NCBI RefSeq assembly: GCF_026586805.1
Contig: NZ_JAPFHA010000007.1
Location: forward strand, 62,001-126,000
DNA length: 64,000 nucleotides
Source: Niveibacterium sp. 24ML
GTDB lineage: Bacteria; Pseudomonadota; Gammaproteobacteria; Burkholderiales; Rhodocyclaceae
Direction: 5' to 3'
The notes beneath the pieces are model-generated. The model worked only from the letters and a program-made list of their open reading frames with translations, ran no database searches and was not told the DNA's origin. This document shows positions 1-64,000 of this stretch, piece by piece. The position numbers and the translations under genes were made by a program. Position 1 is the stretch's first letter, and every line of letters begins with the position of its first letter.

Positions 1-1
1 T

Positions 2-706
2 GTTGATGGGGTCTACACGACGGACCCGAGGATTGTCCCCGAGGCGCGAAAGCTCGATCGAATCACCTTTGAAGAAATGCTCGAGATGGCCAGTCTCGGC
101 TCGAAGGTGCTGCAGATTCGCTCGGTCGAGTTTGCGGGTAAGTACAAAGTCAAACTGCGCGTGCTCTCCAGCTTCCAGGAGGATGGCGAGGGCACGCTGA
201 TTACTGTTGAGGAAGATAGCAGCATGGAACAGCCGATCATTTCCGGTATCGCTTTCAATCGCGACGAGGCCAAACTCACCGTGCTGGGGGTGCCGGACCG
301 TCCGGGTATCGCGTATCAGATCCTTGGGCCGATCGCCGACGCGAATCTGGATGTCGACATGATCATCCAGAACGTGGGTTACGACGGCACAACCGACTTC
401 TCTTTCACAGTCAACCGCAGCGAGTTCGATAATGCACGCGCTGTTCTTGAGCAGGTGAAAACCCATATTGGTGCGCGCGAAGTTGTTGGGGACAAGAGTA
501 TCTGCAAGGTGTCGGCTGTCGGGGTTGGCATGCGTTCCCATCCGGGCGTTGCAAGCCGCATGTTCCGCACGCTTGCAGAAGAGGGCATCAATATCCAGAT
601 GATCTCGACTTCCGAAATCAAGATTTCGGTCGTGCTTGACGAGAAGTATCTCGAGTTGGCGGTTCGTGTGCTTCACAAAGCCTTCGAACTCGACCAGGTT
701 TCTTGA
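2..706 (+). CDS. lysC: Aspartate kinase, C-terminal part (5' truncated by window edge)
   Basis: Aspartokinase phosphorylates aspartate, the first step of the lysine, threonine and methionine pathway. The visible frame opens in the end of the kinase domain (DGVYTTDPRIVPEARKLD, then a stretch with MASLGSKVLQIRSVEFA). It then runs through two ACT domains: one from FNRDEAKLTVLGVPDRPGI and one from SICKVSAVGVGMRSHPGVA. The ACT pair forms the allosteric site for lysine or threonine in this family. The ATP-binding N-terminus lies outside the window, so the frame is entered at base 2 without a start codon. The stop is TGA at 704-706. It is followed within 60 bases by a tRNA promoter. Confidence 0.96.
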   Translation, partial: VDGVYTTDPRIVPEARKLDRITFEEMLEMASLGSKVLQIRSVEFAGKYKVKLRVLSSFQEDGEGTLITVEEDSSMEQPIISGIAFNRDEAKLTVLGVPDRPGIAYQILGPIADANLDVDMIIQNVGYDGTTDFSFTVNRSEFDNARAVLEQVKTHIGAREVVGDKSICKVSAVGVGMRSHPGVASRMFRTLAEEGINIQMISTSEIKISVVLDEKYLELAVRVLHKAFELDQVS

Positions 707-720
707 TTTTCTGGTGGTGA

Positions 721-750
721 TTGACTAAGAGGGGTTGGGTTCGCTACAAT
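721..750 (+). promoter_or_regulatory. sigma70 promoter for tRNA-Ser
   Basis: TTGACT at 721-726 and TACAAT at 745-750 are separated by 18 bases. The expected transcription start lies just before the tRNA 5' end at 764. Read by eye against the sigma70 consensus. Confidence 0.7.
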
Positions 751-763
751 CCGCCCTCTTGAT

Positions 764-857
764 GGAGAGTTGGCCGAGAGGTCGAAGGCACTCCCCTGCT
801 AAGGGAGCATACGGGCTAAAACTCGTATCGAGGGTTCGAATCCCTCACTCTCCGCCA
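764..857 (+). tRNA. tRNA-Ser (anticodon GCT)
   Basis: The acceptor arm GGAGAGT (764-770) pairs with ACTCTCC and is followed by discriminator G and an encoded CCA (855-857). The anticodon stem CTCCC/GGGAG encloses loop CTGCTAA, giving anticodon GCT, which reads AGC and AGT serine codons. A long variable arm before the T-arm (GGGTTCGAATCCC) is typical of class II tRNAs such as tRNA-Ser. Confidence 0.97.
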
Positions 858-866
858 AAAAAGAAG

Positions 867-895
867 TTGCGGATTAGTAAAAGTTGGTATATAGT
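867..895 (+). promoter_or_regulatory. sigma70 promoter for tRNA-Arg
   Basis: TTGCGG at 867-872 and TATAGT at 890-895 are 17 bases apart, 14 bases before the tRNA-Arg 5' end. This suggests tRNA-Arg is transcribed on its own and not only with tRNA-Ser. Confidence 0.6.
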
Positions 896-909
896 CTCGC
901 TTCTACGTT

Positions 910-986
910 GCACCCGTAGCTCAGCTGGATAGAGTACCTGGCTACGAACCAGGGGGTCGGGCGTTCGAATCGCTCCGGGTGTACCA
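910..986 (+). tRNA. tRNA-Arg (anticodon ACG)
   Basis: The acceptor GCACCCG (910-916) pairs with CGGGTGT (976-982), followed by A and encoded CCA. The anticodon stem CCTGG/CCAGG encloses loop CTACGAA, giving anticodon ACG. Its A34 is normally deaminated to inosine so that it reads CGU, CGC and CGA. Confidence 0.97.
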
Positions 987-995
987 GTTTCAAGC

Positions 996-1025
996 AAAAA
1001 GCCCAGTCTTAGGACTGGGCTTTTT
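996..1025 (+). terminator. Rho-independent terminator after tRNA-Arg
   Basis: A perfect stem, GCCCAGTC / GACTGGGC with loop TTAG, is flanked by A-tract and T-tract (AAAAA ... TTTTT). It sits 10 bases after the tRNA CCA and closes the tRNA transcript. Confidence 0.9.
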
Positions 1026-1232
1026 GTTTTTGTGGCTCGCAAGGACGAACGGTCGTTGGCGGATCACGATTGCGATGAAGCCTTGCTGTCAGCACTGCTG
1101 GCCGCGCACATTTGGGAGACCCCGATTCATGTGCGTTGGGCGCACGGGGCGAAGTGTGGGGGGCTGATGCGGACGGAGCTACTGTGCGCAGTGTTCGGAA
1201 CGGCGCAAGTAAGTGACTGATTACTTTGGTGC
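1026..1232. other. Non-coding stretch between tRNA-Arg terminator and hypothetical gene
   Basis: No RNA gene, repeat or recognisable coding family is seen. A 62-codon frame starting with GTG at 1032 is open, but it lacks a ribosome binding site and resembles nothing known to me. Confidence 0.4.
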
Positions 1233-1541
1233 TTATTGGCCGCGCGTTCTCGCTGGAACGGCTCCGTTCGGGTCGGCAGATTCAACCGCTTGCGCGGCGA
1301 GCAGGGCATTCTGGAAGGGGCCAAGGCGAGAGGTGTCGGTCCATCCGAGGGGATAGCCGAACCACGAGCCATCACGCTCACGCGCGACACCGCCATGATC
1401 GAGGTGAAGCCACCAGTGCCGGTCGGCACGGATCCAGTGTGGGGGCATCTTCAGGCGCGTGGGCGCGCCGGTGTCGACCTTCTCTGCGGTCGATGACGGC
1501 ATGACGGTTTCAGCGTCCGAGATGCTGATGGCGCGTTTCAT
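1233..1541 (-). CDS. Hypothetical 102-aa protein, tryptophan-rich
   Basis: No family is recognised. The frame has codon choice like the surrounding genes (mostly G or C at third positions) and a protein-like centre with PPHWIRADRHWWLHLDH and DGSWFGYPLGWTD, which argues for a real cytoplasmic protein. No signal peptide or membrane segment is seen. The ATG at 1541 has no clear Shine-Dalgarno sequence. A TAGAAT -10-like hexamer ends only about seven bases upstream of it, so if that is the promoter the mRNA would be nearly leaderless. The gene stands alone, convergent with the tRNAs and divergent from the DedA gene. Confidence 0.5.
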   Translation of the reverse strand: MKRAISISDAETVMPSSTAEKVDTGAPTRLKMPPHWIRADRHWWLHLDHGGVARERDGSWFGYPLGWTDTSRLGPFQNALLAAQAVESADPNGAVPARTRGQ

Positions 1542-1709
1542 GCTCGAGATTCTAGCGCTCGCTTGGGTTTCGTGACATCTGCTTAACGAAGGTTTGCAGT
1601 CGGTTACGGACCATGGGTTTCAAGATGTTGCAATGCAACGGTGTCGTCAGGGCGCTGTGCTAACCTCCCGCGTCGCCATTTGGATGAATTCTTCCCCCTC
1701 GGAGTCAGA
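1542..1709. other. Divergent intergenic region
   Basis: This is the shared upstream region of the minus-strand hypothetical gene and the DedA gene. It holds a small inverted repeat, GTTGC-AAT-GCAAC, at 1627-1639. No confident promoter is seen for the plus strand. Confidence 0.35.
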
Positions 1710-2360
1710 ATGGACCTAGTTTTACAGTTTATCGATATCGTGCTGCACCTCGACAAACACTTGGCCGTGATGGTTGAGCAGTACGGAGTCTGGATCTACG
1801 CGATCCTGTTTCTGATCATCTTCTGCGAAACCGGGTTGGTGGTGACTCCGTTTCTGCCGGGCGATTCATTGCTTTTTGTTGCGGGGGCTCTGGCGGCAAC
1901 TGGTGGGATGGATATCGCTGTGCTGTCCACATCGCTGTTCGTGGCGGCAGTGCTTGGGGATAACTTGAACTACTGGATCGGTCGATGGGTCGGACCGAGA
2001 GTCTTTGCCTGGGAGGGGTCGCGTCTGTTCAACCGGAAGGCGTTTGACTCGACGCATGCCTACTTCGAGACGCATGGTGGAAAGACGATCATCATTGCGC
2101 GTTTCATGCCGATCGCGCGGACATTTGCGCCGTTCGTGGCCGGTGTCGCGAAGATGACCTACTCACGCTTTCTGCCCTTGGACATCCTCGGCGGGGCAAT
2201 CTGGATCTTCTCGCTCACGCTGGCGGGGTATTGGTTTGGCAATCTTGCCTGGGTGAAGGCCAATCTGAGCTTGGTGATCATCGGGATCATCGGTGTTTCG
2301 CTGCTGCCCTTGATGTTCGCTTACCTGAAGAGCCGGTTTGCTGCGCGGGCTTCCGCCTGA
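1710..2360 (+). CDS. DedA family membrane protein
   Basis: A 216-aa inner-membrane protein of the DedA/SNARE-associated (PF09335) superfamily. Members help recycle the lipid carrier undecaprenyl phosphate or flip phospholipids and support membrane homeostasis. The family signature is clear: FCETGLVVTPFLPGDSLLF at residues 38-56, and later IIIARFMPIARTFAPFVAG, which carries the conserved Arg and Pro residues. Several hydrophobic helices cover the rest and the C-terminus is basic. The ATG at 1710 is chosen because GGAG lies nine bases upstream. An in-frame upstream extension from 1641 has no such site. Confidence 0.9.
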   Translation: MDLVLQFIDIVLHLDKHLAVMVEQYGVWIYAILFLIIFCETGLVVTPFLPGDSLLFVAGALAATGGMDIAVLSTSLFVAAVLGDNLNYWIGRWVGPRVFAWEGSRLFNRKAFDSTHAYFETHGGKTIIIARFMPIARTFAPFVAGVAKMTYSRFLPLDILGGAIWIFSLTLAGYWFGNLAWVKANLSLVIIGIIGVSLLPLMFAYLKSRFAARASA

Positions 2361-2392
2361 CGCGTCTGCTGGCGCCTCGCGTTACACTTGAT

Positions 2393-2422
2393 GGCCGACC
2401 GGGCTGACCCGGCCGGCCTTTT
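2393..2422 (+). terminator. Terminator-like hairpin just before purN
   Basis: GGCCG-A-CCGGG (2393-2403), loop CTGA and CCCGG-C-CGGCC (2408-2418) form a ten-pair stem with one A/C mismatch, followed by TTTT. It fits the dedA terminator but ends only ten bases before the purN ATG. Confidence 0.6.
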
Positions 2423-2432
2423 CGTTTCTGAC

Positions 2433-3074
2433 ATGAAAAAAATAGTCATCCTGATTTCTGGGCGCGGATCGAACATGGAGGCGATCGTCCGGGCGGCGAT
2501 ACCCGGCGCCTCGATTGCTGCCGTGATTTCCAACAAGCCCGGCGCGGCTGGGCTTGCGTTTGCGCGTGAACACGGCATTCCGACGTCCGTCGTCAGTCAT
2601 GCCGACTTTGCCTCGCGTGAAGCGTTTGACGATGCACTCGCGAACGAGATCGACCAATACAGCCCGGACTTGATTGTCCTGGCGGGCTTCATGCGGGTTC
2701 TGGGTGATGACTTCGTTCGTCGTTACGAGGGGCGCATGATGAACATCCACCCCTCGTTGCTGCCGAGCTTTCCGGGGCTGCATACGCACCGGAAGGCCTT
2801 GGAGGCGGGTGTTCGCCTGCATGGGGCGACGGTCCATTTCGTGACGCCAACGCTTGACTGCGGCCCGATCATTGCCCAAGCCGCCACGATGGTGGCCGAT
2901 GACGATACGGAAGCATCGCTCGCGGCACGCATTCTTGAGCTTGAGCATGTGATGTATCCGCAGGCGGTGCGGTGGTTTGTGGAGGAGCGTCTGGTGGTTG
3001 CCGGTAACCGGGTTCAATTGCGCGGTGTGGCAACGCAGCATCGTGGCTGGATCGTGCCGCAACCCGAGGCGTAA
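2433..3074 (+). CDS. purN: Phosphoribosylglycinamide formyltransferase (GART)
   Basis: PurN transfers a formyl group from 10-formyltetrahydrofolate to GAR, the third step of purine synthesis. The 213-aa length is normal. The N-terminus KKIVILISGRGSNMEAI is the phosphoribosyl-binding loop. N104 and H106 (MMNIHPSLLPSFPGLHTHR) and D142 (TLDCGPIIAQA) match the catalytic Asn-His-Asp triad of the family. The ATG at 2433 has no obvious Shine-Dalgarno and follows a terminator-like hairpin by ten bases. Earlier in-frame codons would add residues foreign to the family. The next gene follows after five bases. Confidence 0.95.
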   Translation: MKKIVILISGRGSNMEAIVRAAIPGASIAAVISNKPGAAGLAFAREHGIPTSVVSHADFASREAFDDALANEIDQYSPDLIVLAGFMRVLGDDFVRRYEGRMMNIHPSLLPSFPGLHTHRKALEAGVRLHGATVHFVTPTLDCGPIIAQAATMVADDDTEASLAARILELEHVMYPQAVRWFVEERLVVAGNRVQLRGVATQHRGWIVPQPEA

Positions 3075-3079
3075 CGGCA

Positions 3080-4225
3080 GTGGCGTCCTGGCGGCAGCGT
3101 CTGGTGAAGGTCCGCGTCGTTCACTGGGCTGCGGCGGTTTCCTTGCTGTTTCATATGGTGTTGGTGTTTGCGCCTGCGTGGCATTTGCCGGCACGCAATG
3201 AACCGATCCGGATCGAAGCCAGCTTGCTCAAGTCGCCCGCCGTGCGTTCTGCAGCGCTTGAGCCCAGCCAGTCGCCCAAGGTGCCGGCCACCGAGGCTCG
3301 CAAGCCGCCACCGAAGCAAATTGCGAAGGCAGCGTCCGTCGGCGAAGGCGCTCGCCCCGCCGTGATTGCGCGCGCTCCGGTCTCGTCGGAAGCAGACGAA
3401 GATTTGGAGCCACAGGACGAGGGGGGCGGTGGTGGCGAAAAGCCTTCGCCTTACGGCCGCGAGACGGTTACTGACCCGGGCGTGATCATGGCGCCAGAAG
3501 GTTCTCCGGTCGGGATTGATCCGCAAGCGACACAGGCGTGGCCCAAACAGGGCCGCGTGCGTTTTCAGGTGCGCTATGGTGAAGCGGTAGCAGTGGGCGA
3601 GATGGTGCATACCTGGTCGCATGATGGCGAGCGCTACACCATGCGCAGCGAAGCGGCAACGACTGGTCTGGCGCGCTTTGTCAAACGCTTCGACGGGGTG
3701 CAGCAGAGTCAGGGGCGGGTGGGGCCGCAAGGATTGGCGCCCAACGGCTTCCAGGAGGATCTGAACGGCAAGCAGTCACATGCGGTGTTCGATTGGTCGC
3801 AACGTCGTGTTGTGATGCAGCGCCCTGATCGAGTGCGGGAAGTGAGCTTTCAGGGCTTTGCGCAAGACATCCTGAGCCTCGCGCATCACCTTGGGTTCCA
3901 GCCCGACGGCATGGAGCAGACGACGCTGTATGTGGTGGGTGGGCGTTGGGGCGCGGAAGCCACACTCACCCAAGTTGCAAACGAGCGCCTGCGCTTGCCG
4001 TGGGGCACGATCGAGACGCGGCACTTTAACTGCGTGGCACGGAACGGAGAGTTTGTCGTTGATCTCTGGTTGTCACGACAGCATCGCAATGCGCCGGTGC
4101 GGATCCGCGTAGACGACAGAAAACAGGGTCATGTGGTTGACGAAATCGCGCTCGAAATCGAGCTCGATGGTGTCAAGGCGGATATCGCGCCTTCACGCGA
4201 AACAGAAGAAATGTACAAGGGTTGA
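3080..4225 (+). CDS. DUF3108 domain protein with membrane anchor and proline-rich linker
   Basis: A 381-aa envelope protein of unknown function. Residues 14-36 (VHWAAAVSLLFHMVLVFAP) form one membrane segment. Residues 40-150 are low-complexity, rich in Pro, Ala, Lys and Glu with an Asp/Glu/Gly run. This resembles a TonB-like periplasmic spacer. Residues 150-381 match the DUF3108 fold: FQVRYGEAVAVGEMVHTWS near its start and EIALEIELDG near its end. The start is GTG at 3080 with GAGG about nine bases upstream, overlapping the purN stop region. It is probably co-transcribed with purN and the downstream methyltransferase. Confidence 0.75.
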   Translation: MASWRQRLVKVRVVHWAAAVSLLFHMVLVFAPAWHLPARNEPIRIEASLLKSPAVRSAALEPSQSPKVPATEARKPPPKQIAKAASVGEGARPAVIARAPVSSEADEDLEPQDEGGGGGEKPSPYGRETVTDPGVIMAPEGSPVGIDPQATQAWPKQGRVRFQVRYGEAVAVGEMVHTWSHDGERYTMRSEAATTGLARFVKRFDGVQQSQGRVGPQGLAPNGFQEDLNGKQSHAVFDWSQRRVVMQRPDRVREVSFQGFAQDILSLAHHLGFQPDGMEQTTLYVVGGRWGAEATLTQVANERLRLPWGTIETRHFNCVARNGEFVVDLWLSRQHRNAPVRIRVDDRKQGHVVDEIALEIELDGVKADIAPSRETEEMYKG

Positions 4226-5487
4226 TGATGCAAATTACAAAAAACAGGCTGGATGAAGCGACCGAGGTGCTGGCTGAAGTCCTGCGCTTTGAATACCCCG
4301 CGGATGCCGTGCTTTCCAGTTTCTTTCGCGAGCACAAGTCGCTCGGGCATCGCGACCGTGGCGTGATTGCGGAAACCGTGTTTGCAGTGCTGCGCAACCG
4401 CCGGCGTCTTGAAGCCTGGTGCGGTGATCGCGCAACCGGGCGACGGATGCTGCTCGCAGCCCTGATTCGTGTGCAAGGCATCTCATCGCGGCAACTGGAT
4501 GCGTCAATTTCCGCCACCGAGAAACAGTGGCTGGCCGAGCGTCAGGCCGCGCCGAGTCCCGAGCTTTCGTTTGCCGATCAGGCGGACCTGCCCGACTGGC
4601 TTGCCGAGCGTTTCCTGGCGGTATTCGGTGAAGCCGACGCTCTGCGCCTGGCGCAAGCGCTCAATCGTTCGGCGCCGCTCGATCTGCGAGTGAACCCGCT
4701 CAAGGCAAAACGTGACGATGTGATCGAGGCGCTGCGCGCCGACAGCATCGCTTGTGAGGCTGGTCAGTACTCGCCGCTGGCGATTCGCCTGGCAGAAAAG
4801 CCTTCGCTCGCCAAGCACCCCTTGTTCCTTGATGGGTCGTTCGAGGTGCAGGACGAAGGCAGCCAGTTGCTGGGCTATCTGCTTGCGCCCAAGCGCGGTG
4901 AAATGGTGGCGGATTTCTGCGCCGGGGCAGGCGGCAAGACCCTGTTGCTGGGTGGTTTGATGCGCTCGACCGGGCGCCTCTACGCATTCGATACCGCCGA
5001 GCGACGCCTCGCGCGCCTGAAGCCGCGAGTTGCGCGGTCGGGGCTCTCGAATGTCCACACCTCGGCCATTGCACATGAAAACGATGCGCGACTGAAGCGT
5101 CTGGCCGGGAAGATTGACCGCGTGCTGGTCGATGCACCGTGCAGTGGCCTCGGTACGCTGCGTCGCAACCCGGATCTGAAGTGGCGCCAGACGCCCGAGG
5201 GGGTTGCCGAACTGACGGCCAAGCAGCTTTCCATCCTCTCGGCGGCAGCGAAACTGCTCAAGAAGGGCGGCCGGCTGGTCTACGCCACTTGCAGCGTATT
5301 GCCGGAGGAAAACGATGCAATTGTCGATGCCTTCCTCGCAAGCCATCCGGAATTCACGCTTCTTCCTGCGCAGGGCATTCTCCACGCGCAAGGCATCGAA
5401 CTGACCTGCGGCGACCGTTTGCGGCTGGATCCGGCGGCGCACGGTACTGACGGGTTCTTTGCAGTGGCAATGGAGCGCAACGGATGA
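4225..5487 (+). CDS. RsmB/NOP-family RNA (cytosine-C5) methyltransferase
   Basis: An SAM-dependent RNA m5C methyltransferase of about 420 aa. The first 140 residues are helical and NusB-like (SSFFREHKSLGHRDRGVIAE), as in RsmB. The catalytic domain has motif I (VADFCAGAGGKTLLLGGLM), motif IV with its PC pair (RVLVDAPCSGLGTLRRNPD) and motif VI with TCS (LVYATCSVLPEENDAIVDAF). Its two Cys are the nucleophile and the release base. The target, rRNA or tRNA, cannot be told from sequence. Start codons ATG 4225 and ATG 4228 are both possible and overlap the preceding stop; AAGGG upstream favours either. The stop overlaps the next start (ATGA). Confidence 0.88.
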   Translation: MMQITKNRLDEATEVLAEVLRFEYPADAVLSSFFREHKSLGHRDRGVIAETVFAVLRNRRRLEAWCGDRATGRRMLLAALIRVQGISSRQLDASISATEKQWLAERQAAPSPELSFADQADLPDWLAERFLAVFGEADALRLAQALNRSAPLDLRVNPLKAKRDDVIEALRADSIACEAGQYSPLAIRLAEKPSLAKHPLFLDGSFEVQDEGSQLLGYLLAPKRGEMVADFCAGAGGKTLLLGGLMRSTGRLYAFDTAERRLARLKPRVARSGLSNVHTSAIAHENDARLKRLAGKIDRVLVDAPCSGLGTLRRNPDLKWRQTPEGVAELTAKQLSILSAAAKLLKKGGRLVYATCSVLPEENDAIVDAFLASHPEFTLLPAQGILHAQGIELTCGDRLRLDPAAHGTDGFFAVAMERNG

Positions 5488-6812
5488 TCGAGTTTGATAG
5501 TGGCGGGCATGCGAGCAGTGCGTTGATGGTGGCGTTCGAGGGCGCCATCGCGGAACTCTCGAAGCCGATTGCTCAGCTTCAGTTGCTTGTGGTTGCCGTG
5601 GTACTGGTGGTGACCGGTCTGCTGGTGCGTCGTATGCTGCCGCGCCTGTCGAGCGGCAGTAACTGGACCCGTCTGGTCCGTGCGGCGGCATGGCCCTTTG
5701 CGACGATCGTGGTGCTGATCCTCGCGCGCGGGGTCTTTCAGCTCGTCGGCTACAAGAGCGCGGTCATCGGGATTGCGGTGCAGTTGGCCTGCGCCATGTT
5801 CGTGCTGCGATTGATCGAAGTGGCCTTGCGGCAGGTCTTCTTCAAGTCGTCGTGGCTCAAGGGGGCAGAGCGTTACATCGCGGTCAGTGTCTGGGCGGTG
5901 GTTGCTCTCGATCTGGTCGGCTTGCTGCCCGAAGTGATCGCCTGGCTCGACAGCATGGTGGTCCAGCTCGGCAAGCAGAAGATTTCGCTCTGGATGCTGA
6001 TCAACGGGGTGCTCTCGGCGGCGTTCACGATCATCGTTTCGATGTGGATTGCCGGCCTGATTGAAGACCGTCTGATGGCGTCCCAGCGTCTGGACACCAG
6101 CCTTCGTGCGGTGCTGTCGCGGGTGTCGCGCGCCTTGCTGCTGTTCTTCGGCGTGATGTTCGCGATGTCGCTGGTCGGGCTCGATTTCACCGCTTTGTCG
6201 GTGTTCTCCGGCGCGCTCGGCGTGGGTATCGGTTTTGGCATGCAGAAGATCGCTGCCAACTACATTTCCGGCTTCATCATTTTGCTCGATCGATCGATCC
6301 GTATCGGCAACATGATTTCGGTGGGCGCCGACCGTGGCGAGGTCAAGGAAATCACCACCCGCTTCACTGTCCTGCGCGCGCCGACCGGCATCAACGTGAT
6401 CGTGCCGAACGAAACCCTGATCGGCTCGGTGGTGCAGAACGAAACCTTCGCCGACAAGAACGTCTGGATCGGCATTTCGGTGCAAGTCAGCTATAACTGC
6501 GATGTTGAGCAGGCGCTGCAGATCCTGGTCGAGGCCGCAGCCGCTGGTGGGGAGCGCGTCCTGCGCGATCCTGCGCCCACGGCGCATCTGGTCGCGTTTG
6601 CTGACAGCGGGATCAATCTGCAGCTTGGGCTGTGGATTTTCGATCCGCTTCAAGGCTCAATGGGCATCAAGTCGGACATCAATCGCGAGATCTGGCGTCG
6701 CTTCAAGGATGCGGGGATCGAGATTCCGTTCCCGCAGCGTGAGGTTCGCGTGGTGGGCCCGACGCCGCTTGATGTGCCGCTGGAGGCGATTGCCCGCGCG
6801 GGTGCGGGCTGA
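5484..6812 (+). CDS. MscS-family mechanosensitive ion channel
   Basis: An inner-membrane channel of 442 aa that would open under membrane tension to release solutes. Several hydrophobic helices occupy residues 30-230. The pore-lining helix and beta domain follow: FSGALGVGIGFGMQKIAANY, then LLDRSIRIGNMISVG and GINVIVPNETLIGS, all typical MscS signatures. The C-terminus is the soluble cage. The start overlaps the stop of the methyltransferase gene by four bases (ATGA), so the two are translationally coupled. A second, unrelated-length MscS gene lies at 47656-49296. Confidence 0.9.
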   Translation: MIEFDSGGHASSALMVAFEGAIAELSKPIAQLQLLVVAVVLVVTGLLVRRMLPRLSSGSNWTRLVRAAAWPFATIVVLILARGVFQLVGYKSAVIGIAVQLACAMFVLRLIEVALRQVFFKSSWLKGAERYIAVSVWAVVALDLVGLLPEVIAWLDSMVVQLGKQKISLWMLINGVLSAAFTIIVSMWIAGLIEDRLMASQRLDTSLRAVLSRVSRALLLFFGVMFAMSLVGLDFTALSVFSGALGVGIGFGMQKIAANYISGFIILLDRSIRIGNMISVGADRGEVKEITTRFTVLRAPTGINVIVPNETLIGSVVQNETFADKNVWIGISVQVSYNCDVEQALQILVEAAAAGGERVLRDPAPTAHLVAFADSGINLQLGLWIFDPLQGSMGIKSDINREIWRRFKDAGIEIPFPQREVRVVGPTPLDVPLEAIARAGAG

Positions 6813-6929
6813 CAGCGCGATGGTGATGCGCTGGCGTGACGCCGAATCGCGCCACGTGTTGCTTGAGGCGCCACGCTTGCCGACGAAGAACAACGTGTTT
6901 AGACGTGAAACCCTGAGGAAATGTAGCTG

Positions 6930-8102
6930 ATGTGGTCTGGTTTGTTTGATCTGCCCTGGTGGGGCAATGTGCTGGTGTTGTTGGCGCTCACGCATGTGAC
7001 GATTGCCTCGGTCACCATTTTCCTTCATCGCCATCAGGCCCATCGTGCGCTTGAGCTGCATCCGATTGCCAGCCACTTCTTCCGGTGGTGGCTGTGGATG
7101 TCGACCGGCATGGTCACCAAGGAGTGGGCTGCGATTCACCGCAAACACCACGCCAAGTGCGAAACGGCCGAAGATCCGCACAGCCCGAAGGTGTTCGGGA
7201 TCAATCGCGTGCTTTGGGGCGGCGTGTTCCTGTACGTCAAGGAGTCGCGCAACAAGGAGACCATGGAACGCTACGGTCACGGCACGCCCGACGACTGGAT
7301 GGAGCGCCATGTCTACACCCCCGGCCAGAAGGTCGGCATCGTGCTGATGCTCGCGATCGATATGGCCTTGTTCGGGGTGGTCCCCGGTGCGCTGATGTGG
7401 GGCGTGCAGATGATCTGGATTCCGTTCTGGGCCGCGGGGGTGATCAACGGTCTGGGGCATTTCTGGGGCTACCGCAATTACGATTGCGTGGATGCTTCGA
7501 CCAATCTGCTGCCCTGGGGCATCCTGATCGGTGGGGAAGAGCTCCACAACAATCATCACAGCTTTGCGACCTCGGCCAAGCTCTCGGCCAAGTGGTACGA
7601 ATTTGATATCGGCTGGATGTACATCCGGATCATGGAAATGCTGGGCCTGGCCAAGGTCAAGAAGACCATTCCGCGCCCCAAGTTTGCGGCGGCGAAGAGC
7701 GTGGTCGATCTCGATACCCTGCAGGCAATCGTGACGCATCGCTATGACGTGATGCGACGCTATGCCAACAGCGTGAAGGGTGTTTATCTCGAAGAGATCG
7801 CCAAACTCGCGCAAAGCGATCGCAAGCTCGATCTCAAGCAGTTACGTCGCTGGCTCAATGCCGAGCGGACTGAAGCGTTTCCGGCCATGTTGCAGCAGCA
7901 GTTCGAGAAAGCCTTGGCCGACAGCCCGCGCTTGCAGCAGCTCGTGACCATGAAGCAGGAACTGGTTGCAATCTGGGCACGCTCAAGCGCATCGCGGGAC
8001 CAGTTGGTCAAACAGTTGCAGGATTGGTGTGTGCGCGCTGAAGCCAGCGGCATTCGCCAGCTCGAAGAGTTCTCCATGCGGCTGCGCAGCTACGCGATCT
8101 GA
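6930..8102 (+). CDS. Acyl-CoA/fatty acid desaturase
   Basis: A membrane di-iron desaturase of 390 aa that introduces a double bond into acyl chains. The three histidine boxes are intact: HRHQAH near residue 34, HRKHH near residue 71 and HNNHH near residue 208 (EELHNNHHSFATSAKL). Hydrophobic helices lie at about 10-30, 45-60 and 130-175. The C-terminal 150 residues are charged and helical, as in DesA-type bacterial desaturases. The start ATG at 6930 overlaps a TGA (TGATG), and GAGGA lies about 11 bases upstream. It may be expressed with the MscS gene, but a 117-base gap separates them. Confidence 0.9.
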   Translation: MWSGLFDLPWWGNVLVLLALTHVTIASVTIFLHRHQAHRALELHPIASHFFRWWLWMSTGMVTKEWAAIHRKHHAKCETAEDPHSPKVFGINRVLWGGVFLYVKESRNKETMERYGHGTPDDWMERHVYTPGQKVGIVLMLAIDMALFGVVPGALMWGVQMIWIPFWAAGVINGLGHFWGYRNYDCVDASTNLLPWGILIGGEELHNNHHSFATSAKLSAKWYEFDIGWMYIRIMEMLGLAKVKKTIPRPKFAAAKSVVDLDTLQAIVTHRYDVMRRYANSVKGVYLEEIAKLAQSDRKLDLKQLRRWLNAERTEAFPAMLQQQFEKALADSPRLQQLVTMKQELVAIWARSSASRDQLVKQLQDWCVRAEASGIRQLEEFSMRLRSYAI

Positions 8103-8122
8103 TCCGCAAGCGGTTTCATTGA

Positions 8123-8148
8123 ACGGGCACCTGGCGGTGCCCGTTTTT
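8123..8148 (+). terminator. Rho-independent terminator after desaturase
   Basis: Perfect nine-pair stem ACGGGCACC / GGTGCCCGT with loop TGGC, followed by TTTT. It lies 20 bases after the desaturase stop. Confidence 0.9.
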
Positions 8149-8245
8149 CCTTCCCCGAGCCTGTCGCGGGGCATGTGCCGAGTTGCCAGCCCATGCCGGC
8201 GCGCTATCCTTTGCGCCTGCCGGTCTTGAGACCTTTTGCTGAACC

Positions 8246-8920
8246 ATGAGCCGTATTCTTATTGTCGATGATGAACCGACGATCGCCGACACGCTGAACT
8301 ATGTTCTGCGCAGCGAGGGGCACGAGGTCGCGCGGGCGGAAACCGGACTCGATGGCCTCGCGGCGCTGCGAGACGCTCCACCCGACCTTGCGCTGGTGGA
8401 TGTCGGCTTGCCGGACATCAGCGGCTTTGAACTGGTGCGGCGTTTGCGCGCGTTTTCGGATCTGCCGGTCATGTTCCTGACCGCACGCGGCGACGAGATC
8501 GACCGGGTGATGGGTTTTGAGCTGGGCGCGGACGACTATGTCGTCAAGCCCTTCAGTCCGCGCGAAGTCGCCGGCCGAGTGCGCGCGATCCTGCGCCGGG
8601 GCGGCCCCGCGCCAACGGCGGCTGTGGCTGGCACTGCCGGTTTCGAGCATCACGAGCTGGAGGCGCGCATCGTGTTCCGCGGCCAGGCGCTGACGCTGAC
8701 CCGCTTCGAGTACAAGTTGCTGGCTTTTCTCTTGCGGCACCCGCGTCGTGTGTTCTCGCGCGACCAGTTGCTCGATGGCGTCTGGGGCAATGATCGCGAC
8801 AGCACCGATCGCACGGTCGATACCCATATCAAGACGCTGCGGGCAAAGCTGCGCGAAGCGGCGCCCGATGCCGATCCGATCCAGACGCATCGCGGCCTGG
8901 GGTATTCGGTCCAGGCATGA
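8246..8920 (+). CDS. creB: Response regulator CreB
   Basis: An OmpR/PhoB-type transcription regulator of 224 aa. The receiver domain has the acidic pair D9-D10, phospho-acceptor D52 (LALVDVGLPDISG), T79 and K101 (DDYVVKPFSP). The C-terminal winged helix carries TRFEYKLLAFLLRHP and DRTVDTHIKTLRAKLREA. Assignment to CreB rests on the direct coupling to a CreC-like kinase and a CreD gene. In Enterobacteria CreB binds cre-tags to control carbon- and cell-wall-stress genes. Its stop overlaps the creC start by four bases. Confidence 0.9.
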   Translation: MSRILIVDDEPTIADTLNYVLRSEGHEVARAETGLDGLAALRDAPPDLALVDVGLPDISGFELVRRLRAFSDLPVMFLTARGDEIDRVMGFELGADDYVVKPFSPREVAGRVRAILRRGGPAPTAAVAGTAGFEHHELEARIVFRGQALTLTRFEYKLLAFLLRHPRRVFSRDQLLDGVWGNDRDSTDRTVDTHIKTLRAKLREAAPDADPIQTHRGLGYSVQA

Positions 8921-10347
8921 GTCTCTCGATCCGGATTCTGGTTGGCTACTTCGTCATCGTCGGCCTCACCGGCCTGTTTGCGCTGATGATTGTCGTGCGC
9001 GAGGTCAAACCCAGCATCCGCGAGACGATCGAAGAGTCGATGGTTGATACCGCCAACTTGCTGGCGGCGCTGGCCTCGGACGAACTGCGCGACGGCACCC
9101 TTGCCAACGGGCGGTTCGCAAGCCAGGTGCGGGCATATTCCGAGCGTCAGGTGGATGCGCCGATCTACCACTTTCGCAAGACCAGCCTTGACTACCGGAT
9201 CTACGTCACCGATGCCCGCGGCATCGTGATGTTCGATTCGGAAGGCCGGGCCGAGGGTCAGGACTACTCCCGCTGGAATGACGTGGCGCGCACGCTCAAG
9301 GGCGGCTATGGCGCGCGCAGTACGCGCACCGAACCCAGTGACGACGCCAGCTCCGTCTTCCATGTGGCGGCGCCTGTGATCGATGCGGGCAAGATCATCG
9401 GCGTGCTGACCGTGGCCAAGCCAATCGCGAAGGTCGACCCGATCATTGCCCGCAGCGAGAACGTCATCACCCGTTATGGCATCGCCCTGGTCGTGGCGTC
9501 TTTGCTGCTGGGGCTCTTCGTGACCATTCGCCTGTCGCTCTCGGTCAGGCGCTTGCAGCGCTTTGCGCGTGATGTGGCTGAGGGGCAACGCGCCGAAGTG
9601 CCGCATTCGGGGGCGCGTGAGCTTAACGACCTGGCGCGGGCCATGGCGACCATGCGTGAAAAGCTCGACGGCAAACAGTATGTCGAGCGCTACGTGCAGG
9701 CGCTGACCCACGAGTTGAAGAGTCCGCTGGCGGCGATTCGGGGGGCGTCCGAGCTGCTGGCTGAGGCCGATCTGCCTGCGCCCGAGCGGATGCGCTTTGC
9801 TCAGAACGTGCAATCGCAGAGCCTGCGAATGCAATCGGCGATTGACCGCTTGCTGCTGTTATCCCGCCTTGAAGCGCGCGATCGTCCGCCCGTGCCGGCG
9901 CGATTCGATGTGACGGCGCTGATCGAGCGTTGCCTCGCGGAGCGCCAGCCTTTGGCCGAGCAACGCGAGGTCAGCCTGAAGGCCGGATCGATCCCCGATG
10001 TGGCGATGCTTGGCGACGAAGGCTTGATCGCGTTCGCGCTCGGTAACCTGATCGACAACGCGATCGATTTTTCGCCGCCGGGCGCCGAGGTGGAAGTGTC
10101 GGTGAGCTTGCATGATGCGCAGGCGCGCCTGAGCGTGCGCGATCATGGCGCCGGCATTCCGGATTTCGCGCAGGAGAAGATTTTCGAGCGTTTCTACTCG
10201 CTGCCCAGGCCCGGGGGTAGTCAGCGCGGCAGCGGGCTGGGCCTGGCGATGGTGCGCGAGATCGCCGATCTGCACGGCGGCACGGTCGAGCTTGCCAACC
10301 AGCCGGGCGGTGGCGTGTTTGCCGTGCTGACTTTGCCGCGTGCCTGA
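8917..10347 (+). CDS. creC: Sensor histidine kinase CreC
   Basis: An inner-membrane kinase of 476 aa, close to the E. coli length. A first membrane helix at residues 6-27 precedes a periplasmic sensor region. A second helix at about 188-205 and a HAMP segment follow. The HisKA box QALTHELKSPLAAIRG places the phospho-acceptor at H265. The ATPase domain shows NLIDNAIDFSPPGAEVEVSV (N box), DHGAGIP and GSGLGLAMV. It would phosphorylate CreB, with which it is translationally coupled (ATGA overlap). Confidence 0.92.
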   Translation: MSLSIRILVGYFVIVGLTGLFALMIVVREVKPSIRETIEESMVDTANLLAALASDELRDGTLANGRFASQVRAYSERQVDAPIYHFRKTSLDYRIYVTDARGIVMFDSEGRAEGQDYSRWNDVARTLKGGYGARSTRTEPSDDASSVFHVAAPVIDAGKIIGVLTVAKPIAKVDPIIARSENVITRYGIALVVASLLLGLFVTIRLSLSVRRLQRFARDVAEGQRAEVPHSGARELNDLARAMATMREKLDGKQYVERYVQALTHELKSPLAAIRGASELLAEADLPAPERMRFAQNVQSQSLRMQSAIDRLLLLSRLEARDRPPVPARFDVTALIERCLAERQPLAEQREVSLKAGSIPDVAMLGDEGLIAFALGNLIDNAIDFSPPGAEVEVSVSLHDAQARLSVRDHGAGIPDFAQEKIFERFYSLPRPGGSQRGSGLGLAMVREIADLHGGTVELANQPGGGVFAVLTLPRA

Positions 10348-10353
10348 GGCGGC

Positions 10354-10369
10354 TTCACGCAGACTTCAC
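10354..10369 (+). promoter_or_regulatory. CreB operator (cre-tag) upstream of creD
   Basis: TTCAC-GCAGAC-TTCAC is an exact match to the known CreB recognition element TTCAC-N6-TTCAC. It begins six bases after the creC stop and 93 bases before the creD ATG. This fits CreB activation of creD from its own promoter. Confidence 0.85.
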
Positions 10370-10446
10370 AATCGCTACACCTTCCACTCAAAAGTGCTCC
10401 ACGTCGGGGGCCGAGACTGCACTCATCTTGAACAGAGGAGAGTGCA

Positions 10447-11850
10447 ATGAAGGGATTCATCTCGAAGGTGTTTGTGCTGGCGCTGCTTGCAGCAGTCCTG
10501 GGCATTGCGGTGATGCTGGTGCGGGGCGTGATTGCCGACCGCGGCAACTACCGCGAGGAGGCGCTGCGTAGCGTGGGCCACAGCCTTGCGGGGCCGCAGT
10601 CGCTGGCGGCCGGCATGCTTGCGGTGCCGTATGTGGAAAGTTGGGACGAAATCGAAGCGGCCGGCAGCACCCAGGAGCGACGGACGCGCAAAACGCAGAG
10701 CGGGGTGCACTACGTACTGCCCGACACCCTGGATGTCAGCGGACAACTGGCGCCGGACATCCGCAAGCGCGGCGTGTTTCGTGTCAATGGCTACACGTTC
10801 GCGGGCAAGCTGAAGGGGCTGGTGCGCATGCCGGCGCCAGAGAGCGTGCCGCGCTCGCACGAGGGCAGCGAACTGAGCCTTGGCGTGCCGCGCCTGATCC
10901 TCACCGTGGGCAACGCGCGTGGTATCCGCACGATCCGCATGAATGCCGGCGGCCAAACACTTGCGGTGGAGCCGGGCACCGGCATCAGCGCTTTCCCGAC
11001 CGGCGTATCGGCCAGCCTTGCGCGCGTGCCCGACCCCGGCAGCGCGATCGCCTTCGAAGTCTTTGCGGAGATCACCGGCGCGCAAAGGCTGGACATCCTG
11101 CCCTTGGGGATGGAAAGCCGTGCCAGCATCAGCTCGGAATGGCCGCATCCCTCATTCGTGGGCGACTTCCTGCCCGCCGAACGCAGGGTTCGCGATACCG
11201 GCTTCGATGCCGCCTGGCGCACCAGTGCGGTGGCCAGCAATGCCCGCAGCCAATGGATCGCGAGGGTTGGTGCGGGCAACAACAGCGGGGCCGCCGGCGC
11301 GTACGACGAAAAGATGCTCGCCGCAGCCCGCAGCCTGGTCGGCGTAGAGAGTTTCGCCGTCGCCTTGATCGACCCGGTCGATGCGTATGTGATGAGTGAT
11401 CGCGCCACCAAGTACGCCATGCTCACCATCTGCCTCACGCTGGCGCTGTTTGCGGTGTACGAACTGGTCAAGGGGCTACGCGTGCATCCGATGCAATACC
11501 TGCTGGTGGGCTTCGCAATGGTGGTGTTCTTCCTGCTGCTGATCGCGTTGTCCGAGCACATCGGTTTTGATGCCGCGTATGCATGCGCCTCGGTCGCCTG
11601 TGTCGGATTGATCAGCTACTACGTCAGCGCCATCCTCGGCAGCCCCTGGCGCGCTGCGGGATTCGCTTCGCTGCTGGGCGGGCTGTACGGTTCGCTCTAC
11701 GGCATTCTCTGCTCCGAGCAAAATGCCTTGCTGCTGGGCGCCTTGCTCCTGTTCGCGGTGTTGGCCGGCGTGATGACACTCAGCCGCAAGGCCGACTGGA
11801 ACTCGCTCCTGCAAACGCGCAGCGAGGCGGCGGACGCAACGTCAGCCTGA
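10447..11850 (+). CDS. creD: Inner membrane protein CreD
   Basis: A 467-aa CreD (PF06123) protein, the most strongly CreB-controlled gene in known cre regulons and linked to envelope integrity and beta-lactam responses. An N-terminal membrane helix (VFVLALLAAVLGIAVMLV) precedes a large periplasmic domain of about 300 residues. A C-terminal block of helices from residue 320 follows (MLTICLTLALFAVYELVKG onward). GAGGAGAG lies just upstream of the ATG. The 99-base gap after creC contains the cre-tag, so creD can be induced separately. No creA-like gene is present in the cluster. Confidence 0.92.
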   Translation: MKGFISKVFVLALLAAVLGIAVMLVRGVIADRGNYREEALRSVGHSLAGPQSLAAGMLAVPYVESWDEIEAAGSTQERRTRKTQSGVHYVLPDTLDVSGQLAPDIRKRGVFRVNGYTFAGKLKGLVRMPAPESVPRSHEGSELSLGVPRLILTVGNARGIRTIRMNAGGQTLAVEPGTGISAFPTGVSASLARVPDPGSAIAFEVFAEITGAQRLDILPLGMESRASISSEWPHPSFVGDFLPAERRVRDTGFDAAWRTSAVASNARSQWIARVGAGNNSGAAGAYDEKMLAAARSLVGVESFAVALIDPVDAYVMSDRATKYAMLTICLTLALFAVYELVKGLRVHPMQYLLVGFAMVVFFLLLIALSEHIGFDAAYACASVACVGLISYYVSAILGSPWRAAGFASLLGGLYGSLYGILCSEQNALLLGALLLFAVLAGVMTLSRKADWNSLLQTRSEAADATSA

Positions 11851-12045
11851 GGCACCCGGTTACCTTGGGTGGGCCCCTGCCGCAATCGGGCGGCAAGGGG
11901 CTCACTGCGAGCGTGTTGCGTTTACGACAGGCTTCACGGCGCGCCATGCATACGCGTGCCATGCGGTGCGGCGGCAGACTATATTTGATTGGCATCGAGC
12001 TGCGGAGATGGCTCGATGACGATCATTCACCCAGGGAGGATGGCC

Positions 12046-13263
12046 ATGCGCAGTGTCTTGCTCGTTGCGTTGATTGCGGGCGTGTCTGGAGCAGTGCAAG
12101 CGAAGGATCTCTTTGAACTCGATGCCAGGGTGATCGAGAGTGGGCAGCAGGGCTATCAGGGGTTTTCTGCCATCACGGATCTGCTCGATGCCGTATCCAC
12201 CGACGGTCTGCAGAACGTGGTCTCGACCTACACCGAAACCTCCGCTGCGGTGGCGACGCTCAATGTTCGCGGATTGCCGGCTCAGGTCGAGTATCAAAGC
12301 GGCTCACCGGTACTTGCGTTTCGGGTGCCTTCCTTGGGCATCGACCTGAAGTTCAACGGCGCGACCCGTTCCGAGAGTGAAGACCAGTTCGAGGCTTGGC
12401 TCAAAGGCGAGGGCAGTGGTTTGTTGACCCGCATGCTCAAGGAACTCGCGCGCGTCTCACCGGTTGATCCGGTTGCAGGCAACCCCGGCAGCCTGATGGC
12501 GCAAATGGGGGCGGCAGACTATTCCACGGCGGCAGATTCCGTGTTTGTGGAAGATGCCAGCGGCAGTTCGATGGCCGGCAACAACTATGCGCTGGTGGGT
12601 CTTGAGTTCGGGCGCTACAGCGCCGGTGGCTACTCGCAAAGTGTCACCAAGCTGCCGCTGGGCTGGACCTGGAAACTCAAGGACGGCTATCAGTTCAAGC
12701 TTGAAGCGCCCATCACATACAGCGATATCGAAGGGGCCAAAACCGGGAGCGGCGCGCTGGGCGGTGCGTTTCGCGTGCCGGTGCTCAAGGGCTGGGTGCT
12801 GACGCCGGCGCTGCGGGTAGGCGCCACTGCGTCATCGGACCTCGGGGCCGCCGCGGTGATGTATTCGGCCAGCCTTTCAAGCCGCTACGCGTTTGCCCTG
12901 GGCGACTGGCAGTTTGGCATCACCGACATGCTTGGCTTGTATCGCACGCAGAGCCTCAGCCACGGCGATTACGAGGTCGATTACGATCTTTCGAACACCA
13001 TGCTGCGCAACGGGATTGATGTGGGCACCTCCCTGCCGGCGGACTGGTTCGGCCGCCCCACGGCTTGGCGCGCATGGTTCATTGATACCCGCTTTTCGGG
13101 TGATGCGCTCTACATCGAGAGCTATCAGGAAATCGGTGCAGCCCTGAGTACGCGGGTCAGTTTTGCCGGCGTGACGATCGAACAGTCTAGCCTTGGTCTC
13201 ACCTACACCATGGGCGAGAACGATCTGAAGGGCTTCCGGTTGAACTTCGGTTACAAGTTCTAA
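12046..13263 (+). CDS. Secreted protein, putative outer-membrane beta-barrel, unknown function
   Basis: No named family is recognised. The product has 405 aa with a signal peptide (MRSVLLVALIAGVSGAVQA, cleavage before KD). From residue 180 it alternates polar and hydrophobic residues in strand-like blocks (YALVGLEFGRYSAGGYSQS; SLSSRYAFALGDWQFGI). It ends in NFGYKF, and a terminal Phe is typical of barrels inserted by BamA. Residues 20-150 look like a soluble passenger or plug domain. GGGAGG six bases before ATG 12046 fixes the start; longer in-frame starts precede the signal peptide without support. It stands alone between creD and a CoA-transferase gene. Confidence 0.6.
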   Translation: MRSVLLVALIAGVSGAVQAKDLFELDARVIESGQQGYQGFSAITDLLDAVSTDGLQNVVSTYTETSAAVATLNVRGLPAQVEYQSGSPVLAFRVPSLGIDLKFNGATRSESEDQFEAWLKGEGSGLLTRMLKELARVSPVDPVAGNPGSLMAQMGAADYSTAADSVFVEDASGSSMAGNNYALVGLEFGRYSAGGYSQSVTKLPLGWTWKLKDGYQFKLEAPITYSDIEGAKTGSGALGGAFRVPVLKGWVLTPALRVGATASSDLGAAAVMYSASLSSRYAFALGDWQFGITDMLGLYRTQSLSHGDYEVDYDLSNTMLRNGIDVGTSLPADWFGRPTAWRAWFIDTRFSGDALYIESYQEIGAALSTRVSFAGVTIEQSSLGLTYTMGENDLKGFRLNFGYKF

Positions 13264-13486
13264 GTGCTGCGCGCCAGCCCGCCGACGGCTGCTGCGCGCA
13301 CCGAAGGTCATGGCGGGCATGCCGCCGACGCGATTTTCGCCAGTGACTTGGTTTTCGGCTGCACGAAGCAAGCGATGATGCTTGGCGGTATGGCAAGGGG
13401 CGTTGGCGATCTGCAAGCCGCGTGGGCTGCGCCACCGACGGCGCGAGGGTCGCCACGCTGACGCAGCCCTCCGCGCAGGAGTTCAA

Positions 13487-14671
13487 ATGACCCCGAATAC
13501 TGGCCCGCTTGCGGGCGTGCGCGTCATCGAAATCGGCGGCATCGGCCCCGCGCCGTTTTGCGGCATGCTGCTCGCCGACATGGGCGCCGACGTGGTCTTG
13601 CTGGAACGCAGCAGTGGCACGCTGGCGCGCCAGCTCTTCGGTGGCGGGCGTGACACCGTGGCCAACCGCGGCAAGCGTTCCCTGGGGATCAACCTCAAGG
13701 CCCCCGGCGCGGCCGACGTTGTGCTGAAGTTGCTGAAGCAGGCCGACGTGCTGATCGAAGGCTTCCGCCCTGGCGTGATGGAGCGCCTTGGCTTGGGGCC
13801 GGAGGTCTGCGCGGTACGCAACCCGCGGCTGATCTACGCCCGCATGACCGGCTGGGGGCAGACCGGCCCGCTGGCGCCGCGTGCCGGGCACGACCTCAAC
13901 TACGCCGCCTTGTCGGGCGCGCTCGATGCCGGCCGCTGGCATGGCGGCGCGCCCTGGGCGCCCCCCTCGCTGTTGGGCGACATGGGGGGCGGCGGCATGA
14001 TGCTGGCGTTCGGCATCGCTTGCGCGCTGCTCGAAGCGCGGCGCAGCGGTCGTGGCCAGGTGATCGACGCCGCAATGGCCGAAGGTGCCGCGCTGCTCGC
14101 TCACGGGCTCTACAACGTGCATGCGAAGCGCGAACGCTATCCGGGCATCGAGCACATCCTCGATTCCAGCGCGCCGTTCTACGACGTCTATGCCTGCGCC
14201 GATGGCAAGTGGCTGTCGGTCGCGCCGCTGGAGCCGCAGTTCTACGCCCTGATGCTGCAGGCGCTGGGGCTGGAGGACGACCCCGACTTCCCAGTGCTCG
14301 AGCAATACTCTGCAGCACATTGGCCCCGGATGCGCGAACGCCTGACCACGATCTTCGCCGGCCAGACACGTGACCACTGGACGGCGCTGTTTGCGGATTC
14401 AGACGCCTGCGTCGCGCCGGTTCTGGCAATGGACGAGGCGCCGGTCCATCCACACCTCCAGGCTCGTGAGGCGTTCATCAACGTGGCCGGTATCCGCCAG
14501 CCGGCGCCCGCGCCGCGCCTGTCTACAACGCCCGCCGCCGTGCGCCGCGAACCACCCCTGGCGGGCGAGCACACCTGTGAGGTGCTGCGGGCGGCGGGCT
14601 GGCCGCAGCAGGAAATCGACGCACTGCTCGCGGCAGGGGTCATCGAACAAGGTTCGCACAACGCCGCATGA
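13487..14671 (+). CDS. CaiB/BaiF class III CoA-transferase (alpha-methylacyl-CoA racemase-like)
   Basis: A 394-aa family III CoA-transferase (PF02515). Members either move CoA between acids or epimerise 2-methylacyl-CoA. The N-terminus LAGVRVIEIGGIGPAPFCGM, then LLADMGADVVLLER and KRSLGINLKAPGAADVVLKL, is typical. The following ARMTGWGQTGPLAPRAGHDLNY segment is especially like alpha-methylacyl-CoA racemase, including the His and Asp region. This makes racemase more likely than a specific transferase. CAGGAG precedes the ATG by six bases. No neighbouring fatty-acid genes help choose the substrate. Confidence 0.85.
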   Translation: MTPNTGPLAGVRVIEIGGIGPAPFCGMLLADMGADVVLLERSSGTLARQLFGGGRDTVANRGKRSLGINLKAPGAADVVLKLLKQADVLIEGFRPGVMERLGLGPEVCAVRNPRLIYARMTGWGQTGPLAPRAGHDLNYAALSGALDAGRWHGGAPWAPPSLLGDMGGGGMMLAFGIACALLEARRSGRGQVIDAAMAEGAALLAHGLYNVHAKRERYPGIEHILDSSAPFYDVYACADGKWLSVAPLEPQFYALMLQALGLEDDPDFPVLEQYSAAHWPRMRERLTTIFAGQTRDHWTALFADSDACVAPVLAMDEAPVHPHLQAREAFINVAGIRQPAPAPRLSTTPAAVRREPPLAGEHTCEVLRAAGWPQQEIDALLAAGVIEQGSHNAA

Positions 14672-14797
14672 CTTCGCTGCGAATCCACCCTTGCCGGCGA
14701 GGCGCGGGACTAACGTGTTGCGTTGCGACATTGCCAGTGAGCGTGGTGTTGCGCGCAGCGCTCTAGCCAGAACGTTCGCAAAGCTGGGGGCCGATAG

Positions 14798-16549
<1,752 letters not shown>

Positions 16550-16562
16550 AGCCGAAAATCAG

Positions 16563-16590
16563 ATGGCCGGCTTCAAGCCGGCCATTTTTT
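16563..16590 (+). terminator. Rho-independent terminator after pyrG
   Basis: ATGGCCGGC / GCCGGCCAT stem with loop TTCAA and a run of T residues. It lies 13 bases past the pyrG stop and 51 bases before kdsA. Confidence 0.85.
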
Positions 16591-16640
16591 CGCCCGCTGC
16601 CGTGGCAGATGCATGGTCGCCGGGTTGTGAGGGGATAGAA

Positions 16641-17480
16641 ATGAATCTTTGTGGTTTCGAAGTCGGTCTTGATAAACCGTTCTTCCTGATGGCTGGTCCG
16701 TGCGTCATCGAATCGCGCGAAATGGCGCTCGATACGGCGGCCGAACTCAAGAGCATTGCTGCTGATCTGGGCATCCCGTTCATCTATAAGTCTTCGTTTG
16801 ACAAGGCCAATCGCAGCTCGGGCAATAGCTTCCGTGGCTTGGGCATGATGAAGGGTCTTGAGATCCTCGCCGAAGTGCGCGAGACGGTGAAAGTCCCGGT
16901 TGTGACGGATGTGCATACCGAACAGGAAGCACCGATCGTTGCCAAGTATGTCGATGTCCTGCAGACACCCGCATTTCTGTGCCGGCAGACCGATTTCATC
17001 CGTGCCGTTGCAGCTACGGGTAAGCCGGTGAACATCAAGAAGGGCCAGTTCCTCGCGCCGGGCGACATGAAGAACGTGGTTGCCAAGGCCAAGGAGGCCG
17101 CAGGCGGTGCGGACACCATCATGGTGTGCGAGCGCGGTGCGTCGTTTGGCTACAACAACCTGGTCTCGGATATGCGCTCGCTCGCGATCATGCGCGATAC
17201 GCACTGCCCGGTCGTGTTCGATGCGACGCACTCGGTGCAACTGCCGGGCGGGCAGGGCGACAAGAGCGGTGGCCAGCGTGAACACGTGCCGGTTCTGGCA
17301 CGTGCGGCCGTGGCAACAGGCATTTCAGGGCTGTTCATGGAAACCCATCCGGATCCGTCCAAGGCCTTGTCGGACGGCCCGAACGCCTGGCCGCTGGCCA
17401 AGATGAGAGCCTTGCTTTCGACGCTCAAGGAAATCGACTTGCTGGTCAAGCGTCACGGTTTCATCGAAACGACGCTGTGA
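16641..17480 (+). CDS. kdsA: 3-deoxy-D-manno-octulosonate 8-phosphate synthase
   Basis: KdsA condenses phosphoenolpyruvate with arabinose 5-phosphate to form KDO 8-phosphate for lipopolysaccharide. It has 279 aa and a full TIM barrel. Signatures include [39 protein letters not shown] and [11 protein letters not shown]. The early motif is MAGPCVIES, with Cys where E. coli KdsA has Asn. Together with the His in DATHSVQ, the Glu in METHPDP and the Asp in SDGPNAW, this is the metal-binding set of class II, metal-dependent enzymes. GAGGGG lies upstream of the ATG. The stop overlaps the next gene by four bases. Confidence 0.96.
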
Positions 17481-17773
17481 TCACCCATGTTGTCTTGCTT
17501 CGGCTGAAGCCGGGCGTTGCCATCGAGTCGGATGCGGCTCAATCCGCCCATTCCGCGATGTGCGCGCTGCCGGCTTTGGTGCCAGGCATACGCGCATGGC
17601 AATGCGGGTTCAATAGCACGCCAGACGAAGTGAGTGGCTGGGATTACGTGCTTGTGTCCGCCTTCGATGATCGTGCTGCGCTATTGGCCTATTTTGATCA
17701 CCCCGCGCATTTGAAGGTTGTTGCGATGTGGGAGCCGATCGCGGATCTCGCATTTGGTGATCTGGAAGCCTGA
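17477..17773 (+). CDS. Stress-responsive alpha/beta-barrel (Dabb) domain protein
   Basis: A 98-aa single-domain protein of the Dabb family (PF07876), dimeric ferredoxin-like barrels of mostly unknown substrate. The N-terminus [13 protein letters not shown] and the later [20 protein letters not shown] with AHLKV are typical. The GTG start overlaps the kdsA TGA (GTGA), so translation is coupled to kdsA. Its role in that operon is not known. Confidence 0.85.
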
Positions 17774-19241
<1,468 letters not shown>

Positions 19242-19276
19242 TCGCCTGCCGGCGCAAGCCGGTTTTGTGATACCGG

Positions 19277-19305
19277 AAAGGGCCGCTCTGCGGCCCTTTC
19301 TTGTT
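19277..19305 (+). terminator. Rho-independent terminator after eno
   Basis: AAAGGGCCGC / GCGGCCCTTT stem with loop TCT followed by CTTGTT. It lies 36 bases after the eno stop. The T-tract is imperfect. Confidence 0.8.
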
Positions 19306-19356
19306 GATATTCCGATAGAATTTGCGCCTCATCAGTTGGTTTCTGATTGGTTTTGC

Positions 19357-19635
19357 ATGAAGTGGCCCGCCCTGATTCTTGTCGTACTGCTCTCGGTGTT
19401 GCAGTACCCGCTATGGTTCGGCAAGGGTGGCTGGACGCGTGTGCGTGAACTTGACCAGCAAGTGCAGGCACAACGTGACAACAACGCAAAACTCGAAGCC
19501 AGAAATGCCGGGCTTGAAGCAGAGGTCCGTGATCTCAAGAATGGCTATGAAGCGATTGAGGAGCGGGCGCGCTACGATCTCGGCCTGGTTAAGCCAAATG
19601 AGACCTACGTGCAGCTTCCTCAACCGAAACAATAA
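19357..19635 (+). CDS. ftsB: Cell division protein FtsB
   Basis: FtsB is a small bitopic divisome protein that links FtsQ and FtsL and signals septal peptidoglycan synthesis. The 92-aa product has a short cytoplasmic start, a membrane helix (PALILVVLLSVLQYPLWF), a coiled coil (ELDQQVQAQRDNNAKLEA onward) and the conserved end EERARYDLGLVKPNET. Location directly after eno is the usual one. The ATG at 19357 gives the family N-terminus; longer in-frame starts fall inside eno. Confidence 0.95.
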   Translation: MKWPALILVVLLSVLQYPLWFGKGGWTRVRELDQQVQAQRDNNAKLEARNAGLEAEVRDLKNGYEAIEERARYDLGLVKPNETYVQLPQPKQ

Positions 19636-19662
19636 AGGCCGCAATCGCGGCCTTTATTTTTT
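19631..19662. terminator. Bidirectional terminator between ftsB and cobalamin adenosyltransferase
   Basis: AATAAAGGCCGC / GCGGCCTTTATT, a 12-pair perfect stem with loop AATC, overlaps the ftsB stop. T-tract follows on the plus strand and A/T bases flank the other side, so it can serve both convergent genes. Confidence 0.85.
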
Positions 19663-19678
19663 GGTGCGTCCGCCGGCT

Positions 19679-20227
19679 TCAGCCACTCGTCCGTTTCCAC
19701 AGCACATCGCTGCCACCCCCGCAGCGGTTTAGGTGACGTCCGAGCACGAACAGCAGGTCAGAGAGGCGATTCAGGTACTGCTGCACAGGCGCGTTGACGG
19801 TCTCTGAGCTTGCGAGACTGACGATTGCCCGCTCCGCACGCCGCGCCACGGTGCGAGCGAGGTGCGCAAGGGCCGCCGCGCGTGAGCCGCCGGGAAGAAT
19901 GAACTCTTTCAAGGGCGGCAGGGATTCGTTGTACTTCGCTAGCGCCTCGTCCAGCCGCAAGACGTGTGCCTCTTTCACCATGGTGTAACCGGGGATGCAG
20001 ACCTCGCCGCCGAGGTCGAAAAGGTCGTGCTGGATGTGGCCCAGCAGATCACGAACATCTTCTGGCAAGGGTTCCGTGAGCAGGACTCCGAGCATTGAAT
20101 TGAGTTCGTCCACTTCACCTAGCGCATGAATGCGTGGGCAATTCTTAGGCACGCGAGTGCCATCGCCAAGGCCGGTGCTGCCATCGTCACCGGTGCGGGT
20201 GGCGATGCGCGAGAGGCGGTTTCCCAT
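19679..20227 (-). CDS. ATP:cob(I)alamin adenosyltransferase (PduO/MMAB type)
   Basis: Transfers the adenosyl group of ATP to cob(I)alamin, making adenosylcobalamin. The 182-aa protein has the PduO-type N-terminus RIATRTGDDGSTGLGDG (ATP loop). It also has ALGEVDELNSMLGVLL, the LPGGSRAAALAHLARTVARRAER core with active-site Arg residues, and YLNRLSDLLFVLGRHLN at the end. An in-window customer for the product is the B12-dependent ribonucleotide reductase at 32911-35778. The ATG at 20227 follows a TATAAT promoter by about 30 bases. Confidence 0.94.
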   Translation of the reverse strand: MGNRLSRIATRTGDDGSTGLGDGTRVPKNCPRIHALGEVDELNSMLGVLLTEPLPEDVRDLLGHIQHDLFDLGGEVCIPGYTMVKEAHVLRLDEALAKYNESLPPLKEFILPGGSRAAALAHLARTVARRAERAIVSLASSETVNAPVQQYLNRLSDLLFVLGRHLNRCGGGSDVLWKRTSG

Positions 20228-20551
20228 GGGGTTCTTTCAGTCAGTCGGGTTGCGGATTATAGGGTTTGAGCTTTGCGTCGACGCACACTGTGCTGATTTC
20301 GGCAGCTTTCTCATGCGACCCTGACTTGACCGGGATTCATTCGTCTCGGTTCCCGCGATTGTGTGCAATTGGCGCGAATGCGGGGAAGCGCCCGGCTCGG
20401 GCTACGGGAGGCAAAGCCCGCGACCTTGCATCGCAGGCTGAACGCACTTCGACGATCGCCCGATTCGCGCGGGGCTCGTCGGTGCCCGCGTCGGGAGATT
20501 CGGATGCAGGCGTGGATCTGCGTTGCGCAGATCCCGCCGGAGTGCAATCGC
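20228..20551. other. Intergenic region between adenosyltransferase and glycyl-radical protein
   Basis: The right part is downstream of the glycyl-radical gene, and the left part is the promoter region of the adenosyltransferase. Open frames here have no ribosome binding site or family match. No cobalamin riboswitch is recognised. Confidence 0.4.
20256..20261 (-). promoter_or_regulatory. -10 element for cobalamin adenosyltransferase
   Basis: A perfect TATAAT lies on the minus strand about 29 bases before the ATG. No good -35 is seen; the region there holds a 10-base palindrome, GCGTCGACGC (20275-20284), which could be an operator or chance. Confidence 0.4.
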
Positions 20552-20788
20552 TTAGTGCGAGTGGAACGTGCGGTTGATGACGTCCAACTGCTGTTCGCGG
20601 GTCAGCTTGGTGAAGTTCACCGCATAGCCAGACACGCGGATCGTCAGCTGCGGATAGTTCTCGGGGTTTTCCATTGCGTCGAGCAGCATGTCGCGATTGA
20701 GCACGTTGATGTTCACATGGAAGCCATCGCAGCCAAAGTAGGCGTCAAGCATCCCGACGAGGTTTTGTACTTGTTCGGTCGAAGCCAT
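20552..20788 (-). CDS. Free-standing glycyl-radical domain (GrcA/YfiD-like, pyruvate formate-lyase C-terminus)
   Basis: A 78-aa protein that is almost only the glycyl-radical domain of pyruvate formate-lyase. It has [20 protein letters not shown], then [18 protein letters not shown], then [13 protein letters not shown]. The radical Gly is in RVSGYAV. In E. coli the related but longer YfiD (127 aa) replaces the oxygen-cleaved C-terminus of PflB. This protein is closer to the PflB end itself and lacks most of the YfiD N-terminus. GGAGA sits seven bases before ATG 20788, which argues for a true gene and not a pflB fragment. An FNR-type box lies about 110 bases upstream. No pflB or activase is in the window. 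Confidence 0.85.
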
Positions 20789-20892
20789 GAGTGTCTCCAA
20801 TTCATTGTCGAAGGGTGCTGCGGGTAGCCCTAGAAGCAGCATGGATATTGTGGCTGATGAAATGTCGTTGCGCAATAAGAAATACGATTCCG

Positions 20893-20906
20893 TTGATTGA
20901 AATCAG
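20893..20906 (-). promoter_or_regulatory. FNR/ANR-type box upstream of glycyl-radical gene
   Basis: TTGAT-TGAA-ATCAG matches nine of ten defined positions of TTGAT-N4-ATCAA. A -10-like CACAAT on the minus strand at 20847-20852 would put the box near -61, an activating position. The placement fits anaerobic induction of a glycyl-radical protein. Confidence 0.6.
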
Positions 20907-21186
20907 AAGTGACGACGCAACGCGCCCAGCGCTTACGCTGAAACGTCCGATTGGGCACGCGTTGGGCACGGTCTATGATTTTGAAGCGATGCATGATGCA
21001 AGCAACAACGATGATTTGCGACGCTTGCTACGTATCCTCGTCAAACGGCATGTCGGGTCGCTTGCCTTGGCTTGGTAGCGGCCCTACGGCCTTCTCGGGT
21101 TTGGCGCAAGCGGAACACAGAGCATTGGACTTCGCGCTGCGGGATCAGGGCGCCGCGCAGTCTCAGTTTGATATTGGAGCCGTCAA
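20907..21186. other. Intergenic region before glcD
   Basis: This is the left side of the glcDEF operon. GGAG precedes the glcD ATG by seven bases. No clear promoter or RNA gene is seen. Confidence 0.35.
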
Positions 21187-22692
21187 ATGACTGATTCTTT
21201 GCCTGGTTTTGCGCTGCAGGATCAGGCGTTTGAGGTGGTCGATCGCGTTGCCTTGATCGAGGCGCTCTCACAGATCCTGCGCGAAGGATGCTTGCTGACC
21301 GAGCTTGAAGACTTGCGCCCCTGGGAGTGCGACGGACTTGCCGCGATGCGGGAAACGCCTTCGTTGGTCGCGCTGCCGGAAACCGAGGCGCAAGTGATTG
21401 CGGTCCTCCGCGTTTGCAGCCGCCTGGGGGTGCCCGTGGTGGCGCGGGGGGCAGGCACCAGCCTGTCGGGTGGGGCGATGCCGCATCGCCATGGCGTGCT
21501 CTTGGCCATGGCCAAGTTCCGCCAGATCCTGCGTGTCGACCCCGTTGCGCGGATCGCGGTTGTCCAGCCCGGTGTCCGAAACAAGGCGATCTCGGAGGCG
21601 GCGCTCCAGCACGGCTTGTACTACGCGCCGGATCCGAGCTCGCAGATTGCCTGCACGATAGGCGGCAACGTTGCTGAAAACGCGGGCGGTGTGCACTGCC
21701 TGAAGTACGGCCTGACCGTGCATAACGTCATGCGGGTGCGCGGCATCACGATCGATGGCGAGGTGCTCGAATGCGGCAGCCATGCGCTTGACGGGCCCGG
21801 ATTCGATCTGCTGGCGCTGGTCAATGGTTCAGAGGGCATGCTGCTGGTGATCACCGAAGTGTCGGTGCGTTTGTTGCCCATACCGCAACAGGCTCGCTGC
21901 GTGCTGGCGGCGTTCGGATCGGTGGTGCAGGCGGGGGAGGCGGTTGCTGCGATTATTGCCGAAGGCATCATTCCGGCGGGCCTTGAGATGATGGACCAGC
22001 CTGCTACGGCGGCGGTGGAAGCCTTCGTGCATGCTGGCTATCCGCTCGACGCTGCGGCGATCCTGCTGGTGGAGTGCGATGGCAGCCCGGAGGAAGTTGC
22101 CGAGGAGCTTGCGCGGGTGCAATCCGTTCTTGAGCGCGCAGGGGCCGCAGCGGTACGTGTTTCGCGCAATGAGGAGGAGCGCCTGCGTTTCTGGGCGGGG
22201 CGAAAGGCTGCATTTCCCGCCGCCGGGCGGCTGGCGCCGGACTACTACTGTATGGATGGCACGATTCCGCGCCGGCGTCTGGGTGAAATGCTCACCGCGA
22301 TTGCGGAAATGGAGCGCAAGTACGCGCTCAGGTGCATGAACGTCTTTCATGCCGGTGATGGAAACCTGCATCCGCTCATCTTGTTCGATTCGGCCGCGCC
22401 GGGTGAGCAAGCGCGCGCCGAGGCATTCGGCACTGAAATTCTTGAGCGTTCAGTTGCGCTGGGCGGCTCGATCACCGGTGAGCATGGCGTGGGGGTGGAA
22501 AAAATTGCGCAGATGTGCGTGCAGTTTGGTGACGCTGAGATCCGCATGTTCCATCGCATCAAGGCTGCGTTCGACCGTTCCGGCCTGTTGAACCCCGGCA
22601 AAGCGATTCCGAGTCTGCGTCGCTGTGCAGAGGGCGGACGTATGCACGTGACGGGCGGCCGATTGCCTTACCCGGAACTGGAGCGATTCTGA
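21187..22692 (+). CDS. glcD: Glycolate oxidase subunit GlcD (FAD-binding)
   Basis: The catalytic flavoprotein of the three-part glycolate (or D-lactate) dehydrogenase, which oxidises glycolate to glyoxylate at the membrane. The 501-aa protein has the PCMH-type FAD domain: VVARGAGTSLSGGAMPHRHG near residue 82 and IACTIGGNVAENAGGVHCLK near residue 155. The C-terminal oxidase domain contains MNVFHAGDGNLHPLILFD and GGSITGEHGVGVEK, holding conserved His residues. Its stop overlaps the glcE start (TGATG). Acting on glycolate and not another 2-hydroxyacid is inferred from the full glcDEF set. Confidence 0.93.
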   Translation: MTDSLPGFALQDQAFEVVDRVALIEALSQILREGCLLTELEDLRPWECDGLAAMRETPSLVALPETEAQVIAVLRVCSRLGVPVVARGAGTSLSGGAMPHRHGVLLAMAKFRQILRVDPVARIAVVQPGVRNKAISEAALQHGLYYAPDPSSQIACTIGGNVAENAGGVHCLKYGLTVHNVMRVRGITIDGEVLECGSHALDGPGFDLLALVNGSEGMLLVITEVSVRLLPIPQQARCVLAAFGSVVQAGEAVAAIIAEGIIPAGLEMMDQPATAAVEAFVHAGYPLDAAAILLVECDGSPEEVAEELARVQSVLERAGAAAVRVSRNEEERLRFWAGRKAAFPAAGRLAPDYYCMDGTIPRRRLGEMLTAIAEMERKYALRCMNVFHAGDGNLHPLILFDSAAPGEQARAEAFGTEILERSVALGGSITGEHGVGVEKIAQMCVQFGDAEIRMFHRIKAAFDRSGLLNPGKAIPSLRRCAEGGRMHVTGGRLPYPELERF

Positions 22693-23765
22693 TGGGCGCT
22701 GTGACGGAAGAATTGTTGGCGGCCTGGCAGGCGCAGATTCGTGATGCCGCAGCGCGCGGCGACTGTGTCGAGATTCGTGGCGGCGGTAGCAAGGCGTTCC
22801 TCGGTGAGCCGGCGCGTGGCGCGGTGCTCGACACGCGCGCCTGGCGTGGTGTGGTGTCGTACGAACCAACAGAGTTGGTGATCACGGTGCGTGCGGGTAC
22901 GCCATTGGCGGAAGTCGAGGCGGTGCTGGCCGAGCGGAATCAGATGCTTGCGTTCGAGCCGCCGCACTTTGGCAATGCGACGGTGGGCGGCATGGTGGCG
23001 GCGGGGCTCTCAGGCCCACGGCGCGCCAGCGCGGGCGCAGTGCGTGACCACGTGCTGGGGATCAGTCTCCTTGATGGGCGGGGCGAACTGCTGCGTTTCG
23101 GCGGGCAGGTCATGAAGAACGTGGCCGGCTATGACGTATCGCGCCTGATGTGCGGGGCAATGGGCTGCCTTGGCCTGCTGCTCGATGTATCCCTGAAAGT
23201 ATTGCCGCGTCCGGCGCTTGAGAGGACCGTGCGGTTGTCGATGACGCTGAGCGAGGCCTTGCAGGCGATGAACCGCTGGGGGGGCGAGCCGCTACCGATC
23301 TCGGCGACCTGTTGGGTGGGCGATTCGGTCTATGTCCGGCTCTCGGGGGCTCATGCGGCCGTAGACGCCGCAGTAGCCCGCCTGAAAGGGGATGTGCTCG
23401 ACGATGCTGCGCAAGCGGGTTTCTGGTTGGCGATTCGCGAACAGACCCACCCGTTCTTCTCACGCCATGCGCCGCTGTGGCGATTGTCGGTACCCAGCGT
23501 CGAAGAGCCCATTGGTCTGCCGGGCGAAGTCTTACTCGAATGGGGCGGGGCTTTGCGTTGGGTGCTATGCGAAGACGGCGCGCTCGCGCGCGAGCGCGCC
23601 AGCAAAGAGCATGGCAGCGCCATGCTGTTCCGCGCGCTGCATGGGTCGAGTTTGCAGAGGTTTGATGCCTTGTCGCCCGCGTCCCGTGCCATCCATCAAC
23701 GCTTGAAGCAGGCCTTCGATCCGGCTCGCGTGTTCAATCGCGGCCGCATGTATCCCGACTGGTGA
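22692..23765 (+). CDS. glcE: Glycolate oxidase subunit GlcE (FAD-binding)
   Basis: A 357-aa FAD-binding partner of GlcD. It keeps the nucleotide-binding half (VEIRGGGSKAFLG; ELVITVRAGTPLAEVEAVLA; HFGNATVGGMVAAGLSGPRR; VMKNVAGYDVSRLMCGAMG) but lacks the full C-terminal oxidase domain, as usual for GlcE. It is translationally coupled to glcD by a one-base overlap and is followed after six bases by glcF. Confidence 0.93.
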   Translation: MGAVTEELLAAWQAQIRDAAARGDCVEIRGGGSKAFLGEPARGAVLDTRAWRGVVSYEPTELVITVRAGTPLAEVEAVLAERNQMLAFEPPHFGNATVGGMVAAGLSGPRRASAGAVRDHVLGISLLDGRGELLRFGGQVMKNVAGYDVSRLMCGAMGCLGLLLDVSLKVLPRPALERTVRLSMTLSEALQAMNRWGGEPLPISATCWVGDSVYVRLSGAHAAVDAAVARLKGDVLDDAAQAGFWLAIREQTHPFFSRHAPLWRLSVPSVEEPIGLPGEVLLEWGGALRWVLCEDGALARERASKEHGSAMLFRALHGSSLQRFDALSPASRAIHQRLKQAFDPARVFNRGRMYPDW

Positions 23766-23771
23766 CCCGCC

Positions 23772-25025
23772 ATGCAAACGCAGCTTGCCGATTTTGTTCG
23801 CGATACGCCGGACGGCGCTGAAGCCGAAGCCATCCTGCGCAAGTGCGTGCATTGCGGTTTCTGCACCGCCACCTGCCCGACTTATCAGCTGCTGGGCGAT
23901 GAATTGGATGGTCCGCGTGGGCGCATCTACCTCATCAAGCAAATGCTGGAGGGGGCGGCCGTTTCCGAACGCACGCAATTGCACCTTGATCGTTGCCTGA
24001 GTTGTCGTGCCTGTGAGACGACCTGCCCGTCCGGTGTCGAGTATGGCCGCTTGCTTGATATCGGGCGAAAGTGGGCGGAGGATCTCGCGCCGCCGCGCTC
24101 AGCCCTTGCGCAGGCGAGACGCTGGGCCTTGGCCAACCTCGTTGCGCGTCCGGCACTGTTTGCTGCGGCCTACCTGGTCGGACGGCGGCTTGCACCGATG
24201 CTCCCTGGCAGTTTGGTGGGCAAGATCGTGCCCGCTACACCCCGGGGCCATTGGCCGGCACCGCGCCACGCGCGCAAGTGCATGGTGCTGCGGGGGTGTG
24301 CGCAGCCCGCGATGCTGCCGGACCTGAATGCCGCGGCTGCGCGTCTTCTCGACCGGGTAGGGGTCTCCTTGATTGAGTTACGCAACGACGGCTGTTGCGG
24401 GGCATTGCGTTATCACCTGAACGATCAGGACGGCGGACGAGGCGATGCGGCCCGCTTGCTTAGCGCATGGTTGCCAGTCCTTGAGCGGGGGGAAGTCGAA
24501 GGGATTGTTGTCACCGCCTCGGGCTGCAGCAGTTTTATTGGCGAGTACTCGCACCTGTTCCGCGATGACGCGCCGATGCAAGAAACCGCGGCCAAGGTTG
24601 TGGGTGTTGTGCGTGATGTTTCCGAGCTGATTGCACAGTACAGCAGCGAACTCGCTGCGGTGCTTCGTCCTCCCTCCAGCCAAAGGGCGATGCGCCTGGC
24701 CTTTCAATCCCCATGCAGCCTGCAGCACAGTTTGCGCATCCAGGGTGTGGTCGAGCGTCTGCTGAAGACGGCGGGCTACGAATTGGTGCCGGTTGCTGAC
24801 GCGCATCTTTGCTGTGGATCGGCGGGTGCCTATTCGGTGCTGCAACCCGAAATCTCGGCGCAGCTTCGCGACAACAAGCTCGCGGCACTGACCGCCGCAG
24901 ATCCGGTGGGGATCGCAAGTGCGAATGTCGGCTGTATTGCACACCTGGGCGGCCGGACACGGCTGCCGGTGAGGCACTGGGTGGAATGGCTCGCAGACCT
25001 GCTTCCCGATCATTCGGCAGGCTGA
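23772..25025 (+). CDS. glcF: Glycolate oxidase iron-sulfur subunit GlcF
   Basis: The electron-transfer subunit, 417 aa. Two 4Fe-4S motifs lie in the N-terminus: CVHCGFCTATCP near residue 31 and CLSCRACETTCP near residue 78. Two cysteine-rich CCG domains follow, with DGCCGALRYHL near residue 210 and HLCCGSAGAYSVLQPE near residue 345. These are typical of GlcF and heterodisulfide-reductase-like subunits. It passes electrons from the flavoproteins to the quinone pool. Last gene of the glc set; no glcG or malate synthase follows. Confidence 0.94.
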   Translation: MQTQLADFVRDTPDGAEAEAILRKCVHCGFCTATCPTYQLLGDELDGPRGRIYLIKQMLEGAAVSERTQLHLDRCLSCRACETTCPSGVEYGRLLDIGRKWAEDLAPPRSALAQARRWALANLVARPALFAAAYLVGRRLAPMLPGSLVGKIVPATPRGHWPAPRHARKCMVLRGCAQPAMLPDLNAAAARLLDRVGVSLIELRNDGCCGALRYHLNDQDGGRGDAARLLSAWLPVLERGEVEGIVVTASGCSSFIGEYSHLFRDDAPMQETAAKVVGVVRDVSELIAQYSSELAAVLRPPSSQRAMRLAFQSPCSLQHSLRIQGVVERLLKTAGYELVPVADAHLCCGSAGAYSVLQPEISAQLRDNKLAALTAADPVGIASANVGCIAHLGGRTRLPVRHWVEWLADLLPDHSAG

Positions 25026-25068
25026 TGCTGGGCTCAAGTTGTGCTTTTCCATGCCGTAAAAACGCAGG

Positions 25069-25929
25069 ATGAGTGCAACCTCTACACAGGTACCGGCCGA
25101 CGACGAACCAGAGGCACTTCTGGCGCGCGGCATCAAGCTGCCGCCCCAGCCAGCAGCCTTGCTCGCCCTGCAACGCCTGGCTGAATCGCTCGAGCCAGAC
25201 ATGCGTGAGGTGGCGGAGGTGATCTCGCGTGATCCTGCAATGACTGCGGGCCTTTATCGAATGGCCAGATCCCCACTTTTTGCGCGACGGAATCCACCGC
25301 AAACGGTGGAGCAGGTAGTGTTGATGATGGGTGTGCCGCGTACCTTGGTGCTCGCGCAAGCCATGTGTATGCAAGGCGCAATGCCCGGCAATGCAAAGGT
25401 TCTGGCGCGTTTCTGGGCTCGCTCGACCGCAATTGCGCAATTGGCAATGTTGATTGCCGAACGGCAGCCTGGGGCGCGCCGGATCGCGAGCGAGCAGGCC
25501 TACCTGGCAGGCATGTTCCATGACTGCGGTGTGCCAATCCTGATGCAGCGATTTCCTGCCTACTGCAATCGCACGGGTTTGGACGGGGTGGCGAACAAGT
25601 GGGCCGACATCCAGACCGAGGATCGACTGTTCTCATCAGATCACGCCGTTATCGGTTTCTTGCTCGCCAAGCATTGGCGCCTTCCGGATTTTGTTGCAAA
25701 GGCGGTACGCTATCACCATGAAGGTGGTCGCGCCCTAGGTCGGCCCGTCGATGGCTTGATTGCGGTGCTGCAACTCGCAATGCATCTCTACGCGCTTGAA
25801 ATGAGCATGTCTGAGGGTGAGGCGTGCTTTGATGAAGCCGAGGTCTGTAGCACGCTTGAGATCAGTTCCAATGAGTTGGCAGATCTCAGCGAGCAAGTCC
25901 TTGAAGACTTTCATGACCTTGAACACTAA
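25069..25929 (+). CDS. HDOD domain protein
   Basis: A 286-aa regulatory protein with one HDOD domain (PF08668), a catalytically decayed HD-type fold found in signalling proteins. The opening IKLPPQPAALLALQRLAESL and the run EVISRDPAMTAGLYRMARSP are characteristic. HDCGVPILMQRFP and VRYHHEGGRALGRPVDGLI follow. No receiver or EAL domain is attached. It is followed after 89 bases by a PP2C phosphatase, hinting at a shared signalling role. A second HDOD gene is at 35959-36795. Confidence 0.88.
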   Translation: MSATSTQVPADDEPEALLARGIKLPPQPAALLALQRLAESLEPDMREVAEVISRDPAMTAGLYRMARSPLFARRNPPQTVEQVVLMMGVPRTLVLAQAMCMQGAMPGNAKVLARFWARSTAIAQLAMLIAERQPGARRIASEQAYLAGMFHDCGVPILMQRFPAYCNRTGLDGVANKWADIQTEDRLFSSDHAVIGFLLAKHWRLPDFVAKAVRYHHEGGRALGRPVDGLIAVLQLAMHLYALEMSMSEGEACFDEAEVCSTLEISSNELADLSEQVLEDFHDLEH

Positions 25930-26018
25930 AAGCCCCTAAATAGGGGATTGCAGCACTATGCCATCCTGATGAGCGCAGCTAGAATGTAATTGAGAAAAAC
26001 AACGATTGTGACAAAACT

Positions 26019-26768
26019 GTGGTGTTAACCATTGATACGGTAGTCGCGATGCACCAGGGCGACCGCAAGGAGCAGCAAGACCGCGTGGGTCTGTTCCCTC
26101 ACCCTTCGCGGCCCGGCATGTTGCTTGCGGTGCTTGCCGATGGCATGGGCGGGCACAGCGGTGGCGCCATGGCGGCCGAGCAAGTGCTCTTGAAGGCCAA
26201 GCAGAACTTTGAGGCGTATGCGCCTGGATCTGATTCGCCCGAGGTTTTGCTTCGCGAGATCATCGAAGAAGCCCATGTCGTCATCAAGCTGACACGCTTC
26301 ACCAGCGAGCAGGACCCTCATAGCACTGCATGCGTGCTTTTGATGCAACCCGGCAAGGTACATTGGGCGCATTGCGGTGATTCGCGGATCTACCATTTCC
26401 GCGACGGTGCTGTTGGCTTGCGCAGCAACGATCACTCGTTGGTGGCTGAATTGGTGCGAACTGGTCAGATTTCCGAAGCCGACGCCGAGACCTACCCGCA
26501 TCGCAACCTCTTGCTCTCCTGCCTTGGCGCTGATCGAGAGCCGAAGATCGAAATCTGCAGCGTTGACGGACTCAAGGCCGGTGACGGATTCCTGCTGTGT
26601 TCAGACGGCCTTTGGGGCCACTGCACCGATCAGGAGCTTGCTCAATCGGTTTGCAATGAGCCAGCGCGACAGGCTGCGCGTGGTTTGATTGATACCGCAC
26701 GTTCGCGTGGCAGGGGCACGGGCGACAACATCTCCATGGCGATCATCCGCCTTGTTGAAGCCCCCTGA
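26019..26768 (+). CDS. PP2C-type Ser/Thr protein phosphatase
   Basis: A soluble metal-dependent phosphatase, 249 aa, with all core motifs. These are GDRKEQQDR with a metal-ligand Asp, LADGMGGHSGGAMAAE (metal-binding DG near residue 41), HCGDSRIYHFRDG, FLLCSDGLWGH and TGDNISMAIIRL with the last metal Asp. Members dephosphorylate proteins modified by Hanks-type kinases or control type VI secretion and stress. No partner kinase is in the window. The start is uncertain: GTG 26019 or 26022, or ATG 26049; none has a strong Shine-Dalgarno. Confidence 0.9.
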   Translation: MVLTIDTVVAMHQGDRKEQQDRVGLFPHPSRPGMLLAVLADGMGGHSGGAMAAEQVLLKAKQNFEAYAPGSDSPEVLLREIIEEAHVVIKLTRFTSEQDPHSTACVLLMQPGKVHWAHCGDSRIYHFRDGAVGLRSNDHSLVAELVRTGQISEADAETYPHRNLLLSCLGADREPKIEICSVDGLKAGDGFLLCSDGLWGHCTDQELAQSVCNEPARQAARGLIDTARSRGRGTGDNISMAIIRLVEAP

Positions 26769-26791
26769 TTTGCAATCGTGCTACCCAAAAA

Positions 26792-26820
26792 CAACGCCCC
26801 TTTTCAGGGGCGTTGTTGCA
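26792..26820. terminator. Terminator between PP2C gene and protease gene
   Basis: CAACGCCCCT / AGGGGCGTTG stem with loop TTTC lies between convergent genes, with A-rich sequence on the left and TTGC on the right. It can serve both directions. Confidence 0.8.
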
Positions 26821-26836
26821 TTGCTAGGTAGCGCTC

Positions 26837-27940
26837 TCAAGCACGGCGGCGGCGACGTGCGCCGATCAAGCCGGCCAGGCCCAGTGCGGCCAATCCGAGT
26901 GACCCGGGCTCCGGTACGGCCGTTGCATCAATCCAGTCAAGATAGGAATTGAGCAGGATGCCGCCCATGACGTCGCCAAAACCACCTCTCGGCGAGTATC
27001 CCTGGGCCCACCCGAAGGTGTTGGTTGCTGCCAGTTGGTATTCGCCGTTAATCATGACAAAGGACGGGCCGCCAGAGTCACCCTCACCGTTGTTGGCTTC
27101 AATCTCATTTCCAAGGCTTTCACCGCAGATAGTCACCCCAAACTCTCCGGCGAAGGACGACGTCGAATCGCACATTGAGTCGACCTTGGTGCCGTTAGCC
27201 AACGTGCCATCGAAGTCCGCATACCAGACTTCTTTCGGGCTTGCGCCGCTGAAGTTGGCTTCGTCATCGGTCTGCGCGAAGTCGAACACGTTCTTGCCGC
27301 TGCGCTTGACGCGGAATGCCGGGCTGACGTTGTAACCGTTCAGGCCGTCACCACTGGTGCCGTAGCCAACCATCGTGAAGACGGAGCCTTCACTGACCTG
27401 GCCGCGGAAAAGGTTGTAGGTCTTCGCTACGTCCGGCGCAGGGGAAGACAGGCGGATGATTGCGACGTCGTCGTTCACGCAGAAGCCACCGACCCCGGCC
27501 GGGCATTTGCCAAAGCCGGCGTAGTCGTGATGCATGTCTACCTTGTTGGCGGTAATGATTGCACGGCCTGCGCTGCCCGGCTCGCTGGTTGCGTTGAAGA
27601 CCACACGCACATCATTGCCTGGCTTGTTGATGTCAACAACCGCTCCCTTGCCGTTCGTATCCACGCAGTGTCCGGCCGAGACAGCGTGCCAGCGGCTGAT
27701 CATGGCGCCCGAGCAGATATAGCTCTGACCGTCATAGCGGATGTTGATGCTGACTACGCCTGAAAACGGCGAAGTCGGGACGTTTGCATCAATGCGGGCG
27801 GCGGGTGTGTCCGGCGCGGCGCCAGAGGTAATCAACGGGGTGATGCTCGGTGCTATCGCCATCGGGACTGCGTAGGCCATCGAGGCGGCGGTAGCGAATC
27901 CGATTGCTGCAATTGCGCGAAACAGCTTGTGTGAAGTCAT
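26837..27940 (-). CDS. Trypsin-like serine protease with PEP-CTERM sorting signal
   Basis: An exported S1-family protease of 367 aa. A signal peptide ends near AAIGFATAASMAYA. The catalytic triad is visible as H91 (SAGHC), D158 (NDDVAIIRL) and S289 (GEGDSGGPS). Residues 342-367 form a PEP-CTERM tail: VPEPGSLGLAALGLAGL followed by ARRRRR. Exosortase (EpsH) recognises this tail in biofilm-forming Gram-negatives, so the protease is likely processed and placed at the cell surface or in the matrix. No exosortase gene is in the window. A GGAGC ribosome site precedes the ATG. Confidence 0.92.
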   Translation of the reverse strand: MTSHKLFRAIAAIGFATAASMAYAVPMAIAPSITPLITSGAAPDTPAARIDANVPTSPFSGVVSINIRYDGQSYICSGAMISRWHAVSAGHCVDTNGKGAVVDINKPGNDVRVVFNATSEPGSAGRAIITANKVDMHHDYAGFGKCPAGVGGFCVNDDVAIIRLSSPAPDVAKTYNLFRGQVSEGSVFTMVGYGTSGDGLNGYNVSPAFRVKRSGKNVFDFAQTDDEANFSGASPKEVWYADFDGTLANGTKVDSMCDSTSSFAGEFGVTICGESLGNEIEANNGEGDSGGPSFVMINGEYQLAATNTFGWAQGYSPRGGFGDVMGGILLNSYLDWIDATAVPEPGSLGLAALGLAGLIGARRRRRA

Positions 27941-28105
27941 TCTGTTGAGCTCCTGTTGTCGGGTTGGGCATGCCTTGTGGGCACGCGTACGTGCTACGCA
28001 TAAAGCGCGCCAACTCAGGATTCAGTGTGTGACTTGTTTCACATCAATAACTTATGCGAATTGTTACGAACACCGTAATAACTATGTAAAAAACTCCGAC
28101 GCTTG

Positions 28106-29212
28106 CTAGGCGCTCTGTAACCATTGCCGACGCCAGAAGATCAGGCCCATGGCGCTCGCAATCGTCAGCATGAGGCCAAGCGCGATCCAGAACCCGTTTG
28201 ACTGCGCAAGCAGCGGCATTTGCAGGAAATTCATTCCGAAGATGCCGCTGATCAGCGTGGCGGGCATGAAAAGCATCGAGACCACGGTGAGCGCGCGCAC
28301 TTCGGTATTGAGCCTCTGGCTCGCAAGGGACAAGTGCTGGTCGAGCAGATCGCCGCTTGCGTCACGCAGGGCGTCGAGCGACTCGACTACCTGCACGATG
28401 TGATCGTAGACGTCACGCAGATAGACGTCAGTGCTGCGCCGGACAAAACGTTCGTCGGCGCGTTGCAGGCCAGCGATGACTTCGCGCAAGGGCCATACGG
28501 TGCGACGCAACTCCCTGGTATCGTGCTTGAGGCGATTGATACCCGCGATCAGGTTGCCGCCGCGTACCAGGTTCATTTGGTCCTCAACCTGATCGATCTG
28601 ATTGCCGAGCGAGTCCAGAACCTTGAAATAGCGGTCTACGATTGCGTCGAGCAGGGAGTACGCGAGGTAGTCCGGCCCATGGGCGCGCGCAGGGCAACTG
28701 GCTTCGCGCAGGCGTTCGCGGATCGGATCAAACAATCCGCCGGGCTGCTCCTGAAAGGTCAGGACGAAGTTCTCGCCCAGGACGATGCTGACCTGATCCG
28801 ATACAAGCTCGCCGGTTTCGGCGATCGTGCGCCAGGCTCGTGCGACAAAGAAAACGTAGTTCGAATAGACGTCGAGTTTGGGCCGCTGGTGGGTGTTGAG
28901 CACGTCTTCCAAGGTGAGGGCATGCAGCCCGAAGCGCTGACCGATCTCGCTCATGACCTCCGCCGACTGCAGGCCATAGACGTTCAGCCACAGCACCTTG
29001 CGCTGCGGCTGATAGGCTCGAGATTCAGCGACAGATACGAACCTGCGCTCCGATAGCCCAACTTCGTCGAACTCGAAGAGTGTGATCGCCGGTTGCGCGG
29101 TTTTGATGTCGCCGATGTGGATCAGTGCTCCCGGTGGCTGGCCGATCTTTCGGGCGTAGTCGGGCCGCTTCTTTCGATGCGGTCGTTGAACTGGCTTGGG
29201 TTTGATGGCCAT
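28106..29212 (-). CDS. corA: Magnesium/cobalt transporter CorA
   Basis: An inner-membrane divalent cation channel, 368 aa with the start chosen here. A large cytoplasmic domain precedes two C-terminal membrane helices. The diagnostic GMN loop is present in LISGIFGMNFLQMP, followed by the second helix GFWIALGLMLTIASAMGLIF. The ATG at 29212 (MAIKPKPVQRPHRKK) is favoured over a TTG at 29287, which has no ribosome site; ATG 29239 is also possible. It stands alone, divergent from the transhydrogenase genes. Confidence 0.92.
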   Translation of the reverse strand: MAIKPKPVQRPHRKKRPDYARKIGQPPGALIHIGDIKTAQPAITLFEFDEVGLSERRFVSVAESRAYQPQRKVLWLNVYGLQSAEVMSEIGQRFGLHALTLEDVLNTHQRPKLDVYSNYVFFVARAWRTIAETGELVSDQVSIVLGENFVLTFQEQPGGLFDPIRERLREASCPARAHGPDYLAYSLLDAIVDRYFKVLDSLGNQIDQVEDQMNLVRGGNLIAGINRLKHDTRELRRTVWPLREVIAGLQRADERFVRRSTDVYLRDVYDHIVQVVESLDALRDASGDLLDQHLSLASQRLNTEVRALTVVSMLFMPATLISGIFGMNFLQMPLLAQSNGFWIALGLMLTIASAMGLIFWRRQWLQSA

Positions 29213-29448
29213 GATTTGTTCCGGTTTGATCCAACTCATCTGAGCGCGCGGTCGGGTGCTGTTGCGCTTCTCAGATTGTGCCGCCAATCAGTATCATGCC
29301 TGCTCGTCGTTGTCGCGGCACTCCCCCCATGCCAGACGCGTCCGAATACGGATGCGTTTTGTCGTGCGCGGCGAGCAGTCTCCCGGCAACCTCATGCGCC
29401 TAGCGCGCTTTTGCCCCGATTTGGGGCGGTTTCTGACCAGGAGGCTTC

Positions 29449-30570
29449 ATGGCACTGACGATCGGCGTAGTGGCCGAACGTGTCACCGGTGAACGGCGCG
29501 TCGCGCTTGTTCCCGACGTGGCAAAGCGATTCAGGGCGCTCGGAGTCGAGCTTATCGTTCAACGTGGCGCATCGGACGCCGCCTGCATCGCTGAAAGCGA
29601 CTTTGCGGAAGTTCGCTGGGTCGATACGGTCGATGAAGTACTGGCGGCCGACATGGTGCTGGCAATCCAGCCGCCATCGGAAGAACTGCTCGGCAAGCTC
29701 AAACCCGGTGCGGTGCTGGTTGCAGGTTTGCAACCGTACCAGAGCGCCGATCGTGCGCGTTTTCTTGCAGAGCGGAAGATCACGTCGTTTGCGATGGAAC
29801 TGCTGCCGCGCATCTCGCGTGCGCAAAGCATGGACATCCTTTCGTCACAGGCGGCTTGTTCGGGCTACCAATGCGTGCTGATCGCCGCCAGCCACTGCAC
29901 GAAGTTCTTCCCGATGCTCACCTACGCGGCCGGCACGATTCGTCCGGCCAAAGTGCTGGTGATCGGTGCTGGCGTTGCAGGCCTGCAGGCCATCGCAACC
30001 GCGCGCCGCATGGGGGCGATGGTTGAAGCCTACGACGTGCGTCCGGAAACCAAGGAGCAGATCGAGTCGCTTGGCGCCAAGTTTGTCGATACGGGCGTTT
30101 CTGCTGCCGGCACCGGCGGCTACGCACGTGAGCTGACCGATGATGAAAAGCGCCAGCAGGCCGAGCGCCTGGGCAAGGCCGTCGCTCAGTGCGATGCATT
30201 GATCACGACCGCTGCGATTCCTGGCAAGCAGGCACCGCAGATCATCAGCGCCGACATGGTCGCCAAGATGAAGACCGGCGCCGTGGTGGTCGATATGGCT
30301 GCGGAATCGGGCGGTAACGTTGCTGGCACCGTTGCAGGTGAGGCGGTTCGTGTTGGTCCGGCCCTGATCGTCGGCCCGACCAATCTGCCCAGCCGCATGG
30401 CCGTGCATTCGTCGGAAATGTTCGCCAAGAACCTCTTCAATTTTGTCTCGCCGATGATCAAGGATGCGGCGCTGGCAATTGACTGGAGCGACGAGGTGAT
30501 CGCCGGTACTTGTCTCACGCACGACGGCGCGGTGCGCCACGAGGGCGTGAAAAAGATTCTCGGACTCTAA
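29449..30570 (+). CDS. pntAA: Proton-translocating NAD(P) transhydrogenase, alpha subunit part 1
   Basis: The NAD(H)-binding domain I of the transhydrogenase, which couples hydride transfer from NADH to NADP+ with proton inflow. The 373-aa protein has the family start LTIGVVAERVTGERRVAL, AKVLVIGAGVAGLQAIATAR (Rossmann GxGxxG) and the mobile loop TGGYARELTDDEKRQQ. AGGAGG lies upstream of the ATG. Alpha is split into two genes here, as in Rhodospirillum and many betaproteobacteria, so this gene encodes no membrane helices. Confidence 0.95.
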   Translation: MALTIGVVAERVTGERRVALVPDVAKRFRALGVELIVQRGASDAACIAESDFAEVRWVDTVDEVLAADMVLAIQPPSEELLGKLKPGAVLVAGLQPYQSADRARFLAERKITSFAMELLPRISRAQSMDILSSQAACSGYQCVLIAASHCTKFFPMLTYAAGTIRPAKVLVIGAGVAGLQAIATARRMGAMVEAYDVRPETKEQIESLGAKFVDTGVSAAGTGGYARELTDDEKRQQAERLGKAVAQCDALITTAAIPGKQAPQIISADMVAKMKTGAVVVDMAAESGGNVAGTVAGEAVRVGPALIVGPTNLPSRMAVHSSEMFAKNLFNFVSPMIKDAALAIDWSDEVIAGTCLTHDGAVRHEGVKKILGL

Positions 30571-30582
30571 GGGAGCGCCACG

Positions 30583-30885
30583 ATGGAAGGCTTCTCGGCA
30601 ATTTACATTTTCATGCTGGCCGCGTTTACCGGCTACGAAGTCATCGCGCGCGTGCCGGTGATTCTGCATACCCCGCTGATGTCGGGGTCAAACTTCGTGC
30701 ACGGCGTGGTGCTGGTGGGTGCGATGGTGGCGCTCGGCAATGCTGACCCGAACGATCCGCTGCAACTGGCGATCGGTTTCGTGGCCGTCGTGCTGGGTGC
30801 AGCCAATGCTGCGGGTGGTTATGTGGTCACCGAACGCATGCTTGCAATGTTCAAGCGCGATGACCGCAAGGAGGCCGCCAAATGA
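30583..30885 (+). CDS. pntAB: Transhydrogenase alpha subunit part 2 (membrane)
   Basis: A 100-aa membrane piece of the transhydrogenase proton channel. It has three to four hydrophobic helices and the conserved segment VIARVPVILHTPLMSGSNF. It lies 12 bases after pntAA and overlaps pntB by four bases (ATGA), so the three subunits are made from one transcript. Confidence 0.95.
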   Translation: MEGFSAIYIFMLAAFTGYEVIARVPVILHTPLMSGSNFVHGVVLVGAMVALGNADPNDPLQLAIGFVAVVLGAANAAGGYVVTERMLAMFKRDDRKEAAK

Positions 30886-32258
30886 TGGCGAAGTGGCTGA
30901 TTGATATCTCGTACTTTGTCGTCGCGGTGCTCTTCATCCTCGGCCTCAAGGCGATGGCTTCGCCGGTATCGGCACGCAAGGGCATCCTGTGGGCGGGCGC
31001 CGGCATGGTGCTCGCCACCGTGGTGACCTTTCTGACCCCTGGCATGCAGAACTTTGCCTACATCATCGTCGCGCTGGCGCTTGGCGGCGGGGTGGCGTGG
31101 TGGTCGGGCAAGATCGTCAAGATGACCGACATGCCGCAGATGGTTGCCATCTACAACGGCATGGGCGGTGGTGCGGCGGCAGCGATCGCGGCGCTTGAGT
31201 TCTCGCGCGGCCACGTCACCGGTCCGGTGGTGACTACGTTGGCAACGCTCGGTGCCCTGATTGGCGCGGTGTCGTTTTCGGGATCGTGCATCGCCTGGGC
31301 AAAGCTTCAGGGGGTGATGCAGAAAGCCCACCGTCTGCCGGCGCAGAACATGGTTAACCTTGTTCTTGCTGTGGTTACGATTGGCTTTGGGGTGGTGATC
31401 GTCGTGGGCGGGCATCCGTCTCCGATGCACATCATTGCCTTCTTCGTCCTTGCGCTGGTACTCGGAGCCGTCCTGACGCTGCCGATCGGCGGTGCCGACA
31501 TGCCGGTGGTGATCTCGTTGTTCAACGCTTTCACCGGCCTGGCAGTGGGTTTTGAGGGCTACGTGCTGGGCAACCCGGCGCTGATCATCGCCGGTATCGT
31601 GGTCGGTGCGGCAGGTACGCTGCTGACCCAGCTGATGGCCAAGGCCATGAACCGCCCGCTCACCAACATCCTGTTCCAGCCGATCACCGGCGAAGCGCAG
31701 GCAGGTGGTGCGATCGCGGGTTCGATGAAGGAAGTGTCGGGCCTTGATGCCGCTGCGATGATGCGCTATGCGCAGAAGGTGATCGTTGTGCCGGGTTACG
31801 GCATGGCAGTGGCCGGTGCGCAGCACAAGGTGTGGGAGATGGCCCAGCTGCTTGAGAAGGAAGGCGTCGAGGTGAAGTTCGCGATTCACCCGGTTGCCGG
31901 CCGCATGCCGGGCCACATGAACGTGCTGCTGGCTGAAGCGGGTGTGCCTTACGACAAGATCTTCGACCTTGAAGAGATCAACGCCGAGTTCCCGCTCGCA
32001 GACGTTGCACTGGTGATTGGTGCGAACGACGTGGTGAACCCGGTGGCGCGTACCGACAAGTCGAGCCCGATCTACGGCATGCCGATTCTGGATGCCGACA
32101 AGGCGCAGAACGTGATCGTGATCAAGCGCGGCAAGGGTGCAGGCTACTCCGGGATCGAAAACGCGCTTTTCTACGAGGACAACTGCCGCATGCTCTACGG
32201 CAGTGCCCAGCAGGCAATCGCCGACGTGATCACCAACGTCAAGTCGATGGCCAGCTGA
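30882..32258 (+). CDS. pntB: Transhydrogenase beta subunit
   Basis: A 458-aa subunit. Nine or so membrane helices fill residues 1-260; conserved NGMGGGAAAAIAALEF and HPSPMHIIAFFVLAL carry channel residues. The C-terminal NADP(H)-binding domain III contains VVPGYGMAVAGAQHKVWEMA, AIHPVAGRMPGHMNVLLAEA, IGANDVVNPVART and the final GKGAGYSGIENALFY. Completes the pnt operon and is followed by a strong terminator. Confidence 0.96.
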   Translation: MMAKWLIDISYFVVAVLFILGLKAMASPVSARKGILWAGAGMVLATVVTFLTPGMQNFAYIIVALALGGGVAWWSGKIVKMTDMPQMVAIYNGMGGGAAAAIAALEFSRGHVTGPVVTTLATLGALIGAVSFSGSCIAWAKLQGVMQKAHRLPAQNMVNLVLAVVTIGFGVVIVVGGHPSPMHIIAFFVLALVLGAVLTLPIGGADMPVVISLFNAFTGLAVGFEGYVLGNPALIIAGIVVGAAGTLLTQLMAKAMNRPLTNILFQPITGEAQAGGAIAGSMKEVSGLDAAAMMRYAQKVIVVPGYGMAVAGAQHKVWEMAQLLEKEGVEVKFAIHPVAGRMPGHMNVLLAEAGVPYDKIFDLEEINAEFPLADVALVIGANDVVNPVARTDKSSPIYGMPILDADKAQNVIVIKRGKGAGYSGIENALFYEDNCRMLYGSAQQAIADVITNVKSMAS

Positions 32259-32277
32259 TCAGGCTTCGGCAGAATGA

Positions 32278-32307
32278 AAAGAGGCGCCCGCGGGCGCCTC
32301 TTTTTTT
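32278..32307 (+). terminator. Rho-independent terminator of pnt operon
   Basis: A self-complementary GAGGCGCCCGCGGGCGCCTC stem at 32281-32300 is preceded by AAAA and followed by seven T residues. Confidence 0.92.
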
Positions 32308-32337
32308 GGGGCTGAGCTGTTCTGAATAGCGTTGAAA

Positions 32338-32357
32338 CCTTTTCTCCCGAGAAAAGG
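32338..32357. repeat. Perfect inverted repeat at the edge of the IS remnant
   Basis: CCTTTTCT-CCCG-AGAAAAGG, eight paired bases. It lies just outside the transposase remnant; it may be an old element end or a second terminator hairpin. Confidence 0.5.
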
Positions 32358-32361
32358 AATT

Positions 32362-32820
32362 CAATCATCAGGCGTAGCCAGCAAGACTATTTGCTTGCCT
32401 TAAAATTGTCGCAGCTGGATCAGGTTGAGCGCGGTGAGCTCACCTATCGCTAGGCTCAGGAGCGCTACAGCGTCCAGGGCATCAGCACGCTCTTGAGTTG
32501 GCTGCGTCGTCACGGTCGGCAGGATTGGTCAGCGGGTGAGCATCGTTGCCTATGACGACACGTTCTAAAACCGCTCCGGCCAAGCCGCTGACGCCCGAAC
32601 GGCATATCAAGGCTCTGCAGGTGCAGGTGCGCGAGGCCAATGAGACGGCGCAACGCTTCGAGGCCATCATTGCGGTGCTCAAGGACGTTCCGGCGTACGC
32701 GTCGTAAAAAGCTTCCGGCAAGTCCTCACGCAAAGGCGCCTGAGCGGCCTTAGCGTGGCAAGGGCTTGCCAGTGCAGGGGCATCAGCCGCCAGGCGTACT
32801 GCCAGGCTGAGCAGCGGTAA
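32362..32820 (+). pseudogene. Degraded IS3-family transposase (OrfA plus start of OrfB)
   Basis: Three fragments of an IS3-type transposase follow one another in different frames. Fragment 1 (32362 onward) reads an OrfA helix-turn-helix, YLLALKLSQLDQVERGELTY, then a TAG stop at 32451, then AQERYSVQGISTLLSWLRRHG. Fragment 2 (ATG 32552 to TAA 32707, 51 codons) resembles the coiled-coil end of OrfA (ERHIKALQVQVREANETAQR). Fragment 3 (about 32710-32820) resembles the OrfB start: LSGLSVARACQCRGISRQAY. The catalytic DDE core is absent and the flanking nrdJ gene ends 91 bases later. No terminal repeats could be paired with confidence. Confidence 0.75.
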
Positions 32821-32910
32821 CAGCGCGGCAATCCGCCGCCCGTCGGGCGGTCGTGATGGCTCGCGATTACCGCATCCGACAAGGGCCTTTTGTGACGATT
32901 GGCGGGTTAC

Positions 32911-35778
32911 TTAGCCGCAGGTGCCTACGGCACCACAGGCGGTGCAGAAGTCGCAGCCGTCTTTGCGGATGACTGACATGTTGCCGCATTCCGAGCACAG
33001 CGAGCCTTGCATCAGCTCAGGGTCGCGCTCGGGGCGCGGCGCTTCGAGGATGCCCATTTCGCGCGTCGGGTAGCCGTTTTCGTCGAGCACGCCGAGCATC
33101 GCGTAGCGGTGAATCACAAGGCGTGCGATGTAGGCGACGGTCGAGGGCCAGTTCTGCTGACGGCGAGTGCCAGGGACGAAGGCCATGAAATCGCCCAGGG
33201 GTTCCGGGTAGTTCAGCAGCTTGCGAAGTTTCATGCCGATCCAGGCCGGGTCCATCACGCGCATGTCGAGCGAGAGGATCTGGGTCAGGCCGTCGAGCGC
33301 GCGCGGGTAGTTGCCCGAGAGCCACATCGAGTACGGGCGGGTGACGCCGTCCGGCAGCATGATTTCCTTGAGACCGAGCACGAACTCTTCACCGGTGGCC
33401 GGGTTGGCGATGTCCACGGTCCAGGACAGGGTGCCGTCGGTGCCGGTCTTGGGCTCTTGCAGGCTGAAGACGGCGTCGAGCACCGGCGTCGGCGCTTCAA
33501 CTTCGAATGCGCCGAGCTTCTCGCAGCGGTAGCGCACGATCTGCGCAAAGGCCGCGACCACGCCCGGCACGATGCGGTGTTCGCCATGCGGCGGGAAGGG
33601 CAGGTCGAAGGAACGTTCGCCAACCGTGCGGGCGAGCGTGTCGAGCTTGAGCTTGAGCCAGGCACGATCGTTCGCGCGCATGTCCATCGACAGCGTCTTG
33701 GCCACTGCGCCAAGGCCGCGCGGCTGGTCAGCGCCGTTCACCCAGACTTCAAACGGGAAGGCGCCGCGCGGCACTGCATCGCCGTTGGGCTCCATGTGAC
33801 CAACGAAGATGCCGAACTCGCCTTGCGGGGTTTCGAGCATGTAGGTCCAGGAACTGTTGCCATCCGGCAGCGCGGGGCGGCCCGGCCAGCGCAGGCTGGC
33901 GAGCACCGGGGCCGGCAGCGACTTGATCGAGAGGCGGCGGTTCGCATCGGCGATCACAACGTCCTGCGGTTGCTTCTTCTCGGTGTTGCTTGGCTCGACC
34001 GACAGCACCGAGCCCAGAACGCTGTTGGGGCGGTAGGTCGCGAGGCCTTTGAGGCCGGCTTTCCAGGCGTCGAGGTAGAGGTCTTCGAACTCGGTGTAGG
34101 GGTAGTCGGCCGGCACGTTCACTGTCTTCGAGATCGAGGTGTCCACATACGGTGCGACTGCCGCAACCATGTCCTTGTGGGCTTGTGCGCTGATCTGCAG
34201 GGCGGTGACGAAGTAGTCCGGCAACTGTTCGACATTGCCACCCAAGTGGCGATAGGCGCGCCAGGCGTAGTCCTCGACTGCGTACTCCTTGAAGGTGCCG
34301 TCGGCCATCCGCTTCTTGCGGGTGTAGGTGTAGGAGAAGGGCGGCTCGATGCCGTTCGAGGCATTGTCGGCGAAGGCCAGCGAGATCGTGCCGGTCGGCG
34401 CGATCGAAAGCAGGTGCGAGTTGCGGATGCCGTGCTTGCGGATCTTGTCCTTCACCTCGTTCGGCAGGCGCGATGCGAAGTTGCCGCCCGAAAGGTACAT
34501 GTCGGCGTTGAACAGCGGGAAGGCGCCGCGCTCCTTGGCCAGGTTAACCGAGGCAAGGTAGGCACGGTCACGCATGAACTCGGAGATCTTGGTTGCCATG
34601 GCGCGCGCTTCGGCGGTGTCGTAGCGCAGCTTGAGCATGATCAGCGCATCGCCCAGCCCGGTGAAGCCAAGACCGACACGGCGCTTGTTCATGGCTTCCT
34701 GGTGCTGGTTTTCCAGCGGCCAGTTGGTCACGTCGAGCACGTTGTCGAGCATGCGGATCGAGGTTTCGACGTTCTCGCCAAAGGCTTCGAAGTCGAACGA
34801 AGCTTTCTTGCCGAAGGCGTCGCGGACGAAGTTGACCAGGTTGATCGAGCCCAGGCAGCAGCAGCCGTAGGGCGGCAGCGGCTGTTCTGCGCACGGGTTC
34901 GTCGCTTCGATCGTTTCGCAGTAGTAGAGGTTGTTGTCCTTGTTCATGCGATCAAGGAACAGGATGCCCGGTTCTGCGTGGTCGTAGGTGGAGCGCATGA
35001 TCTGGTCCCACAGTTCGCGGGCGCGAACCTTGCGGTAGACCCAGGAACCGTCTTCACGCTGGTAGCTGCCTGCGTCGCGCAGTTCCTGGCAGGGCTCGGA
35101 CTTGTGGGCCAGTTCAACGTCGCCGTCGGCTTCAACCGCCTGCATGAAGATGTCCGTCACGCCGACCGAAATGTTGAAGTTCGACAGGTCACCCTGATCC
35201 TTGGCGTGGATGAAGGCTTCGATATCCGGGTGGTCGCAACGCAGCACGCCCATCTGGGCGCCACGGCGCGCGCCGGCGGATTCAACCGTTTCGCAGGAAC
35301 GATCGAACACCCGCATGTAGCTTACCGGGCCGCTGGCACGGCTTTGCGTGCCACGCACCAGCGCGCCGGCCGGGCGGATCGACGAGAAGTCATAACCCAC
35401 GCCGCCACCGCGACGCATGGTTTCGGCCGCTTCGGCCAGCGCGGTGTAGATGCCGGGGCGGCCGTCGACCACTTCGGTCACCGAATCGCCGACCGGCTGC
35501 ACGAAGCAGTTGATCAGGGTGGCAGCAAGGCTGGTGCCGGCCGCCGAGTTGATGCGGCCTGCCGGCACGAAGCCGGCCTTGAGCGCGTGCTCGAACTTGG
35601 CTTCCCAGTGGGCGCGGCGGTCTTCCGCTTCATTGGCGGCGAGTGCACGGGCAACACGCCGCCGCACATCATCGACCGACTGCTCTGAACCCTTGGCGTA
35701 CTTCTCCAGCAGGACTTCGCCTGAGATTTCCTGGGGCAGCAGTGTGTCGAGGGTGACGGTGGCTTCGCGTTGACTCAT
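32911..35778 (-). CDS. nrdJ: Adenosylcobalamin-dependent (class II) ribonucleotide reductase
   Basis: NrdJ reduces ribonucleotides to deoxyribonucleotides with a radical generated from adenosylcobalamin, with no need for oxygen. The 955-aa product has [18 protein letters not shown] with C91 of the reducible pair, [16 protein letters not shown], the finger loop N294-P-C296-A-E298 with thiyl-radical Cys and Glu, and [13 protein letters not shown]. Residues 640-900 are a long beta-rich C-terminal extension. The last 30 residues carry CSECGNM and CDFCTACG, a zinc ribbon or redox tail. CCGGAG seven bases before ATG 35778 sets the start; the extension to 35835 is unsupported. Confidence 0.96.
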
Positions 35779-35838
35779 GACGAACTCCGGAGAATGGGGA
35801 AAACGAATGTCGCCAGAGCGGCGACCGGCGAGCATTAG

Positions 35839-35854
35839 ACCACAAGATGTAGGG
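35839..35854 (-). promoter_or_regulatory. Candidate NrdR box upstream of nrdJ
   Basis: The plus strand reads ACCACAAGATGTAGGG about 60 bases before the nrdJ ATG. Its core CACAA-G-AT-G-TAG fits the type CACAA-N-AT-N-TAG seen in known NrdR boxes. NrdR boxes usually occur in pairs; a convincing second copy is not seen. Confidence 0.4.
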
Positions 35855-35918
35855 GGGTGGTACTGGAAAAAATCAACAGACGGTAGTTGACTTCGCCGGG
35901 ATTGGCGCTAGTACTGGG

Positions 35919-35946
35919 CCTCCGCAAAGCGGCTGCTTTGCGGAGG
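35919..35946 (-). terminator. Hairpin after HDOD gene, upstream of nrdJ
   Basis: CCTCCGCAAAGC / GCTTTGCGGAGG, a perfect 12-pair stem with a four-base loop, begins 12 bases past the HDOD stop. There is no T-tract, so its efficiency as terminator is uncertain. Confidence 0.5.
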
Positions 35947-35958
35947 GGGCGGGCTTGA

Positions 35959-36795
35959 TCAGGCGGTTGCGAGCACAGCCTGCATCATTTCCATCTGGGC
36001 TTCGACGCTGGGCAGCACGGCCTCGACGTCAGCGACTTCGATCCCTGCAAGGGCCTCGCTGCGATGGTGCAGCGGATACTCGTATTCACTGGCGCCGCCC
36101 GAGCGGGCCGCCACCGCGCTGGTGAGGTTGAGCAGTGCCGCCGCTTCGGCGCTGTCGCCCGCAGCTTCTGGCTGGAGCTGGGAGCCGATCAGCACGCCGA
36201 AGGTCACTGGTAGCTGCCACTTGGCGGTGAGCGCCGCGCCCACTTCGGCGAAGTCGCAGCCGATGATGCGGCGCTCGACATCCGGCAAGGTGTCGCCCTC
36301 GCTTGGCGTGGTGTCCAGTACCAGTGCCATCAGGTCCGGCACCGCGACATACATGACGAGATGGCCTGCGTCGGCCAGCAGGCCCGCGACAAAGAGGCGT
36401 TCCGGGCTGTGGCCGCGCTTTGAGCGCGCGACTTCGCGGGCAAGCATGCCGCGCCGAATGCTGTCGCGCCAGAAGCGCGCCATGTCCATACGCTGCGGGC
36501 GAATGCCCGAGAACATGGCGGTCACCGATGTGGCGAGCACCAGGTCGTGCACTTGCTCAAGCCCGATCAGGCTGACCGCCCGGTTGATCGATTCAATCTT
36601 GCGCGCGTAGCCGTAGAACGCGCTGTTGGCCAGGCGCAAGAGCGATGCGGTCAGTGCCGGATCGGTGGCGATGACATCTGCGACCTCGGCAATCGATACG
36701 TCCGGGTCGTCCATGGCCGCGCGAACCTTCAGGTAGACGTCGGGCAGGGTCGCCAGGCGATCGACGTACGCCACCAGTTCCTGCGCAAGATGCAT
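35959..36795 (-). CDS. HDOD domain protein
   Basis: A 278-aa protein with an HDOD domain (PF08668). The start reads LVAYVDRLATLPDVYLKVRA. Signature blocks are VADVIATDPALTASLLRLAN, YARKIESINRAVSLIGLEQV and FVAGLLADAGHLVMYVAVPD. The Cys-Asp-Phe (GCDFAEVGAALTAKWQLP) region replaces the metal-binding HD residues, so it is a signalling or scaffold domain and not an active phosphodiesterase. It lies 12 bases downstream of the CDF exporter gene and is probably co-transcribed with it. Confidence 0.87.
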   Translation of the reverse strand: MHLAQELVAYVDRLATLPDVYLKVRAAMDDPDVSIAEVADVIATDPALTASLLRLANSAFYGYARKIESINRAVSLIGLEQVHDLVLATSVTAMFSGIRPQRMDMARFWRDSIRRGMLAREVARSKRGHSPERLFVAGLLADAGHLVMYVAVPDLMALVLDTTPSEGDTLPDVERRIIGCDFAEVGAALTAKWQLPVTFGVLIGSQLQPEAAGDSAEAAALLNLTSAVAARSGGASEYEYPLHHRSEALAGIEVADVEAVLPSVEAQMEMMQAVLATA

Positions 36796-36807
36796 GGTTC
36801 GCTCCTC

Positions 36808-37896
36808 TCAGTTTGTTCTTGATTTCGTTTGCCGCCCGATTTTAGCGAGCGGAAAGTGATCCTGGCCCGGTAACTCCGGCTGCAGGGTCAAATGTTCAAT
36901 TGAAAACTCGTTCTTCACCCGCTGCCGCACCGCGACCAGCACGGCGGGCCAGGGTGTGCTGTCGTCGAGCAGCAAATGGGCCGACAGCGCGACCCGCCCG
37001 GGTGCGTAATGCCACACATGCAGGTCATGCACCGAGCGTACGCCATCTATTGCCGCAATGCACTGACCGACCGCTTCAAGCGAGAGGCCGCTTGGCACGC
37101 CATCGAGCAGCACGCGAAACGCCTCGCGCAGAATCGTGGCGGTCGAACCGAGAATCAGCGCGCAGATCAGGACGGAGATGATCGGGTCAGCAGCTTGCCA
37201 GCCGGTGAAATGCACGACGAGCAGGCCGATGATGGCTGCGACCGAACCGAGCAGATCGCCGATCACATGAATCAGCGCGCCCCGCACGTTGAGCGAGCGC
37301 TCGCCGCGCATCAGCATCCATGCCGCCACCAGATTGACAAGGAAGCCGCTTGCGGCAATCGCAACGGCGGGCAGGGCGTCGATTGGCTCAGGGTTGCGCA
37401 GGCGGGTGATCGCTTCCCAGGTAATGCCCGCGACGATGGCCAGCATCAGGACGCCATTGGTGAGGGCCGCGAGCGCTTCGATCCGCCCGAATCCGTAACT
37501 GTGGCGCGCGGTCGGCGGGCGCAGCGCAATGCGGGCGGCGGCGGCGGCGATCGCCAGCGAAAGACTGTCCGACAGCATGTGACCGGCATCGCCCAGCAGC
37601 GCCAGGGAGCCGGTCACAAGCCCGCCAACCAGTTCGACAGCGGCAAAACCCAGGGTCAGCAGCAGCGCGAATGTCAGCGTGCGGGCGCTGCTGTTGGCAC
37701 CGTGGTGATGGTGGCCGTGGCTACAGCTGGCACCATGATCGTGGGAATGCCTGTGATCATGCGCGCGGCCGGCCGGCGACTTTGCGGCAGCCGGTGAAGG
37801 AGACGTGGCGCCGGCATGATGGTGGTCGTGGTGCGCATGGTCGCAGGGCCCCGCATGGGGGGCGTGCGACTTCCGCGGCGGTGCGTAAGCGGTCAT
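36808..37896 (-). CDS. CDF-family cation exporter (zinc/cobalt/cadmium), His-rich N-terminus
   Basis: An inner-membrane cation/proton antiporter of 362 aa. Residues 1-68 contain many His-X-His repeats (DHAHHDHHHAG; SHGHHHHGANSS), likely a zinc-binding tail. Six membrane helices follow, with the transport-site motifs HMLSD in helix II and a matching HVIGDLLGS in helix V. This HxxxD pair is typical of zinc-transporting CDF proteins such as CzcD and ZitB. A C-terminal ferredoxin-like domain has VRSVHDLHVWHYAPGRVALS. The coding start at ATG 37896 keeps the His-rich tail. Confidence 0.92.
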   Translation of the reverse strand: MTAYAPPRKSHAPHAGPCDHAHHDHHHAGATSPSPAAAKSPAGRAHDHRHSHDHGASCSHGHHHHGANSSARTLTFALLLTLGFAAVELVGGLVTGSLALLGDAGHMLSDSLSLAIAAAAARIALRPPTARHSYGFGRIEALAALTNGVLMLAIVAGITWEAITRLRNPEPIDALPAVAIAASGFLVNLVAAWMLMRGERSLNVRGALIHVIGDLLGSVAAIIGLLVVHFTGWQAADPIISVLICALILGSTATILREAFRVLLDGVPSGLSLEAVGQCIAAIDGVRSVHDLHVWHYAPGRVALSAHLLLDDSTPWPAVLVAVRQRVKNEFSIEHLTLQPELPGQDHFPLAKIGRQTKSRTN

Positions 37897-38000
37897 TCAG
37901 CGGCAATCGGGGCTAGGCCGCGCAGCGGGGTGTGCGCGAGACCGTCCGATTCTAACGCTGTCAGCTTGCGCGTCGTGCGGCCACGCTGAATTGCGCCGGC

Positions 38001-39608
38001 TTATTGCGTGTTGCCGCTTGGGCAGGGCTTGAGCCCGATCAACTCGCAACCGGCCAGGCGCTCGATGCGCCCGGTTGCTTCGAATCGTACAACGCCATTG
38101 CGGTGCGGCAGCGCGACGATCAGACCCGGTTCGACTTGATCCAGCGGGGCGAGCAGCGCGTGCGTGTCGAGCCCGTGCACCCGCGGCAGAAAAATGATCG
38201 GGATCGAATCGCGCTCGCGGCCCTTTGCATCGCGGGTGGGCGGCTTGAAGCGGGCGGCAATGCCGGGGCCGGAAATGAGCTGGACGCCGATTTCGGTTTC
38301 GTGGCTGTTCTGGTGCATCGCCCGCCGCGCCACGGCCAAGTGCACCTCGCCGTCCTCCCGCTGCGATAGCGCGATCAGCTCGCCGACTTCGACCGCCAGC
38401 GGGTCTTCGGCCTCCTGGTTCAAGCGCAGGCCGCCCTCACTGCGATCCATGATCGACCATTCGGTCGAAGGGAAGGCGGGCATGGCTTCGGCTGCGTCGG
38501 TCTGTCGCTTTCCGGCGATCCGCTTCATCAATTGGCGGACCTGGTCAAACCCGCAGACCAGCGCGGCGCTTGGATGCGCTTTGCGGCGAATGTGCTTTCG
38601 CTGGGGCGGCGAGCCCCAGCGATCACGCAATTGCTTGAGCAATTCAGGGTAGTCACCTTCGCGGGCGATCAGCGGCAGACCCAGGCGGGTTGGCGAGGTG
38701 CCGGCGGCAAGCCCCTCGCAGTGGGTGTCGAGCTTTGCGAGCAGCGGGTGAACGTCCAGCAGAAGGTCGGCTTCGCCGCGCATCAACTCTTCACGGCGCA
38801 AGGGGCGACGGATATCGCCATGGGCCGGCCACGCCGGGAACCAGCCTTCGGCATCGCCCGTCCATTCGTCGCGGGTGCGGATGCGGGCGTGGTGGCCGTA
38901 TCGTTCAATATAGAAGCGCACATGCTCAAGATTGCGCCGCGACAAGCGGTGCGGGTCGGCCAGTACGAGCAGCAGGGTGCGCGCAAAGTAGCGCGCGATT
39001 GTGTCGCCGGAATCGACTTCCAGCGACGTGTTCTCGAAGCCGCGCACGCTCGCTGCCATGAAAAGCTCGGCCAGCACCCGCCAGTGCCCGCCGTTGAGTT
39101 CTCCGTAACTGCGACAGGTCAGCAGAACCCGCCGATGCGCCAGCTGGCACGCCCGTAGCGCTGCGCGGCGGCAGAACTTGGGCACCTGGAAGCGGCGCTC
39201 GGGGCGCGACCGTGCCTCGTTGATGGCGATCTCGGCATAGGTCATGGCGAGCCGTTCGAGAGCGCGGTCGGCTACCGCGATCGTGCCGCGCATGTCGCCG
39301 TTATTGCCGCCGCGGCCATCCGGGATGGCTTCAAGACGAGCGAGCATCGGCGAAACGTGCTCGAAGATCTGGTCCAATGCGTCCACGCGATCCGCTGGCG
39401 CGATGATCGGGCCGAGCGCGCCGCGCAATCGGGAAACGATGGTCTCGCAACACGCAAGCGGGCGATCGAGCGGCAGGGTGCTGATCCAGGCTTCGATGCC
39501 GGGTGTGTCGTGTTTGATGCCGGCGGGCATTGCGCGTTTGAAACGTGGCAACGAGATCGAGGCGGTGAATCGCTGGCGCAGGTTTCCCATGGTGTTGGAC
39601 GCGGTCAC
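38001..39608 (-). CDS. PilZ-like domain protein of 535 aa, function unknown
   Basis: A large cytoplasmic protein. Residues 1-330 are mostly helical and match no family I recognise; the central part has RRAALRACQLAHRRVLLTCR and HARIRTRDEWTGDAEGW. In the last 200 residues KHIRRKAHPSAALV resembles the PilZ RxxxR switch. WSIMDRSEGGLRLN fits the second PilZ motif (D/N)xSxxG. This points to c-di-GMP binding. The start is GTG 39608 because AGGAG stands eight bases upstream; ATG 39590 is less well placed. It is divergent from the EEP hydrolase gene by 47 bases and may share its regulatory region. Confidence 0.6.
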   Translation of the reverse strand: MTASNTMGNLRQRFTASISLPRFKRAMPAGIKHDTPGIEAWISTLPLDRPLACCETIVSRLRGALGPIIAPADRVDALDQIFEHVSPMLARLEAIPDGRGGNNGDMRGTIAVADRALERLAMTYAEIAINEARSRPERRFQVPKFCRRAALRACQLAHRRVLLTCRSYGELNGGHWRVLAELFMAASVRGFENTSLEVDSGDTIARYFARTLLLVLADPHRLSRRNLEHVRFYIERYGHHARIRTRDEWTGDAEGWFPAWPAHGDIRRPLRREELMRGEADLLLDVHPLLAKLDTHCEGLAAGTSPTRLGLPLIAREGDYPELLKQLRDRWGSPPQRKHIRRKAHPSAALVCGFDQVRQLMKRIAGKRQTDAAEAMPAFPSTEWSIMDRSEGGLRLNQEAEDPLAVEVGELIALSQREDGEVHLAVARRAMHQNSHETEIGVQLISGPGIAARFKPPTRDAKGRERDSIPIIFLPRVHGLDTHALLAPLDQVEPGLIVALPHRNGVVRFEATGRIERLAGCELIGLKPCPSGNTQ

Positions 39609-39655
39609 GGACGAAACTCCTAGTGCGGTGCTGGTTTTACGCCAAAGGCATATTT

Positions 39656-40498
39656 ATGCGTATTGTATCTTGGAATATCCAGTGGGGGCGTGGCGCAGAT
39701 GGGGTGATCGCCTTGCCGCGCACGATCGCAGCGCTGCAGGCGCTGGATGCGGACGTGATATGCCTGCAGGAAGTCTCAGTGAATTTTCCCGGGCTGAAGG
39801 GCGGCCATACCGGTGACCAGGTTGCCGTACTGTCCAGCGCTTTCCCCGGTTATCAGATCGCGTACGGGCCTTGCGTGGATCTTTGCGGTGCGGGCGCGGG
39901 TGTGAGTTTCGGCAACATGGTGCTGGCGCGTATCCCGGTTCTGCAGGTCTGGCGGCACCTTCTTCCGTGGCCGGCCGATGAGTCGGCGCCGGCAATGCAG
40001 CGCGGTTGCGTCGAGGTCTTGGTGGATGCCGCCGGGGTGCCGTTACGGGTGCTGACGACGCATCTTGAGTACTACTCGGCGACAGTGCGCCTGGCGCAAG
40101 CCAAGGCCTTGGTGCGTCTGCAGCAGGAGGCCTGCGCGCTCGATCGCACCCCGCCAGCGGGCAAACGCGATGGCGGGCCGTTCGCGCCGAGGCCACGGCC
40201 ATCAAGCGCGGTGCTTTGCGGCGACTTCAACTGCAAGCCGGACGAGCCGGCCTACCTTGCGGTGCAGGCAGCGGAGGGCGGAGAGCCGTGGTGCGATGCA
40301 TGGCGTGCGCAGGCGAATGGGGTGGCGCATGTGCCAACGGTTGGGCTCAAGGGTGCGGAGTGGCCTCCGGCGCCGTACTGCTGTGACTATTTCTTCGTCA
40401 GTCGCGATCTTGTGCCGTCGGTCCGCTCGCTAGTGGTTGAAACGGACACTGCGGCCTCGGATCATCAGCCGCTGTTGCTGGAACTAGGGTTGGTCTGA
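39656..40498 (+). CDS. Endonuclease/exonuclease/phosphatase (EEP) family protein
   Basis: A metal-dependent phosphodiesterase of 280 aa with the whole EEP fold. It has IVSWNIQWGRGADG (Asn), DADVICLQEVSVNF (metal Glu), LRVLTTHLEYYSATVR (His), AVLCGDFNCKPDEPAYL (Asp-Asn), CCDYFFVSRDL and the final TAASDHQPLLLEL (Asp-His). No signal peptide is seen. The substrate could be DNA, a lipid head group or a sugar phosphate. AAGG lies seven bases before ATG 39656. The last 34 bases overlap the convergent DUF2189 gene. Confidence 0.88.
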   Translation: MRIVSWNIQWGRGADGVIALPRTIAALQALDADVICLQEVSVNFPGLKGGHTGDQVAVLSSAFPGYQIAYGPCVDLCGAGAGVSFGNMVLARIPVLQVWRHLLPWPADESAPAMQRGCVEVLVDAAGVPLRVLTTHLEYYSATVRLAQAKALVRLQQEACALDRTPPAGKRDGGPFAPRPRPSSAVLCGDFNCKPDEPAYLAVQAAEGGEPWCDAWRAQANGVAHVPTVGLKGAEWPPAPYCCDYFFVSRDLVPSVRSLVVETDTAASDHQPLLLELGLV

Positions 40499-41298
40499 GG
40501 CGGTTCCACCAAGGCTCGATAGGCGTGCCAGGTGCCGTGCCCGATCATCGGCATCAGGAAGATCAGGCCGATGTGGAAGGTGAGAAAGCCGACGATGGTC
40601 AGCAGCGCAATCAATGCCGCCCATACCAGCGCGGCGCCCGGATTGTTGGCGACGGCTGCGACACTGGTAAACATGGAGGTGATCGCGTCGGCCTTTCGAT
40701 CGAGCATCATTGGAATCGCGACGACGCTGATCGAAAACACCAGAGCTGCGAAAACAAAGCCTACCGCGACATACACGGCCACGAACTCCAGGTTCTCAAG
40801 CCTGATCAACTGGTTTAGAAAGCCAGAGAGGTTGGGAATCTCGTTGGTGTAGAAGAGCGCAAACATCACGAGCGAGGCCCGCGCCCAGACCAGGAACACA
40901 ACGGTGAGGACGAGGGCGAACACGCCGATGTTTGGCGCGTTCTTGCGCCAGATGGTCAGTGATGATGCGAAGCGGCAGCCGTCGCCGCGTTCGCGGCGGG
41001 CGCTCAGTTCATAAAGGCCCATCGCGAAGAACGGCCCCACCAGCAGGAAGCCGGAGGTCAGTGCCGAGGTGTACTGGTAAGCACGCTCGAACACCGCGGT
41101 GATCAGCAGCCCCATGGCACAAAAACAGAATCCGTAGAACAGGCTCGCGGCTGGGCAGGCCCGCATGTCTTGTGCGCCACGCCCGAGCCAGACAAACGCG
41201 GCACCAATGTGCACCTTGCGCAGCCGCGGGATCAGGGTGTGGGTTTCTTCGATCTTGATGTCGGTGGCCGCTTTGGGCTCGCTCTGCTGCTCGGGCAT
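40465..41298 (-). CDS. DUF2189 family integral membrane protein
   Basis: A 277-aa inner-membrane protein of unknown function. The soluble N-terminus has LRKVHIGAAFVWLGRGAQDM, then six hydrophobic helices: SLFYGFCFCAMGLLITAVF, FLLVGPFFAMGLYEL, VFALVLTVVFLVWARASL, FVAVYVAVGFVFAALVFSIS, LVWAALIALLTIVGFLTFHI and a final short one ending GHGTWHAYRALVE. This arrangement and the LLVGPFFAMGLYELSRR-like block fit DUF2189. It overlaps the end of the convergent EEP gene. Confidence 0.85.
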   Translation of the reverse strand: MPEQQSEPKAATDIKIEETHTLIPRLRKVHIGAAFVWLGRGAQDMRACPAASLFYGFCFCAMGLLITAVFERAYQYTSALTSGFLLVGPFFAMGLYELSARRERGDGCRFASSLTIWRKNAPNIGVFALVLTVVFLVWARASLVMFALFYTNEIPNLSGFLNQLIRLENLEFVAVYVAVGFVFAALVFSISVVAIPMMLDRKADAITSMFTSVAAVANNPGAALVWAALIALLTIVGFLTFHIGLIFLMPMIGHGTWHAYRALVEPPQTNPSSSNSG

Positions 41299-41450
41299 GT
41301 CTCCTCCAACACTGTCTTATGGTTTGTGGTGCCGCGAAACAATTGGGGTGGAGCGGGTGCTGGTATTCGGTGGCCCTGGCTATGTGCGTTGTCGGCCGTG
41401 GGCTCCGCTTAGCTTAGGGGCCGCGTGGGGCTGGTAGTGAGCGGAAGCGA

Positions 41451-41663
41451 TCACGCAAGTTCGTCCGGATCGAGCAGGCGCTCGATCAGCAGAATCCGGT
41501 CTTTGATGAAGAGCTTGCGCTTCTTGAGGCGACGCACCAGCAATTCGTCGGTGGGCGGTCGCTCGTGCAGGCGCGTGATTGCGTCGTCCAGATCGCGGTG
41601 CTCGGAGAGCAGCACATCCAGCCGAGCGCGAAGGCTTGTAACGCTCTCGAAAGTGTCGTTCAT
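41451..41663 (-). CDS. YdcH-like DUF465 small protein
   Basis: A 70-aa soluble helical hairpin protein. The central HRDLDDAITRL and the end LLVRRLKKRKLFIKDRILLI match the DUF465 (YdcH/SlyX-like) pattern. The function is unknown. ATG 41663 gives the normal family length; an open extension upstream contains no ribosome site and is rich in Arg, Pro and His unlike the family. Confidence 0.85.
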   Translation of the reverse strand: MNDTFESVTSLRARLDVLLSEHRDLDDAITRLHERPPTDELLVRRLKKRKLFIKDRILLIERLLDPDELA

Positions 41664-41920
41664 GGCACCGTGGATATCGACTTGCGTTTTAGTCCCGGCC
41701 CCGCGTGCCCCGCAGACAGGGTGGTGGCGGTGCCGGCCTCCATGACCATGCGTGGACTTCAGGAACCATCGCCGTGTGCCGTAAGTCAACGCAGAGGGGA
41801 TGCTATTAGGCGCCGGCCCAAATGACAACCGGCGTGGAATGCGACGTTGAATTGCGGGGGGGCTTCCCCCAGGTAGTGCAAGAAGGGCGAAGGCTCTGCG
41901 CTTCACTGAAGGAGGCGGTC

Positions 41921-42157
41921 ATGCACGTCATGTTCAACAACCCGTACCTCTATGTGGTGGCCTATCCGGCACTCAACGGCATCGAGGTGATCAACAAACG
42001 CAAGGGGCGCGGCGTCTTCATGACGGATGCAGCCGCCGAGCGGTTCAAGCGTGAGTTGGCCGAGGCGCTTGAGGACGACGATGAGGAGGGCGAATCGATC
42101 GCTGACTTCATCGAGCACTTCGACGCGCTGATGATGCATCCGGCAATCCGGCACTGA
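41921..42157 (+). CDS. DUF3567 family small protein
   Basis: A 78-aa protein of a family found in betaproteobacteria. It starts MHVMFNNPYLYVVAYPA, has EVINKRKGRGVFMTDAAAERF in the middle and ends in an acidic helix (LEDDDEEGESIADFIEHFD). The role is unknown. An excellent AAGGAGG site lies five bases before the ATG. It is 50 bases upstream of greB on the same strand. Confidence 0.85.
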   Translation: MHVMFNNPYLYVVAYPALNGIEVINKRKGRGVFMTDAAAERFKRELAEALEDDDEEGESIADFIEHFDALMMHPAIRH

Positions 42158-42168
42158 GGGCGGTGGGT

Positions 42169-42177
42169 TGGTAGAAT
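42169..42177 (+). promoter_or_regulatory. Extended -10 promoter for greB
   Basis: TG-G-TAGAAT is an extended -10 element without a good -35. The start point would be near 42184, about 23 bases before the greB ATG. Confidence 0.4.
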
Positions 42178-42206
42178 CCGCGGCCTCTTTGCGGTGCGAT
42201 GGTCAG

Positions 42207-42755
42207 ATGAGCAAGGCTTTCACGAAGGAAACAGATCAGGACGAGGACGAGCTTCCGTCAGGTTTGGCGCTGCCCGCCGGTAGTCGCAACTACATGACAC
42301 GGCGCGGGTTTCTGACCCTCAAATCAGAGCTCGATACCTTGCTGAAGGTCACGCGCCCGGAAGTTGTTCAAGTTGTGTCATGGGCCGCCGGAAACGGAGA
42401 TCGCTCGGAAAACGGCGACTACATCTATGGCAAGAAACGGCTGCGCGAGATTGACCGGCGCATCCGCTTCCTGATCAAACGGCTTGAAAGCGCGACGGTG
42501 GTCGACCCGGCCGAGCAGACAAACCTGGATCAGGTCTTTTTCGGCGCCACCGTGACGATTTGCGATGTGGAGGGGGGCGAGGAGCAGACCTTCCAGATCG
42601 TGGGCGTCGACGAGGCCAATGCCAGTGCCGGGCGGGTTTCGTGGATTGCGCCGATTGCGCGCGCCATCATCAAGGCGCGCGAAGGCGATAGTGTCCGCTT
42701 TGCGAGCCCATCGGGCCTGCGCGAAATCGAGATTGTTGAAGTCCGCTACGAGTGA
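42207..42755 (+). CDS. greB: Transcription elongation factor GreB
   Basis: GreB enters the RNA polymerase secondary channel and stimulates cleavage of backtracked RNA. The 182-aa protein has an N-terminal coiled coil with YMTRRGFLTLKSELDTLL and the acidic tip GNGDRSENGDYIYGKKRLRE, which holds the catalytic acidic residues. The C-terminal FKBP-like domain contains FGATVTICDVEGGEEQTFQI. The KRLREIDRRIRFLIKRLE run is typical of GreB over GreA. The start has only a weak ribosome site. The last ten bases overlap the convergent kinase gene. Confidence 0.93.
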   Translation: MSKAFTKETDQDEDELPSGLALPAGSRNYMTRRGFLTLKSELDTLLKVTRPEVVQVVSWAAGNGDRSENGDYIYGKKRLREIDRRIRFLIKRLESATVVDPAEQTNLDQVFFGATVTICDVEGGEEQTFQIVGVDEANASAGRVSWIAPIARAIIKAREGDSVRFASPSGLREIEIVEVRYE

Positions 42756-44542
42756 GCGGCGCGCCGCTTGCGCACCACGGCGGCGCGATAGGGCAGCAGG
42801 AAAAAGACGGTGGTGCCCTGTCCGGGGCTGGATTCAGCCCAGATCTTGCCGCCATGCCGTTCGATGATGCGACGGGCTGACGCCAGCCCGATCCCGGTTC
42901 CGCCATAGCCTTGACCGGAGTGAAGCTGCTGGAAGGGTTGGAAGAGCCGGCCGGCGTACATCATGTCGAAGCCGACGCCGTTATCGCTGATCGAGACCAG
43001 TTGCCCGCCGTCGCGCTCGGTTGCGGCGATCTGGATCAGTGTTGCCTCGCGCTGGCGGGTGAACTTCCAGGCATTGTCCAGCAGGTTCCCGATCACGTTG
43101 CGCAGCAGCGGTTCATCCGCATCGACCAGCATGCCGGGCTGAACTTCGAAGCGGGCCGTGCGCTCGGGATGCGCGCTGCGCAGATCGGCCGCCATGTCGT
43201 TTGCGAGCGCCGAAAGGTCTACTTTTCGGATGTCGAGCGGCTGGCGGGCGACGTTCGCGAGCTTGAGCAGTTCGTCGATCAACTCGCCCATGCGCACGCT
43301 GGCCTTGGCGACCCGCGTCAGGTAGTCGCGGCCGGTGTCGTCCAGTTGCGCTGCGTAGTCTTCAAGCAGGGCGTGCGAGAAACCATTGATCGCACGAAGC
43401 GGTGCGCGCAGATCGTGCGAGACCGAGTAGCTGAATGCCAGCAGTTCCCGGTTTGAGTTTTCAAGTTCTGCGGTGCGTTCCTTGACCCGTTCTTCAAGCG
43501 TTTGAGCGAGCCGTTGCAGGGTTCGCCGGCCGCGCTCCCGCCGCCGTGCATCTTCGAACACCAGCCAGGCCAGGACGGCGAGCAAGCCGCAGAGCAGGGT
43601 CACGCCCCATACGAGGCGCTCGGTGTTCGCATAGAAATTGCGCAGCGCGGTCTCGCGCGGGCGGCTCGCCTGCACGATGAGGGGATAACCGTCGAGCTGG
43701 CGTGAGCCAATGATGCGAGGCTTTGCGTCGATCCATGACACGCGTTCGACAAAGCGTGTTGCATGCGTCGATGGCCGCGCGAAGGCCGGGTTGCGTGAGT
43801 AGTCGCGGCCGATCTGGCTATCGTCGGCCGGGTAGCGGACGAGCAGGACGCCGGTACTGGTGAGCACGCTGATGGCGTCGTCCGCACTGAGGCGGATGTC
43901 TTTGTAGAAGAATTCGAAGAAACTGGGGCTCAGTGCGGCGGTCAGGTAGCCCTCGAGTCCGCCGTTTAACCCGTTGATTCGCCGCGTCAGCGGGATCCTC
44001 CAGGCACCGGAATCCGGCATTCGCACCGGTGAGCCGATGTGAAGAGGAGCGTCGGCGGTACTGAGTTGCGCGCGGATCGCTTCGGGCACGGGGGTGTGCT
44101 GACCGATCGGAAACCGGTGCGATGAGGCGAGTGCCACGCCGAGGCTTGAATAGCTGGTCAGGTGGGTGGCTTGGGGCAGGCGCATCAACCACTGGCCGCT
44201 CAGCTCATGCAGTGCGTGCTCGCCGAATCTGCCGGGCCCGCCGTTTTCCCCCAGTTGTTTGCCGAGCGCTTCGAGCACCGTATCCACCTGGCTCACATTG
44301 CGTGCGATGTGCTCTTCGAGCGCCCGGGTGATGCTGCCCAGTTCGGCCTCGGCCCGGCGCAGTTCCTGGTTGCGATCGCGTGCGACCAGCACCGCGGTGC
44401 CGCTGACGATCAACGCGGCGAGCAGGATGTATCCAAGCAGGATCGTCGTTGCCACGCGTTTGAGACTGCGCCGGCGCCCCGGCAGCAGCAGTGCGCTCTC
44501 CGGAGTCACGTTCTCGGATGCCTCGGCAGGCTTATCTGACAC
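42746..44542 (-). CDS. Membrane sensor histidine kinase
   Basis: A 598-aa kinase. A membrane helix at residues 31-53 and another at about 310-329 flank a 250-residue periplasmic sensor that resembles dCache/PDC domains (ALEEHIARNVSQVDTVLEAL at its start). A coiled linker leads to HisKA with SYSVSHDLRAPLRAINGFSH, placing the phospho-acceptor at H376. The ATPase domain has NVIGNLLDNAWKFTR, ISDNGVGFDM and YGGTGIGLASARRIIERHGG. No response regulator is adjacent, so it is an orphan. The layout is similar to phytochrome-type two-component kinases. Divergent from htpG. Confidence 0.9.
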   Translation of the reverse strand: MSDKPAEASENVTPESALLLPGRRRSLKRVATTILLGYILLAALIVSGTAVLVARDRNQELRRAEAELGSITRALEEHIARNVSQVDTVLEALGKQLGENGGPGRFGEHALHELSGQWLMRLPQATHLTSYSSLGVALASSHRFPIGQHTPVPEAIRAQLSTADAPLHIGSPVRMPDSGAWRIPLTRRINGLNGGLEGYLTAALSPSFFEFFYKDIRLSADDAISVLTSTGVLLVRYPADDSQIGRDYSRNPAFARPSTHATRFVERVSWIDAKPRIIGSRQLDGYPLIVQASRPRETALRNFYANTERLVWGVTLLCGLLAVLAWLVFEDARRRERGRRTLQRLAQTLEERVKERTAELENSNRELLAFSYSVSHDLRAPLRAINGFSHALLEDYAAQLDDTGRDYLTRVAKASVRMGELIDELLKLANVARQPLDIRKVDLSALANDMAADLRSAHPERTARFEVQPGMLVDADEPLLRNVIGNLLDNAWKFTRQREATLIQIAATERDGGQLVSISDNGVGFDMMYAGRLFQPFQQLHSGQGYGGTGIGLASARRIIERHGGKIWAESSPGQGTTVFFLLPYRAAVVRKRRAAHS

Positions 44543-44543
44543 G

Positions 44544-44572
44544 CTTGAAAAATCGCTGGGTCGCTCTCATAT
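44544..44572 (+). promoter_or_regulatory. sigma32-like heat-shock promoter of htpG
   Basis: CTTGAAA at 44544-44550 matches the sigma32 -35 fully. TCTCATAT at 44565-44572 matches six of eight bases of CCCCATAT. The spacer is 14 bases. The start point near 44580 leaves a leader of about 26 bases. Confidence 0.65.
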
Positions 44573-44605
44573 CCGGCAATGTTAATCGAGACACAGGAGA
44601 AATCC

Positions 44606-46525
44606 ATGAGTGAAGCACAGACCGCCGCGGCACCGAAGGGGGAGACCCTGAACTTTCAGGCGGAGGTGAAGCAACTGCTGCACCTTATGATCCATTCCCT
44701 CTATTCGAACCGCGAAATCTTCTTGCGGGAGCTGATCTCCAACGCCTCTGATGCGTGCGACAAACTGCGTTTTGAAGCGCTCGACCACCCGCACTTGCTC
44801 GAAGGCGTGGGTGAGCTGGCGATCCGGATCGGCTTTGACAAGGATGGGCGGACCCTGACGATTGCCGACAACGGTATCGGCATGAGCCGCGAAGAGGTGA
44901 TCGCGCACCTAGGCACAATTGCCAAGTCCGGCACGAAAGAGTTCTTCTCGCGTTTGACCGGCGACCAGCAGAAGGACGCCCATCTGATCGGTCAGTTCGG
45001 TGTTGGTTTCTACTCGGCCTTCATCGTTGCAGACAAAGTGACGGTGCTCACCCGCCGTGCCGGTTTGCCCGCCAACGAGGCGGTGAAGTGGGAATGTTCG
45101 ATGACCGGCGATACCGCCGGCGCCTACACGATCGAGCCGATCGAGCGTGAAGTGCGCGGCACTGAAATCATCCTGCACCTGCGTGAGGACCAGGACGACC
45201 TGCTTTCGGGCTGGCGCCTGCGTTCGATCATCCGCAAGTATTCCGACCACATTGCGCAGCCGATCCGCATGCGCAAGGAAGAGTGGGATCAGGAAAAGGG
45301 CGAGCAAGTCCTGCGTGACGAGGAAGAGACGGTGAACCAGGCCTCCGCGCTGTGGGCGCGCCCGAAGGCCGACATCACCGAAGATCAGTACAAGGAATTT
45401 TTCAAGCATGTCGCGCACGACCACGAAGAGCCGCTGGCGTGGTCGCATGCCAAGGTGGAAGGGCGTCACGAATACACCCAGTTGCTCTACGTGCCGAGCC
45501 ACGCGCCCTTCGACATGTGGGATCGCAACGTCAAGCATGGCCTGAAGCTTTACGTGCGCCGCGTCTTCATCATGGACGATGCCGAGAAGCTGCTTCCGTT
45601 CTACCTGCGCTTCGTGCGTGGCGTGGTGGACTCGAACGATCTGCCGCTGAACGTGTCACGCGAGATCCTGCAGGAGAGCAAGGACATCGACACGATCCGC
45701 GCTGGCTGTGCGAAGAAGGTGCTGTCGCTGCTTGAGGATCTGGCCGAGAACGACAAGGAGAAGTACGCGAAGTTCTGGGGCGAATTCGGCAAGGTGCTCA
45801 AGGAGGGCGTGGGCGAGGACTTCGCGAACAAGGAACGCATTGCCAAGTTGTTGCGTTTCGCCACCACGCAAGCCGACACACCGGACCAGACCGTGTCGCT
45901 GACCGACTACGTGTCGCGGATGAAGGAGGGCCAGGACAAGATCTACTACGTCACCGCTGACACCTTCACTGCCGCGAAGAACAGCCCGCACCTCGAGATC
46001 TTCCGCAAGAAGGGTGTTGAAGTGCTGCTGCTGGCCGAGCGGGTGGATGAATGGCTGGTCAGCCACCTGCATGAGTTCGACGGCAAGCAGGTGGTTTCGG
46101 TCGCCCGTGGCGATCTGGATCTGGGCAAGCTCGAAGACGAGGAAGAGAAGAAGGCCGCCGAAGCCGAAGCGGGCGACTTCAAAGATGTGATCGAGAAGCT
46201 CAAGTCGGCGCTGGGCGATCGGGTGAAGGATGTCCGGATCACCCACCGCCTCACCGACAGCCCTGCCTGCGTGGTGGCTGACGAGCACGACATGGGCACC
46301 AATCTCGCCCGCCTGCTCAAGGCGGCCGGCCAGGAGGCGCCTTCGTCCAAGCCGATTCTTGAGGTTAATCCCAAGCATGCGGTGTTGCAGAAGCTCAAGG
46401 CTGGCACCGAGCGTTTTGATGACTGGGCCAGCGTTTTGCTGGATCAGGCGCTGCTGGCTGAAGGCGGATCGCTGGAAGACCCAGCCGGCTTCGTCAAGCG
46501 CATCAACCAGCTCATGCTGGGCTGA
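44606..46525 (+). CDS. htpG: Molecular chaperone HtpG (Hsp90)
   Basis: The bacterial Hsp90, an ATP-driven dimeric chaperone of 639 aa. The N-terminal ATPase domain has [48 protein letters not shown] and [17 protein letters not shown]. The middle domain has [20 protein letters not shown] and [13 protein letters not shown]. The C-terminal dimerisation domain ends ..[18 protein letters not shown] six bases before ATG 44606 sets the start. It is led by a sigma32-like promoter, in keeping with heat-shock control of htpG elsewhere. Confidence 0.97.
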
Positions 46526-46545
46526 TTCTCGGCGATTGCTGTTGA

Positions 46546-46584
46546 AAAAACGCCCCGGCGCGCGATGCGTGCCGGGGCGTTTTT
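46546..46584. terminator. Terminator between htpG and the binding-protein gene
   Basis: AAAAACGCCCCGGC / GCCGGGGCGTTTTT long stem with a 12-base loop, flanked by A and T tracts on both sides. It probably serves both convergent genes. Confidence 0.88.
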
Positions 46585-46603
46585 CATTGCGGCTGGGCGG
46601 GGC

Positions 46604-47509
46604 TCAGAGCGAATACCCGAGCACCCGTGCGATACCGGCATCCTTGCTCGGCCGCATGATTGAGTCTCTGAGCAGGCGCGACATCGGCAGTTTGAGGCTG
46701 TCGGTATTGAACCAGCGCTCGTAGATGGCGTTGATTTCGCCGCTGGCGTAGAGCTGCTTGAGTGTCTTGTCGATGGCAGCCTGAAGTCGATCATCCGATT
46801 TGCGCATCATGATCGCGTAAGGTTCAACCGACAGGTAGTCACCGACCAGGGCATAGCGCGATGCATCAGTGCGGGTGCTGAGCAAGCCGCTTAGCAGCAC
46901 GTCGTCTTGAGGAAACGCTGCGACGGTGCCGGCCTCAAGCGCCTTGATCGCTTCCTGGTTGTTCGGAAACTGCATCAGCTTCATCGTCGTCACTTCGGCA
47001 TCACGCAACTGGGTGAAGAGCTTTTCCGAGGTGGTTCCTTTCGAAAGCGCTACCGGTTTGCCGGCCAGGCTTGCGTGACCGGTCACACCAGAATTCGTGC
47101 GGGTGAGTAGCTTCATGCCCGCGACAAAGATCGTGTAGCTGAATTCGACCTTCTCCTGCCGCGACTTGGTGTTGGTGGTGGAGCCGCATTCAAGATCGAT
47201 CGTGCCGTCAAGCAGTTTCGGGATGCGCTCGGCACCGCTGACGGTGACAAATTGCACTTTCAGATCGGGCAGCTTCAGATCCTTGCGCAGCTGATCGACT
47301 GCCTTCAGGCAGAGGTCGATTGAGTAGCCGACGGCTTGCTTCTGATCGTTCAAGAACGAGAACGGCCGCGCGGCTTCACGGTTGCCGATGGTGATCGTTC
47401 GTGTCTGGCGGATCTTTTCGAAGGTGTCGAGCTGAACCGTTTCAGCGTGGCTGGGTACGGCAAAGCAGAGCAGGGCGCAGAGCGCGGCCCAGGGGATGAG
47501 TGGCTTCAT
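46604..47509 (-). CDS. Amino-acid ABC transporter periplasmic binding protein (solitary)
   Basis: A 301-aa periplasmic solute-binding protein of family 3 (glutamate/aspartate type, GltI-like). A signal peptide ends at PSHA. ITIGNREAARPFSFLNDQKQ and the segment DGTIDLECGSTTNTKSRQEK with VEFSYTIFVAG are typical. EPYAIMMRKSDDRLQAAIDK and IYERWF occur near the end. No permease or ATPase gene is adjacent, so it works with a transporter coded elsewhere or as a sensor. It lies downstream of an MscS gene on the same strand. Confidence 0.88.
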   Translation of the reverse strand: MKPLIPWAALCALLCFAVPSHAETVQLDTFEKIRQTRTITIGNREAARPFSFLNDQKQAVGYSIDLCLKAVDQLRKDLKLPDLKVQFVTVSGAERIPKLLDGTIDLECGSTTNTKSRQEKVEFSYTIFVAGMKLLTRTNSGVTGHASLAGKPVALSKGTTSEKLFTQLRDAEVTTMKLMQFPNNQEAIKALEAGTVAAFPQDDVLLSGLLSTRTDASRYALVGDYLSVEPYAIMMRKSDDRLQAAIDKTLKQLYASGEINAIYERWFNTDSLKLPMSRLLRDSIMRPSKDAGIARVLGYSL

Positions 47510-47626
47510 GGGTTTTGGCAGCAGTCAGATGAGGGCGGACTCGTGATCCGCCCGGGCGGGTCCGGGCTGGCCTATCCAGCACAGAAAATGCCCAATGCAT
47601 CTTACCCGTGCGTGTTGGAGCAGTAA

Positions 47627-47646
47627 TACGTAGTAGTACGTAGTTC
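47627..47646. repeat. Short tandem repeat, TACGTAGT motif
   Basis: TACGTAGTAG and TACGTAGTTC, a ten-base unit repeated in tandem, lie between the MscS stop and the binding-protein start. They could be an operator or chance. Confidence 0.4.
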
Positions 47647-47655
47647 TGCGGGTAA

Positions 47656-49296
47656 CTACTGTTTGGTTTCCGGTGATGCGTTCTGAGGCGGCTTGGCCGG
47701 TGCTGCGTACCACTGCGCCTTTGGGGAAAGGACCGCCTGGGCCGGCTGCGCGAAGAAGTGCGGCGACATGATCTGCACGCCAGATTCGTTGAACGCATCC
47801 TGAATTGCGCCGTGGAGCAAGGACAGCACCGGTACGCGGCGCCGCGCCTCATCGATATGGCAGAACAATTCGTATTCGACGTAGAAGTCGTTCAAGGCCC
47901 GTTGATAGACATAGGGTTCTGGCGTCTTGCGGACTTCATCCACGCTCTTGGCGGCCTGAATCAGCAAGGCATGGATCTGGCGCCAGGGTGCGTCATAACC
48001 GATCGTGACCTTGGTTGTGAGCAGGGTGCCCACCGATTCAGCGCGGCGCGAATAGTTGTGGATCGCGGCACCAAGCAGAACGGCGTTGGGGATCGTGATC
48101 TCTTCGTTGCGCACGTTCACGATCTTCACCGACAAGGTGCTCAGTTCCTGCACGACGCCTTCGACGTCCCCGATCAATACGTAGTCGCCCACCCGCAGCG
48201 CGCGCGAGTAGGTCAGCACCAGTCCCCCCATCAACTGGCTGACGACGCCGGCCGAGCCCAAGGTCAGCAGGAAACCAAGCAGGACGCTGACGCCTTTGAA
48301 CACGTCGCTGCTTGAACCAGGGATGTACGGGTAGCACAGCGCGAACGCGAAAGCCCACACGCCCACCATGACGATGCGGCGGGTTGCCGAGGCGGTTTCC
48401 GGGTGAATGCCCGGAATGGCGATGGTGCCCGCCTGGGTTGCGTCGAACACACTGCGCACCACACCGGCAATGGCCTGTGTGATGAAGACAATGATTGCGA
48501 TTGCGACGATGCCGGGCATTGCCGCCAGGGCCGCGTCACCAAAATCCCCCGCGTACCCAAAGAGGAAGTCGAGCAGGTGGTCGCCCAGCGGGGCGGTGAT
48601 CGGGAACTGCTTGAATACGAAGGTCAGCCAGACGTCGATCAGGACCAGCGCGATCGCCAACAGAAGCAATTGAACGATTCGAAGCACAAGCCCGTAGGTG
48701 TAACGGGCCCAACCCAGACCTTTGGTGAGGGCAAGGCGCCTTTCAATCAGCGTGGTGAAGCGGCTCGTGATGCGGACCCGCACGATATGCAGGAGCCAGA
48801 TCAGGCCAGCGAAGGCCAGCGTTGCAAGGATTGAGAGGCCGATGCCGCGGAGGATCGTTTTCAGGCTGGACTGGTCACGGTAGACGGCAATGACTTCCTC
48901 AACCCGTTTCGCTGCTTCGGAGGCTTCAAGCTCCAGCGAGCGATTGCTGTCCGAGTCGATATCCTTCTGCGAGATCGCGAACAGGATCTTGTCGCCCGCC
49001 ATGACCGCGACGCCGGGGATCTCGCCAATGGAATAGGCAACAGTGGAAACCGGCAATCTTCGGCCTTCATCGGCCAGCTGTTCGATACGTGCCGCCGCGC
49101 GCTCTGCACGCACTTTGGGCGGCGGGCCACCATAGCTTGAACGAAACACCGTGATGTCACGATTCGCGACCGTGAGTGTCGCCTCCTGCGGCGGGGGTTC
49201 ATCGTTCTTGTCGGCGGCGTTCGCGACACCCCAGGACGACAGAGCCAGACACAGGTAGCAAAACAGGCTGACGAAAAAGCGAAGTCCGGACTTCAT
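47656..49296 (-). CDS. MscS-family mechanosensitive channel with periplasmic N-terminal domain
   Basis: A 546-aa channel with a cleaved signal peptide (FCYLCLALSSWGVANAAD). A periplasmic region of about 120 residues with short helices (VRAERAAARIEQLADEGRRL) follows. Four or five membrane helices occupy residues 155-350. The pore and beta domain read LLTLGSAGVVSQLMGGLVLT, then YSRALRVGDYVLIGDVEG and NEEITIPNAVLLGAAIHNYS. The start at ATG 49296 with GGAG upstream keeps the signal peptide near the N-terminus. This is the second MscS-like protein in the window and is clearly different from the first (5484-6812). Confidence 0.9.
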   Translation of the reverse strand: MKSGLRFFVSLFCYLCLALSSWGVANAADKNDEPPPQEATLTVANRDITVFRSSYGGPPPKVRAERAAARIEQLADEGRRLPVSTVAYSIGEIPGVAVMAGDKILFAISQKDIDSDSNRSLELEASEAAKRVEEVIAVYRDQSSLKTILRGIGLSILATLAFAGLIWLLHIVRVRITSRFTTLIERRLALTKGLGWARYTYGLVLRIVQLLLLAIALVLIDVWLTFVFKQFPITAPLGDHLLDFLFGYAGDFGDAALAAMPGIVAIAIIVFITQAIAGVVRSVFDATQAGTIAIPGIHPETASATRRIVMVGVWAFAFALCYPYIPGSSSDVFKGVSVLLGFLLTLGSAGVVSQLMGGLVLTYSRALRVGDYVLIGDVEGVVQELSTLSVKIVNVRNEEITIPNAVLLGAAIHNYSRRAESVGTLLTTKVTIGYDAPWRQIHALLIQAAKSVDEVRKTPEPYVYQRALNDFYVEYELFCHIDEARRRVPVLSLLHGAIQDAFNESGVQIMSPHFFAQPAQAVLSPKAQWYAAPAKPPQNASPETKQ

Positions 49297-49366
49297 ACGC
49301 GCATGCTCCACCATGGATTGGCACGATCATAGCGTCAATCGGTGCCGCACCAAACGACGTGAAGCG

Positions 49367-49627
49367 TTAGCCAAAGCGGATCTTCATGATCAGGATGAAC
49401 GATGCGAGCAAGAGCGTGATGATGTTCGCGATGACGACTGGCCACGCGGCAATCAAGAGGCCGTAGATCATCCACATCACGATGCCGCAGATGAACACGC
49501 TGTACATCCCGAGCGAAACACCATGCGCCGAACGGGTCTTCCAGGTGAGCCAGGCTTGGGGGACGAATGCAACTGTTGTCAGTGTTGCGGCCAGGTAGCC
49601 AAGTACTTCAACGTAGAGCGGATTCAT
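49367..49627 (-). CDS. SemiSWEET-type sugar transporter (PQ-loop)
   Basis: An 86-aa membrane protein with three helices, half a SWEET transporter, that works as a dimer to move small sugars. The PQ motif is visible in TTVAFVPQAWLTWKTRSAHG. The rest is VSLGMYSVFICGIVMWMIYG and WPVVIANIITLLLASFILIM. It lies 18 bases after the VWA gene on the same strand, so it is likely transcribed with moxR and the VWA gene. Confidence 0.92.
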   Translation of the reverse strand: MNPLYVEVLGYLAATLTTVAFVPQAWLTWKTRSAHGVSLGMYSVFICGIVMWMIYGLLIAAWPVVIANIITLLLASFILIMKIRFG

Positions 49628-49645
49628 TATTGCTTTCAGGTGGAT

Positions 49646-50824
49646 TCACTGTTTGCGCGAGAGCTGGCGCATCGCGCGCTCCAGCCCGTCGATGGTCAGG
49701 GGGTACATGCGGTCAGCCATGATCTGCCGGATCAGGCTGATGGATTGGCGGTAAGGCCAGCTCGGTTCATGCGTCGGGTTGATCCAGCATGCGCCAGGGT
49801 AGGCGTCGAGCAGCCGGCGCAGCCAGCTTGCCCCGGGCTCTTCGTTGAAGTGCTCGACCGAGCCGCCGGGGGCGACCAGCTCGTAGGGGCTCATCGTGGC
49901 GTCACCGACGATGATGAGCTTGTAGTCCGGCCCGTAGGTGTGCAGCACATCGAGCAGCGCTTGCTTTGTGGCATAGCGGCGTGCGTTGTCACGCCAGACC
50001 GACTCATACACACAGTTGTGGAAATAGAAGTACTCCAGGTGCTTGAACTCACCTCGCACGGCAGAGAACAACTCCTCGCAGACCTTGATGTGGTCATCCA
50101 TCGAGCCGCCAACGTCGAAGAACATCAGCACTTTGACCGAGTTGTGGCGCTCGGGCCGCATCTTCAGATCAAGCCAGCCCGCGTTGCGAGCGGTTGCACT
50201 GATGGTGCCGTCGAGGTCGAGCTCTTCGACGGCGCCTTCGCGCGCAAAGCGCCGCAGCCGGCGCAGGGCGACCTTGATGTTACGGGTGCCCAGCGCGACC
50301 GAATCGTCCAGGTTGCGGTACTGACGTTGATCCCACACCTTCACCGCAGTGCGGTTGCCTGCCGACTCGGGCCCGACGCGGATGCCTTCCGGATGGTAGC
50401 CGTGTGCCCCGAAGGGCGAACTGCCGCCGGTGCCGATCCACTTCGATCCGCCGGAGTGATGCTCCTTCTGCTCTTCCAGCCGCTTTCGGAACTCGTCCAT
50501 GAGTTTGTCCCAGCCCAGCTTCTCGAGCTTCGCGCGATCGGCGGGACTGAGGTGAGTCTGCGTAACGCGGCGTAGCCAGTCCTCCGGGATCTCTGCCTCC
50601 AGGCCAGGGATTGCGGTGACGCCCTTGAAGAAGACGCCAAAGGCACGATCGAACTTGTCGTAGTGAGCTTCGTCCTTGACCAGGCAGGCGCGCGCAAGGA
50701 CATAGAAATCGTCGATGCTTGGCCCGATCACGCCTTGCTGAAGCGCCTCCAGCAGGGTGAGGAATTCCTTGGTCGAAACCGGAAGCTTGCTGGCTTTCAG
50801 GTGGAGGAAGAAGTCGGTCAGCAT
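49646..50824 (-). CDS. VWA-domain (CoxE-like) protein
   Basis: A 392-aa protein with a C-terminal von Willebrand A domain. The metal-ion site is visible as VLMFFDVGGSMDDHIKVCEE near residue 205 (DxGxS form) with a distal IIVGDATMSPYEL. The N-terminal half has LKASKLPVSTKEFLTLLEAL, typical of CoxE-like VWA partners of MoxR ATPases. The pair is thought to help insert metals or remodel protein complexes. The start follows the moxR stop after nine bases. Confidence 0.9.
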   Translation of the reverse strand: MLTDFFLHLKASKLPVSTKEFLTLLEALQQGVIGPSIDDFYVLARACLVKDEAHYDKFDRAFGVFFKGVTAIPGLEAEIPEDWLRRVTQTHLSPADRAKLEKLGWDKLMDEFRKRLEEQKEHHSGGSKWIGTGGSSPFGAHGYHPEGIRVGPESAGNRTAVKVWDQRQYRNLDDSVALGTRNIKVALRRLRRFAREGAVEELDLDGTISATARNAGWLDLKMRPERHNSVKVLMFFDVGGSMDDHIKVCEELFSAVRGEFKHLEYFYFHNCVYESVWRDNARRYATKQALLDVLHTYGPDYKLIIVGDATMSPYELVAPGGSVEHFNEEPGASWLRRLLDAYPGACWINPTHEPSWPYRQSISLIRQIMADRMYPLTIDGLERAMRQLSRKQ

Positions 50825-50833
50825 CGCCGCGCC

Positions 50834-51682
50834 TCAGCGATTGCCCTTTGCCATCGCGACAAGGCGTTCGAACAGGGCGATGTCCTGTTCATTCTTGAGC
50901 AGGGCGCCGGCCAGCGGTGGCACCACCGGCTTGCCACCCGGCGCACGAAGATGCTCTGCGGGAATCTCCTCTGCGGCAAGCAGACGTAGCCAGTCAAGCA
51001 GTTCTGAGGTGGTTGGCTTCTTCTTGAGCCCCGGCACATCGCGCAGCTCGAAAAATACCTCCAGTGCCGCGCGTAGCAGGTTTTCGCGGATGTCAGGAAA
51101 GTGCACGCCAACGATCTTCTCCATCGTCTCCTTGTCGGGGAACTTGATGTAGTGGAAGAAGCAGCGGCGCAAGAAGGCGTCTGGCAGTTCCTTCTCGTTG
51201 TTCGAGGTGATGAACAGGATCGGCCGATGCTTGGCCTTTACGGTTTGCTGGGTCTCGTAAACGTGGAATTCCATCCGGTCCAGTTCGCGCAGCAGGTCGT
51301 TGGGGAACTCGATATCCGCCTTGTCGATCTCGTCGATCAGTACCACCGATGGCGCATCGTGCGCAAAGGCCTTCCAGAGCACGCCCTGCACAATGTAGTT
51401 GCCGATGTCCTTGACCTTGTCGTCGCCCAGTTGCGAGTCGCGCAAGCGTGAAACCGCGTCGTACTCGTAGAGGCCTTGCTGGGCTTTGGTGGTGGACTTG
51501 ATGTGCCACTGGAACAGCGGCAGCCCCAGTGCGCTGGCAACCTCCTCGGCAAGCATCGTCTTGCCGGTGCCCGGTTCGCCCTTGATCAGCAGGGGGCGCT
51601 GAAGCCGGATTGCTGCATTCACGGCCAGCATCAAATCTGAGGTGGCAACGTACTGGTCGGTACCTTCGAATCGCGTGCTCAT
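50834..51682 (-). CDS. MoxR-family AAA+ ATPase
   Basis: A 282-aa AAA+ ATPase. Walker A is LLIKGEPGTGKTMLAEEVAS near residue 35 and Walker B is SVVLIDEIDKADIEFPNDLL near residue 110. Sensor 1 is RPILFITSNNEKELPDAFL and the arginine-finger region is RRCFFHYIKFPD. With the VWA gene it forms the common moxR-vwa module, a chaperone-like machine. The substrate is unknown. Divergent from the cytochrome genes. Confidence 0.92.
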   Translation of the reverse strand: MSTRFEGTDQYVATSDLMLAVNAAIRLQRPLLIKGEPGTGKTMLAEEVASALGLPLFQWHIKSTTKAQQGLYEYDAVSRLRDSQLGDDKVKDIGNYIVQGVLWKAFAHDAPSVVLIDEIDKADIEFPNDLLRELDRMEFHVYETQQTVKAKHRPILFITSNNEKELPDAFLRRCFFHYIKFPDKETMEKIVGVHFPDIRENLLRAALEVFFELRDVPGLKKKPTTSELLDWLRLLAAEEIPAEHLRAPGGKPVVPPLAGALLKNEQDIALFERLVAMAKGNR

Positions 51683-51799
51683 GGGTTTTCGTCGTTCAAG
51701 GTTGAAGCTTCAATCATGCGGCCCAAACCCTGCCTGTGCAACAAACAGCTTCGGCGCGCGCATTTGATCCGGCGCAAAACAGGGTCTCCGAAAGGTTCT

Positions 51800-51829
51800 T
51801 TGACGCTTGAAAACTGCCGGGCATAGAAT
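51800..51829 (+). promoter_or_regulatory. sigma70 promoter for cytochrome c genes
   Basis: TTGACG at 51800-51805 and TAGAAT at 51824-51829 with an 18-base spacer. The start point near 51836 gives a leader of about 40 bases with AGAGGGG before the first ATG. Confidence 0.65.
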
Positions 51830-51874
51830 CAGCCCGCTGCAACGCCTCCCAACCCATACCATCAGAGGGGACAC

Positions 51875-52195
51875 ATGAGAAGAACGAAGGGGCTGTTGGT
51901 CACCGCGTTGCTGTGTGCCAGCGGCGCGGCGCTTGCGGTACAGGGTAATCCGGATGCCGGGCGCAAGAAGGTTGCCATGTGTTTGGGCTGTCATGGCATT
52001 GCCGATTACAAAACCACGTTTCCGACTGTCTACCATGTTCCAAAACTGGGCGGTCAGCATCCCGAGTACCTCGTGCGCGCGCTGCAGGCCTACAAGAGCG
52101 GTGAGCGTAGCCACCCATCGATGAAGGGGCTTGCCGAGGCCTTGTCCGATCAGGACATGGCCGACATTGCCGCATTTTTCGGAGCACAGAAATGA
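51875..52195 (+). CDS. Small periplasmic cytochrome c
   Basis: A 106-aa monohaem cytochrome c. A signal peptide (LLVTALLCASGAALA) is followed by the haem site CLGCH at about residue 37. An axial Met ligand is likely in SHPSMKGLAEALSDQDMADI. LGGQHPEYLVRALQAYKSGE is typical of cytochrome c4/c553-type domains. The gene overlaps the next cytochrome gene by four bases (ATGA), so the pair is co-expressed, like the two halves of a c4. Confidence 0.93.
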   Translation: MRRTKGLLVTALLCASGAALAVQGNPDAGRKKVAMCLGCHGIADYKTTFPTVYHVPKLGGQHPEYLVRALQAYKSGERSHPSMKGLAEALSDQDMADIAAFFGAQK

Positions 52196-52518
52196 CGCGC
52201 GCTTCGCTGACGACATTGCTTGTGCTGGCGGGGCTCTGGTCTGCGGCGGCAAATGCCGGTGATGCCGTCAAGGGCAAGGAGAAATCGGCTGCATGCGCGG
52301 CGTGCCATGGCGCCGACGGCAACTCCGCCGCGCCGGACTTCCCGAAGCTGGCCGGGCAGCATGCTGACTATCTGGTGCGCGCCTTGACTGACTACAAGGC
52401 GGGCAAGCGCAAGAACCCGATCATGATGGGCATGGCCGCGCCGCTTTCGAAACAGGACATGGCGGACCTGGCGGCGTACTACTCGGCGCAGAAAGGTCTG
52501 GTCATCGTCAAACGCTGA
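52192..52518 (+). CDS. Small periplasmic cytochrome c
   Basis: A 108-aa monohaem cytochrome c with signal peptide (TTLLVLAGLWSAAANA) and haem motif CAACHGADGNSAAPDFPKLA. GQHADYLVRALTDYKAGKRK and a Met ligand candidate in PIMMGMAAPLSKQDMADLAA follow. It is similar in plan to its upstream neighbour and may act with it as a two-part electron carrier to an oxidase or reductase. Confidence 0.94.
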   Translation: MTRASLTTLLVLAGLWSAAANAGDAVKGKEKSAACAACHGADGNSAAPDFPKLAGQHADYLVRALTDYKAGKRKNPIMMGMAAPLSKQDMADLAAYYSAQKGLVIVKR

Positions 52519-52535
52519 GGCCACGCGGCCTTGCC

Positions 52536-52572
52536 AAAGCCCGGCGCACGTCACGGCCGGGCTTTGTGTTTC
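52536..52572. terminator. Terminator after cytochrome genes
   Basis: AAAGCCCGGC / GCCGGGCTTT, ten-pair stem with a ten-base loop, 18 bases after the stop and before the convergent DUF1841 gene. Confidence 0.75.
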
Positions 52573-52576
52573 TTGC

Positions 52577-53011
52577 TCAGCGTGTGCTGCGTGCGCGTCG
52601 GTGGATCGCTTCGACGTAGGCCACTGCATCAAGCGGCGAGCCATCGCGTTGCGATTGCCAGATCGTTTCTCCAAGGCTCTCGATCACGTCGTGCAGCGCG
52701 GCGTGACGGTCGCCCTTTGCGGCAAGGCACGCATCGTAGGCCGCGCGGATACCCGGTGGCTGATCGATGCTCAGCTGCTCATGCACGGCCAGGTGCAGGG
52801 AAAGATGCAGGAAGGGATTGATCTGGCCGTCCTCGGGCGCGAAATCGCGCTCGGCCGACTCTGGGTCCTCGAGCAGTGCGTGGTATTCCGGGTGTTGTTG
52901 CGCCAGTTCTGCCGCGATCTGTTCGATCGGTGTCAGCGCTTCCTTGGCGCATGCCTTCTTCCAGGCATCGATGAAAAAGCGGCGGGCCTGATCGCGGGAT
53001 GGATTGAACAC
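52577..53011 (-). CDS. DUF1841 family protein
   Basis: A 144-aa soluble protein of unknown function. The family start FNPSRDQARRFFIDAWKKAC and the later HPEYHALLEDPES, NPFLHLSLHLAVHEQLSID and IWQSQRDGSPLDAVAYVE are diagnostic. The start is GTG 53011, matching the FNPSRDQ beginning; the longer frame to 53134 would run into nth. It lies 43 bases after nth and is likely the last gene of the rnf-nth transcript. Confidence 0.9.
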   Translation of the reverse strand: MFNPSRDQARRFFIDAWKKACAKEALTPIEQIAAELAQQHPEYHALLEDPESAERDFAPEDGQINPFLHLSLHLAVHEQLSIDQPPGIRAAYDACLAAKGDRHAALHDVIESLGETIWQSQRDGSPLDAVAYVEAIHRRARSTR

Positions 53012-53054
53012 GTTCGACTCGATTCGTTCGGGTGGGCCTGAGGCGCGGTGCAAC

Positions 53055-53699
53055 TCAAGCGGCTTTGTCGCGCGATTCGCACAGGTCGCGCACGATGCAC
53101 GTGCCACATGCGGGCTTGCGAGCCACGCACACATAGCGACCGTGCAGGATCAGCCAGTGATGTGCGTCCAGCAGGTAGGCCTTGGGGACTCGCCGCAGCA
53201 GGCTCTGTTCGACTTCGATCACGTCTTTGCCCGGCGCCAGCCCCATGCGGTTGGCAACCCGGAAGATGTGCGTATCGACGGCCATGGTGGGCTGACGAAA
53301 CAAGGTGTTGAGTACCACGTTGGCGGTCTTCCTGCCCACGCCCGGCAAGGCTTCGAGCGCCTCGCGATCTGACGGCACTTCGCCTGCGTGCCGCTCAAGC
53401 AGCATCCGCGAGAGCGCCGCAACGTTCTTTGCCTTGTTCCGATACAAGCCGATGGTCTTGATCTGTTCGGCAATGCCGGCTTCCCCCAGCGTTGCCATGG
53501 CGGCAGCGTCGGGCGCAAGGGGGAACAAGCGGCGGGTCGCGAGGTTTACGCCCTTGTCGGTTGATTGTGCTGAGAGCACAACCGCCACCAGCAGCTGGAA
53601 TCCGTTTCCGAACTCAAGTTCGGTGGTCGGTTCCGGGTTGGCGTCGTGCCAGCGGCGGAAGGCTTCCGCCACGGCGGCTCGGGGCATCAGCCTGGGCAT
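53055..53699 (-). CDS. nth: Endonuclease III
   Basis: A DNA glycosylase and AP lyase that removes oxidised pyrimidines. The 214-aa protein has the helix-hairpin-helix LEALPGVGRKTANVVLN with catalytic K124 and the catalytic D142 in AVDTHIFRVANR. The 4Fe-4S cluster ligands are C191, C198, C201 and C207 (spacing C-x6-C-x2-C-x5-C). It starts three bases after rnfE, the same rnf-nth linkage as in E. coli. Confidence 0.97.
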   Translation of the reverse strand: MPRLMPRAAVAEAFRRWHDANPEPTTELEFGNGFQLLVAVVLSAQSTDKGVNLATRRLFPLAPDAAAMATLGEAGIAEQIKTIGLYRNKAKNVAALSRMLLERHAGEVPSDREALEALPGVGRKTANVVLNTLFRQPTMAVDTHIFRVANRMGLAPGKDVIEVEQSLLRRVPKAYLLDAHHWLILHGRYVCVARKPACGTCIVRDLCESRDKAA

Positions 53700-53702
53700 C
53701 GC

Positions 53703-54386
53703 TCAGGTGCTTGCAAGCGCTGCCGGGTCCTTCGGGCTTTGTGCGGCTTTGCGCGCAGCGCGTGCGTCGAGCCAACTCTTGCCCGCGATCAGCAGCGCGA
53801 GGGCAATGAATGCCCCGGGTGGCAGGATCGCGACGAGAAAGCCCGGATAGTCTGCCGGCAGGATGCGCAGCGGTTCCGCGCCGGGAATGATCATGTCGAT
53901 GCCGTTCAGGATGTGGCCGGTGCCGATCAGCTCGCGCGCGCCGCCGAGCAGGGCGAGCAGCCACACAAGGCCTGCGCCCATCGCAAAGCCATCCACAGCG
54001 GATGAGAGGGCGCCGTTCTTGGCCGCAAAGGCTTCAACCCGCGCGAGGACGATGCAGTTGGTCACGATCAGCGGCACGAAGATCCCCAGCACCAGGTAGA
54101 GGCTGTGCAGGTAGGCATTGAAGGCGAGATCGAGCACCGTCACCAGTGAGGCAATGATCAGGATGAATACCGGAATCCGGATCTCGTAGGGGATCAGGTT
54201 GCGCAGTGCTGCGACCACGCCGCCCGATATCGCCATCACCACCGCGGTGGCAATGCCAAGACTGACGCCGTTGATCAGGTTGGTTGATACCGCAAGAATC
54301 GGGCACAGACCCAGGAGTTGCACCAGGCCGGTGTTGTTCTTCCAGATGCCGGCGCGGGCGATCTCGCGCAGATGTTGGAGATCCAT
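53703..54386 (-). CDS. rnfE: Rnf electron-transport complex subunit E
   Basis: A 227-aa membrane subunit of the Rnf complex (RsxE in E. coli), which couples electron flow between ferredoxin and NAD+ to ion movement. It is paired in structure with RnfA. Helices include VQLLGLCPILAVSTNLINGV, LGIFVPLIVTNCIVLARVEA and VDGFAMGAGLVWLLALLGGA. The conserved Cys residues in LCP and TNC, which hold an iron-sulfur centre with RnfA, are present. Confidence 0.95.
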   Translation of the reverse strand: MDLQHLREIARAGIWKNNTGLVQLLGLCPILAVSTNLINGVSLGIATAVVMAISGGVVAALRNLIPYEIRIPVFILIIASLVTVLDLAFNAYLHSLYLVLGIFVPLIVTNCIVLARVEAFAAKNGALSSAVDGFAMGAGLVWLLALLGGARELIGTGHILNGIDMIIPGAEPLRILPADYPGFLVAILPPGAFIALALLIAGKSWLDARAARKAAQSPKDPAALAST

Positions 54387-54394
54387 GTGCGTTC

Positions 54395-55033
54395 CTAGCG
54401 GAAAAGTGATTCGCGGTTGGCGGCGGCGTAAGCGGCGACGCGGCCGACGGCGCGCGTAACCGCGCGTGCGCTGATGGTTGCCCCGGTGGCGTAGTCAAAC
54501 TGGCCGCCGTCTTTCTTTACCGTCCAGGCCGATGCGGGCAGTTCCGCGCCGCGGTGCTCGAACTGCGAAATCCAGGGCTTTGCCTTGTTCTTGTCCTTGC
54601 GGGGGTCGATGTAGTCGCCAAGCCCCGGCGTTTCGCGGTGCTGGGTGACCCGAGCGCCGAGCACTTCGCCGGTTGCCGACACGGCAACGACAAGCTCAAT
54701 GCGGCCCGAGTAGCCGTCAGGCGCCGCCGCTTCAATGACCAGTGCCGCGGGTTTGCCGTCCATGCGGGCGCGCCAGACGTTGCCACCCTGGTCGAGGCCG
54801 ATCTCCTGTGTCGCAGGCAGGGTCTTCACGTCTGAGAGCAGTGCATTGTTGTAGGTCGAGCGCGGCAGGATCTGATCGATCAGCAGCAACTTTTCCGCTT
54901 CAGCACTCTTGGCAATGCGGTCGCGGGTGAGCAGGTAGCTGCCGGCCATCAGTGCCGTAAATGCCAGGGAGAAGACCAGCATGGCGACTGCGGTGCGGAG
55001 CGAGAGTCCGCTTGCGGTGATTTCCTTGGTCAC
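54395..55033 (-). CDS. rnfG: Rnf complex subunit G (flavoprotein)
   Basis: A 212-aa single-span protein with a periplasmic FMN-binding domain. The membrane helix is AVAMLVFSLAFTALMAGSYL. The FMN is bound covalently to the Thr in TGATISARAVTRAV near residue 185; S/TGATxxS/T is the flavinylation motif and is intact. The protein lies eight bases before rnfE. Confidence 0.95.
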   Translation of the reverse strand: MTKEITASGLSLRTAVAMLVFSLAFTALMAGSYLLTRDRIAKSAEAEKLLLIDQILPRSTYNNALLSDVKTLPATQEIGLDQGGNVWRARMDGKPAALVIEAAAPDGYSGRIELVVAVSATGEVLGARVTQHRETPGLGDYIDPRKDKNKAKPWISQFEHRGAELPASAWTVKKDGGQFDYATGATISARAVTRAVGRVAAYAAANRESLFR

Positions 55034-55038
55034 GCTGC

Positions 55039-56043
55039 TCAGCCCTTCTTCTTGTGACCAAACACGGCGGGCTGGGTCTTCATGTCGATCAGCGGCACGC
55101 AGAGATTCATCAGCAAGGTTGCAAAAGCCACACCGTCAGGGAAGGCGCCGAAATGGCGAATGATCCAGGTAATCAGTGCGGCGCCCGCCGCGTAGATCAG
55201 CTTGCCGCGCGGCGTGGTGGCACCGGACACCGGGTCGGTGAGGATGAAGAAGGCGCCCAGCATCGCGGCGCCCGAGAAGAGCGAGAACAGCGCACCGGGG
55301 TAGGCTTGCGGTGCAAGCAGCGACGCCAGCGTTGCAAGCAGGGCCAGGGTGCCAAGAAACGCTACCGGGATGTGCCAGGTGATGATCCGGCGTGCAAGCA
55401 GATACACGCCGCCGAGCAGGAAGGCCGCAGTCACCCATTCCCAACCGCGCGCGGCGATATGCCCGAAGGCGGCGCCGTCGAGCAGGCTTGCGACGCCTGC
55501 ACCTTCCGCGCGCAGGCCGGTGCGCAAGGCATCGAGCGGCGTTGCAGCGGTGATTGCGTCGATGTCGCGTGCGCCGCCGAAAATCAGTTCAAGCTGAGCG
55601 CTGGCGTCCAGTTGCCCCGCGCCGGGCCACTGTGACATCAATGCCGGGAAGGCGACGATCATCACCGCGTAGGCGACCATCGCCGGGTTGAAGGGGTTCT
55701 GCCCCAGCCCGCCGTAGAGGTGTTTGGCGACGATGATTGCGAAGCCGGTTGCCACGACGATCAACCACCATGGGCCGATCGACGGGAAGGACAACGCGAT
55801 CAGCCAGGCCGTGACCACCGCGGACAGATCCGCGAGGGCCGGTTTGATCGGGCGGCCCCGCATGTGCAGGAATGCCGCTTCGAAGGCAAGCGCGGCGGCG
55901 GTGGCCAAGGCCAGCTGCACCAGGATGCCCGCACCGAAGAACCATGCGTAGACGGCAATGCCAGGCGCCATCGCGAGCAGAACCTCTGCCATGACCCGGC
56001 TGACGCTGGTGGGTTTGCGAAGGTAGGGTGAATTCAATGACAT
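55039..56043 (-). CDS. rnfD: Rnf complex subunit D (membrane flavoprotein)
   Basis: A 334-aa membrane subunit with about nine helices. The FMN attachment motif SGATT is visible in DPVSGATTPRGKLIY. KHLYGGLGQNPFNPAMVAY and PDGVAFATLLMNLCVPLID are RnfD hallmarks. The start at ATG 56043 gives the family N-terminus MSLNSPYLRKPTSV; the open extension upstream overlaps rnfC and is low complexity. Confidence 0.95.
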   Translation of the reverse strand: MSLNSPYLRKPTSVSRVMAEVLLAMAPGIAVYAWFFGAGILVQLALATAAALAFEAAFLHMRGRPIKPALADLSAVVTAWLIALSFPSIGPWWLIVVATGFAIIVAKHLYGGLGQNPFNPAMVAYAVMIVAFPALMSQWPGAGQLDASAQLELIFGGARDIDAITAATPLDALRTGLRAEGAGVASLLDGAAFGHIAARGWEWVTAAFLLGGVYLLARRIITWHIPVAFLGTLALLATLASLLAPQAYPGALFSLFSGAAMLGAFFILTDPVSGATTPRGKLIYAAGAALITWIIRHFGAFPDGVAFATLLMNLCVPLIDMKTQPAVFGHKKKG

Positions 56044-56059
56044 GACTTGGGCGCGGCCT

Positions 56060-57724
56060 TCAGATCGAACGGTCTTGCGGAGCGGGGGCCGTGGTGGCGG
56101 GCGCGCTGTCTGGGGCGGATGCCGGCGGCGTTGCGACCGGCGCGGCCGCCTGGTCGGCGGCATCGCGCTGCGCTTTGGCGCGCGCCATCGCAGCGGCGAT
56201 CAGCGCCTTCTTGGAATCGTCGGCGGCTGTGCTTGCCGCAGCGGGCGCAGCCTCGCCTTGTTCGGCGCCCGGTGCGCTGCTTGCCGCAGCGCGGCTGGCG
56301 GCCGTTTTTGCAGCCAGTTTCTCGGCCTTCTCGCGCTTTTCGCGCTCGATTCGCTCGTTGCGGAACTCAAAGCGCTCGCGCGCAACATCCGCAGCATCCT
56401 TCTGCCGCTCGCGCGCCCACACTTCGCTTTTGGCGAAGCGGTAGTAGTCGACCAGCGGAATGTGCGACGGGCACACGTACGCGCAGCAGCCGCATTCGAT
56501 GCAATCGAAGAGGTGGTACTCCTGTGCTTTGCCGAAGTTCTTGGCGCGCGAATGCCAGTAAAGCTCGAAGGGCTGCAGATCGGCCGGGCAGGCGCGGGCA
56601 CATTCGCCGCAGCGGATGCAGGCCATCTCCGGCGCCGGCGCGGGGAACAGCGCCTCGCTGCCGACCAGCACGCAGTTGGTGGCCTTGACCACCGGCACGT
56701 CATATGCGGGCATGCGAAAGCCCATCATCGGGCCGCCCATGATGAAACGGTCGGTGTCGGCCTTGATGCCGGCCAGCGCGGCCAGGTGATCCATCGGCGT
56801 GCCGAACAGCACCTCGTAGTTGCCAGGGCGCTCGACATTGCCGGCGACAGTGACGATGCGCGAAATCAGTGGCCGGCCTTTTTCAACGGCATCGGCAATC
56901 GCGTAGGCGGTGCCGGTGTTGAAGCACTGCACGCCGTAGTCGGTGGAGCGGCGGCCGTGCGGTACCTCGATGCCGGTCAGGACACGGATCAACTGCTTCG
57001 CGCCGCCGGCCGGATAGCGTGTCGGGATCGCGATTACTTGCATGCTGGTGGTGCCGTTGCGCTGCACCGCCGCTTGCATCTGGGCAATGGCTTCGGGCTT
57101 GTTGTCTTCAATGCCGACCAGCACGCGCTGCGCCTTGAGCATTGCCTGCATGATCAGGGCGCCACGTACGATCTGGTCGCCACGCTCGCGCATCAGGAGG
57201 TCGTCGCAGGTGATGAAGGGCTCGCATTCGGCGCCGTTGATCACCAGCGTGTGGGTGCCTTCATTGCCGGGCTTGAGCTTGAGGTGGCTGGGGAAGACCG
57301 CACCACCCAGGCCGACGATGCCCGCGTCGCGCAATTCGTCGCGGATTTCGTCCGGGCTCATCGAGCGCCATGGCATCGGGGCGGTGTCGATCCAGCGGTC
57401 TTCGCCATCCGGTTCGATCACGACGCTCAGCGAACTCAGGCCCGAGGAATGCGCCATCACTCGCGGTTCGATGGCGAGCACACGACCCGAGGTCGGGGCA
57501 TGGATTGCACTCGAAACATTGCCGTCGGCCGCGCCGATGCGCTGGCCCTTGAGCACCTGCTCTCCGGCTTCGACCAGTGGATGCGGCGTGCCGCCGACAT
57601 GCTGGTGCAGCGGCACGACGAGTTGCCGAGGCATCGGCACCGGCTTGATCGGATCGCGTGTCGACGCCGCCTTGTTGGTGGCTGGCTTCACGCCACCGTT
57701 GAACTTGAAGAGCTTTTGCAGCAT
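56060..57724 (-). CDS. rnfC: Rnf complex subunit C (NADH-binding, iron-sulfur)
   Basis: A 554-aa peripheral subunit on the cytoplasmic face. An N-terminal barrel-like domain begins LQKLFKFNGGVKPATNK, then a flavin/NADH-like domain with GLGGAVFPSHLKL and NGAECEPFITCDD. Two 4Fe-4S motifs follow: CIRCGECARACPADLQPFEL and CIECGCCAYVCPSHIPLVDY. The last 130 residues are Ala-, Lys- and Glu-rich low complexity (EKREKAEKLAAKTAASRA), a common RnfC tail. ATG 57724 overlaps the rnfB stop (TGATG), so the two are coupled. Confidence 0.95.
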   Translation of the reverse strand: MLQKLFKFNGGVKPATNKAASTRDPIKPVPMPRQLVVPLHQHVGGTPHPLVEAGEQVLKGQRIGAADGNVSSAIHAPTSGRVLAIEPRVMAHSSGLSSLSVVIEPDGEDRWIDTAPMPWRSMSPDEIRDELRDAGIVGLGGAVFPSHLKLKPGNEGTHTLVINGAECEPFITCDDLLMRERGDQIVRGALIMQAMLKAQRVLVGIEDNKPEAIAQMQAAVQRNGTTSMQVIAIPTRYPAGGAKQLIRVLTGIEVPHGRRSTDYGVQCFNTGTAYAIADAVEKGRPLISRIVTVAGNVERPGNYEVLFGTPMDHLAALAGIKADTDRFIMGGPMMGFRMPAYDVPVVKATNCVLVGSEALFPAPAPEMACIRCGECARACPADLQPFELYWHSRAKNFGKAQEYHLFDCIECGCCAYVCPSHIPLVDYYRFAKSEVWARERQKDAADVARERFEFRNERIEREKREKAEKLAAKTAASRAAASSAPGAEQGEAAPAAASTAADDSKKALIAAAMARAKAQRDAADQAAAPVATPPASAPDSAPATTAPAPQDRSI

Positions 57725-58275
57725 CAGGCGGCCGTTTTGATCGGGATGACGGGGTAGTGCCACTTCCAGGTGTCGACGGTTTCGCCGACCGGTTCCATCG
57801 TGATGCAGTCGACCGGGCAGGGCGCAATGCAGAGTTCGCAGCCGGTGCAGAGCGGATCAACCACGGTGTGCATCTGCTTGGCGGCGCCCGCGATGGCATC
57901 GACCGGGCAGGCCTGGATGCACAAGGTGCAGCCAATGCAGGTGTTTTCGTCGATGACCGCGACCGACTTGGGTTTTTCAACCCCGTTCTCGGCGTTCAGC
58001 GGCTTGAACTCGCGCCCGAGCAGATCCGCCAGCTTGCGGATGCCTTCTTCACCGCCCGGCGGGCACTGGTTGATCTCGGCTTCGCCGCCAGCGATGGCAG
58101 TGGCGTAGGGCTTGCACCCCGGGAAGCCGCACTGGCCACACTGCGTTTGCGGCAGGATCGCGTCGATCTTGTCGACCAGCGGATCGCCTTCGACACGGAA
58201 GCGCACGGCGGCATAGCCCAGGGCCCCGCCAATCACGACGGCCAGCGCGGCCATCACCAGAAGTGCACTCAGCAT
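57724..58275 (-). CDS. rnfB: Rnf complex subunit B (ferredoxin-type)
   Basis: A 183-aa iron-sulfur subunit that accepts electrons from ferredoxin. It has an N-terminal membrane anchor ([20 protein letters not shown]). The Fe4S4 domain with [13 protein letters not shown] comes first, followed by two bacterial ferredoxin motifs, [16 protein letters not shown] and [19 protein letters not shown] 58275 begins MLSALLVM, the usual start; an upstream 13-codon extension overlaps the gap after rnfA. Confidence 0.95.
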
Positions 58276-58288
58276 GGTTTCGCCAGCC

Positions 58289-58873
58289 TCACTTGAACCG
58301 GTCCAGCCCGGCAAAACCCATGAACGCCAGGCTCATCAGCCCCGCTGTCACCAGCGCAATCGGCGTGCCGCGAAAGTGCAAGGGCACGTCGGCGCCGTCG
58401 ATCCGTTCCCGGATCGCGGCAAACAGCACCAGCGCAAGGGAAAAGCCCGCCGCACTGCCAAAACCGAACAGCAGGGCTTCAAGAAAGTTGTGCTTGAGGG
58501 CGACCGAAAGCAAGGGGATCCCCAGCACGGCGCAGTTTGTGGTGATCAGGGGAAGGTAGATGCCCAGCACCTGGTGCAAAACCGGGCTGGTCTTCTGGAT
58601 CACCAACTCGGTCATCTGCACGATCGCCGCGATGACCACGATGAAGGCCAGCGTGCGCAGGTAGCCCAGGTCAAAGGGAGCAAGCAGGTAGTGATCGATC
58701 AGATAGCTCGATCCGCAACCGAGTGTCAGCACGAAGGTTGTCGCCATGCCCATCCCGATGGCGGTGTCGAGTTTCTTCGACACGCCCATGAAAGGGCACA
58801 GCCCGAGGATGCGGACGAACACAACGTTGTTGACCAGCACCGCGCCAAGCAGCAGGAAGATGTAGTGCGCCAT
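58289..58873 (-). CDS. rnfA: Rnf complex subunit A
   Basis: A 194-aa membrane subunit, first gene of the rnfABCDGE operon. Helices include [20 protein letters not shown] and [20 protein letters not shown]. The Cys pair in [10 protein letters not shown] and TTNCAV is conserved with RnfE. AGCCCATG starts the frame. The gene is 123 bases downstream of pyrD on the same strand, with no clear promoter found between them. Confidence 0.95.
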
Positions 58874-58996
58874 GGGCTTTCAGGGGGAAGGCGGGGGCGA
58901 AACCGCAGGATTATCGCCGTTTCAGGGGGCCGGACTCAAGCCGCGCGCGGCGTGGCCTTGCGCGCGAACTTGAGTGTGCTTCCTTGGATGGCGAAT

Positions 58997-60013
58997 TCAG
59001 ACGCGGCTGAATGCGTCGGTCGCCTTCACTGTTTCAGCCGCCAAACCCGGCCCCTTGTAGATCAGGCCGGTGTAGAGCTGAACCAGTTCGGCGCCAGCAT
59101 CGAGCTTTTCCAGCGCATCCTTGCCGGAAAACACGCCGCCGACAGCGATGATCGGCAGTTCGCCGGCCAGCAGCTTGGCGAGTTCTGCGACCACTTCGGT
59201 GGAGCGGGTGCGCAGCGGGGCGCCCGAGAGGCCGCCGGTTTCGTCGGCGTGCGGCAGGCCGGCCACGGCCTCGCGCGAGAGCGTCGTGTTGGTGGCGATG
59301 ACTCCGTCAATGCGATGGCGGCGTAGCGCGTCCGCCATTTCGCTCAACTGTTCGCTTTGCACATCCGGCGCGATCTTGAGCGCCAGCGGCACATAACGGC
59401 CGTGTTCATCGGCCAGCCGCGCCTGCCGTGCCTTGAGGGCGGCAAGCAGGGCGTCGAGCTCCGAGGCACCTTGCAACTGGCGAAGGTTCTTCGTGTTGGG
59501 GGACGAGATGTTGACCGTCACATAGCTGGCGTGCGGATACACCTTGTCAAGGCAGGCGAGGTAGTCGTCGGCGGCCTTCTCGATGGGGGTGTCGAAGTTC
59601 TTGCCGATGTTGATGCCAAGGATGCCCTTGAACTTGGCCGAACGAACGTTTGCGACGAGGTTGTCGACGCCGGCGTTGTTGAAGCCCATGCGGTTGATGA
59701 TGCCTTCGGCCTTGGGCAGGCGGAACAGGCGTGGTTTGGGGTTGCCCGGTTGCGGGCGCGGCGTGACGGTGCCGATCTCGATATGGCCGAAGCCGAAGTT
59801 GGCGAAGGCATCAATCGCTTCACCGTTCTTGTCGAGCCCCGCAGCAAGGCCGATGCGGTTGGGGAAGCTAAGGCCCATGACTTCGACGGGCTTGCCGCGC
59901 GATCCACAAACCGAAGGAATGAATCCGCCGAAGTGGTGCAGGCTCCAGATTGTCAGATCGTGGGCTGCCTCAGGGTCGAGCAGGAAGAAGAAGGGGCGTG
60001 CAAGTGAGTACAT
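58997..60013 (-). CDS. pyrD: Dihydroorotate dehydrogenase, class 2 (quinone-linked)
   Basis: PyrD oxidises dihydroorotate to orotate with transfer of electrons to ubiquinone, the fourth step of pyrimidine synthesis. The 338-aa length and the N-terminal extension [20 protein letters not shown], which binds the membrane, mark class 2. Other signatures are [53 protein letters not shown] with the catalytic Ser, and [12 protein letters not shown]. Gives a second in-window pyrimidine gene along with pyrG. Confidence 0.97.
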
Positions 60014-60186
60014 GCCGTGAAGTTTACCGCGACTGCCCGCTTATGTCCGGTAGCGAAATTGCTAGGCATGGATTAGACGCAGGTCAGTATGACCCCGGAT
60101 CAGGGACTGCCCCATCGAGCATGAACACGATAGCCTTGCGAATGCGGCTTGCCGCCGTGCAATCGCAGTTCTTAAATGGAGGCGAC

Positions 60187-61614
60187 ATGAAAAACGTTCT
60201 GTCTCGCATCGCGTTGCTGTGTCTGGCGTTCGGGGCGTCGGCACTTGCGGCCGCCGAATTGCCGGGTGGGCAGGTGTGGTTGCAGCATGTGCAGCGCGAT
60301 CTCTTGCCTTTCTGGTCGACGCCCGCAGCGATGGGCCGCCCGGTCGGCAACTTCCCGACCTTCCGCTGCAATGACGGCAGCGCGTTCGTGCTTGAGGCAC
60401 CTTGCGACGAGCTCAAGTCGCCGCCAGCCTGGATCAAGCCCGAACTGGCGCGCGACTACGTTCGCATGCAGGCGCGGCAGACCTATGCGTACGGGGTTGC
60501 CTTCAATCTGACCGGCGAGCAGCGCTGGCTGGATCTGGCCAAGGCCGGCGCTCGCCGCACACTGGCATTGCTGGATCCGGCTGCGGGTGCGCCGACCTGG
60601 TTCGAGCAGGGGCGCGGCGGGCCAGCGCCTGAGGCGCGCACCGCGCAGGACCAATCCTATGCCGTGGTCGGCATCGCGATGCTGTACTACCTGACCCGCG
60701 ACGAAGCGCTGGAGCGCGCCCTCATCGCCCATCAGCGCTACATCTTCGAGCGCTACTGGGACGAGGCCTGGGGCATGCTGCGCTGGGTGCCGCAAGGCGG
60801 CCCGCAGGAGGAGGCGGCCAAGCAGGAACTGGTGGCGCAACTCGATCAGCTCAATGCCTACATGTTGCTGGTGGTCCCCTACCTGCCGCCGGCTGCGCGC
60901 GACGTCTGGCATCGAGACATCCGCCGCGTCGCGAACACCCTGATCAAGCAATTCCATGATCCGGCCAGCGGTACATTCTTTGGCACCCTGGAGCGGGGTG
61001 AGGAGAGCCGCCGTGCCGGCGCTCGCCACAACGATTTCGGGCACACCATCAAGGCCTACTGGATGCTGATGCTGGCCGGGCGTGAGTTGGGCGACGCCGA
61101 GTTGGAGCGCTTCGGGCGCGAGGGCGGGCTGGCCATTCTCGACAAAGCCTGGAACGCCGACAGCGCGGCATGGGCCTCGGGCTGGCGGGCCTACGGCATC
61201 GATAAGGCCAAGAGCTGGTGGATCTACGCCGAGCTCGACCAGATGGCCAGTTTCATGGCGCTAGAGCGACCCGAGCTGCGCAAACGTCTAGCGTCGAGCT
61301 GGGATTTCTGGTTGAAGAAGCAGACAGCGCCCAACGGCGGCGAGGTGTATGGCTGGGTTGATCAGAATGGCGTGGCGCCGCCCAACAGCCTGCGCATCCA
61401 CCACTGGAAGAGTGGTTATCACTCCTTTGAGCATGCACTGGTGAGCTATCTCACCGCGCAGGCGCTCGCGGGCAAGACCGGGCGGCTTTACTTTGCGGCG
61501 GGAGATCGAAGCACCGATTTCCGGCCCTATCTGCTACCCGGCAAGGTGGGCAAGCTGCGTTCGGAAAGTGGGCGTCAGGTGGTGGAGTTTGTCATTCCGG
61601 TGGCGGGCAAATAG
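60187..61614 (+). CDS. Secreted N-acylglucosamine 2-epimerase-like (AGE fold) protein
   Basis: A 475-aa exported protein with signal peptide (LLCLAFGASALAAA). The rest resembles the six-fold alpha-helical barrel of AGE and cellobiose 2-epimerases: RMQARQTYAYGVAFNLTGEQ, QDQSYAVVGIAMLYYLTRDE, HNDFGHTIKAYWMLMLAGRE, KAKSWWIYAELDQMASFMAL and a final HHWKSGYHSFEHALVSYLTA. The spaced His, Trp and Glu residues are those that line the AGE pocket. It could be a sugar epimerase, a glycosidase or a carbohydrate-binding protein; the substrate is unknown. TGGAGG five bases before ATG 60187 fixes the start. Divergent from pyrD and with no sugar genes nearby. Confidence 0.7.
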   Translation: MKNVLSRIALLCLAFGASALAAAELPGGQVWLQHVQRDLLPFWSTPAAMGRPVGNFPTFRCNDGSAFVLEAPCDELKSPPAWIKPELARDYVRMQARQTYAYGVAFNLTGEQRWLDLAKAGARRTLALLDPAAGAPTWFEQGRGGPAPEARTAQDQSYAVVGIAMLYYLTRDEALERALIAHQRYIFERYWDEAWGMLRWVPQGGPQEEAAKQELVAQLDQLNAYMLLVVPYLPPAARDVWHRDIRRVANTLIKQFHDPASGTFFGTLERGEESRRAGARHNDFGHTIKAYWMLMLAGRELGDAELERFGREGGLAILDKAWNADSAAWASGWRAYGIDKAKSWWIYAELDQMASFMALERPELRKRLASSWDFWLKKQTAPNGGEVYGWVDQNGVAPPNSLRIHHWKSGYHSFEHALVSYLTAQALAGKTGRLYFAAGDRSTDFRPYLLPGKVGKLRSESGRQVVEFVIPVAGK

Positions 61615-61711
61615 GCGCTTACCCGCCTGAATGTCACCGCCCGTGGGCGGTCGCTCGATTGATCTTGAGGTCTGATCGTTGTGCGGCCGGCCGGGGGCGG
61701 GGTCTGAGACT

Positions 61712-62611
61712 TCAGTGCCCCGCTTTCAGGTGCAGGGGCTCGACATGCGTTGTGACATGCGCTCCCGGAATCGCGGCCATGATGGCCGCTTCCACTTCGT
61801 CGGCCAGGTGATGCGCGTGGTCGACCGTCCAGTCGGGCGGGACCAGCAAATCAAGGTGCAGAAAACGCTCACGGCCGGCCCGGCGGGTACGCAGGTTTTG
61901 CCATTGCGCGCCGCGAGTACCGAACCCATCCAGGATCGACACTGCGAGCGCTTGCTCTTGCGGATCCATTGCTTCGTCCATCAGGCCACCTACTGCGCCC
62001 TGCATCAGGTGGGCGCCCTCCTTGAGGATGTGGCCTGCAACGAGCAAGGCGATGACCGGGTCAAGCCAGTGCCAGCCGGTCAGCGCGACCATGCCGATGC
62101 CGGCGAGCACGCCTACCGTGGTCCACACATCGGTCATCAGGTGGCGGGCGTCGGCTTCCAGCGCAACCGAGTGCAGGCGCCGCGCAGCGCGGAACAGTGT
62201 TTGCGCGGTGGCGAAATTGATCAGCGTGCTCAGTACCGAGAGCGCTAGGCCGATATCCAGGCTGCCGATGGGTTGCGGATTGAGCAGGCGGGGGATGGCG
62301 GTCGCCGCGATTGCGAGCGATGCGATGAAGATCAGCGTGCCTTCGAACCCGCTTGAGAAGTACTCTGCCTTGCTGTGGCCCCAGGGGTGTTTGTCGTCAG
62401 GCGGGGTGCTTGCAATCAGCAGCATCCAAAGGGCGAAGCCTGCGCCGGCGAGGTTCACGACCGACTCCAGCGCGTCGGAAAGCAGGCCCACCGAACCGGT
62501 CACCCACCAGGCACCCAGCTTGAGCGAAATGGTGGCGATGGCCGCCGCGATTGAGAGCCAGGCGTAATGATGGGCACTGCGCCCCCCGGTGGAAGGCATG
62601 GTTTCGGTCAT
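61712..62611 (-). CDS. CDF-family cation efflux protein (FieF-like)
   Basis: A 299-aa inner-membrane antiporter for divalent cations. Six helices are present. Metal-site motifs are LLSDALESVVNLAG in helix II and the matching HLMTDVWTTVGVL in helix V. The C-terminal domain has FLHLDLLVPPDWTVDHAHHL and IPGAHVTTHVEP with metal-binding His. No His-rich tail is seen, unlike the paralogue at 36808-37896. It starts six bases after the PilZ-protein gene and is likely co-transcribed with it. Confidence 0.9.
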   Translation of the reverse strand: MTETMPSTGGRSAHHYAWLSIAAAIATISLKLGAWWVTGSVGLLSDALESVVNLAGAGFALWMLLIASTPPDDKHPWGHSKAEYFSSGFEGTLIFIASLAIAATAIPRLLNPQPIGSLDIGLALSVLSTLINFATAQTLFRAARRLHSVALEADARHLMTDVWTTVGVLAGIGMVALTGWHWLDPVIALLVAGHILKEGAHLMQGAVGGLMDEAMDPQEQALAVSILDGFGTRGAQWQNLRTRRAGRERFLHLDLLVPPDWTVDHAHHLADEVEAAIMAAIPGAHVTTHVEPLHLKAGH

Positions 62612-62617
62612 GGTGAT

Positions 62618-63382
62618 TTATTGCGAGACGCGTGAGGCGCGATCGCGTTCAACTTTCAGGATGTAGCGGTGGATGACGTTTTCGTTGGCGGGCGTCAGGC
62701 CGACAAACTGACAGCCGGCCCGCAGCAACTCGCTGCCGTTGCGTTGCGTAACCCTGAAGATGTTGCGTACGCGCAAGGTGGTTTGAATTGGCGCGGTGTC
62801 GGGGATCTCAAGCCGGCAATTCGGGATCTCCATGTCCGGATGGAGTTTCGCATCGATCGGTGGTGCAACGATGGCGAGCCCGCCGCCAGAGATATCCAGC
62901 ACCCGGGCTTCGTGAAAACCAGCGCCACCGGGTAAGGGGATGAAGCACGACATCGTGTGCGACACCGGTGCCAGCAGGCGGAAGTATTCGCGCCGCTGCA
63001 GGCGCAGCAAAACATCAGGCAGAGGGGCCGCAAAAGCCGGCGCGCCGCCGTGCGTGATCGGGCGCATCGACACCAGCTGGAACTGCACCTTCACCCGATC
63101 AAGCTGGGTGATGCAGTTGACGCTTTCGGCGGCCGTAAGCGCGGCGTTGATGTCGGGATCGGCGGCGACATCGAGCACCAACTCATTGTTGTTCGCGTCC
63201 GGGACGATGATGCTGGTCAGGCCAAAATGCGGCGATGTGTCGGGGTAAGCCGAAATGAGCGATCGCTTCGCGGCAAGCTGTTTCATCACGAAGCGAATCT
63301 CGCGCGGATCGCGCACAAGATACTGGCTGTACTCGTTGTCAGCTGCGAGGAGCTCAAAACGGACGGGATCAGTATTCGACAC
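62618..63382 (-). CDS. YcgR-like PilZ protein (flagellar brake candidate)
   Basis: A 254-aa c-di-GMP effector. The N-terminal half (residues 1-120) is a YcgR-N-like domain with RDPREIRFVMKQLAAKRSLI. The PilZ domain begins with the RxxxR motif R131-E-Y-F-R135 and D163-I-S-G-G-G (D/NxSxxG). In YcgR, c-di-GMP binding slows the flagellar motor. The neighbouring FliK and FlhB-like genes support a motility role. The start is GTG 63382 with GGAAG upstream. Confidence 0.9.
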   Translation of the reverse strand: MSNTDPVRFELLAADNEYSQYLVRDPREIRFVMKQLAAKRSLISAYPDTSPHFGLTSIIVPDANNNELVLDVAADPDINAALTAAESVNCITQLDRVKVQFQLVSMRPITHGGAPAFAAPLPDVLLRLQRREYFRLLAPVSHTMSCFIPLPGGAGFHEARVLDISGGGLAIVAPPIDAKLHPDMEIPNCRLEIPDTAPIQTTLRVRNIFRVTQRNGSELLRAGCQFVGLTPANENVIHRYILKVERDRASRVSQ

Positions 63383-63445
63383 AGCACGGCTTCCGGTGGC
63401 GCGATCGGGCTGCCGAATATACCACGCGGCTATGGTCGCCCCTTG

Positions 63446-63739
63446 TCAGGGCGCAGGGGCTTCGCGCTTCTCCACCCGGTAAAGCCAGGCAAGCAATTCG
63501 GCCACGGCGATGTAGAGCTGGGGCGGCACTTGAGCGTCGAGATCCACATCCATCAGGAGTGAGACCAGCTCGGGCGACTCATGCACAAAGACCCCGGCTT
63601 CTTTGGCGCGCTCGATAATTTCCTGGGCCACCAATCCGCGCCCCTTGGCGACTACCTTCGGGGCGGTGTCGCCGGTTTCGTAGGCGATTGCAACTGCCTG
63701 CGCGCGGGCGGAATTGCCTTGTTCAGCTGATGGTTTCAT
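63446..63739 (-). CDS. FlhB-like cytoplasmic domain protein
   Basis: A 97-aa protein matching only the C-terminal cytoplasmic domain of FlhB/YscU export switch proteins. It has AVAIAYETGDTAPKVVAKGR, GLVAQEIIERAKEAGVFVHE and LYIAVAELLAWLYRVE. It lacks the membrane domain and the autocleavage motif NPTH. Such short FlhB paralogues, often named FhlB-like, occur next to fliK. It overlaps the fliK-like stop by 17 bases. Confidence 0.92.
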   Translation of the reverse strand: MKPSAEQGNSARAQAVAIAYETGDTAPKVVAKGRGLVAQEIIERAKEAGVFVHESPELVSLLMDVDLDAQVPPQLYIAVAELLAWLYRVEKREAPAP

Positions 63740-64000
63740 GTGCCACCGCCGCGCCGGTCAAGGGGATGCCCACCGCATCGAGCGAAGTGCCCAAGGCCGG
63801 CAAGGCCGCGTTAAGCCGAGCGACGGTGCTTTCGTCTTCTGCGGCAAATCGGATCGCGACGCCGCTGGAGGTGAGGTAGAGCCGCGCCTCCACACCGCCG
63901 AGTGAGGGCAGCGTCACCTTGAGCGAGGTGCGCCACTGCATCTCGTCGCCTTGTGCACCGCGCCCGTGCGCGTCGTCCGGCGGTTGCTCGATGTGCCATT
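63723..64000 (-). CDS. Flagellar hook-length control protein FliK, C-terminal part (cut by window edge)
   Basis: The minus-strand frame runs in from the right edge and ends at 63723. It reads WHIEQPPDD, then WRTSLKVTLPSLGGVEARLY, then VAIRFAAEDESTVARLNAAL, the pattern of the FliK C-terminal domain (Flg_hook). FliK measures hook length and tells FlhB to switch substrate. The N-terminus is outside the window. The next gene, FlhB-like, starts inside its last codons. Confidence 0.75.
   Translation of the reverse strand, partial: WHIEQPPDDAHGRGAQGDEMQWRTSLKVTLPSLGGVEARLYLTSSGVAIRFAAEDESTVARLNAALPALGTSLDAVGIPLTGAAVAHETIS

Follow-up and report, generated by a model that had tools for sequence, protein, structure and literature searches.

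A stand-alone glycyl-radical domain in Niveibacterium, a probable replacement part for pyruvate formate-lyase, and similar domains in putative natural two-piece enzymes

The window analyzed here, a 64-kb stretch of the genome of Niveibacterium sp. 24ML, contains a small gene on the minus strand, running from an ATG at 20788 to a stop at 20552, that encodes a 78-residue stand-alone glycyl-radical domain resembling GrcA. The assignment is based on the open reading frame, Pfam, alignment and dN/dS. We suggest that this orphan gene probably supplies an anaerobically induced replacement radical domain for pyruvate formate-lyase (PFL; PflB), comparable to GrcA/YfiD of E. coli.

The orphan protein consists of a short N-terminal stretch, the strand HVNINV (beta-10 in E. 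coli PFL naming), the loop TIRVSGYAV and a C-terminal helix. The radical glycine is Gly54, in RVSGYAV, and RVSGYAVNF is invariant across 43 aligned radical domains. Against Pfam Gly_radical the protein scores 78.6 bits (cut-off 22.2). In alignments it covers residues 683–756 of E. coli PFL (1h16), and its part from residue 22 onward corresponds to residues 70–124 of YfiD (6owr). YfiD is also the best structural match of the AlphaFold model (E 3.8e-5, TM 0.58 by query length), which has a mean pLDDT of 77 and is weaker in the first 30 residues; the next matches are radical domains of other glycyl-radical enzymes, none below E 0.001. A TTG start at 20875, which would give 107 residues, was rejected, as conservation over five genomes starts only at the ATG. 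The ribosome site GGAGA (20798–20794, minus strand) lies within GGAGACA, which is invariant in all five orthologues. An earlier sequence-only reading had described the gene as little more than a PflB-type radical domain with a good ribosome site, shorter than E. coli YfiD. These features are all borne out: the whole protein is 78 residues long and has no equivalent of the approximately 60-residue N-terminal extension of YfiD.

Among the seven genomes of the genus, the orphan occurs in five (G000, which is the window's genome, G120, G007, G151 and G152), all of which have a full-length PflB. Over the ten pairs dN/dS is 0 to 0.034 (dN at most 0.028 and zero in three pairs; dS 0.15–1.07), and the four comparisons with the window's genome show 4–5 nonsynonymous versus 22–27 synonymous changes. 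The gene is under strong purifying selection. It is 77% identical to the PflB tail of its own genome over residues 4–77 and 73–76% identical to the three PflB tails of the genus that were compared. Downstream, all five genomes have a cobalamin adenosyltransferase-like gene, an ftsB-like gene, eno, a small gene and kdsA (names assigned by eye), with a glycerate kinase-like gene inserted in G007. On the other side lies glcD in four genomes (G000, G120, G007 and G151, whose contig breaks off within the gene); in G152, 2.8 kb of other genes are found there instead, and the orphan therefore does not depend on glcDEF.

Beyond the genus, no stand-alone radical domain was found in any of the eight sampled family members with a fused PflB. 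In all, none of 15 genomes tested reaches the GrcA2 cut-off. Among the matches listed for 398 Pseudomonadota genomes, no other stand-alone frame is as short as the orphan; the short stand-alone frames are 127–176 residues long and mostly match from profile position 16–19, as YfiD does. Matches were obtained in 1538 phage records, of which the best 30 mainly cover residues 22–75, like the known YfiD-like piece; the one record examined is 2 kb long and contains part of a longer PflB. Plasmids gave 143 records with a match, and two examined from the best 20 both encode full-length PflB.

The genome to which the window belongs (4.64 Mb, 69 contigs) contains the partners that a replacement part would need. 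It encodes one full-length PflB on contig C22 (Gly_radical 123.5 bits, PFL-like 718.9 bits), the only PF02901 (PFL-like) enzyme found. There pflB is followed by pflA (TIGR02493 289 bits, cut-off 231.75), a phosphate acyltransferase and acetate kinase in an operon-like row. By score, the phosphate acyltransferase of this row (L004:7732-9126) is a bifunctional enoyl-CoA hydratase/phosphate acetyltransferase (PRK08190, 607 bits). Just two Gly_radical matches were found in the genome, those of PflB and the orphan; NrdD, the one other glycyl-radical enzyme sought, was found as well. The sequence-only reading rightly placed the orphan far from any pflB or activase within the window, both being on contig C22 of the same genome. 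It had proposed looking for pflB, pflA and nrdD and had named the lack of a PFL or activase as evidence against its view. A full-length pflB, pflA and nrdD are all present, together with FNR, and the sequence-checkable findings that would speak against that view are therefore not seen. The orphan and its genome show two features of a GrcA/YfiD system, a complete RVSGYAV radical domain as a separate protein and a full-length PflB with PflA in the same genome. The orphan also resembles the small subunit of a split PFL in being a 78-residue domain cut at the boundary between core and radical domain, but it is not located directly downstream of a tail-less pflB: pflB is full-length and on another contig.

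Upstream of the orphan, conservation and a pattern match define an FNR-like box at 20906–20893 on the minus strand, CTGATTTCAATCAA (TTGATTGAAATCAG on the plus strand). The box, TTGAT-TGAA-ATCAG, has one mismatch to TTGAT-N4-ATCAA and lies 104 bases beyond the ATG, close to the 110 bases given in the sequence-only reading. A near-match to this pattern is in itself weak evidence, because the window contains seven sites with at most one mismatch versus 1.05 expected from shuffles. A whole-genome search of the seven congeneric genomes finds a single copy of TGATTTCAATCAA in each of five, located upstream of the orphan, and none in the two genomes that lack the orphan. The box lies inside a 15-base run that is invariant in all five orthologues, with a pairwise identity of 56–84% in the surrounding upstream DNA. 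Nine bases on from this run is a second footprint, ATTTCTTATTGCG (20871..20883, minus strand), whose 13 bases are likewise invariant in all five and which is probably a promoter or second operator. A 32-base block on the minus strand (20874..20905) resembles DNA upstream of the genome's own pflB (L004) at 24 of 32 positions. None of 500 Markov-1 shuffles reaches 24 (maximum 23), for a length of 32 chosen after the alignment was inspected. The DNA upstream of pflB does not preserve the second half of the FNR box. The common block hints at a common regulator or a common origin. Among four Crp/FNR-type proteins of the genome, one (L211) has CxxCx5C cysteines and an ETVSR helix, as expected for FNR in cysteine spacing and recognition helix, and we take it to be FNR. 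The combination of a conserved upstream box with an FNR in the same genome, as in FNR-regulated genes, suggests that the orphan may be under anaerobic FNR control.

For the proposed role, we infer docking, activation, repair and FNR control as follows. When oxygen falls, FNR would switch on the orphan through the box at 20893–20906. The 78-residue protein would then dock on a PflB that no longer has its own radical domain in place, either because oxygen has cleaved it at the radical glycine or through some other displacement, and PflA would install the radical on Gly54 of the docked orphan. From Gly54 the radical would move to the active-site cysteine pair of PflB, making the old core active again. 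Such a repair is described for E. coli (PMC8683613): PFL that carries the radical is cleaved by oxygen at the glycine, and YfiD, once activated by PFL-AE, takes the place of the missing piece. According to the same study, tPFL(1–695) combined with truncYfiD(61–127) has an apparent kcat of 204 s-1 versus 105 for intact PFL, with approximately six-fold less radical. Removing the N-terminus of YfiD lowers activation on cleaved PFL nearly four-fold; with tPFL(1–695), the truncated form surpasses whole YfiD in activation by 5.4-fold, and every complex, once activated, has normal turnover (PMC8683613). Judged by its sequence, the orphan has what the catalytic role would need, without the YfiD N-terminus. 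It may therefore be a poor repair part unless the local PflB or PflA is adapted to it. The suggestion of the sequence-only reading that the gene may be a spare part for oxygen-damaged PFL remains the best-supported one, given pflB, pflA, purifying selection, the conserved box and FNR.

All seven genomes of the genus have exactly one stand-alone radical domain: five have a fused pflB and the unlinked orphan, and two sister species, G072 (one contig) and G150, have a split pflB and no orphan. In these two the PflB frame ends with SP(T/S)ALGH and a stop, after 678 and 673 residues. The core is followed, across 82 or 24 bases that include a ribosome site, by a 78-residue gene, MATQEQTDKLVGFLDAYFGSEGF...NRTFHSH, and then by pflA, which is 82–83% identical to pflA of the window's genome over 231–232 residues. 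Compared with the orphan, the small gene shows 82% identity in G072 and 85% in G150. Both cores have an intact catalytic CCVS, and dN/dS is approximately 0.08 (core) and 0.01 (small gene), with dS near saturation. No other PFL-type radical domain was found in either genome (completeness ratings 100% for G072 and 94% for G150). The orphan is missing from its usual place, where the adenosyltransferase, eno and kdsA are present with different genes alongside. In G150 (L208) the adenosyltransferase-like gene adjoins a PP2C-like gene (window 26019), and the orphan and glcDEF that lie between them in the window (20552–26768; names by eye) are gone. A sequencing artefact was considered and rejected: the split occurs in two genomes, one a single contig rated 100% complete; in each, a stop codon and a spacer precede a separate ribosome site and ATG, and both halves are under selection.

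The same architecture is found in Clostridia. A profile search of genome contigs yielded at least 80 loci, including two orphans from the window's genus. Three others are split operons, all in MAGs recorded as Clostridia or Clostridiales. In a sample of 391 genomes from the class of one of these MAGs, 21 are above the GrcA3 cut-off. We examined 25 clostridial loci, comprising those 21 (20 search loci and L117) and L085, L096, L196 and L197; 23 are above the GrcA3 cut-off and L196 and L197 are just below. At each of the 25 loci the stand-alone gene is preceded, either immediately or with one small ORF in between, by a PflB core that lacks the radical domain. Of these loci, 22 also have pflA; L176, L177 and L196 show none in the 0.6–1.5 kb of downstream sequence available. 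CCVS is present in 24 cores; the sequence of L197 begins past the motif. In five of the 21 GrcA3 genomes, whose completeness is not stated, the small gene of the split operon is the sole match to the GrcA3 model. Among the matches listed (to about 122 bits) none of the 21 has a second, and a weaker fused PFL is possible in the other 16. Since all 25 stand-alone loci lie in split-PFL operons, GrcA3 is most plausibly the smaller of two subunits that together make up PFL, and this is probably what the NCBIfam 'autonomous cofactor GrcA3' represents in Clostridia.

At least nine of the 25 clostridial operons carry an extra small ORF resembling half a radical domain, located between the core and the radical subunit in L176, L184, L189, L192, L193, L194, L195 and L197 and after the radical subunit in L177. 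In the eight that were aligned it is 63–84 residues long, with a Cys-rich tail and no RVSGYAV. Its first half resembles the radical-domain helix and beta-10 strand (profile-profile probability 93.5%, E 2.3e-7); three of these ORFs were tested, and none matches a Pfam or NCBIfam family above cut-off. The extra ORF is possibly a placeholder, or 'plug', for the radical-domain site. It was not seen in six operons (L178, L179, L180, L186, L187 and L188), in which a like Cys motif, C..GAC..PTL..G.D, is located at the C-terminal tail of the core itself. A net acidic tail of 3–46 residues follows ALG in 24 of the 25 clostridial cores, many with F.GD(L/I), whereas the split cores of the window's genus end with ALGH.

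The core tree covers 131 of 170 rows; sequences truncated at the edge of a locus, near-duplicates and a small number of others were omitted. In this tree, the 21 clostridial split cores that were included form one group with two fused PFLs nested inside, and the split cores of G072 and G150 fall inside their own genus, far from the clostridial group. Split PFL therefore has at least two separate origins. The nested fused PFLs are L198 and L199; given their position, several splits or re-fusions may have occurred in Clostridia. A single clade of G072 and G150 is not rejected by the core tree (p-AU 0.34). In the radical-domain tree the orphan, the split small subunit and the fused tails of the genus fall in one group (94/87, not starred). 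As the genus copies stay together no foreign donor is needed, and gain of the orphan by horizontal transfer was rejected. The best tree joins the split small subunits with the fused tails weakly (67/22), and a single clade of all seven stand-alone copies is likewise not rejected (p-AU 0.44). Termini common to the stand-alone copies, MA(S/T)xEQ at the start in seven of seven and FHSH at the end in six of seven, favour one stand-alone origin of the orphan and the split small subunit, while HVNVN and FVK favour placing the split copies closer to the fused tail. The fused members of the genus agree with two fused outgroups, Cupriavidus and Variovorax, in the linker ALG(S/T)xEER and in the tail FHG(S/N/A)M. 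The fused form is therefore taken as ancestral, with the split arising within the genus, and the same agreement disfavours re-fusion in the window's lineage.

From these comparisons we infer the direction of evolution between spare and subunit. We offer the following history tentatively, at somewhat less than even odds. A repair part may have become permanent: on this view one and the same gene is the orphan in some species and the small subunit in G072 and G150. Ancestrally it would have backed up a fused PflB, and where the radical domain of PflB itself was lost it would have joined the operon and become indispensable as a subunit. The same architecture would have arisen separately in Clostridia, with GrcA3 as the small subunit of a two-piece PFL and, in some operons, a third protein as a half-radical-domain 'plug'.

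We asked whether the orphan could have another function. It might be an alternative working subunit that displaces the intact PflB tail during ordinary anaerobic growth; the enzyme would then consist of two pieces, the only form found in the sister species. However, the intact tail is conserved in all five fused PflBs of the genus, and the estimated KM of E. coli PFL-AE is approximately 100 μM for free YfiD versus 1.4 μM for PFL (PMC8683613), making this function unlikely. We give little credence to a role without a radical, in which the protein would be a plug or regulator that fills PflB when its own tail swings out. The half radical domains without radical glycine in at least nine of the 25 clostridial split operons indicate that radical-free relatives exist, but the orphan retains the whole RVSGYAV loop and the C-terminal helix, at a dN/dS of 0 to 0.034.

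The sequence-only reading had also raised donation of the radical to another glycyl-radical enzyme, for which NrdD would be a candidate as it is present in the genome; PMC8683613 speculates that some GrcA-like proteins may repair other such enzymes. This idea gained nothing from the analysis and appears very improbable: the orphan groups with the PflB tails of its own genus, at the identities given above, and no PF02901 enzyme other than PflB was found. That the gene is a decaying fragment of a lost pflB, the finding that the sequence-only reading had named against itself, has next to no probability. The resemblance to the PflB tail and the 32-base upstream block in common with pflB would fit such an origin, but the few nonsynonymous changes, the frame intact in five of five genomes and the conserved ribosome site and box refute a pseudogene as far as sequence allows. 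The replacement radical domain for PflB thus remains our preferred reading.

What is known of the docking of a separate radical piece on PFL is incomplete and comes from poorly activating E. coli truncations. Natural two-piece PFLs, together with relatives that have a similar optional spare, would make docking testable where the arrangement evidently works. In the excerpts seen of the matches listed from the open-licence literature, no description of a natural split PFL was found. To judge from the clostridial operons, the NCBIfam name 'autonomous glycyl radical cofactor GrcA3' gives a misleading idea of function in Clostridia, where the protein is probably half of a central fermentation enzyme.

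Like E. coli GrcA/YfiD (TIGR04365) and phage T4 Y06I, the orphan is a stand-alone radical domain unlinked to pflB, and with GrcA/YfiD it shares the fold (6owr is the top match) and a genome containing PflB and PflA. It differs in lacking the 60-residue N-terminal extension and in its score of 86.5 bits versus a cut-off of 170, and, unlike YfiD, it begins with NLVGxLDAYFG, in PflB the lead-in to the radical domain. GrcA3 (NF038360) is the best-scoring NCBIfam model at 127 bits and has the same length (78 positions); the orphan is nevertheless below its cut-off of 158, is unlinked and occurs with a fused PflB, whereas the clostridial GrcA3 loci are split operons. GrcA2 (NF008341) is also a short stand-alone radical domain and aligns over residues 23–77, but with 112 bits versus a cut-off of 145, so that the orphan is below all three NCBIfam cut-offs. 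Like the C-terminal domain of PflB (TIGR01255; 1h16), the orphan matches residues 683–756 of E. coli PFL; unlike the PflB tail, it is encoded separately, has a ribosome site and an FNR-like box of its own and ends with FHSH, not FHGSM. In E. coli numbering, taken from alignment and from the E. coli PFL sequence, the natural splits lie at about residue 675–682. The engineered tPFL:truncYfiD, cut at residue 695, has nearly the same layout as the natural enzymes of G072, G150 and Clostridia (Andorfer et al., 2021, PMC8683613). With the natural split at about 675–682 rather than at 695, the linker helix therefore travels with the small piece.
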